DNA from: Flavobacteriales bacterium
Lineage (GTDB): Bacteria; Bacteroidota; Bacteroidia; Flavobacteriales_D; Parvicellaceae
Direction: 5' to 3'
NCBI GenBank assembly: GCA_025210295.1
Contig: JAOASC010000043.1
Span: 1 to 64,000, forward strand
Length of the DNA stretch: 64,000 nucleotides
Each line of letters opens with the position of its first letter. The first letter of the stretch is position 1. Both the position numbers and the translations under genes were made by a program. Of the stretch, positions 1 through 64,000 are shown one piece after another. Under the pieces are notes generated by a model. That model was not told the origin of the DNA and ran no database searches. It saw nothing but the letters and a program-made list of their open reading frames with translations.

Positions 1-290
1 ATACAGACTGTAGAGGTAGTATGAAGTACAACGAACGATTATCCGATCGACGAGCAAAAGCATCGGCAAAGTATATTGCTTCTAAGATCACTAACCCAGA
101 GCGTATTTATGGTAAGGGTTATGGAGAGTCACAGTTGATCAACCATTGTGCTTGTGAGGGACGAGTAAAGTCTAAGTGTAGCGATGAAGAGCATCAGGCA
201 AATCGTCGAACAGAGTTTCGAATCACAAAGATGGATGCTAACATAGGCGTTAAAAACAACAGCCCACAATCGTTTGAAAAAGGAAAGTAA
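1..290 (+). CDS. OmpA-family C-terminal domain (5'-truncated gene)
   Basis: The reading frame is open from the left edge of the window, so this is the 3' end of a longer gene. The first visible residues read TDCRGSMKYNERLSDRRA, the classic OmpA/MotB peptidoglycan-binding signature (TDxRGSxxYNxxLSxxRA), followed by the GKGYGES segment usual in this domain. The family binds peptidoglycan non-covalently and anchors outer-membrane or lipoprotein components. The internal ATG at 21 is only a conserved Met inside the domain and not a start. A strong hairpin terminator follows the stop. Domain certain; full protein unknown because the N-terminal part lies outside. Confidence 0.9.
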   Translation, partial: TDCRGSMKYNERLSDRRAKASAKYIASKITNPERIYGKGYGESQLINHCACEGRVKSKCSDEEHQANRRTEFRITKMDANIGVKNNSPQSFEKGK

Positions 291-310
291 AGATATTAAA
301 TTGTTAACTG

Positions 311-345
311 AAAGCCGTTATAGATTGTCTATGACGGCTTTTTTA
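311..345 (+). terminator. Rho-independent terminator after the OmpA-like gene
   Basis: A 14-bp inverted repeat (311-324 with 328-341, one G-T pair, 3-nt loop) is followed by a T run. It lies 20 nt after the stop codon and closes the upstream transcription unit. Confidence 0.85.
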
Positions 346-410
346 TTGTTAATAAAAGAGAATATTTGAAAATTAACTTTTGGAGTAAACTACATCAAGT
401 ATTAAAATTA

Positions 411-418
411 TATATTTG
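411..418 (+). promoter_or_regulatory. Bacteroidota -7 promoter element (TATATTTG)
   Basis: The octamer matches the Bacteroidota -7 consensus TAnnTTTG and sits 22 nt before the ATG at 440, between the upstream terminator and the YfhO-like gene. No clear TTTG -33 element at the right distance was seen. It argues that the TTG at 416 cannot be the start. Confidence 0.6.
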
Positions 419-439
419 CCTGTTATAACAATTGAAGCT

Positions 440-3115
440 ATGAATTTACAACTGAAGTCGTTCCTACCTCATTTAATTGCGATAGGATTATTTTTGATTA
501 TTTCAATATCATATTTTTATCCCGCATTAAATGGTTATGCAGTTAAATCTCATGATGTGAAGACCTATAAAGGAATGTCTAAAGAGTTAATCGATTTTAG
601 AGCAGAAAATGGAGAGGAAGCACTTTGGACCAACTCAATGTTTGGGGGAATGCCAGGAAACCAAATATCGATCAAACAAAATGTATTGACAAAAAAGTTT
701 AGGGATTTTTTAAGGTTATGGCTTCCATATCCGATAGGAGTTGTGTTTCTTTATTTTCTCGGTTTTTATATTCTATTATTGAGCCTAAAACTTGATTATA
801 AATTAGCAATAATAGGAGCCATAGCTTTTGGTTTTTCAACTTACTTTTTTGTGATTATTCAGGCAGGACATATCACTAAAACATTTACGATAGCATTTAT
901 GGCTCCAACATTAGCGGGTATTATACTGGCTTATAGGGGGAGGTTAATTATTGGATTGTGTGTTTTTGCTCTGTTTTTAGCGCTTGAGTTGTTGTCAAAT
1001 CACCTTCAAATAACGTATTATTTTATCTTTATTATTCTAGCAGTTGCGATTAGTGAAATGATTCGTTTTATTAGAGCTGGAGAGTTTCCTAAGTTTATGA
1101 AAATATCATTCTTTCTCTTAGCTATCTCCGTTTTACCCATTTTAACAAGTTTAGGAAACTTGTGGGGAACTATAGAGTATGGAAAGCATACGACAAGAGG
1201 GAAAAGTGAGTTGACTAATAACAAGGTTAATAAAACATCTGGTCTTGATAGAGATTATGTGACAGCATGGAGTTACGGAAAAGGAGAAACGTTTAGCTTA
1301 ATGTTGCCTTATGTGAAAGGTGGAGCCAATGTTCCTTTGTTTATGTTACATGAGTCTCAAGTAGAAGATGAGCGTTTAGAAAGTCTAAGTGGAGATATGA
1401 ATAGCCAGATAAAACAACAAGTGTTTAATCAGGTGAAAAATGAGACCTCTTACTGGGGGAATCAATCCTTTACTTCTGGAAATGATTATGTGGGAATCAT
1501 TGTTGTATTTCTGGCCTTATTAGCATTGTTTTTTGTTAAGGATACGTTGAAATGGGCGCTGTTAAGTGTTATTATCTTGAGTGTCATGTTGTCTTGGGGT
1601 AAAAATATGATGTGGTTGACAGATTTCTTTTTAGATTATATACCAGGTTATAATAAGTTTAGAACAGTAAGTATGATATTAGTGATAGCTGAGTTATGTC
1701 TACCTATCTTAGCAATGTTATTTTTAGGATATCTGGTTAAACATCGTGAAGAGATAAATCAGAATATAAATAAGTTTTATGTCGTTTCAGGAGCTTTTTT
1801 ATTGTTTTTGATTCTGTTGGCTGTAACTCCAGAAACCTTTTTTAACTTCTTTCCTAAGGGACAAGGTAAATTGACGCTTGAATACTTGCAGCAAGTTCAA
1901 CCTGATATGTCGGCAGAACAACAAGTAGGAGTGATGTCGTTTTATAATGGAGAATATTATCCCTTTTTAAAGAAAGTTAGAATTTCAATTTTTCAATCAA
2001 ATGTTTATAGAGGGCTTGCATTTTTTGCTATTGCAACAATTGTTATACTTGGATTTATAAAGGATAAGATTAATATATTGGGAGTAAGTATAGTTTTAGG
2101 TCTTCTCACAATAGTTGATATGTGGTCAATTAATTCAGGATATATCAATTCTAAAGATTATGATAACGATTCTCGATTTTGGACAGAGAATACTAAAGGA
2201 AAGATTCCATATAATGTTTTTGCTGGTGACGAAATGATTTTTCAAAGAGAAGCTGCCAGTAATCCTATTATTGTTCAAGAAGCTGAACAAAAAATAGCAC
2301 AAGCAAAAGAAGAAAGCGAAGATGGACTTTCTCCTAGAGAAATAGCAGCAATTAAGTATGGGGTGTTGAATAAATATACCAACTTTAGAGTGTTTTCAGT
2401 AAGCAATCCTTTCAATGAATCGCGTACAAGTTATTTCTATAAGTCTTTAGGTGGGTATCACGGGGCGAAGTTAAAGCGCTATCAAGAGTTAATTGATTCT
2501 TGTTTAAGTAAGAATAACCAAAAAGTAATGGACATGTTAAATGCAAAATATGTTGTCCAATATCAAAATGATCCGAAAACAGGAGAACAAAATAACACCT
2601 TAGCTCAACAAAGAGGAACAGCTTTAGGTAATGCTTGGTTTGTTAATGATGTTAATATAGTAGAAAATGCAGATGAAGAAATCGTAGCTTTAAAGGAAGA
2701 AAATGGTTTTGACCCTGCAAATACAGCTGTAGTTGATAAACGATATAGTGATCTTTTAGAGAAAGATGAATTATTGAAAAGAGACAAAGCTGCAACAATA
2801 ACAATGGAAAGTTATGCTCCAAATTATTTGGTTTATAATACTAAATCAAATACTAATCAGATAGCAGTCTTCTCTGAAATATTTTATGATTTAGGTTGGG
2901 AAGCATATATAGATGGTGAACCTGTTGAACATTTTAGAACAAATTATGTTTTGAGGGGAATGTCAATTCCTGCAGGAGAGCATAAAATTGAATTTAAGTA
3001 CAGCTTAAAATCATATAGCGTGGCATCAATAGTGTCTCCATTAGCATTTATAGCTATCCTTGCGTTGTTGGGGTATGGTGTTTTTTCTTATTATAGGGAA
3101 AATAAACAGGTGTAA
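440..3115 (+). CDS. YfhO-family multipass membrane protein
   Basis: A protein of about 891 residues with roughly a dozen hydrophobic segments in the N-terminal two thirds, a soluble C-terminal region of about 300 residues, and a last membrane helix near the end. The C-terminal stretch DLGWEAYIDGEPV followed by an R..Y...G...PAGEH region is typical of YfhO-family proteins, large GT-C-like membrane proteins linked to surface glycan or teichoic-acid modification. Start chosen at the ATG at 440 because the only upstream candidate (TTG at 416) overlaps the -7 promoter element. The stop abuts the ATG of the GT2 gene, so the two are co-transcribed. Substrate unknown; family assignment is firm, function is inferred. 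Confidence 0.85.
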   Translation: MNLQLKSFLPHLIAIGLFLIISISYFYPALNGYAVKSHDVKTYKGMSKELIDFRAENGEEALWTNSMFGGMPGNQISIKQNVLTKKFRDFLRLWLPYPIGVVFLYFLGFYILLLSLKLDYKLAIIGAIAFGFSTYFFVIIQAGHITKTFTIAFMAPTLAGIILAYRGRLIIGLCVFALFLALELLSNHLQITYYFIFIILAVAISEMIRFIRAGEFPKFMKISFFLLAISVLPILTSLGNLWGTIEYGKHTTRGKSELTNNKVNKTSGLDRDYVTAWSYGKGETFSLMLPYVKGGANVPLFMLHESQVEDERLESLSGDMNSQIKQQVFNQVKNETSYWGNQSFTSGNDYVGIIVVFLALLALFFVKDTLKWALLSVIILSVMLSWGKNMMWLTDFFLDYIPGYNKFRTVSMILVIAELCLPILAMLFLGYLVKHREEINQNINKFYVVSGAFLLFLILLAVTPETFFNFFPKGQGKLTLEYLQQVQPDMSAEQQVGVMSFYNGEYYPFLKKVRISIFQSNVYRGLAFFAIATIVILGFIKDKINILGVSIVLGLLTIVDMWSINSGYINSKDYDNDSRFWTENTKGKIPYNVFAGDEMIFQREAASNPIIVQEAEQKIAQAKEESEDGLSPREIAAIKYGVLNKYTNFRVFSVSNPFNESRTSYFYKSLGGYHGAKLKRYQELIDSCLSKNNQKVMDMLNAKYVVQYQNDPKTGEQNNTLAQQRGTALGNAWFVNDVNIVENADEEIVALKEENGFDPANTAVVDKRYSDLLEKDELLKRDKAATITMESYAPNYLVYNTKSNTNQIAVFSEIFYDLGWEAYIDGEPVEHFRTNYVLRGMSIPAGEHKIEFKYSLKSYSVASIVSPLAFIAILALLGYGVFSYYRENKQV

Positions 3116-4030
3116 ATGATATCAATCATTATTTCTACATACAATAGAGAGCAATATATCTCTCAATGTTTGGAAAGTATAGCTGCTCAGCAAGGTGATC
3201 AGAGTAGTTGGGAGCTTATTATTGTTAATAACAACAGTACAGATAGTACAGATACTTTAATTAAAGAATTCATAATGAAGTATCAAAAAGTTATCAATGT
3301 CTCTTATTATAAAGAACATCAACAAGGGCTTTCTTTTGCAAGGAATAAAGGGATAGAAGAGGCTAAAGGTGATTTTTTGGTGTTTATTGATGACGATGCC
3401 TTTTTAGTACCTAATTATATAGAAGAGCTTCAAAAGGCTCTAGAAGTTTATAAAGGAGAGTTAATTGCATTTGGAGGGAAGATAACACCTTATTTAGAGT
3501 CTGATTTACCTGAGTGGATGTCATCTTATCTTATGCCATTGATGTCTGTTTTAGATATGGGAAATAGCGTAATTGAATTTAAGCAAAATAAATTTCCTAT
3601 TGGAGCAAACATGGGGTTTTCCAAATTGTTGATTGATAAAGTTGGAGATTTTAATGTAAACTTGGGTAGAGTAGGAAAAAACACATTAGGAGGTGAGGAA
3701 AAAGACTTGTTTTTTAGAATGAGAAAAGTAAAAGCAAAAATCTATTATTTTCCATCAGTAATTGTTCAACATGTTGTACCTGATGCCAGATTAACACATG
3801 GTTTTATAAAAAAACAGGCTATTGGAATTGGGGTAAGTGAAAGAATAAGATCATCTTCTATAGGTAAATTAGAGTATGTGTATAGTCTCCTTAAGGAGGC
3901 TTATAAATGGGGAGGAAGCATTGTTTTATTTGTTGTGTTTACCCTACAATTTAAATACCCTAAGGCGCAGATGATTATTCGTTTTAGGAGCTGGGTGACT
4001 AAAGGATTACTAAAAGTTGAAAGTATATGA
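3116..4030 (+). CDS. Family 2 glycosyltransferase
   Basis: 304 residues. The N-terminus ISIIISTYNREQYISQCLES is the GT-A nucleotide-sugar fold start, NNNSTDST follows, and the metal-binding DDD is seen at IDDDAFLVPNY. A second acidic patch GGEEKDLFFRMRK matches the ED-like catalytic region of GT2 enzymes. There are no strong membrane helices except a hydrophobic patch near the C-terminus that may peripherally attach it. It starts immediately after the YfhO-like stop and overlaps the next gene by 4 nt. It is likely a cytoplasmic enzyme adding one sugar to a lipid-linked glycan; donor and acceptor cannot be read from sequence. Confidence 0.9.
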   Translation: MISIIISTYNREQYISQCLESIAAQQGDQSSWELIIVNNNSTDSTDTLIKEFIMKYQKVINVSYYKEHQQGLSFARNKGIEEAKGDFLVFIDDDAFLVPNYIEELQKALEVYKGELIAFGGKITPYLESDLPEWMSSYLMPLMSVLDMGNSVIEFKQNKFPIGANMGFSKLLIDKVGDFNVNLGRVGKNTLGGEEKDLFFRMRKVKAKIYYFPSVIVQHVVPDARLTHGFIKKQAIGIGVSERIRSSSIGKLEYVYSLLKEAYKWGGSIVLFVVFTLQFKYPKAQMIIRFRSWVTKGLLKVESI

Positions 4031-4902
4031 AAGGGACAACTTTTATAAAGGAACTATTAATGAGTTTAATTTCTTTGGTTAAAGTAATTGTCACTTCTAA
4101 GGGCTATGCTTTGACCAAGATTAAGCAGAATAAGGTTGTGGTGTTAGCTAATGGGCCATCTTTAAAAAGAGTAATAGAAGAAAAAGAAAATATTGATAGG
4201 CTTAAAGAAACGGATTTAATTTGTGTAAATTATTTTTGTGAATCCGAAGTTTTTAAGCTTTTGAAACCTAATTACTATATTATCTCTGCTCCAGAGTTTT
4301 GGATAGAAAATGTAGAAGAAGTATATGTCAAAAAGAGAAAATTAATGTATGATACACTGGTTCGAGAAGTGGACTGGAGTATGGAGTTTTATATTCCTTT
4401 TCAAGCAAGAAAAAATGATTTTTGGCGACAAATTCTGAAAAAAAATAAACATATTCATATTATTTTTTATAATGATGCTACTGTAGAGGGACTTACCTTT
4501 GTTTCAAAAGCTATTTATAATAGAAAAATGGGAATGCCTAGAAGTCATAATATTTTAGGAAATGCACTAATGATGATGATTTGGAAAGGTTATAAAGAAA
4601 TTGGTGTCTTAGGTGCTGACCATTCTTGGCTCCCAACGGTAAATGTTACAGAAGATAATGTCGCATTGTTAACGCAAAGACATTTTTATGAGAAGAAAAA
4701 AGCGGAAGCGAAAGCCATGAGGAAAAAGGGGGTTGGGCAGAGAAAATTGCATGAAATTATTTTTAAATTTTACCTGGCCTTTAAGTCTTATTTTGAGATA
4801 AAAGAATATGCTTCTGAAAAAGAAGTAGAGATCATAAATCTTACAGAGGGATCTTATATTGATGCATTTGAAAGGTCTAATCTCGAAACTTACTTAAAAT
4901 AG
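4027..4902 (+). CDS. GPSL-motif (MptE/DUF115 or GT42-like) candidate glycosyltransferase
   Basis: 291 residues. KVVVLANGPSL (about 36-46) is the nucleotide-binding motif shared by MptE-like (DUF115/Maf) proteins and GT42 bacterial sialyltransferases. A second block, GYKEIGVLGADHSWL (about 188-202), corresponds to the GYKEIYLSGIDFY-like segment of GT42 enzymes. Both families are associated with transfer of CMP-nonulosonic acids, and this gene sits directly before a complete CMP-pseudaminic acid pathway. It overlaps the GT2 gene by 4 nt. I infer it transfers the pseudaminic acid made next door; it could instead be another DUF115 protein without transferase activity. Confidence 0.65.
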   Translation: MKGTTFIKELLMSLISLVKVIVTSKGYALTKIKQNKVVVLANGPSLKRVIEEKENIDRLKETDLICVNYFCESEVFKLLKPNYYIISAPEFWIENVEEVYVKKRKLMYDTLVREVDWSMEFYIPFQARKNDFWRQILKKNKHIHIIFYNDATVEGLTFVSKAIYNRKMGMPRSHNILGNALMMMIWKGYKEIGVLGADHSWLPTVNVTEDNVALLTQRHFYEKKKAEAKAMRKKGVGQRKLHEIIFKFYLAFKSYFEIKEYASEKEVEIINLTEGSYIDAFERSNLETYLK

Positions 4903-4919
4903 AATAATATTATTACCTT

Positions 4920-4927
4920 TATCTTTG
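4920..4927 (+). promoter_or_regulatory. Bacteroidota -7 promoter element (TATCTTTG) upstream of pseB
   Basis: An exact match to TAnnTTTG in the 82-nt gap before pseB, predicting a leader of about 50 nt. No convincing -33 TTTG. It suggests pseB can be transcribed separately from the upstream glycosyltransferases. Confidence 0.5.
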
Positions 4928-4984
4928 GTAGTGTTATGAGGGATCTAACTTTACCAAATTAAAATAAATATGTAATCAAATTAT

Positions 4985-6004
4985 ATGGTTTTTTCATTAA
5001 ACAATAAAGCAATATTGATAACAGGAGGTACTGGATCTCTAGGAAAAGCATTGACAAGAAGAATCTTTAAAGAGTATCCAAATGTAAAGCGGTTGGTTAT
5101 TTTTTCAAGAGATGAACAGAAACAGTTTTTGATGGCACAAGAATTTCCGAACCATGAATACAAAGCTATTCGCTACTTCATAGGAGATGTAAGAGATGCT
5201 AGTCGACTAAAAAGAGCAATGAAAGGAATTGACTATGTCATTCATGCAGCAGCAATGAAACATGTGCATTTAGCTGAGTATAATCCAATGGAATGCATTA
5301 AAACCAATATTATTGGAGCAGAAAATGTCATCAATTCTTGTTTAGAAACGGATGTGACTAGAGTCGTTGCATTATCAACAGATAAGGCGGCTGCACCAAT
5401 CAATTTATATGGAGCTACAAAGTTAGCTTCTGATAAGCTATTTGTTGCAGCGAATAACATTAAAGGAGATAACCAAATCAAATTTTCTGTAGTTCGTTAT
5501 GGAAATGTAATGGGGTCTAATGGTTCTGTTATCCCCTTTTTCTTATCGAAAAAAGATGACGATTTTTTACCAATTACAGATAAAACAATGACCAGGTTTA
5601 ATATCACGCTAGATGGAGGGGTAGACATGGTCTTACATGCTTTAGAGCACGCTTGGGGAGGAGAAATTTTTGTCCCTAAAATCCCGTCATATAGAATTAC
5701 AGACATTGCAATGGCCATTGCTCCTAATAAAGAACATCGTGAAATAGGAATAAGACCAGGAGAAAAAATTCATGAAGAAATGATTACATCTTCCGACTCT
5801 TTTTACACTTACGACTTAGGAGAGTATTATTCGATTATACCAAGTGTTCCTAATTGGAATGTAGAGGAATATCAGGCTGCATTTAATGCGACTAAAGTAA
5901 AAGGTGGATTTGTCTACAATTCTGGTGAAAATGAAGATTGGGAAACTCCAGAATCTCTAAGAGTTTTAATCAAAGATCATGTAGATCCAACATTTAGTAT
6001 ATAA
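4985..6004 (+). CDS. pseB: UDP-GlcNAc 4,6-dehydratase (inverting), PseB
   Basis: 339 residues, extended SDR. The Rossmann motif GGTGSLG is at 14-20, HAAAMKHVHLAEYNP at about 87-101, the catalytic TDK at 132-134 and YGATK at 142-146; this TDK..Y..K arrangement is that of the inverting C5-epimerising dehydratase PseB/FlaA1. It converts UDP-GlcNAc into the 4-keto-6-deoxy-L-arabino sugar, the first step to pseudaminic acid, in the cytoplasm. One base separates its stop from pseC, and the remaining Pse pathway genes follow in order, which strongly supports PseB over related capsule dehydratases. Confidence 0.95.
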   Translation: MVFSLNNKAILITGGTGSLGKALTRRIFKEYPNVKRLVIFSRDEQKQFLMAQEFPNHEYKAIRYFIGDVRDASRLKRAMKGIDYVIHAAAMKHVHLAEYNPMECIKTNIIGAENVINSCLETDVTRVVALSTDKAAAPINLYGATKLASDKLFVAANNIKGDNQIKFSVVRYGNVMGSNGSVIPFFLSKKDDDFLPITDKTMTRFNITLDGGVDMVLHALEHAWGGEIFVPKIPSYRITDIAMAIAPNKEHREIGIRPGEKIHEEMITSSDSFYTYDLGEYYSIIPSVPNWNVEEYQAAFNATKVKGGFVYNSGENEDWETPESLRVLIKDHVDPTFSI

Positions 6005-6005
6005 G

Positions 6006-7160
6006 ATGCAAAGCAGAAAAATACCCTATGGGCGACAAAGTATAGATGCCGTAGACTTAAAAGCTGTAGAAAATACCCTTTTGGCTGATTTTTTAACACA
6101 GGGACCTAAAGTTGCTGAGTTTGAAGAAAAGTTTGCACAATATGTTGGAGCAAAGTATGCAGTAGCAGTATCAAATGCAACAGCTGGTCTACACCTTTCT
6201 GTGTTAGCCTTAGGATTAAAACCAAAAGAAAGAGTAATTACAACCCCAATTACATTTGCAGCAACAGCAAATTGTATTAGATATGCAGAGGGAGAAGTTT
6301 GGTTTGCTGACATTGATCCTGATACTTATTTATTAGACATTAATAGTGTAAGAGCATTAATAGAAAGTAAACCTAAAGGTTTTTTTAAGGGAATTATACC
6401 TGTAGATTTTGCTGGGTTGCCTGTTAATTTGGAAGAGTATAGAGCTTTAGCTAATGAACATAACTTATGGATTATAGAAGATGCATGCCATGCTCCAGGA
6501 GGATCATTTACAAGCACTTCAGGTAATGTTGAAAGTTGTGGGAATGGAAAATATGCTGATTTAGCTGTTTTTTCATTTCACCCAGTTAAACATATTGCTT
6601 GTGGAGAAGGAGGAATGATAACGACAAATTCAGAGGAGTTGTTTAAAAAGTTGTTGAAACTAAGGTCTCATGGTATAACTAAAGAAAATCTTTCACAAAA
6701 TGATGGAGGGTGGTATTATGAAATGCAAGAACTAGGTTTTAATTACCGTTTAACAGATATTCAGTCGGCTCTAGGAATTACGCAATTGGCCAAAAATAAT
6801 AAAGGGGTTGAAAGGAGAAATGATATAGCTCAACAATATAAAAAAGCTTTTGATGGAGTCATAAAATTTCAGGACTTACCCAATGGTGTTTTAAATGCTC
6901 ATCATTTGTTTGTCATTGAGGTTGAAAAAAGAAAAGAGTTGTATGATTATCTACATGAAAATGGAATTTTAGCCCAAATACATTATATACCTGTTCATCA
7001 ATTGCCTTATTATAAAGAAATAGGTTATGATGGAGCGCGCTTGAACCATGCTAATGCTTATTATCAAAAATGCATAAGCTTACCAATGTTCCCGAGTTTA
7101 ACTAATGAAGAAGTGGCTTATGTCATTGAAAAAACTTTGAACTTTGTAAATAATGCCTAA
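6006..7160 (+). CDS. pseC: UDP-4-amino-4,6-dideoxy-GlcNAc-altrosamine transaminase, PseC
   Basis: 384 residues, DegT/DnrJ/EryC1 aminotransferase family (PLP, fold type I). SNATAGLHL (56-64) forms the phosphate-binding region, EDACHAPG (158-165) carries the PLP-ring Asp, and FHPVKH gives the internal aldimine Lys at about 195. It aminates C4 of the PseB product. It starts one base after pseB and its 3' end overlaps pseF by 8 nt, indicating translational coupling. The context separates it from other DegT sugar transaminases. Confidence 0.95.
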   Translation: MQSRKIPYGRQSIDAVDLKAVENTLLADFLTQGPKVAEFEEKFAQYVGAKYAVAVSNATAGLHLSVLALGLKPKERVITTPITFAATANCIRYAEGEVWFADIDPDTYLLDINSVRALIESKPKGFFKGIIPVDFAGLPVNLEEYRALANEHNLWIIEDACHAPGGSFTSTSGNVESCGNGKYADLAVFSFHPVKHIACGEGGMITTNSEELFKKLLKLRSHGITKENLSQNDGGWYYEMQELGFNYRLTDIQSALGITQLAKNNKGVERRNDIAQQYKKAFDGVIKFQDLPNGVLNAHHLFVIEVEKRKELYDYLHENGILAQIHYIPVHQLPYYKEIGYDGARLNHANAYYQKCISLPMFPSLTNEEVAYVIEKTLNFVNNA

Positions 7161-7845
7161 TCTATGCATCATACCAGCCAGAGGAGGAAGTAAAAGGATC
7201 CCAAGGAAAAATATCAAAAACTTTTTAGGGAAACCCATTATTGCATATTCCATTGAGGCAGCTTTGGAGTCTGGTTTGTTTGATGAAGTTATGGTTTCTA
7301 CTGATGATTTGGAGATTGTAGCTATAGCAAAAAAATATGGCGCAGTTGTTCCCTTTATGAGAAGTCCCAAAAATTCGGATGACTATGCGACGACTTATGA
7401 TGTTATTGAGGAGGTCATAAACGGTTATCAAAATTTAGGAAAAGTTTTTGAAAACACATGTTGCCTATATCCAACGGCACCTTTTATAACAGCATCAAAG
7501 CTAAAATCAGCAAGTGAGCTGTTGAAAGAACAAGATATAGAAGCTGTTTTTTCGGTTGTCAAATATTCTTACCCTATACAAAGGTCGCTGATTGTAAATC
7601 AGCAAGGAGCAATTGAAATGAGTTGGCCAGAAAACAAAACGAAAAGATCTCAGGACTTAAATGATCATTATCATGATGCGGGACAGTTTTATTTTTATGA
7701 AACTAATGGATATTTGCAAAAAAAAGGCGTATTTAATATGCTGTCAAAACCTATTGTATTTTCTGAACTTGAAGTACAAGACATCGATAATGAGGTAGAT
7801 TGGAAACTAGCAGAGTTAAAATATAAGCTACTTAATGGAGAATGA
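7153..7845 (+). CDS. pseF: Pseudaminic acid cytidylyltransferase, PseF
   Basis: 230 residues, CMP-NeuAc synthetase-like nucleotidyltransferase. IPARGGSKRIPRKN (7-20) is the CTP-binding signature, with YPTAPF and DAGQFYFY later as in PseF. It activates pseudaminic acid to the CMP-sugar donor. It overlaps pseC by 8 nt and pseG by 11 nt. The gene order pseB-C-F-G-H-I is the standard one, so Pse is more likely than sialic or legionaminic acid as substrate. Confidence 0.93.
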   Translation: MPNLCIIPARGGSKRIPRKNIKNFLGKPIIAYSIEAALESGLFDEVMVSTDDLEIVAIAKKYGAVVPFMRSPKNSDDYATTYDVIEEVINGYQNLGKVFENTCCLYPTAPFITASKLKSASELLKEQDIEAVFSVVKYSYPIQRSLIVNQQGAIEMSWPENKTKRSQDLNDHYHDAGQFYFYETNGYLQKKGVFNMLSKPIVFSELEVQDIDNEVDWKLAELKYKLLNGE

Positions 7846-8863
7846 TCAACAAATTAAAATAATTGTATCAGCAAATTCAACAATTGGATTTGGACACTTA
7901 AAAAGAAGTCTGGTATTAGCTGATGAATTTAGAAATAATGGTATTGAAGTTCAATTTTTACTTTTTTCAACACCTCTTCAAATTGTAACGGCTAACATCA
8001 AAAACTATCATTATCAACTGTTCGACAGTCAAGATGAATTAGTCAACTTTGTATTGAGTTTACCAGCAAGTTTTTTTATTATTGATTCTGATAGTACCTA
8101 TTTTTCAAGCCAAGCGTTCAATGCTAGCTTAGCTCAAAAACAAAGTCGCTCGTTAATTGTTACAATCAATAATAAAATTAAACACTATAATGATGTTCTT
8201 TTTAATCAGAATCTAATGTCGTTGTATCAAGATTTTCAAACGCAAGAATCTTGTGAATTGATTCTTGGACCTCAATATTTTATTTTTGATAAAAGAGTAA
8301 GAGCAATTAAGCCTCCAATAAAAGCTGAGACAAGAGAAAAGAAAAAGATACTCATCACTTTTGGAAGTTCAGATCCCTCAGATAATACCATAAAAGTTCT
8401 TACAAGTTTAGAAAATTACTTAACTCAGTTTGAGCAGGTCATTGTAGTAATAGGAGGGATGTATAAAAATACTGAAAGCCTGTTGCAACACCCTTTTATT
8501 TTGAACAATAAAGAAAAAGTTGCCGTACACATTAATACCAACGAAATGTATCAATTAATGGAAGAAGCTGACATCGCTATTACATCAATGGGGTTAACTT
8601 ATTGGGAGTTAGTGCTGCATAAAGTACCTTGCATGGTCGTCTCGTCAACTCCTCGAGAAAAAACTCAAATAGGCTTCTTTTGTGAACATCAATATGCACA
8701 TTATTTAGGTGATTTTAATGATGAAAACTGGGAAAATAAATGGAAATTGAATGTCGAAAAATATCAGGATGATTTAAAAATAGATGATCTTTACAATAAG
8801 ATTAATGTTAATGGAGTGGAATTACTCGTAAAAAGAATAATGGATGTTATACAGAGAAGCTAA
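7835..8863 (+). CDS. pseG: UDP-sugar hydrolase of the pseudaminic acid pathway, PseG
   Basis: 342 residues, GT-B-like fold. The N-terminal STIGFGHLKRSLVLA contains the glycine loop and His (GFGH, 18-21) that is catalytic in PseG. ITSMGLTYWELV near residue 250 is the second conserved nucleotide-binding segment. It removes UDP from the 2,4-diacetamido-altropyranose intermediate. It overlaps pseF by 11 nt and pseH by 20 nt. The start at 7835 keeps the conserved N-terminal strand intact. Confidence 0.9.
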   Translation: MENDQQIKIIVSANSTIGFGHLKRSLVLADEFRNNGIEVQFLLFSTPLQIVTANIKNYHYQLFDSQDELVNFVLSLPASFFIIDSDSTYFSSQAFNASLAQKQSRSLIVTINNKIKHYNDVLFNQNLMSLYQDFQTQESCELILGPQYFIFDKRVRAIKPPIKAETREKKKILITFGSSDPSDNTIKVLTSLENYLTQFEQVIVVIGGMYKNTESLLQHPFILNNKEKVAVHINTNEMYQLMEEADIAITSMGLTYWELVLHKVPCMVVSSTPREKTQIGFFCEHQYAHYLGDFNDENWENKWKLNVEKYQDDLKIDDLYNKINVNGVELLVKRIMDVIQRS

Positions 8864-9329
8864 AAAGGAGGATTACACTTCTTTTTATAAGTTGAGAAGT
8901 GAAAAAAACAACTTATTTTGGACAGGTTATGAAGCAGCTCCCGATTTTGAAAAGTTTCAACTTTGGTATAATGATCGCTTAAAAGATGAAAAAAGAAAGA
9001 TTTATCTCTATTTTGAGGGAGATCAAATTATTGGGTATTTAAATTTTGATATTTATGAAAGCCATGTCGCAATTGGTTATGGGGTAGACAGTAGTTTGCA
9101 GGGAAAAGGATATGGTTCAAAAATAGTTGCATCAGTTTTTGAGATTGCAGAAAAGCATCAACTTAATGTAAAACGAATTATCGCGTGGATTTCAGAAGTG
9201 AATATTGGATCTCAAAAAGTGGTGGAGAAGAATAACTTTACCCAATCCAAAGAATCTGAAAAAAGAAAGCGATTTGATCGTATAGAGACTTATTATTTGT
9301 ATGAATATTTATTAGAACAAAGTCAATGA
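8844..9329 (+). CDS. pseH: GNAT N-acetyltransferase, PseH
   Basis: 161 residues, a single GNAT domain. The acetyl-CoA pyrophosphate loop QGKGYG is at 86-91 after the GYGVDSSL strand, and EKNNFTQ resembles the usual GNAT C-terminal helix. PseH acetylates the 4-amino group of the PseC product. It overlaps pseG by 20 nt and the ATP-grasp gene by 4 nt. Position and length match PseH; a different acyl donor cannot be excluded. Confidence 0.9.
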   Translation: MLYREAKKEDYTSFYKLRSEKNNLFWTGYEAAPDFEKFQLWYNDRLKDEKRKIYLYFEGDQIIGYLNFDIYESHVAIGYGVDSSLQGKGYGSKIVASVFEIAEKHQLNVKRIIAWISEVNIGSQKVVEKNNFTQSKESEKRKRFDRIETYYLYEYLLEQSQ

Positions 9330-10585
9330 AAAAGGTACTAATTATAGGAGCAGGAGTTGAACAAGTCTCTGCAATTAAGAAAGGTAGGGAATTAGGTTTA
9401 TATGTTATTGCAACTGATATGAATCCTGATGCTCCAGGTGTTAAATATGCTGACCAATTCTACAAAGTCAGTACAACAGATAGTGAAAGAAATATAAAAA
9501 TAGGTCTAGAAGAAAAAATTAATGGAGTATTTACTGTATGTTCTGAAACTGCTGTTACAACAGTAGCTGAAGTTGCTAAAGCGTTAAATTTAAAATCATT
9601 TAGTTTGGATACAGCCAGAAAAGCAACGAACAAACATGAAATGAGAAAAGCTTTTCAAAGGTATAACATCAATGTTTCTCCAAATATGATTACAAAAGAC
9701 TTCAGTAAAGCAGAAGAATTTTGGGAGGAGAACACACCTCCTTTTGTCATTAAACCTGTTGATAGTAGTGGACAAAGAGGAACCTTTGTTTTAAAAAATA
9801 AAGAAGAGTTTGAAGAGAAATTTAGTCGGTCCAAAGCAGCGTCTTATTCAGGTGAAGTGTTGATAGATAAGAAGATAGAAGGCAGGGAGGTTCATGTTAC
9901 CATGCAGGTAATAAAAGGAGAAGTATTCTTCTTAGCCATTACAGATAGGGTAACGCTGGATAATGAAAACTTTGGAATAGCTGTTCGCCATATTGGTCCG
10001 TCTATTCTTAAGAAAGAGGTAGAAGAAGAGATTAAAAAAGAATGTGAAAAAGCAGTAAAGTCAATCGATTTAAAAGATGGAGTAGCAACATGCGAAATTA
10101 TCATTGATAAAAATGATGAACTGTTTTTTATGGAAATAGCAGTTCGTGTACCAGGTGGATATTTGAGGGAGGTAGCAATGCTGTTGAGTGGGGTAGATGT
10201 AGTTGAAGCTACGATATTAAATGCCATCCAAGATATTGAGTCGCTAGAAGCCATCACTAACCATAAAAAGTACGATTATATTTCAGCTAAATTTATTACA
10301 GCTAAGAATTTACCAGAAGAGGTAAATCGTATTACTAAAATTGAATTGAATTATCAGAATGATCAATTAAAACTGTTCAATAAACATTTTGATGGAGAGT
10401 TTGTCGTAGAAGACTTGAAAAGCTCTGTTGGTAGATTTGCTGTAATTATTGCGGTAGGAAGAACAAGAAATGAGGCGGTAGACATTTCAGAGGAAGCATT
10501 TAAAAGCATATTAATAAATGGAGTACATTCGTTAAAAGCGTATGACAACTATAATAAGTTTAATGCTAACTTTAAAACAGATTAA
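9326..10585 (+). CDS. ATP-grasp enzyme inside the pseudaminic acid operon
   Basis: 419 residues. The N-terminal Rossmann-like start VLIIGAGVEQ is followed by a carbamoyl-phosphate-synthase/PurK-like ATP-grasp fold: FVIKPVDSSGQRG (about 140-152) carries the ATP-binding Lys and glycine loop, and CEIIIDKNDELFFMEIAVR (about 256-274) provides the Mg-binding acidic residues with RVPGG. It overlaps pseH by 4 nt and lies 12 nt before pseI, so it is part of the operon. No standard Pse step needs ATP-grasp chemistry. I infer it ligates a carboxylate to an amine, for example an aminoacyl or other N-acyl group on the sugar; the substrate is unknown. Confidence 0.85.
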   Translation: MKKVLIIGAGVEQVSAIKKGRELGLYVIATDMNPDAPGVKYADQFYKVSTTDSERNIKIGLEEKINGVFTVCSETAVTTVAEVAKALNLKSFSLDTARKATNKHEMRKAFQRYNINVSPNMITKDFSKAEEFWEENTPPFVIKPVDSSGQRGTFVLKNKEEFEEKFSRSKAASYSGEVLIDKKIEGREVHVTMQVIKGEVFFLAITDRVTLDNENFGIAVRHIGPSILKKEVEEEIKKECEKAVKSIDLKDGVATCEIIIDKNDELFFMEIAVRVPGGYLREVAMLLSGVDVVEATILNAIQDIESLEAITNHKKYDYISAKFITAKNLPEEVNRITKIELNYQNDQLKLFNKHFDGEFVVEDLKSSVGRFAVIIAVGRTRNEAVDISEEAFKSILINGVHSLKAYDNYNKFNANFKTD

Positions 10586-10597
10586 AAGACTAGAGAG

Positions 10598-11602
10598 ATG
10601 ACATATATAATAGCAGAACTATCGGCTAATCACAACAATGATTTTGAGCTAGCAAAGAAAACCATAAAGGCCATGAAAGAGTCAGGAGCTGATGCCGTTA
10701 AATTTCAGACCTATACTCCAGATTCTATGACTTTTGATATTGAGGGAAAGGATTTTGAAGCGAATCCACATAGTATATGGGCTGGGAGAAGACTTTATGA
10801 TTTATATAAAGAAGCTGCAATGCCTTACGAATGGCAAAAAGATTTATCAGAATATGCATTGTCTCTTGGCTTAGAATGGTTGTCTTCTCCTTTTGATACC
10901 CAAGCAGTCGATTTTTTAGAAACCTTGGATTGTCCAATGTATAAAATAGCATCTTTTGAGATTTTGGATATTCCATTAATTGAATATGCTGCATCAAAAG
11001 GAAAACCAATGATTATTTCTACTGGAATTGCTGTAAAAGAGGACATCGAATTAGCGATTGAAACTTGTCGTAAGGTAGGAAATAATGAGGTTACAATTTT
11101 AAAATGTACAACAGCTTATCCAGCACCTTTCGAAGAAGTTAATTTGAATACTATTCAGCTCTATCAATCAACATTTGATATAAAAGTGGGGTTGTCAGAT
11201 CATACAATGGGAAGTGTAGTTCCTCTAGGAGCTGTAGCTCTAGGAGCTTCAGTTATCGAAAAACATTTTATTCTAGACCGTAGCATTGGTGGGCCAGACT
11301 CAAGCTTTTCAATGAATCCCGATGAGTTTAAAGCTATGGTTGATGCTGTACGTAAACTGGAAAAAGCATTAGGAAAACAAACATTTGAATTGACAAAAAG
11401 TACCGTTCAGTCTAGAACAAGAGGGCGTTCGCTTTATATTTCAAAAGACGTGGCGAAAGGAGAGCAAATAACTGCTGAAAATATACAGTCAATTAGACCT
11501 GCTTTTGGTTTGCATCCTAAGTATTATAGCGAAATAATAGGCAAGAAGTTTAATGCAGACTTCAAAAAAGGAACACCATTGTCTTTAAGTTTATTTGAAT
11601 AA
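10598..11602 (+). CDS. pseI: Pseudaminic acid synthase, PseI
   Basis: 334 residues, NeuB family: an N-terminal TIM barrel (IAELSANHNNDFELA, KFQTYTPDS, SPFDTQAVDFL, GLSDHTMG, EKHFILDR) and a C-terminal SAF/antifreeze-like domain from about residue 275 (RSLYISKDVAKGEQIT). It condenses phosphoenolpyruvate with the six-carbon sugar released by PseG. The AELSANHNN opening is closer to PseI than to NeuB. It ends 8 nt before the flippase gene. Confidence 0.95.
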   Translation: MTYIIAELSANHNNDFELAKKTIKAMKESGADAVKFQTYTPDSMTFDIEGKDFEANPHSIWAGRRLYDLYKEAAMPYEWQKDLSEYALSLGLEWLSSPFDTQAVDFLETLDCPMYKIASFEILDIPLIEYAASKGKPMIISTGIAVKEDIELAIETCRKVGNNEVTILKCTTAYPAPFEEVNLNTIQLYQSTFDIKVGLSDHTMGSVVPLGAVALGASVIEKHFILDRSIGGPDSSFSMNPDEFKAMVDAVRKLEKALGKQTFELTKSTVQSRTRGRSLYISKDVAKGEQITAENIQSIRPAFGLHPKYYSEIIGKKFNADFKKGTPLSLSLFE

Positions 11603-11610
11603 AAAATTAA

Positions 11611-13098
11611 ATGGGAGAGATACAGAAACAAGGAATATCTAATTCGATTATTTTGATGATAGGAGCTGCTATAGGAGCTTTTAATGTCATGTTTCTGTTT
11701 CCTAGAATACTTCCTGAAGCTTATTTTGGATTGACGCGGGTTCTTGTTGAATTAACTTACATTATTCTTCAATTTGGTTTGGTGGGAGGAAATTCCGCAA
11801 TTGTTCGCTTTTGGAGTAGGGTTCCAGACGGAAGTCAATTGTTTCGTTATGTAGCCAAATATTCACTTTTGTTTGCAGGAATTGTCTTGGTAGCTTTAAT
11901 GCTGTTTAAAGATTCTATCATAAGTGTATATGTAGAGAAATCTCCTTTAATTGTAGAACATTACAATGGAGTATATGTACTGTTTCTTGCTGGACTAATA
12001 TTTGAATTATTTGCAGCAGCATCAACAGGCATGTTGAAAACGCAACTTCCTATTTTTTTAAAAGAAGTAGCTATAAGGGTATATGTAACAGCTTTGATTT
12101 TAGTTTATTATTTTAAATTCATACAAGAAGATACTTTTATTCATCTTTTTGTTTTAGGATATGTGTTAATAGGTCTAGTTATTCTTTTTTTCGTTGTAAA
12201 AGGGAAGAATTTATTAAAGAGTACAGAGGAGTTAGTTACAGAAAAGAAAAATGAAGTCTTTAAATTTAGGATCGCTAGTTTTTTTAATGGGTTCTCCAGT
12301 GGAATTGTCAACCGTCTAGATGTGATTATGATTGCAGCTCTTGTCAGTAGTGACCTTGTTGCAAATAGCGGATTAACCTTTGTTGCAATTTATTCGATTG
12401 CATTGTATACCGCTACATTAATAGAGTTACCCTCAAGAGGATTGTTTCCTATTTCTTCGCCAATAATATCTAAGTTTTGGATTCAAAATGAAATGGATCA
12501 AATCACTAAGGTGTATAAGAAGTCTTCTATAAATTTGTTTACAATAGCTTTACTTCTCTTTTTCTTATTAGGGTTAAATATTGATGCGTTACTTTCTTTT
12601 TTAAAAGCAAGTTTTATTCAAGCCAAACCGGCGATGTTGATTTTAGGCTGTGCAAAAGTTTTTAATATGTTATTGGGAGTCAATAATATTATTCTAGCGA
12701 CTTCCAAATATTATTTAATAGGAACATACACCATGATAGGACTGATTCTATTAACTTTTCTATTGAATTATTGGTTAATACCTATTTATGGCGTAAATGG
12801 CGCAGCTATAGGGTCTTTAGTTAGCCTTGTTGTGTACAATTCGGTTAGTCTATTTTTCCTTTGGTTTAAGTTTAAGATGCAGCCATTTTCATGGAATACG
12901 ATAAAGGTCCTTTTACTAGCAATTATTGCTTCTTATTTAACAAGTTTTATTGAGATAGATAATGTTTACTTTTCAATAGCAATTAAAACCATGGTGTTTT
13001 CAACGTTGTATCTGCTTCCAGTTTATTTATTTAAAATTTCTGAAGACATTAATAATGTTGTTGATCAAACCCTATCAAAAGTCTTTAAAAGGGGTTAA
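11611..13098 (+). CDS. Wzx-type polysaccharide flippase (MOP superfamily)
   Basis: 495 residues, about 12-14 predicted membrane helices and few charged stretches. The N-terminus GISNSIILMIGAAIGAFNVM and the early FGLTRVLVELTY segment match the polysaccharide-biosynthesis (Wzx/RfbX) branch of the MOP flippases. It probably moves an undecaprenyl-linked glycan containing pseudaminic acid to the periplasmic face. It is the last gene of the plus-strand block; its stop codon overlaps the stop of the convergent photolyase gene by 4 nt. Confidence 0.85.
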   Translation: MGEIQKQGISNSIILMIGAAIGAFNVMFLFPRILPEAYFGLTRVLVELTYIILQFGLVGGNSAIVRFWSRVPDGSQLFRYVAKYSLLFAGIVLVALMLFKDSIISVYVEKSPLIVEHYNGVYVLFLAGLIFELFAAASTGMLKTQLPIFLKEVAIRVYVTALILVYYFKFIQEDTFIHLFVLGYVLIGLVILFFVVKGKNLLKSTEELVTEKKNEVFKFRIASFFNGFSSGIVNRLDVIMIAALVSSDLVANSGLTFVAIYSIALYTATLIELPSRGLFPISSPIISKFWIQNEMDQITKVYKKSSINLFTIALLLFFLLGLNIDALLSFLKASFIQAKPAMLILGCAKVFNMLLGVNNIILATSKYYLIGTYTMIGLILLTFLLNYWLIPIYGVNGAAIGSLVSLVVYNSVSLFFLWFKFKMQPFSWNTIKVLLLAIIASYLTSFIEIDNVYFSIAIKTMVFSTLYLLPVYLFKISEDINNVVDQTLSKVFKRG

Positions 13099-13106
13099 TT
13101 TAACCC
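13092..13106. repeat. 15-bp palindrome spanning two convergent stop codons
   Basis: GGGTTAA-T-TTAACCC is a perfect inverted repeat with a single central base. It contains the stop of the flippase gene (13096-13098, plus) and the stop of the photolyase gene (13095-13097, minus). It is short and lacks a T tract of useful length, so a terminator role is uncertain. Confidence 0.5.
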
Positions 13107-14369
13107 ATCTTTATAGGTTTTTAAACATCTTTCACGGGCAAATTTATGATCGACTATCGGTTGTGGATAGGTTAGCTCTTCTAGGTCTGGTACCCATTTT
13201 TTAATATATTTTAGGCCTTTGTCAAATTTTTTTATTTGTTCTGTAGGATTAAAAATTCTAAAGTAAGGAGCGGCATCACAGCCTGTTCCCGCAGACCACT
13301 GCCAATTACCATTGTTTGCAGCCAAGTCGTAATCGAGTAGTTTTTTAGCAAAATAGGCCTCACCCCATTTCCAATCAATCAATAAATGTTTACATAAAAA
13401 ACCAGCTGTAATCATTCTAACTCTATTGTGCATATAGCCTGTTTTATTCAATTGGCGCATACCAGCGTCTACCAATGGATAACCTGTTTCTCCTTTGCAC
13501 CATTTGTCAAATTCTTGTTGATTGTTCCGCCAGGCAATGCGGTCGTACTTACTTTTAAAGTTGTTCGATTGAACATGAGGGAAGTGTGCCAATATTTGCG
13601 TAAAGAATTCACGCCATATTAACTCGCTAAGGAAAACCTCACTTTCTTCAGGAAGTTCGTTGATTATTTGTCTAATGCTAATTGTCCCAAATCGTAGGTG
13701 AGGGCTTAAATAACTCGTATTATCTAATGATGGGAAATCTCTAGTTTGGGCGTAGCTTTTTAAGTTTTTAAGTGTAAAAGACTTTACCTTGATAGGGCTT
13801 TTTATAAAACCAAGATCTTCAATTGTAGGTAGTTTATAATCACTATGGTTCAAAGCATAAAAGTTACTTTCCAACGGGGCTATATTAAGTTTTTGGAATT
13901 CGATTAACCACTTTTTTTTATATGGAGTATACACGGTATATGGAGTGAGGTCTGCTTTTAAAACCTCATGTTTTTCAAAACAAACATGATCCTTATAACT
14001 GTGAATTTTAATGTTAGCTTCTTTCGCTAAGTTGGAAACCGTTTCATCACGATGAATAGCATAAGGCTCATAGTCTCTGTTAAAGTGTATACTATTAATA
14101 GTATATTCTTTGAAAAGCATTTTCCAAATGTCTACCACATTTCCTTTAAAACAAAGTACAGATGAATTGAATGGTTTTAGTCGTGCGTTTAATTGTGTTA
14201 AAGACTGGTGTATAAAAGATACGCGTGCATCGTCTTTGGGGAGTCCGGAAAGAATGTCCTCATCAAAAATAAATACTGGTTGTACATTTGTATAGTGCGT
14301 TAAAGCAAAGTGTAAAGCAGTATGATCTTCTAGTCGTAAATCTCGTCTAAGCCAAACAATGTTCATCAT
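13095..14369 (-). CDS. phrB: Class I deoxyribodipyrimidine photolyase
   Basis: About 424 residues. The N-terminal antenna-binding domain opens MNIVWLRRDLRLEDHTAL. The C-terminal FAD-binding domain has SELIWREFFTQIL, TGYPLVDAGMRQL, MHNRVRM and NGNWQWSAGTGCDAAPYFR, the hallmark of class I cyclobutane pyrimidine dimer photolyases. It repairs UV dimers using blue light. A TTG nine bases upstream is possible, but the tandem ATGs at 14369 and 14366 give the conserved N-terminus. It is convergent with the flippase gene and separated from accC by a terminator. Confidence 0.93.
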   Translation of the reverse strand: MMNIVWLRRDLRLEDHTALHFALTHYTNVQPVFIFDEDILSGLPKDDARVSFIHQSLTQLNARLKPFNSSVLCFKGNVVDIWKMLFKEYTINSIHFNRDYEPYAIHRDETVSNLAKEANIKIHSYKDHVCFEKHEVLKADLTPYTVYTPYKKKWLIEFQKLNIAPLESNFYALNHSDYKLPTIEDLGFIKSPIKVKSFTLKNLKSYAQTRDFPSLDNTSYLSPHLRFGTISIRQIINELPEESEVFLSELIWREFFTQILAHFPHVQSNNFKSKYDRIAWRNNQQEFDKWCKGETGYPLVDAGMRQLNKTGYMHNRVRMITAGFLCKHLLIDWKWGEAYFAKKLLDYDLAANNGNWQWSAGTGCDAAPYFRIFNPTEQIKKFDKGLKYIKKWVPDLEELTYPQPIVDHKFARERCLKTYKDGLN

Positions 14370-14384
14370 AAGAATCAAGGTATA

Positions 14385-14422
14385 AAAAAAGGCTTTTACT
14401 AATAATAGTAAAAGCCTTTTTT
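14385..14422 (-). terminator. Terminator downstream of accC (works in both orientations)
   Basis: A 17-bp inverted repeat (14385-14401 with 14406-14422, 4-nt loop) with A/T runs on both sides. On the minus strand it follows the accC stop by about 20 nt and separates accC from the photolyase gene. Confidence 0.85.
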
Positions 14423-14443
14423 ATCATTTCTTAACAAAATTAA

Positions 14444-15784
14444 TTATTCCTTTATTTCGAAATCTTCCATAAACTTTGTAGTAAAGTCACCAGCGTTAAA
14501 TTTTTTATCTTCCATTAATTGTTGGTGAAAAGGAATTGTTGTATGAATCCCTTCAATAATATACTCTTGTAAAGCTCTTTTCATTTTTGTAATTGCTTCC
14601 TCTCTCGTTTGAGCAACAGTAATTAATTTTGAAATCATAGAGTCATAGAAAGGAGGAATTGAGTAGCCAGCATAAACATGCGTGTCTATTCGAATACCAT
14701 GTCCACCAGGAGTATGATAATGATTAATTTTACCAGGAGAAGGCATAAAGTTTTTAAAAGGATTCTCAGCATTAATTCTACACTGGATAGAGTGTCCTAC
14801 TGGGAAATAATCTTTTCCGCTGATTTTCTCTCCGGCAGCAATTTTAATCTGTTCTTTAATTAAATCAAAGTTAATCACTTCTTCTGTAATGGTATGCTCT
14901 ACTTGAATACGAGTATTCATTTCCATAAAATAGAAGTTTCTATGTTTGTCAACCAAGAACTCAACTGTTCCTACCCCTTCATAGTTTACAGCTAAAGCAG
15001 CTTTTTTAGCAGCTTCTCCCATTTTTGCTCTTAACTCATCAGTCATAAATGGAGAGGGAACCTCTTCAACTAACTTTTGGTGTCTTCTTTGAATCGAGCA
15101 ATCTCTCTCAGACATGTGGCAAGCATTACCATATTGGTCAGCAGCAATTTGAATCTCAATATGTCTTGGCTCTTCGATGAACTTTTCCATATACATCCCA
15201 TCGTTTCCAAAAGCAGCAGCAGCTTCTTGTCTAGCCGAATGCCAGTTGACTTCTAATTCTGCATCATCCCAACATACACGCATCCCTTTACCACCACCAC
15301 CAGCAGTAGCTTTGATCATTACAGGATATCCAATTTTGCTAGCTGTTTTTATGGCATCGTTCAAGTCCTTTAAAAGTCCTTTTGACCCTGGTACAGTTGG
15401 AACTTTAGCTTTAATCATTGTTGCTTTGGCAGATGCTTTATCTCCCATTCCTTCTATTTGTTCAGGAAGTGCCCCAATAAACTTAATGTTATGTTCCTGA
15501 CATACCCTAGAAAAATTAGCATTTTCAGATAGGAATCCATAACCAGGATGAATAGCATCAGCATTGGTGATTTCAGCCGCAGCAATGATGTTAGGTATTT
15601 TTAAATACGATTCAGAGCTCGATGCAGGTCCTACGCAAACAGCTTCATCTGCAAATCGTACATGTAAGCTATCTTTATCTGCTGTAGAGTAAACAGCAAC
15701 TGTTTTTATTCCCATTTCTTTACATGTTCTTATTACACGCAAAGCAATCTCGCCTCTATTGGCAATTAATATTTTTTTAAACAT
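14444..15784 (-). CDS. accC: Acetyl-CoA carboxylase biotin carboxylase subunit
   Basis: 446 residues, the normal length. [16 protein letters not shown] is the family N-terminus, [10 protein letters not shown] is at 79-88, the ATP-grasp glycine loop GGGGKG at 162-167, and [16 protein letters not shown] carries the catalytic Glu/Arg region. It carboxylates biotin on AccB in the first committed step of fatty acid synthesis. It lies 91 nt downstream of accB on the same strand and is closed by a strong terminator. Confidence 0.97.
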
Positions 15785-15875
15785 ACTATAATCTGTTATT
15801 GTATAAGAAGAATGTCCTTATAAGTAATCAAAATAAGATAATTCAGTAGCTATATAGGCTAAACTGTTTTATATC

Positions 15876-16406
15876 TTATGAAGGATCAACTAAGAATAAA
15901 GGTTGGTCAAATTCAACAGGTGTTGCGTCGTCAACCAATACTTTAACGATTTTACCAGAAACTTCTGATTCAATTTCGTTAAATAGTTTCATCGCTTCAA
16001 TAATACAAATAGGATCACCTTCTTTGATCGAATCTCCTACAGAAACAAAAGCTGGTTTGTCTGGTGATGGAGAACGATAAAATGTTCCAATCATTTGAGA
16101 TTTAACAGTAATATAGTTTGCTTCTTCATCTTTAGCAGGTGCAGCAGCAGCTGGTTCTTTTACTTCTACAGTTGCGCTAACAGCAGGTGCAGCAGCAACT
16201 TGAGCAGGAGCAGCTTGTACAGCCTGAGGCATAGCTACAGGTACTTGCTGTTGGATGATTTGTGGCTCTTCTTTAATGTTCGATTTCTTTTTTGCTAAAT
16301 AATCAGATTTGATTAAGATTTTGAACTCTTTTTGCTCTATTTCTACTTCATTGACTCCAGCACGAGCTACAAATTTGATTAATTCTTGAATTTCACTAAG
16401 TTTCAT
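15876..16406 (-). CDS. accB: Biotin carboxyl carrier protein of acetyl-CoA carboxylase
   Basis: 176 residues: an N-terminal helical segment, a flexible Ala/Pro/Val-rich linker (about 52-92), and a C-terminal biotinyl domain with CIIEAMKLFNEIES, biotin Lys at 140. It carries carboxybiotin between AccC and the carboxyltransferase. It lies between fabH and accC; the 142-nt gap from fabH could hold its own promoter, although I found no exact -7 match there. Confidence 0.97.
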   Translation of the reverse strand: MKLSEIQELIKFVARAGVNEVEIEQKEFKILIKSDYLAKKKSNIKEEPQIIQQQVPVAMPQAVQAAPAQVAAAPAVSATVEVKEPAAAAPAKDEEANYITVKSQMIGTFYRSPSPDKPAFVSVGDSIKEGDPICIIEAMKLFNEIESEVSGKIVKVLVDDATPVEFDQPLFLVDPS

Positions 16407-16426
16407 GTGTGTTAATTTTTAATTTT

Positions 16427-16443
16427 TCAACGGCAAGCGTTGA
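16427..16443 (-). promoter_or_regulatory. Small stem-loop in the accB leader
   Basis: A perfect 6-bp inverted repeat TCAACG/CGTTGA with a 5-nt loop lies 20 nt upstream of the accB ATG on the minus strand. It could be a 5' leader stem or an operator; no known motif is recognised. Confidence 0.3.
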
Positions 16444-16548
16444 TACTTTTAATAAATATTCATTCTAGGGTAGCTAAGTTAATAAATTCTTAATTACACC
16501 CTATTTTATTCTTAATTAAATGAGTTTGTTTTTGATAAATTATGGTTT

Positions 16549-17538
16549 TTAATCGATGGCCCACTTTAGGTATATCGCCCCCCATGTAAAACCACCACCA
16601 AATGCAGCTAAAACAATATTGTCTCCTTTTTTGAGCTTGTCTTCCCACTCCCAAAGACATAAAGGAATTGTTCCAGATGTAGTGTTTCCATATTTTTCAA
16701 TGTTTATCATAACTTTTTCTGTAGAAAGTCCCATTCTTCTGGCTGTAGCATCAATTATTCTTAAATTGGCTTGATGCGGAACTAACCACTGAACATCATC
16801 TGAAGAAAGGTTGTTTTTCTCCATAATTTCAGCACTAACGTCAGCCATATTGGTTACAGCGAATTTGAATACAGTCTGTCCCTCTTGGTGAACATACATC
16901 GCTGGCGTTTCTACATTTTCTTTGGTAATTGGTTCAAGTGAACCTCCTGCTTGTTGAATCAAATATTTTCTACCAGATCCATCAGCTTTTAAAATTGAGT
17001 CTTGAATTCCAAGACCTTCTTCATTAGGTTCCAATAAAACTCCTCCAGCTCCATCACCAAAGATAATACAAGTAGCTCTGTCGTTATAATCAAGAATGCT
17101 TGACATAATATCACCACCAATAACTATGACTTTTTTGGCTGAACCGTTTTCAATAAATTGTTGTCCTGTAGTTAAGGTATATAAAAAACCTGAGCAAGCT
17201 GCACTTAGGTCAAATCCCCAAGCATTTTTTGCTCCTACTTTATCGCAAATAATATTAGAAGTACTAGGGAATCTATGGTCAGCGGTAACTGTACCAACAA
17301 TAATCATGTCGATTTCTAATGGAGAGATTCCTCTTTTCTTGCAAATTCCTTCAACAACCTCAACTCCTAAATCAGATAGCGCTCTACCTTTTTCAATGAT
17401 TCTCCTTTCTTTAATTCCTGTTCGAGAAACAATCCATTCATCATTGGTGTCTACCATTTTTTCCAAATCAGCATTGGTCAATTTGTTGGATGGGACCGCA
17501 CCGTGAATTGCTGTGATTGCTGCTGTAATTTTTTTCAT
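16549..17538 (-). CDS. fabH: 3-oxoacyl-ACP synthase III
   Basis: 329 residues, full length. The catalytic triad is visible: Cys115 in DLSAACSGFLY, His255 in VPHQANLRI and Asn285 in YGNTTSG. DTNDEWIVSRTGIKERR is the usual N-terminal signature. It condenses acyl-CoA with malonyl-ACP to start fatty acid chains. It begins 12 nt after the plsX stop, a conserved pairing in Bacteroidota and other bacteria. Confidence 0.97.
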   Translation of the reverse strand: MKKITAAITAIHGAVPSNKLTNADLEKMVDTNDEWIVSRTGIKERRIIEKGRALSDLGVEVVEGICKKRGISPLEIDMIIVGTVTADHRFPSTSNIICDKVGAKNAWGFDLSAACSGFLYTLTTGQQFIENGSAKKVIVIGGDIMSSILDYNDRATCIIFGDGAGGVLLEPNEEGLGIQDSILKADGSGRKYLIQQAGGSLEPITKENVETPAMYVHQEGQTVFKFAVTNMADVSAEIMEKNNLSSDDVQWLVPHQANLRIIDATARRMGLSTEKVMINIEKYGNTTSGTIPLCLWEWEDKLKKGDNIVLAAFGGGFTWGAIYLKWAID

Positions 17539-17550
17539 ACTTTCCTATTG

Positions 17551-18495
17551 TTATTTAAAGGCGGCTTGTATTTTTTGAGGTAATTGGGCTTCAACTAAAT
17601 CTTTAGATAGAAGCAACATACTCTTTATCGCTTTAGCTGAAGATATACCATGAGCTAATAAAACATTACCATTAACTCCTAATACAGGAGTAGCTCCATA
17701 ATTTTCGTAATTAAAGCGTCTAAAATAATCATCTAATAACCCCCTTGTAGCAATTAGTTTGTAAAAAGCTTCAGCTTGTTTTAATACAACATTTCCTGTA
17801 AAACCATCACAAACAATCACATCAGCATCTACACCACCACCATAGATATCTCTTCCTTCTACATTTCCTACAAAATTGAAATCTGAAGTGCCATCCATGA
17901 GTTGGTAAGTAGCCTGGGTTAATAAATTGCCTTTTTCTTTTTCTTCTCCTATATTTAATAATCCGACTTTAGGATTTTCAATGCCGTAAACAAATTCAGC
18001 ATATATAGAACCTAAAACGGCAAATTGATATAAAACATCTGGTTTACAATCCGCCACGATCCCAACATCGAGAATAACAGCTTCTTTTCCATTTTGTTTG
18101 GGTACAATAGAAGCTACACAAGGTCTATATACCCCCAATATTGGACGTATAGAAAACATTGCTCCTACTAAAATGGCTCCAGAATTACCAGCACTACCAA
18201 AAGAATCAATAGCTCCCTTTTTTAAGAGTTCAAAACCTTTTGAAATACTAGAATCTGGTTTTAGTTTTAACGCCCGCGTTGGATGTTCTCCCATTTCTAC
18301 TACCTGAGTCGTATGTACAAAATCGAAGAGCGATTCATCTACTTGATGTTCAGCAATAATTTCTTTCGCTTTGTTAGAATCTCCTATAAGAACAATACGT
18401 GCAGATTCAGGTAATTCTGCCTGAGCTTTAATAGCCCCTTCTACATTTGTTCTTGGCGCAAAATCGCCTCCCATTATATCAATTCCTAATTTCAC
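17551..18495 (-). CDS. plsX: Phosphate acyltransferase PlsX
   Basis: 314 residues. The N-terminus MKLGIDIMGGDFAPRTNVEGA and later SAGNSGAIL and VCDGFTGNVVLK are PlsX signatures. It makes acyl-phosphate from acyl-ACP for phospholipid synthesis. It is first in the plsX-fabH-accB-accC unit and diverges from pyrC. The rpmF gene (ribosomal protein L32) that often precedes plsX is not present here. Confidence 0.96.
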   Translation of the reverse strand: MKLGIDIMGGDFAPRTNVEGAIKAQAELPESARIVLIGDSNKAKEIIAEHQVDESLFDFVHTTQVVEMGEHPTRALKLKPDSSISKGFELLKKGAIDSFGSAGNSGAILVGAMFSIRPILGVYRPCVASIVPKQNGKEAVILDVGIVADCKPDVLYQFAVLGSIYAEFVYGIENPKVGLLNIGEEKEKGNLLTQATYQLMDGTSDFNFVGNVEGRDIYGGGVDADVIVCDGFTGNVVLKQAEAFYKLIATRGLLDDYFRRFNYENYGATPVLGVNGNVLLAHGISSAKAIKSMLLLSKDLVEAQLPQKIQAAFK

Positions 18496-18550
18496 GCCCG
18501 AAAAGTACTAAGAAATTTTCGAATGAAGGGATTATTCGATAAAAACTAAC

Positions 18551-18558
18551 TATTTTTG
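18551..18558 (+). promoter_or_regulatory. Bacteroidota -7 promoter element (TATTTTTG) for pyrC
   Basis: An exact TAnnTTTG match in the plsX-pyrC divergent region, predicting a leader of about 50 nt before the pyrC ATG. No clear -33 TTTG. Confidence 0.5.
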
Positions 18559-18613
18559 TGTCAATTTTTATAGAAAACGAATAGAAAAGCACCACTTATT
18601 AAATAATAGCATC

Positions 18614-19954
18614 ATGAAATCAACTTTGTTAAAAAACGTTACTATTGTAAATGAGAATACAACTTTTAAAGGAAGTGTTCTGATAGAAGGAGAACTGATT
18701 AAAACTGTTTCTAAAGAACAATTACCAGAAGAAGGAATCGATCGCGTAATCGATGGTGAAGGTCGTTTTCTAATCCCAGGGTTGATTGATGATCAGGTGC
18801 ATTTTAGAGAGCCTGGGCTAACCCATAAAGCTAATCTTAAAACAGAGTCAAGGGCTGCCGTTGCAGGTGGAATAACTTCTTTTATGGAAATGCCCAATAC
18901 TGTACCGAATACAGTAACACAAGAATTGTTACAGGATAAATATGATATTGCTGCTCAAGACTCTATTGCTAATTATTCTTTCTTTTTTGGAGCAACCAAC
19001 GATAATTTAGAGGAAGTCTTAAAGACAAACCCTAAAGAGGTTTGTGGTGTAAAAGTGTTTATGGGGTCATCTACAGGAAATATGTTAGTCGATAACCGAA
19101 AAACCTTGGATGGATTATTTGCTGAATGTGAACTGTTGATCGCAACACATTGTGAGGATGAAGAGACGATCCAAAAAAACTTAGCGTTTTACAAGGAAAA
19201 ATATAAAAATAACATACCTATTTCCGCACATCCTATCATTCGTAATACAGAAGCGTGCTATAAATCTTCTTCAATGGCAGTAGAACTTGCAACGAAACAC
19301 AATGCTAAATTACATATATTACACATCTCTACAGCCAAAGAGCTAGCTTTATTTGATAACTCCAAACCTTTGTCAGAAAAAAGAATTACAGCAGAGGGAT
19401 GTGTGCACCATGCATGGTTTACCGATGCCGATTATGAAGAGAAAGGGTCATTCATCAAGTGGAATCCTGCTGTTAAGACAGCTCAGGACAGAGCAGCAAT
19501 AATCGAAGCAATTAATAATAATACAATTGATGTCTTAGCCACAGATCATGCTCCTCATACTTTAGAAGAAAAAAACAACAATTATTTAAAAGCTCCATCT
19601 GGAGGGCCTTTGGTACAACATGCTTTGCTAGCTTGGTTAGAGTTGGTGAAAAAAGGAGCGTTTACATTGGAACATATTGTACAAAAAACGAGTCATGACG
19701 TTGCGACCTTGTTTCAAATTAGTAACAGAGGGTACATTAGAGAAGGATATTATGCAGATTTAGTACTGGTAGATTTTGATAATGATTGGGAAGTAAATAA
19801 AGATAATATTCTATATAAATGCGGATGGTCTCCTTTTGAAGGGGTACGATTTACCTCAAAAGTTGAAAAAACATTTGTAAATGGAGCATTGGTATATGAT
19901 AACGGAGAAATAATCGAGGGGACTAATGGAAAGCGTTTGTTGTTTGAAAGATAA
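18614..19954 (+). CDS. pyrC: Dihydroorotase (amidohydrolase superfamily)
   Basis: 446 residues. LIPGLIDDQVHFREPGLTHK marks dihydroorotase; the usual D-x-H-x-H metal motif reads D59-D-Q61-V-H63, so the first His ligand is Gln. Other site residues are present: Lys147 (GVKVFMGSSTG), His179 (ATHCED), His237 (LHILHIST) and Asp311 (ATDHAPH). It forms dihydroorotate from carbamoyl-aspartate in pyrimidine synthesis. carB lies 1.4 kb downstream on the same strand. From memory the DDQVHFREPG form is common in Bacteroidota homologues, so it is probably active, but this was not checked. Confidence 0.88.
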   Translation: MKSTLLKNVTIVNENTTFKGSVLIEGELIKTVSKEQLPEEGIDRVIDGEGRFLIPGLIDDQVHFREPGLTHKANLKTESRAAVAGGITSFMEMPNTVPNTVTQELLQDKYDIAAQDSIANYSFFFGATNDNLEEVLKTNPKEVCGVKVFMGSSTGNMLVDNRKTLDGLFAECELLIATHCEDEETIQKNLAFYKEKYKNNIPISAHPIIRNTEACYKSSSMAVELATKHNAKLHILHISTAKELALFDNSKPLSEKRITAEGCVHHAWFTDADYEEKGSFIKWNPAVKTAQDRAAIIEAINNNTIDVLATDHAPHTLEEKNNNYLKAPSGGPLVQHALLAWLELVKKGAFTLEHIVQKTSHDVATLFQISNRGYIREGYYADLVLVDFDNDWEVNKDNILYKCGWSPFEGVRFTSKVEKTFVNGALVYDNGEIIEGTNGKRLLFER

Positions 19955-19965
19955 ATAAAGGAATA

Positions 19966-20610
19966 ATGAAAGTGATATTGTTTTTATTGACGATGGTGCT
20001 CTTCATGTCTTCATGTGGAGAGGTAACCGTAGATAAAGAAGCAAACCAAGAAAATATTTTATCAGTAGAGGTGTTTACTGATTTAATGACTGATGTTCAA
20101 CTGCTGGAGGGACACCTGAATACCAATCGTGTAAATCAGGTGTTTATTATGGATAGTTCCAAAAACTATTATAAGGAAATCTTTAATCGTTATGAGATTA
20201 CACCTGAAATCTATAAAGAAAATTTAAAGTATTATACTGCAAAACCTAAAGTTTTAGAAGCAGTATATAAGAATATAGAGGAAAAATTGGTCATTCAGGA
20301 AAGGGTTTATAAAGATGTGCTCATTGATCAACCAGCTATATCTCCAATTAATAAAAATCAGTTAATAAAAATCTTACTTAAAGATTCTTCAACAGTTAAT
20401 TTTGTGTTAGATACCAATTATCAATACTTAGAAATAAAGGATTCTTTATTTGCTTATTACAACGACTCCATTTTAAAGCCTTTTCACACCAATCATTTAT
20501 CTTTTCAACAGAGCTTTAATGTTACCACGCATACAGCACCACTTTTTAAGTTGTTTAAACAAGAGTTACAAAGAAAACTAACGGATAAAGTAGCGGAGGG
20601 GAAATATTAA
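19966..20610 (+). CDS. DUF4296-like lipoprotein
   Basis: 214 residues. The signal peptide MKVILFLLTMVLFMSSCG ends in a lipobox with Cys17. The segment LSVEVFTDLMTDVQLLEGHL resembles the start of the DUF4296 domain found in Bacteroidota lipoproteins. The rest is helical and charged. It begins 11 nt after pyrC, so it is probably co-transcribed, as DUF4296 genes often are with dihydroorotase. Molecular function is unknown. Confidence 0.75.
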   Translation: MKVILFLLTMVLFMSSCGEVTVDKEANQENILSVEVFTDLMTDVQLLEGHLNTNRVNQVFIMDSSKNYYKEIFNRYEITPEIYKENLKYYTAKPKVLEAVYKNIEEKLVIQERVYKDVLIDQPAISPINKNQLIKILLKDSSTVNFVLDTNYQYLEIKDSLFAYYNDSILKPFHTNHLSFQQSFNVTTHTAPLFKLFKQELQRKLTDKVAEGKY

Positions 20611-20696
20611 AATTAGGAAATGGGTTCAATATTTTAGTAGAATTTACTTTTAACTTTCAACAACTTCATTAACTTAGCAAACAAATCAAAAGTATT

Positions 20697-20954
20697 ATGC
20701 GTTATCAGTTATTTTTAATTTTAGGTCTAATGGTACTGTTTAACTCTTGCGGTTCTTGGAGTAAACAAGATAGAGATAACTTTATTGAGCATTGTCAAAA
20801 GACCAAATTAAATGATGCTTATTGTGACTGTGCGTTGGAAAAAGCTGTAGATAAGTATAGTACATTTAAAGAAATGACAACCTCTGAAGAAGAAATGGCA
20901 GAGTTGTTATTTAGCTGTATTGAAGAGGATAGAAAGAAAGAGGAGGAAAAATAA
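20697..20954 (+). CDS. Small cysteine-containing lipoprotein
   Basis: 85 residues. The signal peptide with lipobox MVLFNSC predicts lipidation at Cys18. The mature part is short, helical and acidic at its end, with cysteines in HCQKTKLNDAYCDCALE and FSCIEE, enough for two disulfides or a metal site. The next gene starts 2 nt after its stop and has a similar CxC pattern. I do not recognise a characterised family. Confidence 0.7.
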   Translation: MRYQLFLILGLMVLFNSCGSWSKQDRDNFIEHCQKTKLNDAYCDCALEKAVDKYSTFKEMTTSEEEMAELLFSCIEEDRKKEEEK

Positions 20955-20956
20955 AC

Positions 20957-21223
20957 ATGAAAGGAATAGGCTTTTTAGCTATTGGATGTATTTTCTTGTT
21001 TAGTTGTCGTCAAAATTATTCCCCTCAAGAGGTTTCAGAGAGTTATTGTAAATGTGCTCAGTTAGATCCAAAAGAAAAAACTTCGTGCGTAAAGGAATGG
21101 GCAGAAATCTATAAAGGGAGTTTAGAAACACCTGAGGAACGTAAGCTTGTTAATTACAACATGATAGAATGCAATGGTTTTGAGGGTGATAGAGATTTTT
21201 ACAGAAGGTTAATGGAAGAATAA
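20957..21223 (+). CDS. Small cysteine-containing lipoprotein (second of a pair)
   Basis: 88 residues. MKGIGFLAIGCIFLFSCRQ is a lipoprotein signal with the lipid Cys at 17. The mature part has YCKCAQLDPKEKTSC and a later ECNG, giving a CxC plus two further cysteines as in the preceding gene. The two are 2 nt apart and probably an operon of diverged paralogues exposed in the periplasm or on the outer membrane. Function unknown. Confidence 0.7.
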   Translation: MKGIGFLAIGCIFLFSCRQNYSPQEVSESYCKCAQLDPKEKTSCVKEWAEIYKGSLETPEERKLVNYNMIECNGFEGDRDFYRRLMEE

Positions 21224-21354
21224 TGTTGTTTGGAATTGGGAGGGGGATTTCCTTTTTATATTCATAACAATAGTCAACTATAAACAAAGTCTACATCTTG
21301 CTAACAAATCATTTTTTTTAATTGAAATTTTAGGTTCAAAAAAAGAAATAATTC

Positions 21355-21362
21355 TATTTTTG
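21355..21362 (+). promoter_or_regulatory. Bacteroidota -7 promoter element (TATTTTTG) for carB
   Basis: An exact TAnnTTTG match 25 nt before the carB ATG in a 164-nt gap, predicting a short leader of about 20 nt. Confidence 0.55.
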
Positions 21363-21387
21363 CACAAACTTAAAATAGCCTTAGAAT

Positions 21388-24207
21388 ATGCCTAGGAATA
21401 CTTCAATTAAATCCGTGTTAATAATAGGAAGTGGTCCTATTGTAATTGGTCAAGCTTGCGAATTCGATTACTCTGGTTCTCAAGCAGCTAGATCACTAAG
21501 AGAAGAAGGAATAGAAGTTACATTGATTAACTCTAATCCAGCTACAATTATGACCGACAAAGTTGTAGCAGATAATGTCTATTTAGAGCCACTTGAGCCT
21601 GAATCAATCATCAAAATTTTAGAAGCACATCCTCACATCGATTCTGTTTTGCCGACAGTAGGAGGTCAAACTGCTTTAAATCTTTGTATCACTTGTCAAG
21701 AGATGGGGATTTGGGAAGAGTTTGATGTAGATATTATTGGTGTAGATATCGACGCCATTGAAATCACAGAAGATCGAGAGAAGTTTAGAAACTTGATGTC
21801 TGAAATTGGCATTCCTATGGCCCCTCAAACTACCGTAAAATCGTTTTTAGAAGGAAAAGAGGTCGCTCAGGAGTTTGGATTTCCACTTTGTATTAGACCC
21901 TCATTTACATTAGGAGGAAGTGGTGCTGCATTTGTTCACCATGAAGAGGATTACGAAAAGTTATTGACCAGAGGGTTACATGCTTCGCCAATTCATGAGG
22001 TAATGATCGATAAAGCCGTTTTAGGTTGGAAAGAATATGAGTTAGAGTTATTGAGAGATAGTAATGATAATGTTGTGATTATCTGTTCGATTGAAAATAT
22101 GGATCCAATGGGAATTCATACTGGAGACTCAATTACAGTAGCTCCTGCCATGACGTTGAGTGATACAACCTATCAGAAAATGCGTGATATGGCTATTCAT
22201 ATGATGCGATCTATTGGTGATTTTGCAGGAGGATGTAATGTACAATTCGCAGTGAGTGATGATGAAAATGAAGACATTATCGCAATTGAGATTAACCCAA
22301 GGGTTTCTCGTTCATCAGCTTTAGCTTCTAAAGCAACTGGATATCCAATTGCCAAAATTGCTGCAAAATTAGCTATAGGTTATCATTTAGATGAGCTAAA
22401 AAATCAAATTACCAAAACAACTTCAGCATATTTTGAACCAACGTTAGATTACGTTATTGTGAAGATTCCACGTTGGAACTTTGATAAGTTCAAGGGATCT
22501 GACCGTAAGCTGGGGTTACAAATGAAATCCGTAGGAGAAGTAATGGGAATTGGTCGTTCATTCCAAGAAGCATTACAAAAAGCTTGTCAATCGTTAGAAA
22601 TTGGTAGAAATGGGTTAGGAGCTGATGGAAAAGAGATTACCAACCAGAATGAAATTTTAGAAAGCTTAGCTCATCCAAGTTGGAATCGTTTATTCCATAT
22701 TTATGATGCTATTAAACTAGGAATTCCATTTAAAACGATTAGAGAAAAAACAAGAATTGATTCTTGGTTTTTACGTCAAATTGAAGATTTAATTCACCTT
22801 GAACGTAAAATAGAACAATATAGAGTTAGTGATATTCCTAAAGAGCTATTATTTGAGGCTAAGCAAAAAGGATATGCCGATAGACAAGTAGCTCATTTAT
22901 TAAGATGTTTAGAAAGTGAGGTGTTCAATAAACGTCACGAATTAGGGATTAATAGAGTCTATAAATTAGTAGATACATGTGCCGCTGAGTTCCCTGCTGA
23001 AACACCATATTACTATTCTACTTTTGAATATGAAAATGAATCTGTAGTAACTGATAAAAAGAAAATCGTTGTGTTAGGTTCTGGACCAAATAGAATTGGA
23101 CAAGGTATTGAGTTTGATTACTGTTGTGTTCATGGAGTTCTGGCAGCCAAAGAATGTGGTTACGAAACGATAATGATTAACTGTAACCCTGAAACGGTTT
23201 CTACTGATTTTGATACTGCTGATAAATTGTATTTTGAGCCAGTCTTCTGGGAGCATATTTACGATATTATTTTACACGAAAAACCAGAAGGTGTAATCGT
23301 TCAATTAGGTGGGCAAACAGCTCTAAAATTAGCTGAAAAACTGGAGCGTTATGGAATTAAAATCTTAGGAACAAGTTATGATGCACTTGATTTAGCAGAA
23401 GATAGAGGTCGTTTTTCTAATTTGCTAAAAGACTTAGATATCCCTTATCCAAAATTTGGAGTAGTAGAAAGTGCAGAGCAGGCGTTGGAATTATCTAAAG
23501 ATTTAGGGTTCCCATTGTTGGTTCGTCCATCTTATGTTTTGGGAGGTCAAAAGATGAAAATTGTCATCAATGAAGAAGACTTAGAGCACCACGTAGTAGA
23601 CATCCTAAGAGATATGCCAGAGAATCAAATTCTATTGGATCATTTCCTAGGAGGTGCCATCGAAGCTGAAGCTGATGCAATTTGTGATGGTGAAAATGTA
23701 CATATTTTAGGAATTATGCAACACATTGAGCCTGCAGGAATACACTCTGGAGATTCATACGCAATGTTGCCTCCGTATAATTTAGGTGACTTAATCATTT
23801 CTCAAATAGAGGAGCATACGAAGAAAATAGCTGTAGCTTTAAAAACAGTAGGGTTAATTAATATCCAGTTTGCAATAAAAGACGATATTGTTTACATCAT
23901 TGAAGCTAACCCTAGAGCGTCGCGTACGGTTCCATTTATTGCTAAGGCCTATCAAGAGCCTTACGTAAACTATGCAACCAAAGTCATGCTAGGAGAGAAG
24001 AAAGTAGCAGACTTTGAGTTTAATCCCGTAAAAGAAGGGTATGCAATGAAGATTCCTGTATTTTCGTTTGAGAAATTTCCAAATGTAAATAAGGAATTAG
24101 GGCCTGAGATGAAATCTACTGGTGAAGCTATTCGTTTTATCAAAGATTTACGCGATCCTTACTTCAGAAAAGTTCACTCTGAAAGAAACCTATATTTAAG
24201 TAGATAA
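21388..24207 (+). CDS. carB: Carbamoyl-phosphate synthase large subunit (without allosteric domain)
   Basis: 939 residues, against about 1070 in E. coli. Two homologous synthetase halves are clear: the first starts SVLIIGSGPIVIGQACEFDY, the second IVVLGSGPNRIGQGIEFDYC near residue 560, each with its ATP-grasp domain (FTLGGSG and YVLGGQ loops). The sequence ends shortly after the second ATP-grasp, so the C-terminal MGS-like domain that binds UMP and ornithine in E. coli is missing. It makes carbamoyl phosphate for pyrimidines and arginine. The small subunit carA is not in the window. Confidence 0.95.
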   Translation: MPRNTSIKSVLIIGSGPIVIGQACEFDYSGSQAARSLREEGIEVTLINSNPATIMTDKVVADNVYLEPLEPESIIKILEAHPHIDSVLPTVGGQTALNLCITCQEMGIWEEFDVDIIGVDIDAIEITEDREKFRNLMSEIGIPMAPQTTVKSFLEGKEVAQEFGFPLCIRPSFTLGGSGAAFVHHEEDYEKLLTRGLHASPIHEVMIDKAVLGWKEYELELLRDSNDNVVIICSIENMDPMGIHTGDSITVAPAMTLSDTTYQKMRDMAIHMMRSIGDFAGGCNVQFAVSDDENEDIIAIEINPRVSRSSALASKATGYPIAKIAAKLAIGYHLDELKNQITKTTSAYFEPTLDYVIVKIPRWNFDKFKGSDRKLGLQMKSVGEVMGIGRSFQEALQKACQSLEIGRNGLGADGKEITNQNEILESLAHPSWNRLFHIYDAIKLGIPFKTIREKTRIDSWFLRQIEDLIHLERKIEQYRVSDIPKELLFEAKQKGYADRQVAHLLRCLESEVFNKRHELGINRVYKLVDTCAAEFPAETPYYYSTFEYENESVVTDKKKIVVLGSGPNRIGQGIEFDYCCVHGVLAAKECGYETIMINCNPETVSTDFDTADKLYFEPVFWEHIYDIILHEKPEGVIVQLGGQTALKLAEKLERYGIKILGTSYDALDLAEDRGRFSNLLKDLDIPYPKFGVVESAEQALELSKDLGFPLLVRPSYVLGGQKMKIVINEEDLEHHVVDILRDMPENQILLDHFLGGAIEAEADAICDGENVHILGIMQHIEPAGIHSGDSYAMLPPYNLGDLIISQIEEHTKKIAVALKTVGLINIQFAIKDDIVYIIEANPRASRTVPFIAKAYQEPYVNYATKVMLGEKKVADFEFNPVKEGYAMKIPVFSFEKFPNVNKELGPEMKSTGEAIRFIKDLRDPYFRKVHSERNLYLSR

Positions 24208-24225
24208 TAGCGATGCATTAAGCAT

Positions 24226-24266
24226 AAAAAAAGCCACTTATGAATTTCATAAGTGGCTTTTCTATT
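24226..24266. terminator. Bidirectional terminator between carB and the coiled-coil gene
   Basis: A near-perfect inverted repeat (24229-24244 with 24246-24261) flanked by A and T runs. It lies between the convergent carB and the minus-strand gene at 24281, so it can serve both. Confidence 0.85.
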
Positions 24267-24280
24267 TTTATTAATTACGC

Positions 24281-25120
24281 TTATTTTATTCTGCTTTCAA
24301 GTGTAGCTAATCTTTCTTTAGCTTTAGTAATTACAGCAGTCTTGTTGGCGATTTCCTCAGCAGAAAGCGAACCGTCTGCTTTGGCTGCCGCTAACTTAGT
24401 TTCAGCATTGGCTATTTTTGTAGTTAACGTTGCTGCTTTAGCTTTTAAAGCTGCATTTTTAGCCGCTTTAGCTGCTTCTTTTTCCGCTTTTAACGTTTCT
24501 ATTTCCGCTTTTTTAGCAGCTAACTTTTCTTTGTCAGCTTTAATGGCGTCTAATTCAGCTTTATGCTCTTCCTTAAAAGCAGCTTTACGTTCAGCTCTTT
24601 TAGCTTCCATTTCAGCTTTACGTTCCGCTTTTATTTTTTCCATTTCGGCTTTGTAAGCGGCCTCATCTTCACCATATTTTTCTTTTAACTCAGCTTTCTT
24701 AGCATCCATTTCTGCTTTTCTAGCATGAATTTCAGCTTTTTTTGCTTCAATTTCTTCAGCTGTCATTCCTTTCATAGCCCCTCTCTTCTCGATCATTTCA
24801 TCTCTATGAGCTTGCTGTTCAGCTTTCATTTTTTCTTTAAAAGCAGCTTTTTCTTCCTCAGTCATGTTCTCCATCTCTGCTTTCATTTCCTCACGTTTCC
24901 CTTGCATTTCTGCTTTGTGAGCTTCTCTCTCTGCTTTTAGTTCTTCTCTTTGTTCTTTGGATAATTTCCCAGACTCTTCTCTAAGCTCTTCTTTTTGCTT
25001 TTTAATTCCCTCTTTAAGCTCTTTCTTGTCTTGGTGAGCTTGTTTTAATTTTCCGCCAACCTGAGCAACACTAGTTCCTGCGATAGTTAACGAAAATATT
25101 GCGATATATACTTTTTTCAT
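24281..25120 (-). CDS. Secreted Lys/Glu/Ala-rich coiled-coil protein
   Basis: 279 residues. MKKVYIAIFSLTIAGTSVAQ is a Sec signal peptide. The mature protein is almost entirely predicted helix of very low complexity, with irregular repeats built on KAEMxAKRAERKAA and KxELK, and few hydrophobics apart from spaced Met, Leu and Ile. There is no enzyme motif. It lies 12 nt after an acidic lipoprotein gene. The AT-rich complementary strand also stays open over 417 nt, but that frame has no features of a real protein. A periplasmic structural or surface coil is the most I can say. Confidence 0.75.
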   Translation of the reverse strand: MKKVYIAIFSLTIAGTSVAQVGGKLKQAHQDKKELKEGIKKQKEELREESGKLSKEQREELKAEREAHKAEMQGKREEMKAEMENMTEEEKAAFKEKMKAEQQAHRDEMIEKRGAMKGMTAEEIEAKKAEIHARKAEMDAKKAELKEKYGEDEAAYKAEMEKIKAERKAEMEAKRAERKAAFKEEHKAELDAIKADKEKLAAKKAEIETLKAEKEAAKAAKNAALKAKAATLTTKIANAETKLAAAKADGSLSAEEIANKTAVITKAKERLATLESRIK

Positions 25121-25132
25121 TGTTCTAATTTC

Positions 25133-25375
25133 TTAAATGTTATCTAACTCACTTTCTAATTCATCTAACTCGATTTCAACTTCGTTTAACTCTTCTATCT
25201 CCAAGTTCAACTCGTCAATCGCTTCTTCCATCTTTAAGGTCTCGTCATATAAGTTAGCAGCATCAACAGTTTCTTCTGTTGCATGAGTTTTATCTTCACT
25301 TTTTTCTTCAGCTCCACCACAAGACGTGAATGCTGTAAATGCTACAACTGTAGCTGCAATCATTGCTTTTTTCAT
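25133..25375 (-). CDS. Small acidic coiled-coil lipoprotein
   Basis: 80 residues. The signal MKKAMIAATVVAFTAFTSCG gives a lipoprotein with Cys19. The mature chain is strongly acidic and ends in a heptad-like run (MEEAIDELNLEIEELNEVE) rich in Leu, Ile and Glu, a good coiled coil. It is the first gene of a two-gene unit with the basic coil protein. A one-mismatch -7 element (TATATTCG, minus strand, 25400-25407) lies 25 nt upstream. Function unknown. Confidence 0.72.
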   Translation of the reverse strand: MKKAMIAATVVAFTAFTSCGGAEEKSEDKTHATEETVDAANLYDETLKMEEAIDELNLEIEELNEVEIELDELESELDNI

Positions 25376-25454
25376 TGTTTAAATTATATAAGTTTGCTGC
25401 GAATATAGTCGATAAAAAGAAATGGAGGTGTTATTTTTTTCTTAAGAATAGGGT

Positions 25455-25526
25455 TTATTTAGGAAGTTTAAAACGTATTGGAATGGTATAAATAGTTTTG
25501 ATTTGTTCGCCTGGTTCAATACAAGG
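25455..25526 (-). pseudogene. Remnant of a TonB C-terminal domain
   Basis: Between genes, minus-strand codons from 25526 to the stop at 25455 read PCIEPGEQIKTIYTIPIRFK followed by three residues. This closely resembles the last strand of Bacteroidota TonB-family energy transducers (PGxQ...YTIPIRFKL). A stop codon precedes it in frame and no TonB sequence is visible in the other frames upstream, so it looks like the tail of a deleted gene. It is short, so chance similarity is possible. Confidence 0.45.
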
Positions 25527-25589
25527 TTAACAACATGACTATATTTTGAGCTGTTTTAGAACTTTATAGTCAAGCAATAAAGGAAAGGA

Positions 25590-28526
25590 TTATTGTTGGT
25601 TATTGACTAATTGAACAACACCATTAAACAAAGCTTCTTTGTCATTATTGTCAATAATTTGAACATTCCATAAGTAAATATCATTAGGATAACTTTTTCT
25701 TGAGTTGGGTTGAATTCCATTCCATGGCTTGTTCATGGATGTTGTAGTATAAAGTAGTTTCCCTTTTTTATTGGTAATGGTCATTTTATAAGATTTGATG
25801 TTAGCTTTAGTATTGACTATGAAGTTATCATTTATACCATCACCATCAGGTGTAAATATGTTTGGAGCAGAGATGTTGAGGTTTTCTGTTTTGTTCTGTT
25901 CATTTTCAAAGCATGGAAAAGCAATACTTCTGAGCGTGTCTGTAAATCTTTTTTGCTCAAGTTCTTTTCGGTTTCTTCTCTCAATTTCTAAATTTAATTC
26001 GTTTTGTTGCGCTTGGTATTTTTTGAATAATTCTTCACGTTTATGTTTTTCTTCAAGTAACCGTTTACGATTGTTAAGTTGTTTATTCTTCTGTTTAATG
26101 GTTCGTTTCAATTGATCTTCAAAGTAGTTGAGTGCGTATAGCCCTTCAGAACCAACTAAAGATAGCTCGTCTTTTATCTTTGTAAGTGGAGTTTCTTTTT
26201 CTTCAATATGAATAGTTGTATCAGTATATGGATTATAATGTGTTATACCCCAATACAATTTTTTGTTTCGTTTAGTAAGGCTAAAAGTATAGGTATTGCT
26301 CATTTTTTTAGCTTCAACAGTGCTTCTTTTAGGGAATTTAGCCTGTGCTATATTGTTGCTGTTTAGTAATGGTGTTATGGTTTTTATCGTGTTCAAGTAC
26401 TGAAATATTCTACTAAAACCATCATGTTGGTTGGTTTCAATTTGAACTGTTTCAGAGCCATTAGCTAGAAGATGCGTATACTTGTCTATATTTTTCCATC
26501 CTAAAGAAGTCCATTGAGCGGCATAAGATGGAGTAGTAACAACCGAACGTTGAGGTGTTTGCTTTATAGGGAAGTTAGAAAGCTTATTAGGTTTTGAGGC
26601 CGTAAGTATAGTTTTTTGATAAGCTTTTCTATTGTTTTCGATTAAGTTTTTTAGCTGTTTAAGTTCCGCTGTTGTTTTTTGGTCCAAAGCCTGCTTCAGC
26701 TGGTTTAACTCGTTAGAATACTGTTTTTTCTTTTTATTGTAAAAATTAGATAGTTGCTGTTGGTAAATGTTATTAGCATCTTTTATGTTAGTTAGTTTTT
26801 GGTTATAGAACTCAAGGAATTGTTTTTTCATGCTTCCGGTTAATGAGTTCGCAACAATAGAGTCTGCGAGGTATAAATTGTTACCTAAGTTATCAATGTA
26901 TATTCCCAATAGACTATCGCCGTTATTGAGTTGGTGCAAATAAAAAATACGTTCTTCCATTTCTTTGGTTGCAATGTATGTATGTTCAAATTCGGAGCTT
27001 TTTATTGTCTTTATAGATAGTGGACGAATTCCACATTTTTTGTAGCTTTTCTTTTTTCCTTTAATTGTTTTGATCTTGCTTTTTCTTTTTCCAAAAGAAG
27101 TTGATTGATTTTCAGGTATAATACCTTCGAAAAGGGTAATGGTTGGAACAGTAATATTTTGATCGGTTATGGCTAATGCTTGTTGGGATGTTTGGTAGCC
27201 AACAAAACTAATTTCTAGTATATAGTTACCTGGCGAAATATTATCAAATGTATAGTTGCCATCAAAATCACTATTGGTTCCATATCGTACAATGTTATCT
27301 TTTCTGAGGGTAATGTTTACGAATGGCATAGGTTTACCACTTTCATCGATTATTGTACCATTGATGCTGGAGGCATTTTTATTTTTAAAATCAATTGTTC
27401 GTTCAGCTCCCCATCTTACCCCTAGACCATTTCTTTTTCTATTGCTAGATTCCTGAGGTATAAATGTTGTGCTTTCAGTGTTTGCTTCAGAAATGTCATC
27501 TAAACTGTAATACAAACTGTCTATAAGTTTTGGGGTAGCTTTGTTGTAGTTTTTAAAAGGTAAGTTTTCCGCTACACCGTTGGCGAATCCTTTGGGTAGG
27601 AAGTCTAAAAGGTTTAAATCTACTTTTGTAAGGTATTTCTTTAAAGGTTTAGGTGTGACCCAATTAATATTACCATTAATATCGATTTCACTGTCAAAAG
27701 CAAGCATACCTTTTTTTATACTTTGAGTTGGAATTTCAGTATAAATTGGAGCATTAGGATTTAGTTTTACTGGAGTTCCATTGTTAGAGGCATTTATATA
27801 AAACATCCCTCCAGTTTCTAATTGCTTTCCATTAGAAGTAGTGGTTAAATTATACAAAATCATATCTTTTAATGTAAGGGCTTCCACTAATTCAAAGTCT
27901 ATTGCTGAAGTAGCCAAATTATTATTACTGTCAACAAAAGCATTAGGAGGAATAATGATTAAGGTGCCTTGTTGTCCTTCGATTGTTTCACCCTTTTGAG
28001 GATCAACAACAAAGTGTTGGATAGTTGGCTCAACAAATGTTTTAACCCCTCCAATTTGGAAGTTATCATGAGTTGGAATATTCTTGCTAATTGTTTTTTT
28101 AGCGCTATAACTTTTTTGAGAGATCGTATCTTTTGATTCAGCTATTTCTGTTTGTTGAACATTTGAACTGTCATTAAAAGTAGCAATAGTTTCCCTAGTT
28201 TCTATGTTGGTCAGTTGTTTAGCATTGTAATGATGTTGGTTCTTCATTAAGAATGTAAAACCCACAGAAACAAAGGTTAAAATGAGGATTCCTAACCCTA
28301 ATTGCGTCCAAATATTCCAAAAGTTAGTGGCTTGGGAAACTGCTAAAACTTCTTTTCTAAATTGCGCTCGTCGAATCGCTTTGAGGAGCATTTGATGTGC
28401 TTCAACTTGTTCAGCCAAAATTGGATTTTGATGAAGTTGGTTTTCAAAAGCATGACGTGAGTCTTGATCTAATTGATGTGTTAAATACAACTCAATTTGT
28501 TCTATATTTTCTAGTTCTTTTCTCAT
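25590..28526 (-). CDS. Giant anti-sigma-factor-like protein with T9SS type B sorting domain
   Basis: 978 residues, directly downstream (12 nt) of an ECF sigma gene. Layout: cytoplasmic helical N-terminus (1-70, ENIEQIELYLTHQLDQDSRH, as in anti-sigma factors, no zinc motif); one membrane helix (about 72-94); a ZU5-like region (about 160-270, with GTLIIIPPNAFVD and LETGGMFYI); a carboxypeptidase-regulatory-like beta domain (about 385-465, GNYTFDNISPGNYILEISF); coiled coils (about 570-650 and 840-880); and a gliding-motility-type C-terminal domain (886-978, NIFTPDGDGINDNF). The N-terminus anchors it in the inner membrane while the C-terminal domain is normally a T9SS export signal, an odd combination. 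Role as anti-sigma factor is inferred from position and topology. Confidence 0.8.
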   Translation of the reverse strand: MRKELENIEQIELYLTHQLDQDSRHAFENQLHQNPILAEQVEAHQMLLKAIRRAQFRKEVLAVSQATNFWNIWTQLGLGILILTFVSVGFTFLMKNQHHYNAKQLTNIETRETIATFNDSSNVQQTEIAESKDTISQKSYSAKKTISKNIPTHDNFQIGGVKTFVEPTIQHFVVDPQKGETIEGQQGTLIIIPPNAFVDSNNNLATSAIDFELVEALTLKDMILYNLTTTSNGKQLETGGMFYINASNNGTPVKLNPNAPIYTEIPTQSIKKGMLAFDSEIDINGNINWVTPKPLKKYLTKVDLNLLDFLPKGFANGVAENLPFKNYNKATPKLIDSLYYSLDDISEANTESTTFIPQESSNRKRNGLGVRWGAERTIDFKNKNASSINGTIIDESGKPMPFVNITLRKDNIVRYGTNSDFDGNYTFDNISPGNYILEISFVGYQTSQQALAITDQNITVPTITLFEGIIPENQSTSFGKRKSKIKTIKGKKKSYKKCGIRPLSIKTIKSSEFEHTYIATKEMEERIFYLHQLNNGDSLLGIYIDNLGNNLYLADSIVANSLTGSMKKQFLEFYNQKLTNIKDANNIYQQQLSNFYNKKKKQYSNELNQLKQALDQKTTAELKQLKNLIENNRKAYQKTILTASKPNKLSNFPIKQTPQRSVVTTPSYAAQWTSLGWKNIDKYTHLLANGSETVQIETNQHDGFSRIFQYLNTIKTITPLLNSNNIAQAKFPKRSTVEAKKMSNTYTFSLTKRNKKLYWGITHYNPYTDTTIHIEEKETPLTKIKDELSLVGSEGLYALNYFEDQLKRTIKQKNKQLNNRKRLLEEKHKREELFKKYQAQQNELNLEIERRNRKELEQKRFTDTLRSIAFPCFENEQNKTENLNISAPNIFTPDGDGINDNFIVNTKANIKSYKMTITNKKGKLLYTTTSMNKPWNGIQPNSRKSYPNDIYLWNVQIIDNNDKEALFNGVVQLVNNQQ

Positions 28527-28538
28527 TTGAAGTCAGAT

Positions 28539-29081
28539 TTAAAGGTGAGTAGTTTTAGCTTGTTTACTTACATTTTCTAAACACTTATATTTTTGTGTTT
28601 TAGCAGAGTTGACACTTGAGTAGTTAAGTCGTTCTGCAATCTGTTTCATTGATAATTTTTCGAAATAGAACAATTGAATAATAGCCTTACATTTTTCTGT
28701 GATTTGGTTTAATAATTTTTCTAAAAGTTGAATTTTTTCTTCTTTTTCTTCATCATAGTTTAAGTCTTCATGGTTTAGTATCAATGTGTCTCGCCATTCC
28801 AATTCCTTTTTTTTGTTTTGCTTACGTAGTTCGTTTTTCCATAAAAAACGATTGATACCATATAAGTAGGTTGTTAATTTTGATGTTAAAACAAAGTCTT
28901 CAGTATCAATTTTTTCCAGTAGGATAATTAGGCTATCATTAAATATTTCTTGGGCTATGTCTGCGTTTCCGCCACTAGAAATAATGAGTTTTTTTATTTT
29001 AGGGAATTCCTTATAAAGTCTTTTTAAGGGGATGTTTCTATTCCCTTTTCTAATTTGTCTTATAATTTCTTGGTCTGTCAT
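28539..29081 (-). CDS. ECF-type RNA polymerase sigma factor
   Basis: 180 residues. Region 2 includes NADIAQEIFNDSLIILLEK and LTTYLYGINRFLWKNELRK; region 4 includes AIIQLFYFEKLSMKQIAERL with a helix-turn-helix ending NSAKTQKYKCLE. This matches ECF sigma factors of Bacteroidota. It overlaps no other gene and is followed after 12 nt by a membrane protein with anti-sigma topology. Two inverted repeats in the upstream region (29120-29148 and 29156-29170) are candidate regulatory sites, possibly autoregulation. Target genes cannot be read from sequence. Confidence 0.9.
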   Translation of the reverse strand: MTDQEIIRQIRKGNRNIPLKRLYKEFPKIKKLIISSGGNADIAQEIFNDSLIILLEKIDTEDFVLTSKLTTYLYGINRFLWKNELRKQNKKKELEWRDTLILNHEDLNYDEEKEEKIQLLEKLLNQITEKCKAIIQLFYFEKLSMKQIAERLNYSSVNSAKTQKYKCLENVSKQAKTTHL

Positions 29082-29119
29082 TCTACCTTTCTTTTCCCTT
29101 TTAATGTTATAAAAAGAAA

Positions 29120-29148
29120 AAGGTAACCTGCTTTTTTTTATTTACCTT
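29120..29148. promoter_or_regulatory. Inverted repeat AAGGTAA/TTACCTT upstream of the sigma gene
   Basis: 7-bp arms at 29120-29126 and 29142-29148 separated by 15 nt, in the divergent region between the sigma gene and trmB. Spacing and position suit an operator or a promoter-region element. Confidence 0.35.
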
Positions 29149-29155
29149 AAATAAC

Positions 29156-29170
29156 TTCTCATTATGAGAA
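29156..29170. promoter_or_regulatory. Palindrome TTCTCAT-T-ATGAGAA in the sigma/trmB divergent region
   Basis: A perfect 7-bp inverted repeat around one central base, about 55 nt before trmB and 75 nt before the sigma gene. It resembles a dimeric regulator site. No known consensus is recognised. Confidence 0.4.
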
Positions 29171-29202
29171 TATAAATTTACAAGAATTAAAAAACTTCTT
29201 TT

Positions 29203-29210
29203 TATACTTG
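29203..29210 (+). promoter_or_regulatory. Near-consensus -7 element (TATACTTG) for trmB
   Basis: One mismatch to TAnnTTTG, ending 15 nt before the trmB ATG. It suggests a very short leader. Confidence 0.35.
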
Positions 29211-29224
29211 CAAAAAAAAAGACA

Positions 29225-29899
29225 ATGGGAAAGGATAAATTAAAGCGTTTTGCAGAAATGGAGCATTTTGATAATGTTTTTCAGCCATCAATGGAAGAGG
29301 TGAAAGAGGGCTTTAGCATGAAAGGGAAATGGCATGCAGACTTTTTTAAAAATGATCATCCAATTGTTGTTGAGTTGGGGTGTGGTAGAGGAGAGTATAC
29401 TGTAGGAATGGCGCAAAGGTATCCTGAAAAGAATTTCATTGGGATAGACATTAAAGGTTCACGTATTTGGCGTGGTGCTAAGACTGGAGTAGAAGATCAA
29501 ATGCCGAATGTAGGTTTTGTTCGATCAAAAGTGGATTTTATTGAATATTTATTTGCAGAAAATGAAGTCTCAGAAATTTGGCTAACATTTTCAGATCCGC
29601 AACCTAAAAGGCCACGTAAACGTTTGTCATCAAAATTGTTTGTAGATCGTTATCGAAAAATAATGAAATCAGATGGTGTTGTAAATATGAAAACAGACAG
29701 TGATTTGTTGTTTGAGTCAACCCTGGAGCAAATAGAAGAGCATGGCTATCAAAAGTTATTGTCTTCTTGGGATGTCTATGGAGAGCTTGTGCTAACAGCA
29801 TCACAAGAGCTAATTGACTTAATGGAGATAAAAACGTTCTATGAGCAAAAGTGGTTGGAAGAAGGTAAAAAGATTAAATTTGTTCAATTTACAATCTAA
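29225..29899 (+). CDS. trmB: tRNA (guanine-46-N7)-methyltransferase
   Basis: 224 residues. The SAM-binding motif VVELGCGRGEYT (about 48-59) and NFIGIDIKGSR follow the Rossmann methyltransferase pattern; FSDPQPKRPRKRLSS corresponds to the FPDPWPKxxHxKRR motif of TrmB. It methylates G46 in the tRNA variable loop. It stands alone on the plus strand, and its stop codon begins a short run of 8-nt repeats. Confidence 0.93.
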   Translation: MGKDKLKRFAEMEHFDNVFQPSMEEVKEGFSMKGKWHADFFKNDHPIVVELGCGRGEYTVGMAQRYPEKNFIGIDIKGSRIWRGAKTGVEDQMPNVGFVRSKVDFIEYLFAENEVSEIWLTFSDPQPKRPRKRLSSKLFVDRYRKIMKSDGVVNMKTDSDLLFESTLEQIEEHGYQKLLSSWDVYGELVLTASQELIDLMEIKTFYEQKWLEEGKKIKFVQFTI

Positions 29900-29945
29900 T
29901 CATCTAATCATCTAATCATCTCATTAGCTCATCATCTCATTAGCT
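29893..29945. repeat. Tandem octamer repeats at the trmB stop
   Basis: From 29893: AATCTAAT, CATCTAAT, CATCTAAT, CATCTCAT, then TAGCT, CATCATCTCAT and TAGCT. The first unit includes the trmB stop codon. The units are imperfect 8-mers with a longer 16-nt period at the end. It is followed by an A/T-only hairpin (29952-29970) overlapping the stop of the protease gene on the other strand. Confidence 0.7.
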
Positions 29946-29955
29946 AATTACCTAA

Positions 29956-31875
29956 TTAATTCTTAATTAGTTTTTGTAGCGTACTTTCTTTAGCGTATCT
30001 TATTTCTAAAAGGTAGATTCCTTTTGCTAGTTGGCTTGTGTTAATCGTTAGCTCGTTGTTGGCATTAGCATCATGAGTAGAGCTCCACAATTGTTTTCCC
30101 TGTACATCTGTTAAGAATATTTCAACAGGTAAATCATTGATTTTATCACTTTCAAAATTGATAGTAAGTTGATCCCTAAATGGGTTAGGATAGGCTAAAC
30201 AGTTTTGATTATTTGTAAAAGTAGTTGTTAAGGTATCGTTGGAATGGTCTCCATCTTCAGTTTCATTGGGGTTATTAGAAATAATGGTGATGCTGTTTTC
30301 TCCTTGTGGAATAACACCAGTACTTGGTAAAGTTATGGATAAGGTGTCGTTGGTAGCTAAGTTTCCACTCCAGTTATAGCTGGATAATATGTTACCGTTT
30401 GTCCCATAATTAAAAGTAATTGTTGAAAGCGCTTCTTCTCCATTGTTTTTGATCAAAATCTTAGGAGTAACAGCGTTACCACAGTTGGTGGTCTCAGGAG
30501 TTAAAATAGCCACCATATAAACGTCGTTATCCGAAGCGTTAGGATCCCACCCATTGAGAGAAGTGGCTCCTGAATTTTGAGGGTCTAACCAGTCTTTTAG
30601 TCTTGTTGTAGAGCTTGTTCCATCCCAAGAAACAGAAAATTTACCGTAATAATCATTGACACTATTAGCGCAATTGGCCTGACCTCCGTGTAATTGGCCA
30701 ACAATTAAGTGGTTTTCATCCCATAATCCAGAACCAGAAGAACCACCTTCAGTAGTTGTATTTCTTTCCCATTGTAAAATACGCCATTCACCATTGGTAA
30801 TAGAGGTTCCAAAAGTTCCAGATACTGGAGCATCTTCATCAAATGCCAACTTTTTTACATCTCCTCTAGGGTGGTGAATACCTACTGTCTGAGTAGGAGT
30901 ATTACCCGAGTTATTCCAGCCAGCATAATAAACGTTATAGTTGTCAGGCGGGATTGTATTTAATTCAACCAATCCAAAATCAGAGCCTGCATTTCTTGCT
31001 TTTAAACTAGAACCGTTAATGGTATGGTTGTCTACAGCATCTTGACTGTTAGCAGTAATTTGACTGCCACATATTGGACTGTTATAATTAAATCTAAAAA
31101 TGGCACTTCCCATACTCTGGGGATTACAATGGTTGGCAGTAAGAAAATAAGGGGTGCCATCCTGAGCAGTATTGTTGACTAAAGAACCAGAACATAAACC
31201 GCCGCCATTTACTATTCTAGCTACCGAACGGATTTCCTTTTCCCAAGGAATCCCATCTGCACAAATAACATCCATGTTGCAACCTCCAGATTCATTGACT
31301 TTTAGTTGTCCATACCAGTTGTTGATATCTTCAAAGCCATGAACAACAGTTCCAATCAATAGTTGAGGAGTCGTTAAAGTGTTCTGAGGTTGATAGTACT
31401 CAATAATCATCTCATCTCCTTTAATAAGTTCAGTACCTAAAATATTGCTGTTGTTATTGTTGTATGAGGTATAGGCTCCAACAAGAGTAGTTTTCTCTGT
31501 GTTGTATACATGTAGGTATGCTCCATCAGGGAGGTAAAAATTAGAGAAGATAATATTGATAGATAAAGCGCCATCGCTCTTCAATTTTAATAAAGCAATT
31601 TGATCGCCATTGGGTAATAGGTTCCAAGTGGCTTCTTCTTTAAAGTCTATGTTTGTTTGGTGTTCATAGCCAAAACGATACATACCAGATTTGTTGATTC
31701 GGTTAGCATGTTCTTCTTCAATTACACGATCAAGATCAAAGGAGGGAAGTTGAAGGGGGGTAGGAGTAATTGATAGCTTGTTTTGAAAAGTGTAGGGTTT
31801 TATTTTGTTGTTGGTTTGACCATTTACAATTAAAAAACCGCAGATAAGAAGTGAAAAAAGTAAAAATAAGCGCAT
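29956..31875 (-). CDS. Secreted trypsin-like (lysyl endopeptidase-type) protease with T9SS sorting domain
   Basis: About 639 residues from the ATG at 31875, which gives a clean signal peptide MRLFLLFSLLICGFLIVNGQ; a longer frame start 51 nt upstream would run through a -7 promoter element. After an N-terminal prodomain the S1 domain shows the triad His249 (LTANHC), Asp299 (GSDFGLVE) and Ser380 (EGGSSGSGLWD). The C-terminal ~75 residues are a T9SS type A sorting domain (AYPNPFRDQLTINFE ... KGIYLLEIR). Cysteines around the S1 domain suggest disulfides. It is probably exported across the outer membrane and attached to the surface or released. Confidence 0.92.
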   Translation of the reverse strand: MRLFLLFSLLICGFLIVNGQTNNKIKPYTFQNKLSITPTPLQLPSFDLDRVIEEEHANRINKSGMYRFGYEHQTNIDFKEEATWNLLPNGDQIALLKLKSDGALSINIIFSNFYLPDGAYLHVYNTEKTTLVGAYTSYNNNNSNILGTELIKGDEMIIEYYQPQNTLTTPQLLIGTVVHGFEDINNWYGQLKVNESGGCNMDVICADGIPWEKEIRSVARIVNGGGLCSGSLVNNTAQDGTPYFLTANHCNPQSMGSAIFRFNYNSPICGSQITANSQDAVDNHTINGSSLKARNAGSDFGLVELNTIPPDNYNVYYAGWNNSGNTPTQTVGIHHPRGDVKKLAFDEDAPVSGTFGTSITNGEWRILQWERNTTTEGGSSGSGLWDENHLIVGQLHGGQANCANSVNDYYGKFSVSWDGTSSTTRLKDWLDPQNSGATSLNGWDPNASDNDVYMVAILTPETTNCGNAVTPKILIKNNGEEALSTITFNYGTNGNILSSYNWSGNLATNDTLSITLPSTGVIPQGENSITIISNNPNETEDGDHSNDTLTTTFTNNQNCLAYPNPFRDQLTINFESDKINDLPVEIFLTDVQGKQLWSSTHDANANNELTINTSQLAKGIYLLEIRYAKESTLQKLIKN

Positions 31876-31901
31876 AATCTTTTTATCGTTTGGTAGATGT
31901 A

Positions 31902-31909
31902 CAAAATTA
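31902..31909 (-). promoter_or_regulatory. Bacteroidota -7 promoter element for the protease gene
   Basis: On the minus strand this reads TAATTTTG, an exact TAnnTTTG match, 26 nt upstream of the chosen ATG at 31875. Confidence 0.55.
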
Positions 31910-31965
31910 CAAATAAAACTACTCAATTTGATAAAAGTTGTCTGGCGATTATCTTATTTGTGTCA

Positions 31966-33300
31966 TTATTCGTTCAGCCAGTTGTATTGGTACGAACCTT
32001 CTTTATAGTCTTCATCTAGTTTGATGTATACATCTTTAATTTTTGTGTTGGTCCACTGCTCAATAGCTTTAGCCTTTTTGTTTTGTAAAGCAAAACTTTG
32101 TATCAGTTGATAATCGTCTTTTAAATTAGCTTTGTGTGGAGACGTTTGCTCATTTAGTTTTAGTATTCTATAAGCAGCTCCATCTCTAGTTTGCATCAGT
32201 TGAGGTTCAGAAATTTCGTTAACTTTTAGCTGATTAATTCCTGCAAATATTTGAGGGTCTAATTCTCTCATGTCCCAAAGCATAGAACCAGCAGCTTCAT
32301 TGTATAAGATTCCTTCACTTCCTTTTGTTTGGTCATCATCACTATGTTTTAATACAGCAGCCTCCCAAGTAATCTTATTTTCATTAATCTCTTTTTTAAT
32401 ATCAATTAATTGACGTTTAGTTTCAGAGAGTTGTAGATCTCCAACTTTAAAGCTCAGCAAGATATGTTTTCCTTTAAATTGTTCTCCTCTACGCTCTTCA
32501 ATGAGTGTAATGTGATAACCATATTGCGTTTCAAATATTTCAGAAACTTCATTTAATGGTACTCTAAAAGCCACAGCATCAAATTCAGGAACAAAAGTTC
32601 CTCTGGTAACCCAGCCAAAGTACCCTCCTTGTGATTTTGATCCAGGGTCCTCTGAATAAAATTCGGCAGCAATGTCAAAGTTAAGTTCACCGCCAATAAT
32701 CTTATTGCGCAATTCAGTCAGTTTAGTTTTTATTTTCTTCTTCTCTTCGTAGGTAACTTCAGGTCTAATTACAATTTGAGAAACGGCAATTTTACTTCCG
32801 ATTTCGGGAACACTGTCTGATGGTATTTTATTGAAAAATGTTTTGATTTCTTTTGGAGAAACACTAACATCTTCAGTAATCTTTTGTTCCATTTGCTGAG
32901 TTTTCAATCGGTTTTCTATTTGTTCGAAAAACTCGTCTTTAATTTCTTCGATAGATTTTTCATAAAACTTTTCTAATTCAGCAATTCCGCCAATTTGAGC
33001 CGCAAAGTATTGAATTCTTTGATCCAATTCCGCTGATACTTGTTGTTCACTTACTTCAATACTGTCTATCTCGGCTTGATGTAACAATAGTTTTTGGAAC
33101 ATTAAATCTTCTAAGATTAAGGCTTCATCAGCTTTAGTCAATGTTAAACCTTGTTGTTTAGCTTGTATTTTTTGTCCCTCTATTTCTGAATACAAAACAG
33201 CTTTGTCACCAACAATAGCAACAACCTTGTCTATTAGTTTTTGAGCGTTAGCAATTGATAAAGAAAATACTATGGATAATATCGTTAAAATGTGTTTCAT
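31966..33300 (-). CDS. SurA-like periplasmic peptidyl-prolyl isomerase
   Basis: 444 residues. A signal peptide (MKHILTILSIVFSLSIANAQ) is followed by a SurA-type N-terminal chaperone domain (VVAIVGDKAVLYSEIEGQ) and two parvulin domains, the first clear at about 165-270 (KSQGGYFGWVTRGTFVPEF), the second more diverged. It assists folding of outer-membrane proteins in the periplasm. It is the last of three co-directional chaperone genes, 33 nt after the lipoprotein gene. Confidence 0.88.
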   Translation of the reverse strand: MKHILTILSIVFSLSIANAQKLIDKVVAIVGDKAVLYSEIEGQKIQAKQQGLTLTKADEALILEDLMFQKLLLHQAEIDSIEVSEQQVSAELDQRIQYFAAQIGGIAELEKFYEKSIEEIKDEFFEQIENRLKTQQMEQKITEDVSVSPKEIKTFFNKIPSDSVPEIGSKIAVSQIVIRPEVTYEEKKKIKTKLTELRNKIIGGELNFDIAAEFYSEDPGSKSQGGYFGWVTRGTFVPEFDAVAFRVPLNEVSEIFETQYGYHITLIEERRGEQFKGKHILLSFKVGDLQLSETKRQLIDIKKEINENKITWEAAVLKHSDDDQTKGSEGILYNEAAGSMLWDMRELDPQIFAGINQLKVNEISEPQLMQTRDGAAYRILKLNEQTSPHKANLKDDYQLIQSFALQNKKAKAIEQWTNTKIKDVYIKLDEDYKEGSYQYNWLNE

Positions 33301-33333
33301 TCTATTGTTTTGTTGTATGATAAACGGGGCAAA

Positions 33334-34188
33334 TTATTTTTTATTGTAAATGATGATCTGTTGCTTGTTAAGCGCGTCTTTATATAGGTTTTCGTTTAAT
33401 TCCTGTCTTAGTTTTTGAGTTCTTTGGTTGAGGATAATTGTTTTTATTTTTTCTTTTTCAAAGACCAAAGGTGAAGCCTCATCTTTAAGTTTGTAATCAA
33501 TGACATTCAAGTAGTAAGTCGTTTTATTTTCTTCGAATGAAATCTGTTTTTTATGTTTAATGAACGAAGAAATGTGAATGTTGTTTTCTAGTGGTATTTT
33601 TTCCATTACCTTATCAAAGTATATCCAGTTAGTAGTGTCCAAATGATATGTAACAGCATTAATTTGAGAAAAACTTTGAAGCGTAATGTAGTCTTCTGGC
33701 TTTTTTAATTGATACCATTCTTTGAGTTCTAATTGGTCAATTGAATCAGGGAATTGGGCATAATACCCTTTAATAATGTATCCTTTTAACGTAAAATCTT
33801 TGATGTGCTCTTGATAATAGTCTTCTATTTCAGTTTCCTCAATCAATGTATCTAAACGGTTTTCAATGTAGGCTTGCTCATAGGAATGAATGATAAGAGA
33901 TCTCCTGTAATTTTCAAGTCGTTCTTTCACGTTTTTGCTCTCTTCTGATAAGACTTCTTCCGCCTTTTGTAAAATAACTTGCTCTTTAGTCCAATTGTGA
34001 ATAAATTGCTCGATAAACTTTAAACTATCTGCAGAATTAAGCGCCTTAGGGATTTTTCTCAGAAGTTCATCTTCATAAAGAGAAACACTCCCTACACTAG
34101 CTATTTTAGCAGAGCTGTTTTGGTCTTGAGTATCATTACAACTAGCAAGTGTAACAACAATAAAAAATAAAATAAAGAGCTTATTCAC
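33334..34188 (-). CDS. PpiC/SurA-related lipoprotein without a rotamase domain
   Basis: 284 residues. The signal MNKLFILFFIVVTLASCND carries a lipobox (Cys17). The region VGSVSLYEDELLRKIPKAL and the helices after it resemble the N-terminal and linker part of SurA/PrsA-type foldases, but no parvulin core is visible. It sits 1 nt after the large PPIase gene and 33 nt before the SurA-like gene, so it is in the same operon. It is most likely a membrane-tethered chaperone partner rather than an isomerase. Confidence 0.7.
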   Translation of the reverse strand: MNKLFILFFIVVTLASCNDTQDQNSSAKIASVGSVSLYEDELLRKIPKALNSADSLKFIEQFIHNWTKEQVILQKAEEVLSEESKNVKERLENYRRSLIIHSYEQAYIENRLDTLIEETEIEDYYQEHIKDFTLKGYIIKGYYAQFPDSIDQLELKEWYQLKKPEDYITLQSFSQINAVTYHLDTTNWIYFDKVMEKIPLENNIHISSFIKHKKQISFEENKTTYYLNVIDYKLKDEASPLVFEKEKIKTIILNQRTQKLRQELNENLYKDALNKQQIIIYNKK

Positions 34189-34189
34189 G

Positions 34190-36109
34190 TTACTTCTTAG
34201 TTATAGCATAAAGAACGGCTTCATCTACAATGATTTTATGTTTAGCTTCCAATGTTTTTAACCATTCTTTTTCTAGGTGTTCTTGATAGGCAGCTGTAAT
34301 TAAACCTTTAGCTTCATCTAGTTTTTTTGGTTGGCTTGGGAGACTATTTTTTACATTACAAAAAACATATTTGCCATTAATCATTTGAACCTTGTTTAAT
34401 CCTTTTTTCCAAGATTGATTTTTAAGGTACTGATGTTGAGCTTGCTCAAATATACCACTTTCTAATTGTATATTTAATTGAGAATCTTGGTTTAAGAAGT
34501 TGACAATAGAATCGCTTTTAAGTTTTCCTTTTTTTACCAATTTGTAGGCTTTTTTAATCGTCTTCTTATTATTAGAAGAGAAAAGGTCTCCTTGAAGTCT
34601 ATCTGGCCACATATAATTGTTTTGTGTTGTTTCGTAGAACGCTTTTAACCCAGTAGTGTCTTTGACCGCTTTGCTCCATACCATTTGATCGGTAATGTCA
34701 AAAAGTAAAATCCCATCTCTATATTCTTTTAATAATGCTCTGAATTCAGGGTGTTTACGCTCAAGTTGCGTTTTTTCATACTCAACAATTTTATTCGCAA
34801 CAAATTTGTTGTAGATATCCAATATTTCTTCATTGTTTAAGTCTTTGTTGTTTCTTTTGTTCTGAGTTAAGTAAGCGTTAAAATCCTCACGCGTATAAGC
34901 TTGTTTTGCAAATGAAAATAAAACATTAGTCTTGTTATTTAGTTCTGATTTTGAAGTCTTGTAAAAGCTTTCAAGAACAAGTTTGTTCTCGATAAAACCG
35001 TATTCCTTTTTTAGGTTAGCAATAAATTGTTCTCTTGTTTTTTGAGAGCGTACGTCACGTTGAATTTTGTGCTTTAGCTCAGAACGCATTTCTTCGTAAG
35101 AACCAACAGGCTTATAGTCTAGTCTTTTGATAATATGCCAGCCAACAGGAGATTTTACTGGTTTAGAGATAGCATTGTTTGTTTTAAGCTCAAAAGCAGC
35201 ATTGTCAAATTCGGCAAAAGTTTCCCCCGTGTTGATCCACCCAATTTCTCCTCCTTTTCTGGCAGAGTTTCTGTCTTCAGAAAATTCTTGAGCTAGTTTA
35301 GCATAATCACCTCCTGCATTTATCTTCTGATAGATTTCTTCAGCTTTCTTTTTTAAGTTCTCTCTTTCAGAATTAGAAGCATCTTCTTTAATTCTCAACA
35401 TAATGTGAGCAACTTTAATTTTACCTCGTCCTTTTCTTTCTTCAGTAGGTTGAACAATGTGATATCCAAACTGAGTTCTGAAAGGCATAGAAACAGTGCC
35501 TAATGAGGTGTTAAAAGCTGCATTCTCAAATGGGTATACCATTCTAAAAGCACTAAAAAAGCCTAAGTCACCTTTGTTGTGTTTGGCAGAAGGGTCAGTT
35601 GAAAATTTTAATGCAGCATCATCAAAACTGATTTTTTTATCTAATATCTGAGAACGTACATTTAAAATTCTATTATAAGCAGCAAGTGTGTCTTTAGGAG
35701 AAGCCCCTTTTTTTACTTCAATTAAGATATGACTAGCTCTAACCTCGTTTTCAATTCTGTGATAAGCTTCTTTGAGCAATGCTTCGTTAAGTGTTGTGTC
35801 TACCAAGTAAGGTCTTTCCAACTGTGCTCTATAACCAGCTAATTCACTCTTAAATTTTTTAGTAGTGTCTAGTCCAATGTCTTCTGCAGCAGCAACTTTT
35901 AATTTGAATTTTTTAAAGAGAACCATATAATCATCCAGTTCTTTTTTATTGGTTACAGTTTCTTTTTTGTTTTTCCAGAAAATCTGTTCAAACTCCGATT
36001 TAGTAACTGCTTTACCATCAATGGTTAGCAATACAGGATCAGTAGCTCCCTGACTATAGATCGCCGAAGAAAAAAGTAGCGCAATAATGCTATGAATGAA
36101 ATGTTTCAT
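34190..36109 (-). CDS. Large periplasmic foldase with two parvulin domains
   Basis: 639 residues. Signal peptide MKHFIHSIIALLFSSAIYSQ. A helical N-terminal domain is followed by two parvulin domains: about 122-225 (RASHILIEVKKGASP to GYHIVQPTEER) and 232-335 (KVAHIMLRIKEDAS to GWHIIKRL). The C-terminal ~290 residues are helical and charged. It belongs to the PpiD/SurA-like foldases common in Bacteroidota next to SurA. It is downstream of guaB by 65 nt and begins the three-gene chaperone unit. Confidence 0.88.
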   Translation of the reverse strand: MKHFIHSIIALLFSSAIYSQGATDPVLLTIDGKAVTKSEFEQIFWKNKKETVTNKKELDDYMVLFKKFKLKVAAAEDIGLDTTKKFKSELAGYRAQLERPYLVDTTLNEALLKEAYHRIENEVRASHILIEVKKGASPKDTLAAYNRILNVRSQILDKKISFDDAALKFSTDPSAKHNKGDLGFFSAFRMVYPFENAAFNTSLGTVSMPFRTQFGYHIVQPTEERKGRGKIKVAHIMLRIKEDASNSERENLKKKAEEIYQKINAGGDYAKLAQEFSEDRNSARKGGEIGWINTGETFAEFDNAAFELKTNNAISKPVKSPVGWHIIKRLDYKPVGSYEEMRSELKHKIQRDVRSQKTREQFIANLKKEYGFIENKLVLESFYKTSKSELNNKTNVLFSFAKQAYTREDFNAYLTQNKRNNKDLNNEEILDIYNKFVANKIVEYEKTQLERKHPEFRALLKEYRDGILLFDITDQMVWSKAVKDTTGLKAFYETTQNNYMWPDRLQGDLFSSNNKKTIKKAYKLVKKGKLKSDSIVNFLNQDSQLNIQLESGIFEQAQHQYLKNQSWKKGLNKVQMINGKYVFCNVKNSLPSQPKKLDEAKGLITAAYQEHLEKEWLKTLEAKHKIIVDEAVLYAITKK

Positions 36110-36174
36110 TGTTTTAATATTTGATTTTAAGAGTAGCGAAATTAAAATTTAAATACTAGAATATCTAAAAATGA

Positions 36175-37647
36175 TTATTTAATATTATAGTTTGGAGCCT
36201 CTCTAGTGATGGTCACATCATGAGGATGGCTTTCTTTTATCCCTGAGTTGGTGATTCGCACAAATTGAGCCAGTTTTAATTTTTCAATGGTGTCAGCACC
36301 ACAATATCCCATCCCTGATCGAAGTCCTCCAATTAATTGGTGCATAACTTCTTGTAAGTTCCCTTTGTAAGGAACTCTACCAGAAATTCCTTCAGGAACC
36401 AACTTTTTAATGTCATCTTCCATGTCCTGAAAATATCGATCTTTAGAACCTTTTTGCATCGCCTCTAATGATCCCATTCCACGATAAGATTTAAACTTTC
36501 TTCCCTCAAAAATAATCGTTTCACCTGGAGACTCTTCAGTACCAGCAAAAAGGGATCCCATCATAATAGAATCAGCACCAGCAGCGATAGCTTTAACTAA
36601 ATCTCCCGTAAAACGAATCCCCCCATCAGCAATAATAGGAACATTATAACCAGCTAGACCTTCAGCCACATTGATGACAGCAGATAATTGTGGTACACCT
36701 ACTCCGGCAATAATTCTCGTTGTACAAATCGAACCTGGTCCAATTCCTACTTTTACTGCGTCAGCTCCTGCATCAGCAAGCGCTTTTGCAGCAGCTCCTG
36801 TAGCAATGTTTCCTACAACAACATCGATGTTAGGGAATTGTTGTTTAACTTTTTTAAGCACTTCAATCACCCCTTTAGTATGACCATGTGCGGTATCAAT
36901 AATAACAGCGTCTACACCAGCATTGGCCAAGGCTTCTACTCGTTCAATGGTGTCATAAGTAACTCCTACTGCAGCAGCAACTCTTAATCTACCATACTGA
37001 TCTTTACAAGCGTTTGGATATTCTTTAACTTTAATGATATCTCTAAATGTGATTAATCCGATCAATTTATTCTCGTCATTAACAACAGGTAACTTCTCAA
37101 TCTTGTGTTGTTGTAAAATTTTCTCAGCATCTACTAAGTTAACTTTTCCTTTAGCTGTAATTAAAGGAGCTTTAGTCATCACTTCACTAACTTTTTTCTT
37201 GATGTCTTTAACAAAGCGTAGATCTCTATTGGTGATAATTCCAACTAATTCTTTTTGTTGATCAACTACAGGAATTCCTCCTATTTTATTTTCAGCCATT
37301 AAATTCAAAACATCACCTACACTTTTGTCCTCAGTAACAGTAATGGGATCAAGAATTAACCCACTTTCAGAACGTTTTACTTTACGAACTTCATTGGCTT
37401 GAGCTGCTATAGGCATATTTTTATGTACAACTCCTATACCGCCTTGTTGCGCAATTGAAATCGCAAGCGCACTTTCTGTAACAGTATCCATTGCAGCAGA
37501 AATAATAGGACTGTTAAGTGTAATGTTTTTGGTAAATTGAGAAGATAAATTGACATCTCTTGGCAACACTTCAGAATAAGCAGGAACTAATAGGACATCA
37601 TCGTATGTAAGACCTTCTCCGATGAATTTTGATGAATTTAATGACAT
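36175..37647 (-). CDS. guaB: IMP dehydrogenase
   Basis: 490 residues. [17 protein letters not shown] is the conserved N-terminus; two CBS domains occupy about 95-205 (GVVHKNMP...[16 protein letters not shown]); the active-site Cys is in GPGSICTTR (about 305), and [10 protein letters not shown] lies in the flap region. It oxidises IMP to XMP, the committed step to GMP. It is the first gene of a unit running into the foldase genes and has a good -7 element upstream. Confidence 0.97.
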
Positions 37648-37687
37648 GACTTTTTTTTAGGTGTAAGATTTGGTAATTAAATTCCTG

Positions 37688-37695
37688 CAAATGTA
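37688..37695 (-). promoter_or_regulatory. Bacteroidota -7 promoter element (TACATTTG) for guaB
   Basis: An exact TAnnTTTG match on the minus strand, 40 nt upstream of the guaB ATG in the region divergent with the ABC transporter. Confidence 0.55.
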
Positions 37696-37812
37696 ACAAA
37701 ATTCATTGACTATAAATAATTTTAAATGCTTATGATTGAGATTAAAAATCTAAAATTTGTTAATGAATCGTAGGCAATTAAAAAAAAAGTAAAACCAGAG
37801 ATAATATTATAT

Positions 37813-37820
37813 TACCTTTG
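37813..37820 (+). promoter_or_regulatory. Bacteroidota -7 promoter element (TACCTTTG) for the ABC transporter
   Basis: An exact TAnnTTTG match ending only 10 nt before the ATG at 37831. If used, the transcript would be nearly leaderless. Confidence 0.5.
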
Positions 37821-37830
37821 TTTGAATACA

Positions 37831-39663
37831 ATGAAAGAGTTTTTTAAAATATTAACCTTGGTTAAAGGGTATAGGCTTTATGCGATATTAAATGTAGTCC
37901 TCAACTTATTGGCTACATTTTTCTCCTTATTTTCTTTGATGATGCTTATTCCTGTAACGGAAGTTTTGTTTAGCCAAGGAGATAAATTGAAAGAGATATT
38001 AGAAAATCCGCCAAGTTTGAATTTTACATCGTTGGATTTCTCATTAAAAGATTATTTGTTTTATCAATTAGCTGAGCAAATTCAACTTGTAGGTCAAGAA
38101 AAAGTGTTGTTGATGGTTTGCGTATTCCTTGTTGTCGCAATTTTATTAAAAAATTTATCCACCTATTTTGCATTGTATTATATTGCTGTTATTAGAAATG
38201 GTGTCGTTAGAGACTTTAGGAATACGATTTATGATCAAATTGTAGAATTACCATTAGCCTATTATTCTGATGAGAAAAAAGGGGACATTATTTCTAGAAT
38301 GACTAATGACTTAAAAGAGGTAGAATGGTCAGTATTAAGATCTCTTGAAGCTGTATTTAGAGACCCAATTAATATTGTCGTTTTTTTTGTTACGCTTGTT
38401 TGGATGAGTCCATCTTTGACTTTGTTCCTAATCGTGTTTTTCCCTCTTTCAGGCTTTTTAATAGGTGTAATTGGTAAAAGTTTAAGAAGAAGTGCTTCAA
38501 AAGGTCAAGAGAAATTAGGAGGCTTAATCGCTCATTTAGAAGAAACACTAGGGGGACTAAGAATTATAAAAGCTTTTAATGCTAAAGAAAGTTCGAAAGA
38601 GAAGTTTAAAAAATACAATGAGGATTACAATCAAATAATGATTAAAATGTACAGGAAAGGTGATTTAGCATCTCCTGTAAGTGAGTTCTTGGGAATTACT
38701 TTAATCGCAGTTGTGTTGTTGTATGGGGGAAGTCTAGTTTTTGAAGGAGAAATTAGAAGCTCAATGTTTATTACCTATATCGGACTTTTGTCTCAGCTAA
38801 TTTCTCCATTTAAGTCTATAACTTCAGCGTATTCAAACGCACAAAGGGGGCTATCAGCAATGGATAGAATAAAGGAAATTATTCAAGCTGAAATAACTAT
38901 TACAGATCCAGTTGTACCTCAGCCTTACAAAGCTTTTGAAGAAGCAGTCGTTTATGAGGGGGTTTCGTTTAAATATGGAAAAGAAGAAGTGTTGTCAAAT
39001 ATCAACTTGTCTATTCCAAAAGGAAAAATGGTCGCTTTAGTAGGCCAATCAGGTGCAGGGAAATCTACGTTAGCGGATTTATTACCTCGGTTTTATGATG
39101 TTACCGAGGGGCAAATCTTGATAGATGGAGTAAACATTAAAGCGTTAAAATTGAAAGATTTGAGAAGTCATTTAGGTGTCGTTACTCAAGCTCCAATTTT
39201 ATTTAATGATACGGTCTATAATAACATTGCTTTTGGACAAGAAAATGTCACCAAGGAAGAAATTGTAAAAGCAGCAAAGATTGCAAATGCTCACGAATTC
39301 ATCTTAAAACTAGAAGATGGCTATCAAACAAATGTTGGAGATGGTGGAGGTAGTTTGTCGGGAGGTCAACGCCAAAGGATTAGCATCGCAAGAGCAGTTT
39401 TGAAAAACCCGTCTATATTGATTTTAGATGAAGCGACTTCAGCTTTAGATACTGAAAGCGAAAAATTAGTTCAGGAAGCTTTAAATAATCTAATGAAAAA
39501 TAGAACCTCAATTGTGATCGCTCATCGTTTATCAACTGTTCAGCATGCTGATGAAATTGTTGTGATGCAGGATGGGAAAATTGTAGAAAGAGGCAATCAT
39601 ACGGAATTAGTTGCGTTAGATGGAAAATACAAAAGATTGACAGAAATGCAATCGTTTGATTAG
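37831..39663 (+). CDS. MsbA-like ABC exporter (fused membrane and ATPase domains)
   Basis: About 610 residues. An N-terminal membrane domain with six helices (about 1-330) is fused to a nucleotide-binding domain with Walker A VGQSGAGKST (about 403-412), signature LSGGQRQR (about 509) and Walker B ILILDEATS (about 530). Half-transporters of this form homodimerise to flip lipid-linked substrates such as lipid A core. The ATG at 37831 is preferred to the TTG at 37822, which sits on the promoter. The substrate is inferred from the family only. Confidence 0.9.
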   Translation: MKEFFKILTLVKGYRLYAILNVVLNLLATFFSLFSLMMLIPVTEVLFSQGDKLKEILENPPSLNFTSLDFSLKDYLFYQLAEQIQLVGQEKVLLMVCVFLVVAILLKNLSTYFALYYIAVIRNGVVRDFRNTIYDQIVELPLAYYSDEKKGDIISRMTNDLKEVEWSVLRSLEAVFRDPINIVVFFVTLVWMSPSLTLFLIVFFPLSGFLIGVIGKSLRRSASKGQEKLGGLIAHLEETLGGLRIIKAFNAKESSKEKFKKYNEDYNQIMIKMYRKGDLASPVSEFLGITLIAVVLLYGGSLVFEGEIRSSMFITYIGLLSQLISPFKSITSAYSNAQRGLSAMDRIKEIIQAEITITDPVVPQPYKAFEEAVVYEGVSFKYGKEEVLSNINLSIPKGKMVALVGQSGAGKSTLADLLPRFYDVTEGQILIDGVNIKALKLKDLRSHLGVVTQAPILFNDTVYNNIAFGQENVTKEEIVKAAKIANAHEFILKLEDGYQTNVGDGGGSLSGGQRQRISIARAVLKNPSILILDEATSALDTESEKLVQEALNNLMKNRTSIVIAHRLSTVQHADEIVVMQDGKIVERGNHTELVALDGKYKRLTEMQSFD

Positions 39664-39841
39664 CCTGAAACGAGTTTTTTGCGCTTTTACTTTATAGAGC
39701 AAAGCTTTAGTAGTATTTTTTCTGAATTTGAAATAAAAATACTTAATCTTCTGTTAAACTTTTTACTTTTCATCCAAATTTATCAGTATATTTATTGTGC
39801 TTTAATGCGTAATATTTGTAAAATAAAAGTTTGTAAAACTA

Positions 39842-42037
39842 ATGGAAGCAATAGGATTATCTCTTAGGGAAGGGCTGCAAAAATATTTTGGTTTCGATAG
39901 CTTTAAAGGAGAGCAAGAATCAATAATTCAAGGATTGTTAGAAGGAAAGCATACGTTCGTGATTATGCCAACTGGAGGAGGTAAGTCGCTGTGTTACCAG
40001 CTGCCAGCTTTAATGTCAGAGGGAACAGCAATTGTTGTGTCGCCTTTGATCGCTTTAATGAAAAATCAAGTTGATTCTATACGTCAGGTAAGTGACGACG
40101 ATAGTGTCGCTCATTTTTTAAATTCATCATTGAATAAAACAGAGGCTAATAGAGTCAAAAATGATGTGATAGAGGGGCGTACTAAGCTCTTATATGTAGC
40201 ACCTGAATCACTGACTAAACAGGAAAATGTAGATTTTTTAAAAAGTGTTAAAATTTCATTTTTTGCAATTGATGAAGCACATTGTATCTCGGAATGGGGA
40301 CATGATTTTAGACCAGAATACCGACGTTTACGACCGATTATAGAAAGTATTGATAAAGTTCCAATCATCGCTTTGACAGCAACTGCTACTTCCAAGGTTC
40401 AGCATGATATTCAAAAGAATTTAGGAATGTTGGATGCTAAAGTCTTTAAAGCATCATTTAATAGAAAAAACCTTTACTACGAAATTAAACCCAAAAAAAA
40501 TGTAGAAAAGGAAATCGTTAAATTTATTAAACAACGGGAAGGGAAATCTGGTGTTATTTATTGCTTAAGTAGAAAAAAAGTAGAAGAATTAGCGGAGTTA
40601 TTACAAGTAAATGGCATTAATGCATTGCCATACCATGCTGGTTTAGACGCTGCTACTAGGGCGAAACATCAAGACATGTTTTTAATGGAGGATGTAGAGG
40701 TTATTGTTGCAACAATAGCATTTGGAATGGGGATCGATAAACCAGATGTTAGGTTTGTAATTCATCATGATATTCCTAAGTCATTAGAGAGTTATTATCA
40801 AGAAACAGGAAGAGCAGGAAGAGATGGAGGAGAAGGGTATTGCCTAGCTTTTTATAGTTATAAAGATATCGAAAAATTAGAGAAGTTTTTACATGGAAGA
40901 CCAGTAGCTGAGCAGGAAGTTGGAAGTCAATTGTTGCAGGAAGTTGCTGCTTATGCAGAAACAAGCATGAACCGTCGAAAGTTTTTACTGCATTATTTTG
41001 GAGAAGACTTTGATGACGTAAATGGAGAAGGGGCTGATATGTGTGATAACTCTAGGTATCCAAAAGAAAAATTTGAAGGTAAAGAAGATGTGTTGTTAGT
41101 ACTGAAGACGATAGAATCCGTTAATGGAAAACATAAGGTTAAGCATTTTGTTAACCTACTCACAGGTAAGGTGAATGCAGAAATGACCACCTACAAACAC
41201 TTGGATAACCCTTTCTTTGGAAAAGGAAAAGAAGAGGGAGGAGCCCATTGGAATGCTGTTTTAAGGCAAGTAATTGTAAAGGGGCTGGTAGGAAAGGAAA
41301 TTGAGAGCTATGGGACATTGTTTTTGAAAGAAAAAGGAAAAGCGTTTTTAGCAGCTCCAAGCTCTTTTGAATTAATCAAAGAACGAGACTTTGTAGATGA
41401 TTTAGGTGATGACATTGTTGTTAGCCAGAAAGGAGGCAGTGTATTGGACGATACATTATTTGGTATGTTAAAAGACTTGAGGAAAAAAATAGCTAAAGAT
41501 AAAGGAGTGCCTCCATTTGTTGTCTTTCAAGATCCATCATTAGAAGATATGACTGTCCAGTATCCAATCACTCAAGAAGAATTAATGCAAATTCAAGGAG
41601 TTGGACAAGGTAAAGCCAAAAGATATGGAGCTCCATTTTTAGATTTAATAATAAAATACGTAAAAGATAATAATATTGAACGACCACAAGATTTTATTGT
41701 GAAGTCTGTAGTAAAGAAAAGTGGAGCAAAAGTTAATATTATTATGAATATTGATCGAAAATTGCCATTAGAAGATATCGCTAAAGGTATTGGGATTTCT
41801 TATGATGAGTTGTTAAATGAGATTGAGGTAATCGTCTCTTCCGGTACAAAAGTTAACTTAGATTATTGTATCAATGAAATGATAGAAGAGGATGCGCAAG
41901 AAGAGATTTATGACTATTTTATGGAAGATGCGGAAACAGATAGTATAGCAGAAGCCTATGAAGAATTTGATGGCGATTATTCAGAGGAGGAATTGAGGGT
42001 GATGCGCATTAAATTCATGTCTGAGGTAGCAAATTAA
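39842..42037 (+). CDS. recQ: ATP-dependent DNA helicase RecQ
   Basis: 731 residues. SF2 motifs: MPTGGGKSLCYQLPAL (about 41-56), AIDEAHCISEWGHDFRPEY (about 141-159) and QETGRAGRDGG. After the zinc/winged-helix RQC region an HRDC domain follows (LRKKIAKDKGVPPFVVF, about 545), and a C-terminal extension of about 130 residues ends very acidic. In the RQC region the usual zinc cysteines are thin (only C421 in GADMCDNSR is obvious), so metal binding may be reduced. It unwinds DNA in recombination and fork repair. Confidence 0.93.
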   Translation: MEAIGLSLREGLQKYFGFDSFKGEQESIIQGLLEGKHTFVIMPTGGGKSLCYQLPALMSEGTAIVVSPLIALMKNQVDSIRQVSDDDSVAHFLNSSLNKTEANRVKNDVIEGRTKLLYVAPESLTKQENVDFLKSVKISFFAIDEAHCISEWGHDFRPEYRRLRPIIESIDKVPIIALTATATSKVQHDIQKNLGMLDAKVFKASFNRKNLYYEIKPKKNVEKEIVKFIKQREGKSGVIYCLSRKKVEELAELLQVNGINALPYHAGLDAATRAKHQDMFLMEDVEVIVATIAFGMGIDKPDVRFVIHHDIPKSLESYYQETGRAGRDGGEGYCLAFYSYKDIEKLEKFLHGRPVAEQEVGSQLLQEVAAYAETSMNRRKFLLHYFGEDFDDVNGEGADMCDNSRYPKEKFEGKEDVLLVLKTIESVNGKHKVKHFVNLLTGKVNAEMTTYKHLDNPFFGKGKEEGGAHWNAVLRQVIVKGLVGKEIESYGTLFLKEKGKAFLAAPSSFELIKERDFVDDLGDDIVVSQKGGSVLDDTLFGMLKDLRKKIAKDKGVPPFVVFQDPSLEDMTVQYPITQEELMQIQGVGQGKAKRYGAPFLDLIIKYVKDNNIERPQDFIVKSVVKKSGAKVNIIMNIDRKLPLEDIAKGIGISYDELLNEIEVIVSSGTKVNLDYCINEMIEEDAQEEIYDYFMEDAETDSIAEAYEEFDGDYSEEELRVMRIKFMSEVAN

Positions 42038-42132
42038 AACAAAAAAACATCTTTTTTTAAGAGTATTTGGACAACTATTCAAAAAAAAAATAGTTTCTTT
42101 GTTAAAGAATGTTTAATTTAATATAAATAATT

Positions 42133-43194
42133 ATGAAAAAAATTTACTCTTTGTTGGCAATGTCAACAATTGTAGGAGCTAGTTTTGCTCAAGTTGCTCA
42201 GTTGGATATTTCTATGGAAACAGGAGCTGTGAAAACTTTAGATGTTGAAAGAAATGAAAACTTTTTAAAAGGAGTAGAAACTGATACTGCTGGGTGGAGC
42301 ACAACAGGTAATTTTTATCCTGAGTTTGCGAACGCTGGAGGACCAGTTATTATTGGATACCAAGGTGGTGGATATTTTTATGGATCAAACAACGATTCAT
42401 TAAATAGCTGTGCTCAAGGATACGAGAATGCTAATAACTCTACAGCTGAAATTAAAGAGATTTTAATTTGGTTTGCAGCAAAAGATTCTGTTTCTAACTC
42501 TGGAAGCATGAACATTAACCTTTATGAAATGTCTCAAAACAGAGCTATCGAAGATCTTGATAACTTTGCTGGTACTCCTGATGCAGAAGGACCAAACAAT
42601 ACTCCTGTAGCATCAGAAACATTATTACTTTCAGATGCTGATACAGCTTCTTCTTTAGTGCTTACTTCTGTAGTACTTTCTTCACCAGTTTCTGTTAATG
42701 GAAATTTTGCTGTTGAAGTAGACGCTAGTTCTTTTGCTGCTTCAGGTGATACTATTGGTATTGTTTCTGACGGTGACGGAAGTGGACAAGGATATAGCTT
42801 CGTAAGAAGAGGGCCTGGATACTACTGGATCGTAACTAGAGCAGCTTCAACTTCTGGTTTAGATAACAACATTGCTATCTTCGCTGTAATTGGAGATAAC
42901 AACGTTGGAATTGACGATGATGAGTTCTTTAACGGAGTTCAGTTAAGTGCTTTCCCTAACCCAGCTGTTGAAATGACAACTATTTCATTTAATTTAGAAA
43001 GAAGCTTCAATAACGTTAAAATTAACGTAATGGATGCTACTGGAAAAATTGTTAACAGAATTGAAAAAGGAGCGCTTCAAGCTGGTTTATATAACGAAGT
43101 AATGGAAGTTTCTTCTTTAAGTGCAGGAACTTACTACTATACAATTTATGCTGATAACACTAAATTGACTAAGTCATTTAACGTTGTTAAATAA
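42133..43194 (+). CDS. Secreted protein with T9SS type A sorting domain
   Basis: 353 residues. Signal peptide MKKIYSLLAMSTIVGASFAQ, a middle beta-rich domain of about 230 residues with no recognised enzymatic motif, and a C-terminal sorting domain (about 272-353: LSAFPNPAVEMTTISFN, GLYNEVMEVSSLSAGTYYYT). Codon choice looks biased towards C-ending codons (AAC, TTC) relative to neighbours, as in strongly expressed genes of such genomes. A strong terminator follows. Likely an abundant cell-surface or released protein of unknown role. Confidence 0.85.
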   Translation: MKKIYSLLAMSTIVGASFAQVAQLDISMETGAVKTLDVERNENFLKGVETDTAGWSTTGNFYPEFANAGGPVIIGYQGGGYFYGSNNDSLNSCAQGYENANNSTAEIKEILIWFAAKDSVSNSGSMNINLYEMSQNRAIEDLDNFAGTPDAEGPNNTPVASETLLLSDADTASSLVLTSVVLSSPVSVNGNFAVEVDASSFAASGDTIGIVSDGDGSGQGYSFVRRGPGYYWIVTRAASTSGLDNNIAIFAVIGDNNVGIDDDEFFNGVQLSAFPNPAVEMTTISFNLERSFNNVKINVMDATGKIVNRIEKGALQAGLYNEVMEVSSLSAGTYYYTIYADNTKLTKSFNVVK

Positions 43195-43211
43195 TTGTAA
43201 TAAACACTTTT

Positions 43212-43254
43212 AAAAAAAAGTCTCATTGATTAAGTTCAATGAGACTTTTTTTTT
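43212..43254 (+). terminator. Terminator after the T9SS cargo gene
   Basis: An 18-bp inverted repeat (43212-43229 with 43236-43253, 6-nt loop) ending in a long T run, 18 nt after the stop. Confidence 0.9.
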
Positions 43255-43591
43255 GGAAAAAATTGACCTTAAGCTGAAAGTATGAGAGAGAATATAGAGG
43301 CTATATAGGCCTCGTTTATTAATAAGATCGCTATTGTATTCTCTTGTGTTTAGGTTGTTTTTATAAGAACTAACTCATAAAAATTATCAGTCTTTTAGTT
43401 GGTGAAGACGTCATTCATTGCGTTGTGGTGTTGTTCACTTTTGTGTATAAGTTGTTCGGCTAAAAAGCTTAACAACCTGAAATCATTTTCTTTTACTTTG
43501 GACACTATTATGGATTTTACATGTAAGTAATTAACATGTAATTATTGTGTCTTAAGCGTGTTAATTATAAAAAATAAGCAATAAAAGTAAA
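43255..43591. other. 337-nt intergenic region upstream of the FISUMP genes
   Basis: No credible coding frame or RNA gene is seen. It contains a small inverted repeat GAGGC/GCCTC (43299-43315) and a near direct repeat of ACATGTAA/ACATGTAA (about 43519-43542). A partial -7-like TTACTTTG lies about 100 nt before the start at 43592. It probably holds the promoter and a long leader. Confidence 0.5.
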
Positions 43592-46500
43592 ATGAAAAAT
43601 AAGCAAATTAAAAGTTTTTATTTATTGATTGTAGTTTTATTAGGGAGCTACATTGGTGTCGCTCAGAATGTAGGGGTCAATCAGGCTAATCCTAGTCATT
43701 CCTTACATGTCTCACCGGTAAACTTAGGAGAGGATCCATTGCGTATAGATGGCTTGCAAACATATTCTGTTGGAGACACCTCTTTATTAATGATTAATTC
43801 AGTAACAGGAGTTGTTAAATACATTAACCCAACCGATTTTATAGCCATAATAAATGATCAAATTAATACTGGTACAGATAATCAAAATATGGATAGTTTG
43901 ACCCTAGAAGGGGTAACTCTAAATGCTTATATTGAAAATGGAACCGCAGCGAATATTAGTTTACAACCTTTAATTGATAGTTCAATACACAATGTGGTTA
44001 ACCATGCAGATACTTTATTTTCTAATGAATCATTTAAGGATAGTATAGTCGCTTTGTTGTATCATCGTGCTGATACTTTATTGAGTAGTTCCATTTTTGT
44101 AGATAACCTCAGGGATTCAATTGATACAGATGTTGATAGCATAACTTTTGTTGGAAATACTTTAACAATTTATGAAAATGGAAATGGGGTATTTGTAGAT
44201 TTGAGTGCTTTAAATAGTGCAGATAATGATCCTCAAAATGAAATCCAAGATTTAAACTTAACAGGGAATAACCTCTCTATTACGAATAATGATGCTCCTA
44301 ATGTTATCGATTTAAGCCCGTATTTAGATAATACGGATGCACAAACATTATCATTGTTGGGGAATACTCTTTCTATTAGTAATGGAAATAGTGTCACTAT
44401 TGTCGATAATGTAGATGATGCAGATAATAATGTAAGTAATGAGTTACAAACAATTTCAAAATCAGGAAGTATGGTTACACTCAGCCATGGAGGAGGAAGT
44501 TTTATTGATGATAATACACAGTTATCGGAAGCACAGGTAGATGCTTATACAAGTAATAACGGTTACCTGACAACATTTACAGAGATAGATGGCTCTGTTA
44601 GTAATGAGCTACAAACAATCTCAAAATCAGGAAGTATGGTTACACTCAGCCATGGAGGAGGAAGTTTTACTGATGATAATACACAGCTGTCGGAAGCACA
44701 GGTAGATGCTTATACAAGTAATAACGGTTATCTGACAACATTTACAGAGATAGATGGCTCTGTAAGTAATGAGTTACAAACAATCTCAAAATCAGGGAGT
44801 ATGGTTACACTTAGCCATGGAGGAGGAAGTTTTACTGATGATAATACACAGTTGTCGGAAGCGCAGGTAGATGCCTATACTAGTAATAATGGTTATCTGA
44901 CAACATTTACAGAGGTTGACGGAAATGTAGGTAATGAGTATAATATTAGTGTTTCTTTAAATGGAACAACTTTAAGTGTTGTTGATGGTGGAGGGGCTAA
45001 AACAGTAAACTTATCAAGCTTACGAGATGGAACAGGTACAGATAGTCAAACATTAAATTTAACGGGCAACACATTAAGTATAAGTGGAGGGAATAGTGTA
45101 GCATTAATAGATCGTATTAATGATGCAGATGCTGATTCAACCAATGAAATACAAGCGTTAAGTCTTTCAGGAAATGTTCTTTCTTTGTCTAATGGCGGTG
45201 GAAATATAATGATTCCATCTAGTGCCGATAATTTAGGGAGTCATATAGCTACTCAAAATTTAGATATCGCCAATAAAAAATTAGTGGGTAATGGAGGGAG
45301 TGTAGGAATTCTAATACAAAATGATGGACATACACGAGTCGAAAATTTACCACAGTATTCTCACCTAACTGATACCTTGTTGACCATTGCAGATGCGCAA
45401 GGAAATATACATGCACTTTCGTTAGAAGCTTTAGCTAACCTTTTAATTAATAGTTATGGAGTGCAAGGGATTGATAATAATTATCCTTCAGGTTCAGTAT
45501 ATTGTTCAGGGAGGCCAACAGCTATATTGGATGTGCTTAACCCAATAACGAATAAAACATGGATGGATCGTAATTTAGGAGCAATCCAAGCCGCAGCGAG
45601 TAGTAATGATACTGCTTCTTTCGGTGATTTGTATCAATGGGGGCGTTTTTCGGATGGGCATCAATGTAGAACAAGTTCAATAGAAAGTACAATAGCGTCA
45701 AATCATGTGCCTTTACATGGGAATTTTATTGTTAGCTCAACAACTCCTTTCGACTGGCTAGGAACGCAAAATATAGGGGTATGGCAAGGTATACATGGAG
45801 AAAATTCTCCATGTCCGAATGGGTATCGCTTACCAACAGAGGCGGAATTAGAGGCTGAAAGGCAAAGCTGGAATACTAATAATACCACTGGAGCATTTGG
45901 ATCTCCAATTAGGCTTCCAGAGGCGGGGGGACGTAATTTTTCGAATGGAAACCTTATTGGGAATCTTGGAGGGTATTGGTCAAGTACTGTTAATAGCACT
46001 TTTTCTCGATTTTTGACTGTTAATGCTGTTGGTGCAAATGTTATGGATGCTAATAGAGCCAATGGGTATAGTGTCCGTTGTATAAAAGGAAACGAGACTC
46101 CGAGTGTTTCTATGCTAAACTGTAGTAGTGCCTCCCACACAGGAACATTGATAGCTGGAACAGTGGCGTCAGGAGTTAATACAACAATTAGTTATTCTGG
46201 GGGGAATGGTCTGCCATATACTGGAGAGTCCGTATTGTCTTCAGGAGTAACGGGATTAACAGCTACTTTAAATAGTGGTGTATTGGCCGCTGGTATTGGA
46301 AATGTAACTTATAACATAAGTGGAACACCAAGTAGTAGTGGAACAGCAAACTTTTCGGTAAGTTTAGGAGGGGAGACTTGCGTATTTTCGGTTAGTGTGA
46401 GTGCTCCATCGCCAACTTACCCAACAGGAACTGTTCATTGTTCTGGAACGCCAACTGCTGTTATCGATGTTGTTAACCCAACAACCAATAAGACTTGGAT

Positions 46501-47047
46501 GGATCGTAATCTAGGCGCAAGCCAAGCGGCTACAGCAACTACTGATGCTGCTGCTTATGGTGATTTATATCAATGGGGACGCGCTGCAGATGGGCACCAG
46601 TGTAGAACGAGTACAACAACGAGTACAACTGTTTCAAATAATACTGTAGGGCATAATAATTTTATAGCAACAGGTCCTTTTCCTGGGAATTCTCCTTATG
46701 ATTGGAGAATCCCTCAAAATTCAGCGCTGTGGCAAGGTATTAATGGAGCTAATAATCCTTGTCCTAGCGGTTATCGTCTGCCAACAGAAGCAGAGTTAGA
46801 AGCGGAACGATTAAGTTGGAGTAGTAATGATATTTCAGGGGCTATAGCATCTGTTCTTCGCATACCTTTAGCTGGTTATCGAGTGCATAGTTCTGGGGCA
46901 CTAAACCTTGTAGGAAGTAATGGCTTTTATTGGTCTAGTACAGTAAGCAATAGTGATTCAAGGGTAATAGAAATTTCTAGTAATGGTGCAACAATAAGAA
47001 TGCATTATAGATCAAGAGGATTTAGTGTTAGATGTATTAAAAATTAA
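43592..47047 (+). CDS. Large secreted repeat protein with two FISUMP domains
   Basis: 1151 residues. Signal peptide ending IGVAQ. An N-terminal head (VGVNQANPSHSLHVSP) resembles the start of phage-tail-like and adhesin proteins in Bacteroidota. Residues about 100-560 are degenerate beta repeats of the type LxLxGNxLSIxxGNxVxIxD, including three almost identical 55-residue copies. Two FISUMP (Fib_succ_major) domains follow, at about 633-833 and 943-1151, each with WMDRNLGA, GDLYQWGR.-DGHQCR, PCPxGYRLPTEAELEAER and a final VRCIK. An Ig-like segment (about 840-935) separates them. No T9SS sorting domain is seen. Probable surface or extracellular protein; function unknown. Confidence 0.85.
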   Translation: MKNKQIKSFYLLIVVLLGSYIGVAQNVGVNQANPSHSLHVSPVNLGEDPLRIDGLQTYSVGDTSLLMINSVTGVVKYINPTDFIAIINDQINTGTDNQNMDSLTLEGVTLNAYIENGTAANISLQPLIDSSIHNVVNHADTLFSNESFKDSIVALLYHRADTLLSSSIFVDNLRDSIDTDVDSITFVGNTLTIYENGNGVFVDLSALNSADNDPQNEIQDLNLTGNNLSITNNDAPNVIDLSPYLDNTDAQTLSLLGNTLSISNGNSVTIVDNVDDADNNVSNELQTISKSGSMVTLSHGGGSFIDDNTQLSEAQVDAYTSNNGYLTTFTEIDGSVSNELQTISKSGSMVTLSHGGGSFTDDNTQLSEAQVDAYTSNNGYLTTFTEIDGSVSNELQTISKSGSMVTLSHGGGSFTDDNTQLSEAQVDAYTSNNGYLTTFTEVDGNVGNEYNISVSLNGTTLSVVDGGGAKTVNLSSLRDGTGTDSQTLNLTGNTLSISGGNSVALIDRINDADADSTNEIQALSLSGNVLSLSNGGGNIMIPSSADNLGSHIATQNLDIANKKLVGNGGSVGILIQNDGHTRVENLPQYSHLTDTLLTIADAQGNIHALSLEALANLLINSYGVQGIDNNYPSGSVYCSGRPTAILDVLNPITNKTWMDRNLGAIQAAASSNDTASFGDLYQWGRFSDGHQCRTSSIESTIASNHVPLHGNFIVSSTTPFDWLGTQNIGVWQGIHGENSPCPNGYRLPTEAELEAERQSWNTNNTTGAFGSPIRLPEAGGRNFSNGNLIGNLGGYWSSTVNSTFSRFLTVNAVGANVMDANRANGYSVRCIKGNETPSVSMLNCSSASHTGTLIAGTVASGVNTTISYSGGNGLPYTGESVLSSGVTGLTATLNSGVLAAGIGNVTYNISGTPSSSGTANFSVSLGGETCVFSVSVSAPSPTYPTGTVHCSGTPTAVIDVVNPTTNKTWMDRNLGASQAATATTDAAAYGDLYQWGRAADGHQCRTSTTTSTTVSNNTVGHNNFIATGPFPGNSPYDWRIPQNSALWQGINGANNPCPSGYRLPTEAELEAERLSWSSNDISGAIASVLRIPLAGYRVHSSGALNLVGSNGFYWSSTVSNSDSRVIEISSNGATIRMHYRSRGFSVRCIKN
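44435..44929 (+). repeat. Three tandem 165-bp coding repeats
   Basis: Copies start at 44435, 44600 and 44765, each encoding 55 residues (ELQTISKSGSMVTLSHGGGS... to TTFTEIDGSV). Nucleotide differences are few and mostly synonymous, pointing to recent duplication. The units keep frame and lie inside the degenerate repeat region of the FISUMP protein. Confidence 0.95.
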
Positions 47048-47148
47048 AACGATATATGCTTATTAATGAGAGGTAATACAAAGAAAAATTGATAAAACTT
47101 CATTTTGATTGACATGAAAGTTCTGTTTGTATGATAAAATAGTAAAGT

Positions 47149-47862
47149 ATGATAGAAAAAAGATACGGGGTTAATGTCTTTTTATTAATCATACTATTGA
47201 AGTGGGGGCTGTTTCCTTTAGGAGGTATGATAGCTTATGGGCAGTTAGGTGCTTTTAAGGAAAGTGCTTGTCCAGAAACCCTTACAGCAATAGTAGATGT
47301 ATTAAACCCTATTACGAATAAAATATGGATGGATCGTAATTTAGGGGCTAGTCAGGTAGCAACTAAAACTACAGATTCCAAAGCTTATGGTGATTTATAT
47401 CAATGGGGTAGATCTTCAGATGGTCACCAATGTAGAAATAGCTCTACGACAGAGTTTATTACTTCTAATCAAAGAAATGGAGAGTTTATTGTGCGTTTGA
47501 AAGCTCCTTTTGATTGGAGTGTCCCTAAAAATGATAATTTATGGCAAGGAATAAATGGTGTTAATAACCCTTGCCCGAGTGGTTACCGGCTCCCATCTCA
47601 AGCTGAGTTAAATGAAGAACGTTTAAGTTGGGAGAGTAATGATAGTAAAGGGGCGATAAGGTCTCCTCTTCGTTTTACTTTAGGTGGATTTCGAAACCTG
47701 AGAAGTGGTATCCTTTATGGCGTTGGTAGTTTTGGTTATTATTGGTCGAGTACAGTAAGTGATGAGTATGCGTATTTCTCTAGTTTTCATGATAAGGGAG
47801 CCTATGTTGGTTTACTTTTAAGGGCATACGGGTTTAGTGTACGTTGTATAAAGAATCAGTAG
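47149..47862 (+). CDS. Secreted single-domain FISUMP protein
   Basis: 237 residues. A hydrophobic N-terminus (VNVFLLIILLKWGLFPLGGM to YGQ) serves as signal peptide, then one FISUMP domain (about 50-237): PITNKIWMDRNLGAS, GDLYQWGRSSDGHQCR, NPCPSGYRLPSQAELNEER, YYWSSTVS and SVRCIKNQ at the end. It is a tandem paralogue of the domains in the preceding gene, 101 nt away. The fold resembles sulfatase-modifying-factor-like lectin domains by family knowledge, but no ligand is known. Confidence 0.85.
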   Translation: MIEKRYGVNVFLLIILLKWGLFPLGGMIAYGQLGAFKESACPETLTAIVDVLNPITNKIWMDRNLGASQVATKTTDSKAYGDLYQWGRSSDGHQCRNSSTTEFITSNQRNGEFIVRLKAPFDWSVPKNDNLWQGINGVNNPCPSGYRLPSQAELNEERLSWESNDSKGAIRSPLRFTLGGFRNLRSGILYGVGSFGYYWSSTVSDEYAYFSSFHDKGAYVGLLLRAYGFSVRCIKNQ

Positions 47863-47901
47863 TAAATATTCAAAGTAGTTTTTTAATATAAAGTTCATGC
47901 C

Positions 47902-48591
47902 ATGAAAAAAGAAGGAAAACTTAAAAAAATGTTATTGACTGTGTTAGTTGTTTGGAATACAGATACAATGTTGCTTTTTAGTCAAGGTCGTTTTTGTGAA
48001 GGATTTAAAACGCTTGTTGTTGAAGTTTACAATCCTATCACGAATAAGGTGTGGATGGATCGTAATTTAGGAGCAGCCCAGGCAGCAATAAGTTGTACGG
48101 ATTCCAAAGCTTATGGTGATTTGTATCAATGGGGACGTTTTTCAGATGGTCATCAGTGTAGAAAAAGTCCAACAACTAATTCCAAAACTTTTACTGATAA
48201 GCCCATACATGATAATTTTATTGTTGAACCTTATTCTCCATGGGATTGGATGGTTAATCCGAGTAATGAATTGTGGAGGGGAGGGAATAGAAACAACCCT
48301 TGTCCCAAAGGGTATAGGCTGCCCTCTGATGTTGAATTAGATTTTGAACGAAAAAGTTGGAAAATGAATAATGGAAACGGTGCATTCGCATCTCCCCTAC
48401 GTTTTACATTAGGAGGTTATCGAAGTCATAGCGATGGTTCGCTGAATAGTGTTGGGAGTTATGGTTGCTATTGGTCTAGTACAGTGAGTGGGGCACGTTC
48501 AAACGCAATGCTTATTACCTCAAATGACTCCTATGTATTTAGTGGAATAAGGGCAAACGGACTTAGCGTACGTTGTATAAAAGATAATTAA
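47902..48591 (+). CDS. Secreted single-domain FISUMP protein (third paralogue)
   Basis: 229 residues. The N-terminal hydrophobic segment (MLLTVLVVWNTDTMLLFSQ, preceded by a basic stretch) is a signal peptide; the internal ATG at codon 10 is an alternative start. One FISUMP domain follows: PITNKVWMDRNLGA, AYGDLYQWGRFSDGHQCR, NNPCPKGYRLPSDVELD, GCYWSSTVSG, SVRCIKDN. It is 39 nt after the previous paralogue, and so probably in one operon with it. It ends 4 nt before the convergent menD stop. Confidence 0.83.
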   Translation: MKKEGKLKKMLLTVLVVWNTDTMLLFSQGRFCEGFKTLVVEVYNPITNKVWMDRNLGAAQAAISCTDSKAYGDLYQWGRFSDGHQCRKSPTTNSKTFTDKPIHDNFIVEPYSPWDWMVNPSNELWRGGNRNNPCPKGYRLPSDVELDFERKSWKMNNGNGAFASPLRFTLGGYRSHSDGSLNSVGSYGCYWSSTVSGARSNAMLITSNDSYVFSGIRANGLSVRCIKDN

Positions 48592-48595
48592 ATGA

Positions 48596-50278
48596 TTAGT
48601 CTTTTAGAGCCTTGAAGTATTCTTTTAATATAGAGGCATTAATTTCGTTTGGAGTAAATATTTCTAATATAGCAGGACGTTTATTCTCTTGTGGGTTAAA
48701 AAAAAGAGGAAGCTGTTCTTCTAACGTTGATGAATCGTCTGCATGATAGTAGTTGATGTGATGAGCACTGGCAAGATGTTTAATTGATGTGCTGTTCCCA
48801 ACTTCAAAGAAGTCTTCTAACGAGTTTGTAGTGTTGGGACCAGGTATGATTCTAAAAATCCCCCCCCCTCCATTATTGAGAATAATGATTCTAAAATTTT
48901 GACTTAAATGTTGGTTCCATAAAGCATTGATGTCATAAACAAAACTTAGGTCACCAGAAATAAGGATGTTTAATTGATGAGGTTGATCATAAGCTATTCC
49001 AGCAGCTGTTGAGGTAGAGCCGTCAATACCACTCACTCCTCGGTTGCTAAAATAGTTGATGCCTTTAATTTGACTAAATAATTGCATATAACGAACAGGA
49101 GAGCTGTTTCCTAAATGCAAGTTGCAATTTTCTGGTAATGTATTGTAAATAGAGTTAAAGGCCTTTAAATCGCTCCATTTGGTCTTATGCATGTAATTAT
49201 CATGATTTGTACGAGTAATTAGATGTCTTGTAAACCATTCATTCTTGTATTCGGAATCCAAGTTGTCATTGAGGTATGGCTTTATGGTTCTAAAAAATGA
49301 AGTGGGATCAATAGGTATGTGTTTGGTTAAGTGTAAATAGGTATCTTCTATTGGTGTATTATCAGCAATTCGCCAATGCTTTAGGTTCTTAACGTTTCTT
49401 AAAAATTGTTTGATTTTTTTTGAAATAATGGCGTTACCAATAGTAATTAAAAGTTCAGGTTCATATTTTTCAGGAGACTCAAATGTTGTGATAACCCTAT
49501 CTATACAAGGAATAAAATTAGAGCTATATAAATTCGCTGTTGATTCGGTTAAAACAATGGTGTTTGAGAGGAGAGCAAACTCTTCCAAAATATAGTTTAG
49601 GGCTCCATTTTTTGGCAACTGACCACAAAGAATAAGAACTTTTTTATGCTCATTGTATATTGATGATAACGCTAAAATAGTTTTTTCTGCTAGGGTTTGT
49701 TCTACAGAAATGTTTTCAATATTCGTGACTTGAACTGTGCTTTTTTCAACGGTATTATATAGCGGTTCTCTGAAAGGAATATTGATGTGAACAGGTAATT
49801 TATTCTTTGAACAGTGAATAAGCGCTTCATTTATTTGTCGTTGACAATAATGAAGGTCTTCTAGGCTTTCACCTATAGGAAGATGATATCCAGAGTGAAC
49901 GAAGTTTTGAAAAACATTAACTTGATTAATGGCTTGTCCTTCTCCATGATGAATCCATTCAGGAGGTCTATCAGTAGTAATAGCAATGAGCGGTATTTTT
50001 TGGTAAAAAGCTTCGCTTAATGCAGAAGAATAGTTGAGAGCAGCACTGCCAGAAGTGCAGCATATTGCAACTGGCCTTTGTGTAGATATCGCGACTCCAA
50101 GAGCAAAAAAACTAGCTGAACGTTCGTCAACGATTGAAATGCATTCAAACCTTTCATCATTGGTGAACGATAAGACTAAAGGAGCATTTCTTGATCCAGG
50201 TGAAAAAATTATTTTTTTAATGCCTTTAGCAGCAAATAGCTCAACTATTGCTTGTACTCTTTTACTTTCTGATACCAT
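48596..50278 (-). CDS. menD: 2-succinyl-5-enolpyruvyl-6-hydroxy-3-cyclohexene-1-carboxylate synthase
   Basis: 560 residues, ThDP-dependent enzyme. IIFSPGSRNAPLVLSF and VDERSASFFALGVA are the MenD N-terminal signatures, CCTSGSAALNYSSAL follows, and GDLSFVYDINALWN is the ThDP/Mg motif with IILNNGGGGIFRII. It condenses isochorismate with 2-oxoglutarate in menaquinone synthesis. It is the last gene of a minus-strand unit, 15 nt after the isochorismate synthase. It is convergent with the FISUMP genes. Confidence 0.96.
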   Translation of the reverse strand: MVSESKRVQAIVELFAAKGIKKIIFSPGSRNAPLVLSFTNDERFECISIVDERSASFFALGVAISTQRPVAICCTSGSAALNYSSALSEAFYQKIPLIAITTDRPPEWIHHGEGQAINQVNVFQNFVHSGYHLPIGESLEDLHYCQRQINEALIHCSKNKLPVHINIPFREPLYNTVEKSTVQVTNIENISVEQTLAEKTILALSSIYNEHKKVLILCGQLPKNGALNYILEEFALLSNTIVLTESTANLYSSNFIPCIDRVITTFESPEKYEPELLITIGNAIISKKIKQFLRNVKNLKHWRIADNTPIEDTYLHLTKHIPIDPTSFFRTIKPYLNDNLDSEYKNEWFTRHLITRTNHDNYMHKTKWSDLKAFNSIYNTLPENCNLHLGNSSPVRYMQLFSQIKGINYFSNRGVSGIDGSTSTAAGIAYDQPHQLNILISGDLSFVYDINALWNQHLSQNFRIIILNNGGGGIFRIIPGPNTTNSLEDFFEVGNSTSIKHLASAHHINYYHADDSSTLEEQLPLFFNPQENKRPAILEIFTPNEINASILKEYFKALKD

Positions 50279-50293
50279 ATAAACCCCAAAGGT

Positions 50294-51286
50294 CTATATT
50301 TTTTCAATGACAGCCAATAATGTTTGTGATTTTAATTGGGTCTCTTCCCATTCTTTTTCAGAATTAGAGTCATTGGTGATCCCTCCTCCGACATATAAGG
50401 TTAATACATGATCAAACAATTGCATACATCTCAAGTTTACAAAAATCCAAGCATTATTATGATCTTCTAACTCTCCTAAATACCCAGTATAAAACTCTCG
50501 ATCATAAGGTTCATTTTCAATAATGAATTCATAAGCATTTTCCTGTGGCATTCCACAAATCGCTGATGTAGGATGTAAAGTGTCTGCAATAGCTTTTATG
50601 TTTGTTAATGTAGTTTTTATATTTATTTTGGTCTTTAAATGTGCCACTCTTCCCGCAACTATAGTTTCTGTATCGGATATGATATGCTTTATTTGTTGAA
50701 CCATTAACTTTTGAGAGATGTCTTCAATTACATATTCATGTTCTTGAATTTCTTTCTTCCCCCATGGACTAATGTGATCACTTTTTTGACTTCCAGCTAA
50801 TGCTATGGTATAGGATTCGGTAGGGGATACTTTTAGTAGTGTTTCTGGTGTGGCTCCCATCCACATACCAATATTAGGGATATTTAAAATATAAACGAGA
50901 GCATTTGTTTGTTGAGAAGCCAATTTTTCGAATGCTTGAAAGAGGTCAAACTGTTGATTAACGCTTTGATTAATAATTCTTGATGAGATGACTTTCGTTA
51001 ACTCTCTTTGAGAAGCATCAATAAAAGTATTTAACTGTTCAAGGTAAGCAGTTTTACTTAACTCATGGTTAGTTTGCTTTTTCTCAGGAAAATTGATGAT
51101 AATGTTTTTATCATTGAGTTCTTTTTTAGGAGCTTCTAAAATAAACGATTTTTGATTGTCAAAACTTTGAATAATAAAGCCATGACTTTGAGCTGAATAT
51201 TCTTTCCAGTCTCCAGTTCTATAATATTTTTTATTAGAATACGGAGTTCGGTAGATAACGAAGCCTTCTGAAGAAGTTAAGGTCAT
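50294..51286 (-). CDS. menF: Isochorismate synthase
   Basis: 330 residues, shorter than the usual 390-430, with the N-terminal part reduced. The chorismate-binding core is intact: KVISSRI, WMGATPETLLKVS, TIALAGSQ, HLKTKI, LHPTSAICGMPQENA and REFYTGYLGE. It converts chorismate to isochorismate for menaquinone. The menD gene downstream and the thioesterase upstream support menF over a siderophore entC. It starts 5 nt after the thioesterase stop. Confidence 0.9.
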   Translation of the reverse strand: MTLTSSEGFVIYRTPYSNKKYYRTGDWKEYSAQSHGFIIQSFDNQKSFILEAPKKELNDKNIIINFPEKKQTNHELSKTAYLEQLNTFIDASQRELTKVISSRIINQSVNQQFDLFQAFEKLASQQTNALVYILNIPNIGMWMGATPETLLKVSPTESYTIALAGSQKSDHISPWGKKEIQEHEYVIEDISQKLMVQQIKHIISDTETIVAGRVAHLKTKINIKTTLTNIKAIADTLHPTSAICGMPQENAYEFIIENEPYDREFYTGYLGELEDHNNAWIFVNLRCMQLFDHVLTLYVGGGITNDSNSEKEWEETQLKSQTLLAVIEKI

Positions 51287-51291
51287 AAAAA

Positions 51292-51711
51292 TTATTTACG
51301 TTCCAAAATCATCATAGTAAGACGAGCTATGGAAATCATCTTCCCATGCTCATCTTTAATTTCAATTTTCCAAATATGTGTTGTCTTTCCTTTATGGACA
51401 ATTTCTGCTTTACCATAAACGTATCCATCCATGATGCTTCCAACATGGTTGGCGTTAATTTCGATACAAACACCATAATGGGTTTTCGTGCCTATCATTA
51501 AATAGGTTCCAGTACTTCCTAAGGTCTCAGCTAATGCGACATTTGCTCCTCCATGCAATAATCCCATCGGTTGAAAAGTACGTTCGTCCACAGGCATTTT
51601 TCCAACAATATAATCGCTTCCAACCTCAGTAAATTCGATTCCTAATGTGTCAATTAATGTGTTTTTATTGATGGCATTAATATCTTTTACCTTTACGTTT
51701 TTTGGTATCAT
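51292..51711 (-). CDS. Hotdog-fold thioesterase, probable 1,4-dihydroxy-2-naphthoyl-CoA hydrolase
   Basis: 139 residues. The PaaI/YdiI-type motif LLHGGANVALAETLGS carries the catalytic Glu, as in E. coli MenI (YdiI). It hydrolyses an acyl-CoA, here most likely DHNA-CoA, because menF and menD follow at 5 and 15 nt. Substrate is inferred from context. It begins 2 nt after the stop of the large metalloprotease gene, which is unexpected for a housekeeping enzyme. Confidence 0.8.
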   Translation of the reverse strand: MIPKNVKVKDINAINKNTLIDTLGIEFTEVGSDYIVGKMPVDERTFQPMGLLHGGANVALAETLGSTGTYLMIGTKTHYGVCIEINANHVGSIMDGYVYGKAEIVHKGKTTHIWKIEIKDEHGKMISIARLTMMILERK

Positions 51712-51713
51712 AG

Positions 51714-54700
51714 TTATTTTATTAATGATATTCTTTTGGTTGTTTGCCCTAACTCTGTTTGAATTCTTAAATAATATACACCTTTAGCATTATTGCTAAA
51801 ATCAATAGGTGTATTAAGTTGTAGAACCTGAATTGCTTGTTGTGATTGAATAACCTTTCCAATAGCATCAAATAGTACGTATTCAATGTCTTGATAATAA
51901 GGAAGTTCAATGCTTAAGTTGATTAATCCATTAGTAGGGTTAGGGTAAACTTGAACCGCTTCTTCTATTTTGAAATTGTTGATCGAAGTTGGGCCTCCAT
52001 TTCCAACAATTATTGTTATGGTATCTGTAGCTTCACAATTGCCTAATACTCCCGAGAGAACAACATTGTAAGTTCCATCAGTATTATAGGTGTGAGATGG
52101 AGAGCCTTGAGTGGAGTTTGTTCCATCTCCAAAAATCCAATTATAACTTGTTGCAACCGAACCATTATTACTGAAGTTAACAGTTCCTCCTACAGGAATC
52201 GTAAGCGGACTAGCATTAGCAACAATAGTAGGAGATGGATTTACATTAATCGTAGTGTTTACTGGTGTCCCATTACAATTTCCATTTTGTCCTATCACAA
52301 CATATTGGGTTTGAGATGTTGGTGCTACAGTTATGGTGTTTAGTGTTGTACCATTATTCCAAACATACGACTGTGCTCCGTTAGCGATAAGTGTTACGCT
52401 ATCGCCACTACAAATTGTAGGGTTAGCAGGTGTAACAGTAACATTTGGTTGAGTGTTTACTGTAATAGTAGTGGTTGCAGTTCTCGAACAACCTTGGGTA
52501 TCATTAGCTATTACAGTATAGGTTGTAGTTTGTGATGGGGTTACAATATGCATTGTACCACTTCCTAAACCATTATCCCATGAGTAAGTCGAACCACTTC
52601 CTGCTCCTCCTGCTGTTATTGTTGCTGTATTTCCTAAACAAACAGTTTGGTCTGGAGTTACAGACAGGTTAAAACCTCCTTGGTTGGTTATTGTAGTAGA
52701 TGTATTGGTTGTACAACCGTTGGCATCTTGTAAAACAATGTTATAATTGTTAGCAGAAAGTCCAGTAAATAATCCTGTGTTTTGAAAGTTTAATCCTCCA
52801 TTAATACTGTATTGGTATGGAGCTAATCCACCAGTTTCTGTTACAGTGATGCTTCCATTAGCATCCATACACGTTTCTCCTGTAGTTGTCGCAGATACAG
52901 AGAATGTTCCACTCCCTTGAATTGTTTCAGAAGATATTGTAGAAGAGCACCCATTGGCATCAACAACCACAACACTGTAGTTTCCTCCTTGTAAAGTATT
53001 AAAGAATCCATTGGCTTGGAACGTAGCCCCTCCATTGATACTATATTGATAAGGAGTTGTTCCGCCATTAGGAATGATTGCAATGTTTCCATTATCATTA
53101 CCACAGGTAGTATGTGTGATGCTCACAGTATGAGTCATAGGACTACTTTCATTGATTACAGCATTTCCTGTTGCTTGACATCCGTTGGCATCTTGTACGA
53201 TAACTGTATAATTTCCACCACTTAATCCACCAAAAGTTCCAGATGCTTGAAAGTTACTCCCTCCGTCAATGCTATATTGATAAGGATAAGTTCCGCCAGT
53301 TGCTGTGTTAAACAACTGCCCATCACTTGAACCATTGCAACTTACATCAACAGCATTAGAAGTCAATGTAGGAGCATTTGAATTAATTAGGTTAGTAGAG
53401 CTAAAACCTTGACATCCGTTGGCATCTTGAACTACAATGTTGTAAGTTCCTACTCCTAAACTAGAGAACGTATATGGAGCAGAACCAGACGAAAAGGATT
53501 GCCCATTGTCAATGCTAAAATTATATGGTGAAGCACCGCCATTGACGTTAATAGCAATACTTCCGTCAATATTTCCACAGCTTGGATTGGTGTCAACAGT
53601 TGTAACAGTTAAAGTCCCAGTTCCATTATTAATTGTAACACTTTCAGAACTCTGACATCCTGAAGCGTCCATTACACTTACAGTATAGCTTCCTCCTGTT
53701 AAGTTTGTAAATGTATTGGAAGTTTGGTAGGTATTTCCACCATCAATACTATATTGATAAGGAGTTGTACCGTTGGTTGCGTTGATGATGATTTGTCCAT
53801 CATTACCACTACAACTAGGTGTAGTCGTAGTAGATGAAATTGTTGGACCATCAGTAATGGTAATTTGTACACTATCTAAATATCTACCTCTACATGTTCC
53901 ATCAACCAATAAATAGGCTGTATAGCTGCCAGAAGTAGAATAGGTAGCTGAGCTACTCGCACCTGAAGCAGTATCAATAGTAGCACCAGGGAAAAACCAC
54001 GAATAGTTATTAGCATTTGTACCAGTTGCGTTAAAATTAATTGGAGTACCTGTACATGATGTTGTTGGTGTTGCTGTTATGGTAGCTGAGACAGGTTGAT
54101 CAGTGACATAAGGTAAGATGTAGTGGGTTAGGTTTACATCCCAACTATCTTGGTCGTTATATGGATACCATGCATTATTGCTCCATTGTTCCCACCCTGT
54201 ATTGGTAGGAGTGTTTACAGTGCTTGTTATAATGGCAAGAGAGTCGGTATTTCCAAAACCATTCATAGAGATTCCACAATAGAAAGGGTTTCCTCCGACA
54301 TTCACAGGTGATGGGAAAGTAACGTGAAGAACACCTAAGCCAGAGTTTGAGGCTAGTGCATTATCTAGTTGGGCTAAGGTAGCAGTAGCAGTACCCAATA
54401 TATTTCCAGGGGCTCCAGAGTTGTCTCCCCATACGTTAAAATCAACAGTCGCGCCATTTCCGCCGTCATTTACTCCATAAAAATAAATGTCAAGTCCTGT
54501 TACGTGTGTATATGGAGAGTAGTTGTTATAGTACTCAGCTTTTGAAATATCACTAAAATTATTCCAGCCAGCGATATATCCAAATGGGTTGTTTCCTTGG
54601 TTTGAAAGGTAAACAGTAAGTGAATCAGTAGCAACAAAGTTTGATAAAGTATCACAGCCAGAAGAAAGAACAACATTTATTGTTTGTGTTGAAGTACAAG

Positions 54701-55994
54701 AACCATTAGTATTCGTAGCAGTTAATTGTACTTGATATGTTCCAACATTATTGTAAGTGATATTGGTAGGGTTTTGTGAGGTAGATGTTGCAGGAGAAAC
54801 GCCTCCTAGTCCTGTATTATCAAAGTTCCAGCTCCATGAAGTAGGGTTTCCTGTAGAGCCATCTGTAAAGTTGATACTTCCTCCAGCTATAATCGTGGTA
54901 CTAGAAGCAGATATAGCACAGGTTGGAGGAGCAGATGCATTAGAACAAACTGTAGATGTTGTTAGGCTTGCTCTTCGAGGGCAAACACTTAAAACAGTTC
55001 TAATTCTTGCTTTTTGATCTTCTGTAAAGATGTTCATACAAGCATCATCTGTATAATCCATGTAGTTTTCAATCATGTCTACAGAACTACAAGAAGAACT
55101 TCCTGTTGGGCATCCGTAATTCGCAGCGCCTGCTAAAGGGGTGTCATTACAGTAATCATCTTGACTACAGTTACCATCTCCCCAAATATGTCTTAAACCA
55201 AGCCAGTGTCCTACTTCGTGCGTAGTAGTTCTTCCGAGGTTGTATGTTGGGTTTAAAACAAAAGACCCATCATCTAGGTCTGCTGTACCAAAAGCATTGT
55301 AGTTCATAACTACTCCGTCCGTATTTGCAGAACCTCCAGATGGATTTAATCCAGATAATCCTGAGTTGTCAGGAAATTGAGCATAACCTAAAAGAGAACT
55401 TGCGCTTCCTCCAAATCGACAAGTCCACATGTTTAAGTAATTGTTTGGGTCCCATATTGTTTGCGGTTTAAGGGTGCTTTCAATAGCATTTCTATCCCAA
55501 GAAGTTTGTCCCATGTTAACTCTGTCAATACCATTTGTAGTATTCCCATTAGGATCAATAGACGCTAAACAAAACTCAATTTCTACATCAGCCCCTACTG
55601 GATTGGTATTGTATCCACGACTGTTAGCCATTTTTCTAAAATCTTCATTTAACACTTGAATTTGAGAGAGTACTTGTGCATCTGTAATGTTCTCTCCAGA
55701 ACCAACAGCATCTCCATTGTGAATGACATGAACAACAACAGGTATTGTTAAAACAGGTAGTTTTATTCCGCTTTTTTGTTGCTTGTATGCTTTTATCTCT
55801 TGTTGTAACCAAGCTTCAAATTCCAATTGACTTCCAACCTTAGCGTTTTCATTTCTTCTTATTTGATCATATTCGACTGTTGCACATCTGACAATACCTT
55901 TGTGATGATGCAAATGGGGATGATGTTGTGAAGTAATTAGATTACTAATTAGTACAAAAAGGAAGAAAAGTTTAAGGCTGAAATTTGTTTTCAT
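51714..55994 (-). CDS. Secreted M43-type metalloprotease with PKD, SprB-like repeats and T9SS sorting domain
   Basis: 1426 residues. Signal peptide, then a His-rich stretch (HHPHLHHHK, 24-32). The catalytic domain (about 80-340) has HEVGHWLGLRH with zinc ligands His259, His263 and His269, Glu260, and a Met-turn YMDY at about 312, as in pappalysin/cytophagalysin M43 enzymes. A PKD domain (about 355-445) follows, then a beta domain, five SprB-like repeats (about 711-1105, each ending in DANGC or similar), two Ig-like repeats, another PKD (about 1245-1340) and a type A sorting domain (VYPNPTNGLINLSIEL to the end). Exported by T9SS, probably to the cell surface. Confidence 0.92.
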   Translation of the reverse strand: MKTNFSLKLFFLFVLISNLITSQHHPHLHHHKGIVRCATVEYDQIRRNENAKVGSQLEFEAWLQQEIKAYKQQKSGIKLPVLTIPVVVHVIHNGDAVGSGENITDAQVLSQIQVLNEDFRKMANSRGYNTNPVGADVEIEFCLASIDPNGNTTNGIDRVNMGQTSWDRNAIESTLKPQTIWDPNNYLNMWTCRFGGSASSLLGYAQFPDNSGLSGLNPSGGSANTDGVVMNYNAFGTADLDDGSFVLNPTYNLGRTTTHEVGHWLGLRHIWGDGNCSQDDYCNDTPLAGAANYGCPTGSSSCSSVDMIENYMDYTDDACMNIFTEDQKARIRTVLSVCPRRASLTTSTVCSNASAPPTCAISASSTTIIAGGSINFTDGSTGNPTSWSWNFDNTGLGGVSPATSTSQNPTNITYNNVGTYQVQLTATNTNGSCTSTQTINVVLSSGCDTLSNFVATDSLTVYLSNQGNNPFGYIAGWNNFSDISKAEYYNNYSPYTHVTGLDIYFYGVNDGGNGATVDFNVWGDNSGAPGNILGTATATLAQLDNALASNSGLGVLHVTFPSPVNVGGNPFYCGISMNGFGNTDSLAIITSTVNTPTNTGWEQWSNNAWYPYNDQDSWDVNLTHYILPYVTDQPVSATITATPTTSCTGTPINFNATGTNANNYSWFFPGATIDTASGASSSATYSTSGSYTAYLLVDGTCRGRYLDSVQITITDGPTISSTTTTPSCSGNDGQIIINATNGTTPYQYSIDGGNTYQTSNTFTNLTGGSYTVSVMDASGCQSSESVTINNGTGTLTVTTVDTNPSCGNIDGSIAINVNGGASPYNFSIDNGQSFSSGSAPYTFSSLGVGTYNIVVQDANGCQGFSSTNLINSNAPTLTSNAVDVSCNGSSDGQLFNTATGGTYPYQYSIDGGSNFQASGTFGGLSGGNYTVIVQDANGCQATGNAVINESSPMTHTVSITHTTCGNDNGNIAIIPNGGTTPYQYSINGGATFQANGFFNTLQGGNYSVVVVDANGCSSTISSETIQGSGTFSVSATTTGETCMDANGSITVTETGGLAPYQYSINGGLNFQNTGLFTGLSANNYNIVLQDANGCTTNTSTTITNQGGFNLSVTPDQTVCLGNTATITAGGAGSGSTYSWDNGLGSGTMHIVTPSQTTTYTVIANDTQGCSRTATTTITVNTQPNVTVTPANPTICSGDSVTLIANGAQSYVWNNGTTLNTITVAPTSQTQYVVIGQNGNCNGTPVNTTINVNPSPTIVANASPLTIPVGGTVNFSNNGSVATSYNWIFGDGTNSTQGSPSHTYNTDGTYNVVLSGVLGNCEATDTITIIVGNGGPTSINNFKIEEAVQVYPNPTNGLINLSIELPYYQDIEYVLFDAIGKVIQSQQAIQVLQLNTPIDFSNNAKGVYYLRIQTELGQTTKRISLIK
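52680..53862 (-). repeat. Five SprB-like coding repeats in the metalloprotease
   Basis: Five units of about 79 residues each, recognisable by PYQYSIDGG or PYQYSINGG, GGxYxVxVxDANGC and a short linker. Sequence identity between units is moderate, so this is an old expansion. SprB repeats are found in gliding adhesins and surface proteins of Bacteroidota. Confidence 0.85.
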
Positions 55995-56032
55995 GTTTAC
56001 GGATCTTGTTGGTTAATCGAAAAGGAAGTGCA

Positions 56033-56266
56033 CTATTTTTTTTGCTTTGGTTCGTCAGCAACTTGTTTTTTAGCTGTAGCCTCTTTTGGGGAGGTAGAAC
56101 TTTGTGGTACAGCTAATGTTGGTAGGTCCTTAATTTTTGCTTGCTCCTTTATTGTAATTGGGGTTAAACTTAAGTTTTTGCGCTCAACAGTAGGTGTACT
56201 TTGGCTTTGGCTGTATGCAATAGAGCTGATCAATACAGCAGTTATACTAAAAAAAGTGTTTTTCAT
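56033..56266 (-). CDS. Small secreted Pro/Thr/Lys-rich protein
   Basis: 77 residues. MKNTFFSITAVLISSIAYSQ is a clear Sec signal peptide. The mature ~57 residues are low-complexity, without cysteines, and end in basic residues (KKQVADEPKQKK). It starts 39 nt upstream of the metalloprotease on the same strand, so they may be co-transcribed. The overlapping plus-strand frame lacks a plausible start context. No family recognised. Confidence 0.6.
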   Translation of the reverse strand: MKNTFFSITAVLISSIAYSQSQSTPTVERKNLSLTPITIKEQAKIKDLPTLAVPQSSTSPKEATAKKQVADEPKQKK

Positions 56267-56397
56267 ATTATAGAAATTTTGCTACGCAAGATAACGTTAT
56301 TTATAATGAATATCAATAGATTCGTTTAAAAAAAGCAGGAGTTTGTCATTTTTTTGTATCCTTATTTATGGTTTTTCTAGATAGTGCTGATATTGTT

Positions 56398-56405
56398 TAT
56401 ATTTG
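56398..56405 (+). promoter_or_regulatory. Bacteroidota -7 promoter element (TATATTTG) for the response regulator
   Basis: An exact TAnnTTTG match ending 22 nt before the ATG at 56428. It overlaps the longer alternative frame, supporting the shorter start. Confidence 0.55.
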
Positions 56406-56427
56406 CATAACCAATAATGCAAGAGCT

Positions 56428-57120
56428 ATGAAAAATATACTTTTGGTAGAAGATGAAGAAAATTTACATGAGGCAATAAAGTTAAATCTTGATATAGAAG
56501 GCTACAGTGTAACTTCTGTTTTTACAGGTAAAAATGCGGTGTCTAAAGTCAAAGAAAAGAAATTTGATTTAATAATATTGGATGTTATGTTACCTGATGT
56601 TAATGGATTTGATATTTGTGAGACTATACGCTTAAATGATGAGCATACCCCCATTTTATTTTTAACAGCAAAAAGTGATTCAGAAGATCGAATAAAAGGA
56701 TTGACGATTGGTGGAGATGATTATTTAACAAAGCCTTTTAATATTGAAGAACTCTTATTAAGGATTAAACTTTTGATTAAAAGGTCTGCAAAAGAGGTAA
56801 GCGGAACTCATGGAATATCAACCTTTCAAATAGGGGAGTTTACAATAAATTTTAATTCTTTTGAGGTTTCAAATAATGAAGGTGTGATCACTCCATTAAC
56901 AAAAAAACAAATCAACTTATTGAAGCTACTTATAGATAAGAAAAATCAAGCTGTTAGCAGGCAGGAAATATTAGAAAAGGTTTGGGGCTATGAGATATAC
57001 CCAACAACTAGGACAATTGATAATGTGATACTTTCATTTAGAAAAATATTTGAAAAAAACACAGCTCCGAATACCTATTTTAAATCTATAAGGGGAGTAG
57101 GATATAAGTTTACTCCCTAA
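56428..57120 (+). CDS. OmpR-family response regulator
   Basis: About 230 residues from the ATG at 56428 (MKNILLVEDEENLHEAIKLN). The receiver domain shows the acidic pocket DEE, phospho-acceptor Asp in LIILDVMLPD and Lys in DDYLTKPF. A C-terminal winged helix (about 130-230: LTKKQINLLKLL, TRTIDNVILSFRKIFE, SIRGVGYKF) binds DNA. No histidine kinase gene is adjacent, so it is an orphan here; its partner is unknown. The upstream in-frame extension (56368) is rejected because of the promoter element. Confidence 0.93.
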   Translation: MKNILLVEDEENLHEAIKLNLDIEGYSVTSVFTGKNAVSKVKEKKFDLIILDVMLPDVNGFDICETIRLNDEHTPILFLTAKSDSEDRIKGLTIGGDDYLTKPFNIEELLLRIKLLIKRSAKEVSGTHGISTFQIGEFTINFNSFEVSNNEGVITPLTKKQINLLKLLIDKKNQAVSRQEILEKVWGYEIYPTTRTIDNVILSFRKIFEKNTAPNTYFKSIRGVGYKFTP

Positions 57121-57226
57121 TTTTACAAAAGGTTAGGCAACCCTTTAATATTTTTTACGTCTATAAAGTAAGTAAATTCGAGATTTCTACCTCAATTTTA
57201 CTGATTTTATATTTTCCTTGTTTAAG

Positions 57227-57267
57227 AAAAGATGGAGTTACTTATTGAAGTACTTCATCTTTTTTTT
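57227..57267. terminator. Terminator between the response regulator and the PorG-like gene
   Basis: A hairpin (57227-57243 with 57248-57263, one G-T pair and one bulge) followed by T residues, about 100 nt after the plus-strand gene. The stop codon of the minus-strand gene (57255-57257) lies inside its right arm. Confidence 0.7.
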
Positions 57268-58055
57268 CTGAAATTATTTTTACACTCGTTGTTAGGGAGT
57301 ATTCTAAAGCTAAGCATAACTCCATAAATAGAATACCAATCTTTATTTTGAGAATTACCTCTTTGTAAGCCATTTATGCCATAACTTTTACTGAGATCGG
57401 AGGCTAAAGTTCCATTTTCTATTTCTAATTGCGTGAGGTCTACATAGGTTCCACTAACATCATCTAAATAATCTGTAAATGTTTTTCGAATTCCGTATTC
57501 AGCACTAAGCGCAAATCGCTTAGAAAGATTTATTTTAACACCTAATCCTGCTGGTAAACTGATTTGTTGTGATTTATATTGCTTATTAGGGTTTTGAGAG
57601 GAGCCTTGACCTTCTGTGCCTAATGTTTGGAGACTAACCCAATCACCATTATTGTTGGTTTGAGGGTTCATTTTAAAATAGGTAATTCCTCCAAATAAAT
57701 AAGGAGTTCCCTTATATTTTTTTTTCTCTCCTATTTCAAAAGGCATAAAGTTAATTTCTAATGCAGGCCCAATTTCTAGGATGGTAGATCGAAAACTTAG
57801 GTTAGAACTAGCGCTCTCTGCTGTTACTTTTCCATACATTAAGTGAGCTCTTAAGACAATTTGTTTATTATCTAAAGACCTCCTAAAAACACCACCAAAA
57901 TTATAGTTGTAATTATTGAAGTGTGTATAAGGGTTGAGGTCTCCCATATAATAGGAACCACCTGCCATAAGACCAAATTCATCAACACTCTGAGCTAAAG
58001 AGTGAAATGTAAAAAGTATAGATAGAACAACAAGTTGAGATAATTTCTTTAACAT
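57255..58055 (-). CDS. porG: PorG-like (DUF6089) outer-membrane beta-barrel protein
   Basis: 266 residues. Signal peptide MLKKLSQLVVLSILFTFHSLAQ, then DEFGLMAGGSYYMGDLNPY, LEIGPALEINFMPFE, PYLFGGITYFKMNPQ and FALSAEYGIRKTFTDYLDD. These match DUF6089 proteins, many named PorG of the type IX secretion system in Flavobacteria. Position near nadK also matches the usual porG locus. It is 12 nt after a paralogue. T9SS function is inferred from homology and location. Confidence 0.78.
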   Translation of the reverse strand: MLKKLSQLVVLSILFTFHSLAQSVDEFGLMAGGSYYMGDLNPYTHFNNYNYNFGGVFRRSLDNKQIVLRAHLMYGKVTAESASSNLSFRSTILEIGPALEINFMPFEIGEKKKYKGTPYLFGGITYFKMNPQTNNNGDWVSLQTLGTEGQGSSQNPNKQYKSQQISLPAGLGVKINLSKRFALSAEYGIRKTFTDYLDDVSGTYVDLTQLEIENGTLASDLSKSYGINGLQRGNSQNKDWYSIYGVMLSFRILPNNECKNNFRKKR

Positions 58056-58067
58056 AAATCATGATTA

Positions 58068-58943
58068 TTAAAATTTAGGTAAATTCAACCTTCCTCTTAA
58101 TAACTTATAATTTACAGATAATATTGCAAAGACATAAGAATCATTTGCTTGAGCACTTCCTCTTTGCTGACCAGGAATAGTCCAATGAGTTTGTCCCTCT
58201 TTATTTAAAGCTGGGTTTGATAAATATTGAACCATAGCACTTTCATTGGATTGATCAACATATACAGTACTTACATCATCAATATAATCGGTAAATGTAT
58301 AACGAACCCCTGTTTCTAAGCCTATGCTCCATTGTTTATCAATAGCATACTTTAATCCAATTCCCATAGGAATGGCAACAGAAAAACTTCCATATTCAAC
58401 TCCCTCAGTTTTGAGTGGTCTTAGTTTTTCCCAATTCCCTTGGTATTTAGCTTTAGGATTGTACCAGAATCCTCCAATTCCAGCAAATAAATAGGGACTA
58501 AGATGGTTCACTCGTTTACCTACAACTCCGTTTGAACGATAGATGTGACCAAAATATTCTCTAAAAGGAAAATAATCTACCTGCACAGCCAATTCAGCAA
58601 TGGGAGATTTAAAGTGTAAGTTTCTATTTTGTCTATAAACTTCTTCAGTTAATGCATCATTACCACTTACCTGACCGAATGTAAATCCAGCTTTAGCGGC
58701 AATGTTGGGAGAGAAAAATCTTCTGTAACCTATTTGTATAGCAGGGCGCGTGGCATTAAATTCAAAGTCTCGAAAGCCTAAAATATTGTGCGATCCGACT
58801 CTGTTAGCTCCTCCTAGTTCCCCCAAAAAACTAGATGCACCTATACCAAAAGAAAATTCATTTCTCAAGAATTTCCAGCTCTGACCATTTATTCCTATGA
58901 TAAATAAGGTAAAGCATAATGTTAGAAGTAAATTCTTTTTCAT
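58068..58943 (-). CDS. DUF6089 outer-membrane beta-barrel protein (porG paralogue)
   Basis: 291 residues. Signal peptide MKKNLLLTLCFTLFIIGINGQ, then EFSFGIGASSFLGELGG, SPYLFAGIGGFWYNPKA and WSIGLETGVRYTFTDYIDDVS. It has the same barrel layout as the next gene but is clearly diverged. With 12 nt between them the pair is one transcription unit; a -7 element lies 38 nt upstream. It could be a second PorG-type component or a specialised copy. Confidence 0.78.
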   Translation of the reverse strand: MKKNLLLTLCFTLFIIGINGQSWKFLRNEFSFGIGASSFLGELGGANRVGSHNILGFRDFEFNATRPAIQIGYRRFFSPNIAAKAGFTFGQVSGNDALTEEVYRQNRNLHFKSPIAELAVQVDYFPFREYFGHIYRSNGVVGKRVNHLSPYLFAGIGGFWYNPKAKYQGNWEKLRPLKTEGVEYGSFSVAIPMGIGLKYAIDKQWSIGLETGVRYTFTDYIDDVSTVYVDQSNESAMVQYLSNPALNKEGQTHWTIPGQQRGSAQANDSYVFAILSVNYKLLRGRLNLPKF

Positions 58944-58980
58944 TTTTAATATCTATTCTATTCTTTTGTAGAAGGTTAAG

Positions 58981-58988
58981 CAAAAGTA
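58981..58988 (-). promoter_or_regulatory. Bacteroidota -7 promoter element (TACTTTTG) for the porG-like pair
   Basis: An exact TAnnTTTG match on the minus strand, 37 nt upstream of the ATG at 58943. Confidence 0.55.
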
Positions 58989-59082
58989 ATTTTTTTTTGT
59001 AAAATAACACAATGATTCTAATAGATATTTTCAATTAGTCGTCACTTTATGTTATCAAATGCCTTTTGGTGGTGGTTTTATG

Positions 59083-59961
59083 TTAATTTCTTACATCAGT
59101 TCCCCAGTGCATTTTCTTTCTTAAAGTGTTTAAAAAGCTTTGGTTTTCAAACTGGACAAGATTAATGTAGAAAGGGGCTTTAGTTACATATATTTCTGTA
59201 GAATTGGAAATCGTAACCGTTCTACTATCAAGTGTGGCAAGAAATTCTGGATCTCTGCCTTCAACTTTTAGCTTTATTTGAACATCATCAGGGATTACTA
59301 CAGGTCTGGCCGTTAAATTATGTGGTGCAATAGGGTTGATGATAAAGTTTTTGGATCCTGGTAAAACAATTGGGCCTCCGCAACTCAATGAGTATGCTGT
59401 AGAACCAGTAGGCGTTGATATAATCAAACCGTCAGACCAGTAGGAGTTTAAACATTCTCCATCAATATAGGTGTTTACTGTCATCATTGATGAGGAGTCT
59501 TTTTTATGAATTGTTAATTCATTTAAAGCAAAATTAAAATTACCAAAAACATTGCCTTTGGTCTTAGCCTGAAGTAAGGATCTTCTTTGGAGTTTATAAT
59601 CTCCGTTTTGAAGATTGTCAAGCATTGAATTAATCTCGTTTTTAGCATTATAAGCTAAAAAACCCATCCTTCCTGTGTTTAAGCCTACAATCGGTAGCTT
59701 AGAATCACCAACAGCAGTAATCGTATCTAGTAAAGTACCATCTCCTCCAATACTTAATAGAAAGTTAACAGGTTCGTTGATTTCATCAGCTTCTACATAA
59801 ACAGTATGTTTCCCTTTTAATTCAATATGTTGAGTTAAAAAAGAAACAAATTTTTTATTAATATAATATTCAATCTTTCTTTCATTTAAACTGTTAAAAA
59901 GACTTTGAATAGCTTCCACTGCACTTTCTGGAAATCTTTTCCCAAAGATGGCTATTTTAAT
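59083..59961 (-). CDS. nadK: NAD kinase, probable ATT start
   Basis: About 292 residues if translation begins at the ATT at 59959-59961. Motifs: KIAIFGKRFPE N-terminal strand, LSIGGDGTLLDT, GLNTGRMGFLAY, and STPTGSTAYSLSCGGP. It phosphorylates NAD to NADP. A GTG at 59919 would give 278 residues but removes the conserved KIAIFG strand. No ATG, GTG or TTG lies in frame between that strand and the stop of the upstream CBS gene (59979-59981). The gap to that stop is 17 nt, which fits reinitiation. Function certain; start inferred. Confidence 0.9.
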   Translation of the reverse strand: MKIAIFGKRFPESAVEAIQSLFNSLNERKIEYYINKKFVSFLTQHIELKGKHTVYVEADEINEPVNFLLSIGGDGTLLDTITAVGDSKLPIVGLNTGRMGFLAYNAKNEINSMLDNLQNGDYKLQRRSLLQAKTKGNVFGNFNFALNELTIHKKDSSSMMTVNTYIDGECLNSYWSDGLIISTPTGSTAYSLSCGGPIVLPGSKNFIINPIAPHNLTARPVVIPDDVQIKLKVEGRDPEFLATLDSRTVTISNSTEIYVTKAPFYINLVQFENQSFLNTLRKKMHWGTDVRN

Positions 59962-59978
59962 TTTTGCTTTGATAGTAT

Positions 59979-60641
59979 TTAGGTATTTAAATAAGTAAGT
60001 AGTAATTGATAACGTTCTTTTAGATTGTCGTTGATCTTGTTTTGAGTGAAATAAGCTTTAACGACATAGTTATACCTATTTAGTGTTTGTAAAACCCCAC
60101 CTATATGTTCTCTATTGACTTTAATAGTAACTTCCATTTTATTAGAATCGGGAGAAGAGGTTATATAAGAACTTAATATTTTAGTATCATTACCTTCTAT
60201 AATTTGAGCAATTTGAGCCAAAGAGTAATCGACTTTATTAATATCTAAAATAATAATTGCCCCTGGTTCAGTAATGGAAGAGGAATTGGTGAATATAGAG
60301 GTGATTTTTGAAAGTGTAGTACAACCAATATAATTATCCATTCGGTCTAAAATCGGAACTAAGGTAAGGTTTAGTTCTGAAATCACTTTCATTACTTCAT
60401 AAATATGACTGTCAGCATATACAAAAGGTCTGTTATAAGCAATGTTCATATTCTCGAGTGGAGCCGTAGCATCGTTTTGATCATAAATAACATTGTCAGA
60501 AATTAAGCCCAAATATTCTTTCCCTCTGACCACGGGTAAGTGTATTACTTTAAACTCATCCATCCAGTTTAAAGCTTTTTCCCCACTTTCATTTGGCTTT
60601 ATTGGGGGAATAGTATTTATTATAATTTCTTTCGCTAGCAT
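59979..60641 (-). CDS. CBS-domain protein
   Basis: 220 residues. Two CBS motifs in the N-terminal 130 residues (VIHLPVVRGKEYLGLISD, LVPILDRMDNYIGC) followed by an ACT-like C-terminal part. CBS pairs bind adenine nucleotides. In Flavobacteria a CBS protein commonly precedes nadK and porG, as seen here. Its specific role is unknown; it may sense nucleotide levels. Confidence 0.85.
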   Translation of the reverse strand: MLAKEIIINTIPPIKPNESGEKALNWMDEFKVIHLPVVRGKEYLGLISDNVIYDQNDATAPLENMNIAYNRPFVYADSHIYEVMKVISELNLTLVPILDRMDNYIGCTTLSKITSIFTNSSSITEPGAIIILDINKVDYSLAQIAQIIEGNDTKILSSYITSSPDSNKMEVTIKVNREHIGGVLQTLNRYNYVVKAYFTQNKINDNLKERYQLLLTYLNT

Positions 60642-60728
60642 TATTGGTAGGTGTGTGTTAAGATGATATAAGACATAAATTATGCCTAAAATATTTTTTG
60701 AATACTAAAGTCTTTATTTAGTTTCGTC

Positions 60729-60736
60729 TATCTTTG
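60729..60736 (+). promoter_or_regulatory. Bacteroidota -7 promoter element (TATCTTTG) of the second glycan locus
   Basis: An exact TAnnTTTG match in the divergent region between the CBS gene and the GT4 gene, 57 nt before the ATG at 60793. Confidence 0.5.
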
Positions 60737-60792
60737 TTTAATCATAAACAAAAGAGTACAACCTTTATTGTCAAAGATACAAAAAGTTTTTT

Positions 60793-61959
60793 ATGCATAT
60801 CCTTTTATTAACAGATGGCATAACTCCCTTTGTTACGGGAGGTATGCAGAGACATTCCGCTAACCTGGCAAAATATTTTACTTTACAAGGAGTAAAGGTG
60901 TCTCTTGTTCATTGTGTAGGAGATGGTGAACAGTTGCCTAGTGATGAGGAAGTTAATTTTGCATTGTTTGGTAATCAGGATCAACAACTTTATAAAATCT
61001 ATTCATTTAATTTTCCTAAGAAAGGAAAAATGATTGGTCATTATATCAGAAATTCTTATTTGTACTCAAAGCAAATTTTTGAAGCATTAGATTTCTCTGA
61101 TGTAGATTTTGTGTATGCAAAAGGGTTTTCGGGCTGGTATTTTTTAGAGCAAAAAAGTAAAAATAGACTATTACCTCCAATTGGTGTGAAGTTTCATGGT
61201 TATGAAATGTTTCAATTACAAAAAAGCTTTAAGCAGCGATTAAAAAGTTTTCTCTTGAAAGGGCCTACGATATGGAATAATGAACATGCGGATTATATTT
61301 TTTCTTACGGTGGTAAGATAACGGAGTTAATTATAGAAAATATTACTTTTCCTGAGAAGAATATCTTAGAGTTCCCATCCGGGCTTGATAATGAATGGTT
61401 GAGAACAACACCAATAAGTGTTGAAGAAGAAGCACCTTTAAGATTTGTTTTTATAGGCCGTTATGAAACCCGAAAAGGGGTGAAAGAGTTAAATAGTGCG
61501 ATTCAAACTATTTTATTGAAGAAAGTAGAATTTGAGTTTCATTTTATAGGGCCAATACCTGAGGAAGCTAAAGTAAAACACCCTAAAATTACTTACCATG
61601 GAGAAATTAGCGATAAATCAAAAATGGTTAAGCTTATCGATACAATGGATGTTTTGGTTTGTCCGAGTCATTCAGAAGGAATGCCTAATGTGATCCTAGA
61701 GGGAATGGCGAGAGGATTAGCGATTTTGGCTACAGATGTAGGAGCTGTTGAATTTATAGTTGATGAATCAAATGGGAGGATTATTCCTCCGTTAAACCAG
61801 CAATTATTAGAGGAAAGTTTAGTTGAGTTTTTAATGTTGTCCAAAGTTGAATTGAAGAAGAAGAAGAAGAAGTCTCTGTCTAAAATTCAAAATGAATATC
61901 TTTGGGAGAAGTTAGCTATTGCTATGCTAAAAAAAATAAGTGAGCTAAAGAAGAAATAA
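60793..61959 (+). CDS. Family 4 glycosyltransferase
   Basis: 388 residues, GT-B fold. The N-terminal glycine-rich segment GITPFVTGGMQRHSANLAKY binds the acceptor. In the C-terminal half LRFVFIGRYETRKGVKELN and SHSEGMPNVILEGMARG carry the E-x7-E nucleotide-sugar site. It is probably a cytoplasmic enzyme in capsule or O-antigen assembly. It starts a plus-strand cluster with a polymerase and another GT4. Donor sugar unknown. The basic run KKKKKK near its end is unremarkable. Confidence 0.88.
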   Translation: MHILLLTDGITPFVTGGMQRHSANLAKYFTLQGVKVSLVHCVGDGEQLPSDEEVNFALFGNQDQQLYKIYSFNFPKKGKMIGHYIRNSYLYSKQIFEALDFSDVDFVYAKGFSGWYFLEQKSKNRLLPPIGVKFHGYEMFQLQKSFKQRLKSFLLKGPTIWNNEHADYIFSYGGKITELIIENITFPEKNILEFPSGLDNEWLRTTPISVEEEAPLRFVFIGRYETRKGVKELNSAIQTILLKKVEFEFHFIGPIPEEAKVKHPKITYHGEISDKSKMVKLIDTMDVLVCPSHSEGMPNVILEGMARGLAILATDVGAVEFIVDESNGRIIPPLNQQLLEESLVEFLMLSKVELKKKKKKSLSKIQNEYLWEKLAIAMLKKISELKKK

Positions 61960-62026
61960 CGTTTTTAGCTGGGGGAATTATTTAGTGCATTAAAATAAGC
62001 GAAAAAGAAATAGACAAAAAAAGGAA

Positions 62027-63316
62027 GTGAAAGAAGTTAATTATACAAAAGTCTCTAAGTGGGTTGAGATCCTGATATTTCTTTCAGTATTTATTAACTC
62101 CTATGTATTCTTTAAGTATCCTTTTGAAGGTTATTTCTATTATTTGATTTTTTTAGCTTTGATTCCCTTATTTGTTCTAAAATATGGCTACCCTCAATAT
62201 TTGGTAAAACTATTTTTTTGGTTCTTGGCTGTTGGTGGAACTTTTGTGCTCTCTGGTTATTACCAAATGTTTGACTTTATCAAGGTTTTTGGAGGAATGT
62301 TCATGTCGTTCACTTTTTACCATTATGTCTTAAAGTATTATAAGTTTAATTTATTACAAGTTTTTAGTGTCTATTTAAAGTGGTCTTATATTGTAGCTTT
62401 GATAGGAGTAGTTCAAGCTGCGTCTTATCTTGTTGGCTTTGAGTATGGGTACAACTTTAGGTGGTTGTTAAACAAATGGGGAGTAGCGGAAGGTGGTTTG
62501 ATGGGAATTAGAATTAATAGTGTTTTTTCAGAGCCATCAGGTTTGGCAGCGGCATTGGCTCCTGCCGTTTTTGTGGCCGTCTACAACTTAATGCATAAAA
62601 AGAATTTTGTTTTAAGTAAACGAGCTTCTATAACCATTTTAATCATCTATATCATTTCGGGATCATCCACAGCATATATTGGAATATTATTGATTTTTAT
62701 ATTAATTTCAATGAGTATTAAATTTAGATATTTATTAATGGGGATAATTGGAGGAAGTATCATATTATTTTCTTTTTACAATGTTTCAAATGACTTTAAA
62801 TCAAGAGTTGATAGTTCAATAGGATTGTGGATATATCAAGACTATACTATAGATAATACCAATACTTCGAGTTTTGTTTTGTATAATAATATTCATGTAG
62901 CGATTGAAAGTTTTAAAGAGTATCCTTTGTTTGGAACTGGTTTAGGCTCTTATAGTGTTGCTTATCAAAAGCATTCATTGACGAAGAATGTAGAGGTCAT
63001 TGCGTACAATTTTGAATTTAATACATCAGATGGGAATTCGCTGTTGGTAAGAATGCTTGTAGAGCTAGGAGGGGGTGGAGTGTTTTTCTTTTTTCTACTC
63101 TTAGTAAGAGGTTTTATTTATCTAAGGATAGAAGAAGAGTTTTTAACGTATAAAATAATCAGTCAGGCAATTTTAGTTCTGATTTTTCTAAATTTGATGC
63201 GACAAGGGAATTATTTTTTGAATGGGTTTCCATTATTTGTCTTGATATACTACTATAACTGGAAGCAGTATCGAGAAGCACTTAGAGAAAAGGAAAATAG
63301 TATTGAACATGAATAA
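62027..63316 (+). CDS. O-antigen polymerase (Wzy)-like membrane protein
   Basis: 429 residues, about 11 membrane helices, with a long periplasmic loop (about 255-320) containing FKEYPLFGTGLGSYS, the signature region of Wzy/WaaL-type proteins. It starts at GTG (62027); no ATG, TTG or other GTG exists between the in-frame stop at 61991 and this codon. It probably polymerises lipid-linked repeat units in the periplasm. It overlaps the next GT gene by 8 nt. Confidence 0.8.
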   Translation: MKEVNYTKVSKWVEILIFLSVFINSYVFFKYPFEGYFYYLIFLALIPLFVLKYGYPQYLVKLFFWFLAVGGTFVLSGYYQMFDFIKVFGGMFMSFTFYHYVLKYYKFNLLQVFSVYLKWSYIVALIGVVQAASYLVGFEYGYNFRWLLNKWGVAEGGLMGIRINSVFSEPSGLAAALAPAVFVAVYNLMHKKNFVLSKRASITILIIYIISGSSTAYIGILLIFILISMSIKFRYLLMGIIGGSIILFSFYNVSNDFKSRVDSSIGLWIYQDYTIDNTNTSSFVLYNNIHVAIESFKEYPLFGTGLGSYSVAYQKHSLTKNVEVIAYNFEFNTSDGNSLLVRMLVELGGGGVFFFFLLLVRGFIYLRIEEEFLTYKIISQAILVLIFLNLMRQGNYFLNGFPLFVLIYYYNWKQYREALREKENSIEHE

Positions 63317-64000
63317 AAAAGTTTTGTTTTTGTATACAGAGTTGGCTGGGTATACCATTAATTGCATGAAAAAAGCCATGGAAAAACATGAAGGGGTATC
63401 CATTTCTGTTATTCGTTGGCCCATAGCAAATGAGGCCCCTTTTCAGTTCGATTTTGGAAAAATAAAACAATATTTGCGAAGTGATTTTACAAATGAGTCT
63501 ATGCTACATTTGATTAAAGAAGAGCAAATAGATTTGGTCGTTTGTTCTGGTTGGATAGATAAAGATTATGTAAAAGTTTGTAGAGCAATAAAAAACAAAA
63601 TACCTACGGTACTATTAATAGATAATCAATGGAATGGGAGTCTTAAGCAACAAATAGCAAAGCTATTAAGTTCTTTTTTGATACAGAGAAATTTTACTCA
63701 TGCTTGGGTTCCAGGTGAAAAACAAAAGAAGTTTACGATCAATTTAGGGTTTCCGTCTGAAGCAATACAAAAGTATTTATATGTGGCAGATACCACTTTG
63801 TTTAAAAAGTATTATGATGAATTTAAATTACTAAAAGAAAAAAAATTCCCCAAGCGCTTTTTGTATGTTGGTAGATATGTAAAACACAAAGGTATTTATG
63901 ACTTGTGGAATGCTTTTGAACAACTCCATCAAGAAACAGAAAATGATTGGGAGCTTTGGTGCGTAGGAACAGGTGAGGAGTTTGAGAATAGAAAAATACA
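63309..64000 (+). CDS. Glycosyltransferase, GT4-like (3'-truncated by the window)
   Basis: The open frame from the ATG at 63309 runs to the window end (about 230 residues visible). KKVLFLYTELAGYTINCMKK is the N-terminal strand, and FLYVGRYVKHKGIYDLWNAF starts the C-terminal nucleotide-sugar domain typical of GT4. It overlaps the Wzy-like gene by 8 nt, so it is co-transcribed. The catalytic E-x7-E region lies beyond the window. It is likely part of the second surface-glycan locus. Confidence 0.8.
   Translation, partial: MNKKVLFLYTELAGYTINCMKKAMEKHEGVSISVIRWPIANEAPFQFDFGKIKQYLRSDFTNESMLHLIKEEQIDLVVCSGWIDKDYVKVCRAIKNKIPTVLLIDNQWNGSLKQQIAKLLSSFLIQRNFTHAWVPGEKQKKFTINLGFPSEAIQKYLYVADTTLFKKYYDEFKLLKEKKFPKRFLYVGRYVKHKGIYDLWNAFEQLHQETENDWELWCVGTGEEFENRKI

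Follow-up and report, generated by a model that had tools for sequence, protein, structure and literature searches.

The locus examined here raises the question of whether a protein encoded next to an ECF sigma gene controls that sigma factor, and what a T9SS type B C-terminal domain (CTD-B) does at its far end. The window, which is the whole stretch of DNA that was analysed, comprised 64,000 nucleotides of a Flavobacteriales bacterium (GCA_025210295.1, contig JAOASC010000043.1). The ECF sigma factor gene (28539–29081, minus strand) encoded 180 residues, and the product matched Pfam Sigma70_r4_2 (27.7 bits, cut-off 25.7) and TIGR02937 (53.8 bits, cut-off 42.9). Its orthologues in five related genomes had 57–74% identity. 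The gene of a 978-residue, anti-sigma-like transmembrane protein (25590–28526, minus strand) was located directly downstream, with a spacing of 12 nt between the two reading frames. This gene pair had been named in the initial annotation, and both the coordinates and the domain models confirmed it.

Domain architecture of the 978-residue protein

The N-terminal segment (residues 1–68; 28323–28526, minus strand) was predicted to be cytoplasmic and anti-sigma-like and to consist of three helices, on the basis of the models NF052375 and zf-HC2 and of the AF2 model, in which residues 1–60 had pLDDT values of 73–91. The predicted N-in/C-out transmembrane helix (residues 69–94; 28245–28322, minus strand) was helical in the AF2 model at low pLDDT and was formed by a hydrophobic stretch preceded by basic residues. 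It was the sole N-terminal membrane segment, and the 68 cytoplasm-like helical residues in front of it bear out the cytoplasmic N-terminus and single membrane helix that had been read from the sequence.

A putative periplasmic ZU5/GAIN-like domain (about residues 155–345; 27492–28064, minus strand) was located behind the helix. When the model of residues 150–350 (pLDDT 84) was compared by VIA-align, the top eight rows were the ZU5 domains of ankyrin and ZO-1, the FIIND of NLRP1, and the GAIN domain of adhesion GPCRs, with modest Z values of 5.1–6.0 that lie below the level of a sure match. Residues 150–350 matched neither ZU5 nor any other family in Pfam or in a profile search of PDB sequences, and Foldseek gave nothing with E < 0.2 for this domain alone and nothing with E < 0.3 for the whole 978-residue model. 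The modelled fold is what suggests, to a modest degree, a ZU5-like character. Autoproteolysis of the GAIN, FIIND or PIDD kind was considered and rejected, since no H(L/F)(S/T) cleavage motif was visible in residues 155–345.

The carboxypeptidase-regulatory-like domain of the initial annotation was recovered as Pfam CarboxypepD_reg (residues 387–465; 27132–27368, minus strand; E 9e-16), and the alignment showed that it was missing from the same-genus orthologue L029. It was followed by a conserved helical domain with long helices (residues 497–642; 26601–27038, minus strand), with pLDDT values of 81–95 for about residues 500–600 and 56–72 for the later helices, and by a conserved beta domain (residues 664–780; 26187–26537, minus strand) with a pLDDT of about 80. 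A coiled-coil stalk (residues 781–879; 25890–26186, minus strand), helical in the AF2 model, ended in a conserved ..FPC.. joint, which was the module boundary in the alignment and the point of module exchange. The C-terminal CTD-B (residues 884–973; 25608–25877, minus strand) was recognised, as had been claimed, by both curated models, Pfam CHU_C (residues 886–973, 47.5 bits, cut-off 27) and NCBIfam TIGR04131 (40.2 bits, cut-off 35). Since CTD-B was missing from the aligned homologues, the AF2 model was of low confidence in this portion. In Pfam and NCBIfam, no outer-membrane beta-barrel was matched at the C-terminus and no FecR domain was matched in the protein.

Sigma linkage and a conserved promoter

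The protein had been read as anti-sigma-like, with the proposal that its relatives be examined for a neighbouring ECF gene. The family core (N-terminus, helix and ZU5-like domain) was used as a query through 399 genomes of the order, and 71 of them gave a match at E < 1e-30. Among the fetched loci long enough to judge, the family gene was immediately preceded by a co-directional ECF gene in 63 of 68, so that the linkage held across the family. The other five were L112, L129, L083, L113 and L126. In L112 and L129, which had no adjacent ECF gene, lipoprotein-type N-termini replaced the anti-sigma segment, and the sigma gene of L083 was present in L153, another record of the same contig.

The NCBIfam anti-sigma model NF052375 matched 16 of 28 family N-termini at E ≤ 0.1 (best 2.8e-5; window protein 0.014), which was sub-threshold but consistent. 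Weak matches were given by zf-HC2 (5 of 28), PRK13920 matched 5, and the N-terminal profile matched 3hug_B weakly (E 0.55). A single-protein scan of the genome contigs retrieved no relatives and alignment A1 was too divergent; the sigma alignment succeeded. In a mirror-tree comparison of the sigma factors and the anti-sigma N-termini, r was 0.63 for 133 pairs, compared with at most 0.045 in 500 permutations; this co-divergence indicates stable pairing, not binding. Inter-protein mutual information between the two gave no interpretable contact pattern. Taken from sequence comparison, the ECF linkage, the NF052375 matches and the co-divergence make the assignment of the 978-residue protein as an anti-sigma factor well supported. 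In Crocinitomicaceae, the genes behind sigma genes of the same clade encoded anti-sigma-like N-in proteins bearing TonB_C alone; in Pedobacter and Sphingobacterium, the corresponding N-in anti-sigma-like proteins had ~365 residues and a different C-terminal part, which read by eye like a trypsin/HtrA-type protease.

A conserved ECF-type promoter, GGTTACCTTT-N11-ACATTA (29102–29128, minus strand), lay 20 nt ahead of the sigma start codon, and its GGTTAC core preceded 16 of 21 family sigma genes. The pattern had one match within the window against 0.01 expected. When genomes were searched with GGTTACCTTT-N11-ACATNA, allowing up to one mismatch, a site was located upstream of the sigma gene in all five searched genomes having the pair; three genomes of the same genus, in which no sigma pair had been detected, contained no site. 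The conserved promoter suggests that the sigma factor drives its own operon. The sole other site in the window's genome (C40:81002) preceded the gene of an exported protein with leucine-rich repeats and a ZU5-like stretch; it is an uncertain lead because the reversed control pattern gave similar numbers, close to chance level. A surplus site in genome G005 had nothing related nearby.

C-terminal modules in two ECF families

Among 78 family members, with combined labels entered under each module, 4 carried CTD-B, 19 carried TonB_C, either terminally or internally, and 20 had a CxxCH haem motif. On the family tree, these required minimum changes of 4, 12 and 14, respectively, and CTD-B would accordingly have been gained about four times. 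The window protein was sister to L029, which ends in TonB_C (SH-aLRT 99), and L081, with CTD-B, was sister to L082, with TonB_C (SH-aLRT 96; G624/G670). Both sister pairs were collinear up to the ..FPC.. joint and divergent beyond it, which indicates that TonB_C and CTD-B swap at the same place. Both modules belong to proteins whose function lies at the outer membrane. The close relatives L030 and L031 had no C-terminal module at all, so that docking through it cannot be essential to the family. As judged from these alignments, the family C-terminus is exchangeable, being absent, TonB_C or CTD-B. The type B domain emphasised in the initial annotation is present in the window protein, but as a feature of the architecture it is a rare end-piece of the family.

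The best match in the genome to the window's CTD, by E-value, was located on contig C46. This 433-residue protein had a cytoplasmic N-terminus, a helix, two PKD domains and CTD-B, and its gene overlapped the end of another ECF gene. Together with a third pair on contig C44 (361 residues, PKD, CTD-B at 47.5 bits), the window's genome contained three ECF/CTD-B pairs. Of 299 genomes of the order, 241 encoded a close match to the C46 sigma factor, almost always as a single copy, and the partner ended in PKD and CTD-B in 26 of 30 such loci read in the order. Outside the order, the C-termini of partners of related sigma genes matched outer-membrane barrel models, mostly below the curated cut-off, and these barrel-ending partners are arranged like the Dma anti-sigma factors described in PMC13088901. 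Beta-barrel and PKD plus CTD-B therefore replace each other in this Dma-like family. Rare in the window family, CTD-B is the usual ending in this second, unrelated ECF family of the order.

When cargo and anti-sigma CTDs were aligned together, the RWG tryptophan was present in 41 of 49 cargo CTDs, all from the window's genome, versus 0 of 34 anti-sigma CTDs. Positions P7, N13, W50, G52, Y64 and G82 were similarly conserved in both sets. In the window CTD, the FTPDGDGxND motif was kept, as were the terminal strand and the conserved Trp and Tyr further along. Counted by seven groups (six single proteins and one Dma-like family), the absence of the tryptophan is unlikely (0.16^7), with the limit that the losses may be non-independent, since the window CTD was closest to the Dma-like CTDs (42–44% identity; best cargo 38%) and may share ancestry with them. 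Of the genome's 20 top-scoring cargo CTD-B proteins, 19 had a Sec signal peptide; the anti-sigma proteins had none, and in the window protein residues 69–94 were the first hydrophobic segment. Type B CTDs bind PorP/SprF barrels (PMC9143113). By coordinates, most of the 28 PorP/SprF-like genes of the genome adjoined cargo CTD-B genes, and none adjoined any of the three anti-sigma genes. SprA was encoded in this genome and in the other genomes with CTD-ending members. Five CTD motifs are each required for secretion (PMC12618676, in which the residues appear only in a figure and are not spelled out in the text), and loss of the RWG tryptophan may abolish export. Because the tryptophan, the Sec signal peptide and the PorP/SprF neighbours are all absent, the CTD-B of these proteins is unlikely to serve as a normal export signal. 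The initial T9SS sorting reading thus stands as far as the type B models are concerned, but probably not as export of ordinary cargo.

A candidate trans-envelope sensor and its relation to known systems

The reading that we prefer, and to which we give about an even chance, is a sigma/anti-sigma pair with a trans-envelope sensor, in which the outer membrane or T9SS would be the docking site of a non-exported CTD-B, whose docking state would control sigma release. Residues 1–68 would retain the ECF sigma factor in the cytoplasm, which is the well-supported step, and the single helix would anchor the protein N-in in the inner membrane. The following ~790 residues (ZU5/GAIN-like domain, CarboxypepD_reg and helical stalk) would span the periplasm, and CTD-B would dock from the periplasmic side to a T9SS outer-membrane partner, the likeliest being a barrel of the PorP/SprF type or the SprA translocon, rather than being exported as normal cargo. 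A change in docking, through outer-membrane damage or competing secretion cargo, may then alter the anti-sigma factor, probably by regulated proteolysis, and the sigma factor would be freed to transcribe its own operon and a small regulon. The earlier suggestion that the protein senses T9SS or outer-membrane state fits the exchanges of TonB_C with CTD-B and of beta-barrel with CTD-B; the sensing itself is what we infer.

The same CTD might instead pass through SprA and come to rest on a PorP/SprF-like barrel at the cell surface; the protein would then cross the inner and outer membranes and respond to an external ligand or to failed export. The reach of Dma anti-sigma factors from the cytoplasm to an outer-membrane barrel (PMC13088901) is a parallel, the remaining strongly conserved CTD positions were all kept, and the genome encodes SprA and the 28 PorP/SprF-like proteins. 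However, the RWG tryptophan was absent from all 34 anti-sigma CTDs, neither a Sec signal peptide nor a PorP/SprF neighbour was found, and the literature found offered no precedent for a T9SS substrate fixed in the inner membrane; this route is unlikely. We also consider it improbable that the CTD is a mere Ig-like (FlgD-type) module that binds a periplasmic or cell-wall partner with no involvement of T9SS. CTD-B is related to FlgD_ig, which matched weakly in L081, L105 and L327, the tryptophan common in cargo is lost, and the alternative module TonB_C has no T9SS link; against this, the window domain passed both type B cut-offs and retained FTPDGDGxND, the conserved Trp and Tyr beyond it, and the terminal strand. 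The surface adhesin offered as an alternative in the initial annotation, a true T9SS cargo that merely shares a transcript with its own sigma factor or is under its control, draws on a CTD-B and coiled coils typical of adhesins. It is very improbable, given the anti-sigma N-terminus, the inner-membrane helix where a Sec signal peptide is expected, and the CTD-free relatives that retain the sigma linkage.

The proposed docking sensor resembles several known systems. Dma anti-sigma factors reach from the cytoplasm to an outer-membrane beta-barrel (PMC13088901, citing Pardue 2024). Dma and the window protein both have an adjacent ECF sigma gene, an anti-sigma segment at the N-terminus followed by a single membrane helix, a long stretch through the periplasm and a C-terminus of outer-membrane type; the Dma barrel follows a disordered tether, whereas the window protein has a ZU5/GAIN-like domain, coiled coils and CTD-B. 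The second family (L280, L313 and relatives) is nearer to Dma, with the barrel replaced by PKD and CTD-B. The window protein would work like Dma but, having no barrel, is not Dma by the barrel criterion. With T9SS type B cargo such as SprB and its SprF/PorP-like shuttle, it shares a C-terminal CTD-B in a genome with SprA and PorP/SprF (PMC9143113, PMC12618676), but differs in its N-in membrane anchor instead of a Sec signal peptide, the missing RWG tryptophan and the lack of an adjacent shuttle gene. PorA–PorXY–SigP of Porphyromonas gingivalis is a known route from a CTD-bearing protein to an ECF factor, in which SigP controls T9SS genes (PMC7712824); there, PorA is a separate surface protein acting through a two-component system, whereas here CTD and anti-sigma factor are one polypeptide. 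An ECF-type promoter motif in F. psychrophilum covers T9SS genes and one ECF/anti-sigma pair (PMC9723704).

PorXY–SigP and Dma are literature examples of how Bacteroidota sense T9SS or outer-membrane state, and a secretion tag built into the protein that controls the sigma factor is a direct physical candidate for such sensing. In FecR/TonB-dependent transporter signalling, an inner-membrane anti-sigma factor is read out by an outer-membrane event. The present arrangement would be similar in both respects, and the sister proteins have TonB_C at the same place; unlike that system, no FecR domain was matched and no TonB-dependent transporter gene adjoined the pair. A search of the literature, subscription papers being outside its scope, found no description of an anti-sigma factor with a T9SS sorting domain or with PKD. 

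A broader reading is more tentative, and we hold it as possible but somewhat doubtful: non-exported CTD-B sensor tips may have arisen repeatedly on inner-membrane anti-sigma factors in two unrelated ECF families, and many Bacteroidota would thereby read T9SS or outer-membrane load or integrity directly through sigma factors, with the lost RWG tryptophan marking the class against cargo. That absence would be a simple sequence mark separating sensors from cargo, and an annotation as "T9SS sorting domain" need not mean a secreted protein. Since the Dma-like ECF pair is near-universal and single-copy in the order, the question is testable in cultured species.

Cytochrome-type domains in the anti-sigma family

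A c-type cytochrome domain, carrying a CxxCH motif, was inserted C-terminal to the ZU5-like domain in ECF-linked paralogues of the anti-sigma-like protein. The insertion was found in 20 of the 78 family members on the tree, or about one quarter, and the haem domain has been gained or lost numerous times across the family. One such paralogue is encoded in the same genome (contig C33, L045:3323–5647), and further CxxCH-bearing members were located at L034, L037, L080–L082, L097, L123, and other loci. An anti-sigma factor that bears haem suggests redox or gas sensing.

Other C-terminal modules and related sigma factors

The relative at L120:1440–4415 contained a DsbD_N-like stretch in its middle slot and TonB_C at its C-terminus. 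The L030 orthologue had no C-terminal module, and the next gene (L030:6250–6648) encoded a separate secreted protein in which a TonB_C-like sequence was recognized by eye, an arrangement that resembles provision of the module in trans.

Another ECF sigma gene, on contig C46 of the same genome (L280:65–1922), was paired with a PKD/type B T9SS anti-sigma-like gene. The C46-type sigma factor was single-copy and near-universal in the order, and was followed in L280 and its relatives (L333–L361) by an anti-sigma-like protein of 410–470 residues that contained PKD domains as well as a T9SS domain of type B. In Pedobacter, Sphingobacterium, and relatives (L166–L211), sigma factors of the window's clade were followed by N-in membrane proteins of ~365 residues, whose C-terminal part resembled, by eye, a trypsin/HtrA-type protease.

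Neighboring genes and the second promoter-motif site

Two genes on the minus strand, 3′ of the anti-sigma gene (window 24281–25375), encoded an 80-residue acidic lipoprotein and a 279-residue secreted protein that was nearly all K/E/A-rich helix; neither matched Pfam. Also near the pair, an ORF at 29956–31926 (minus strand) encoded a 656-residue protein whose T9SS sorting domain was of type A (TIGR04183); the true start of this protein likely lies inside the listed ORF.

The sole other copy of the sigma promoter motif in the genome was located at C40:81002 (within locus L366:1501–3023). Downstream of it lay a gene for a leucine-rich-repeat protein that is exported and includes a ZU5-like stretch, adjoined by genes for giant proteins with type B T9SS C-terminal domains.
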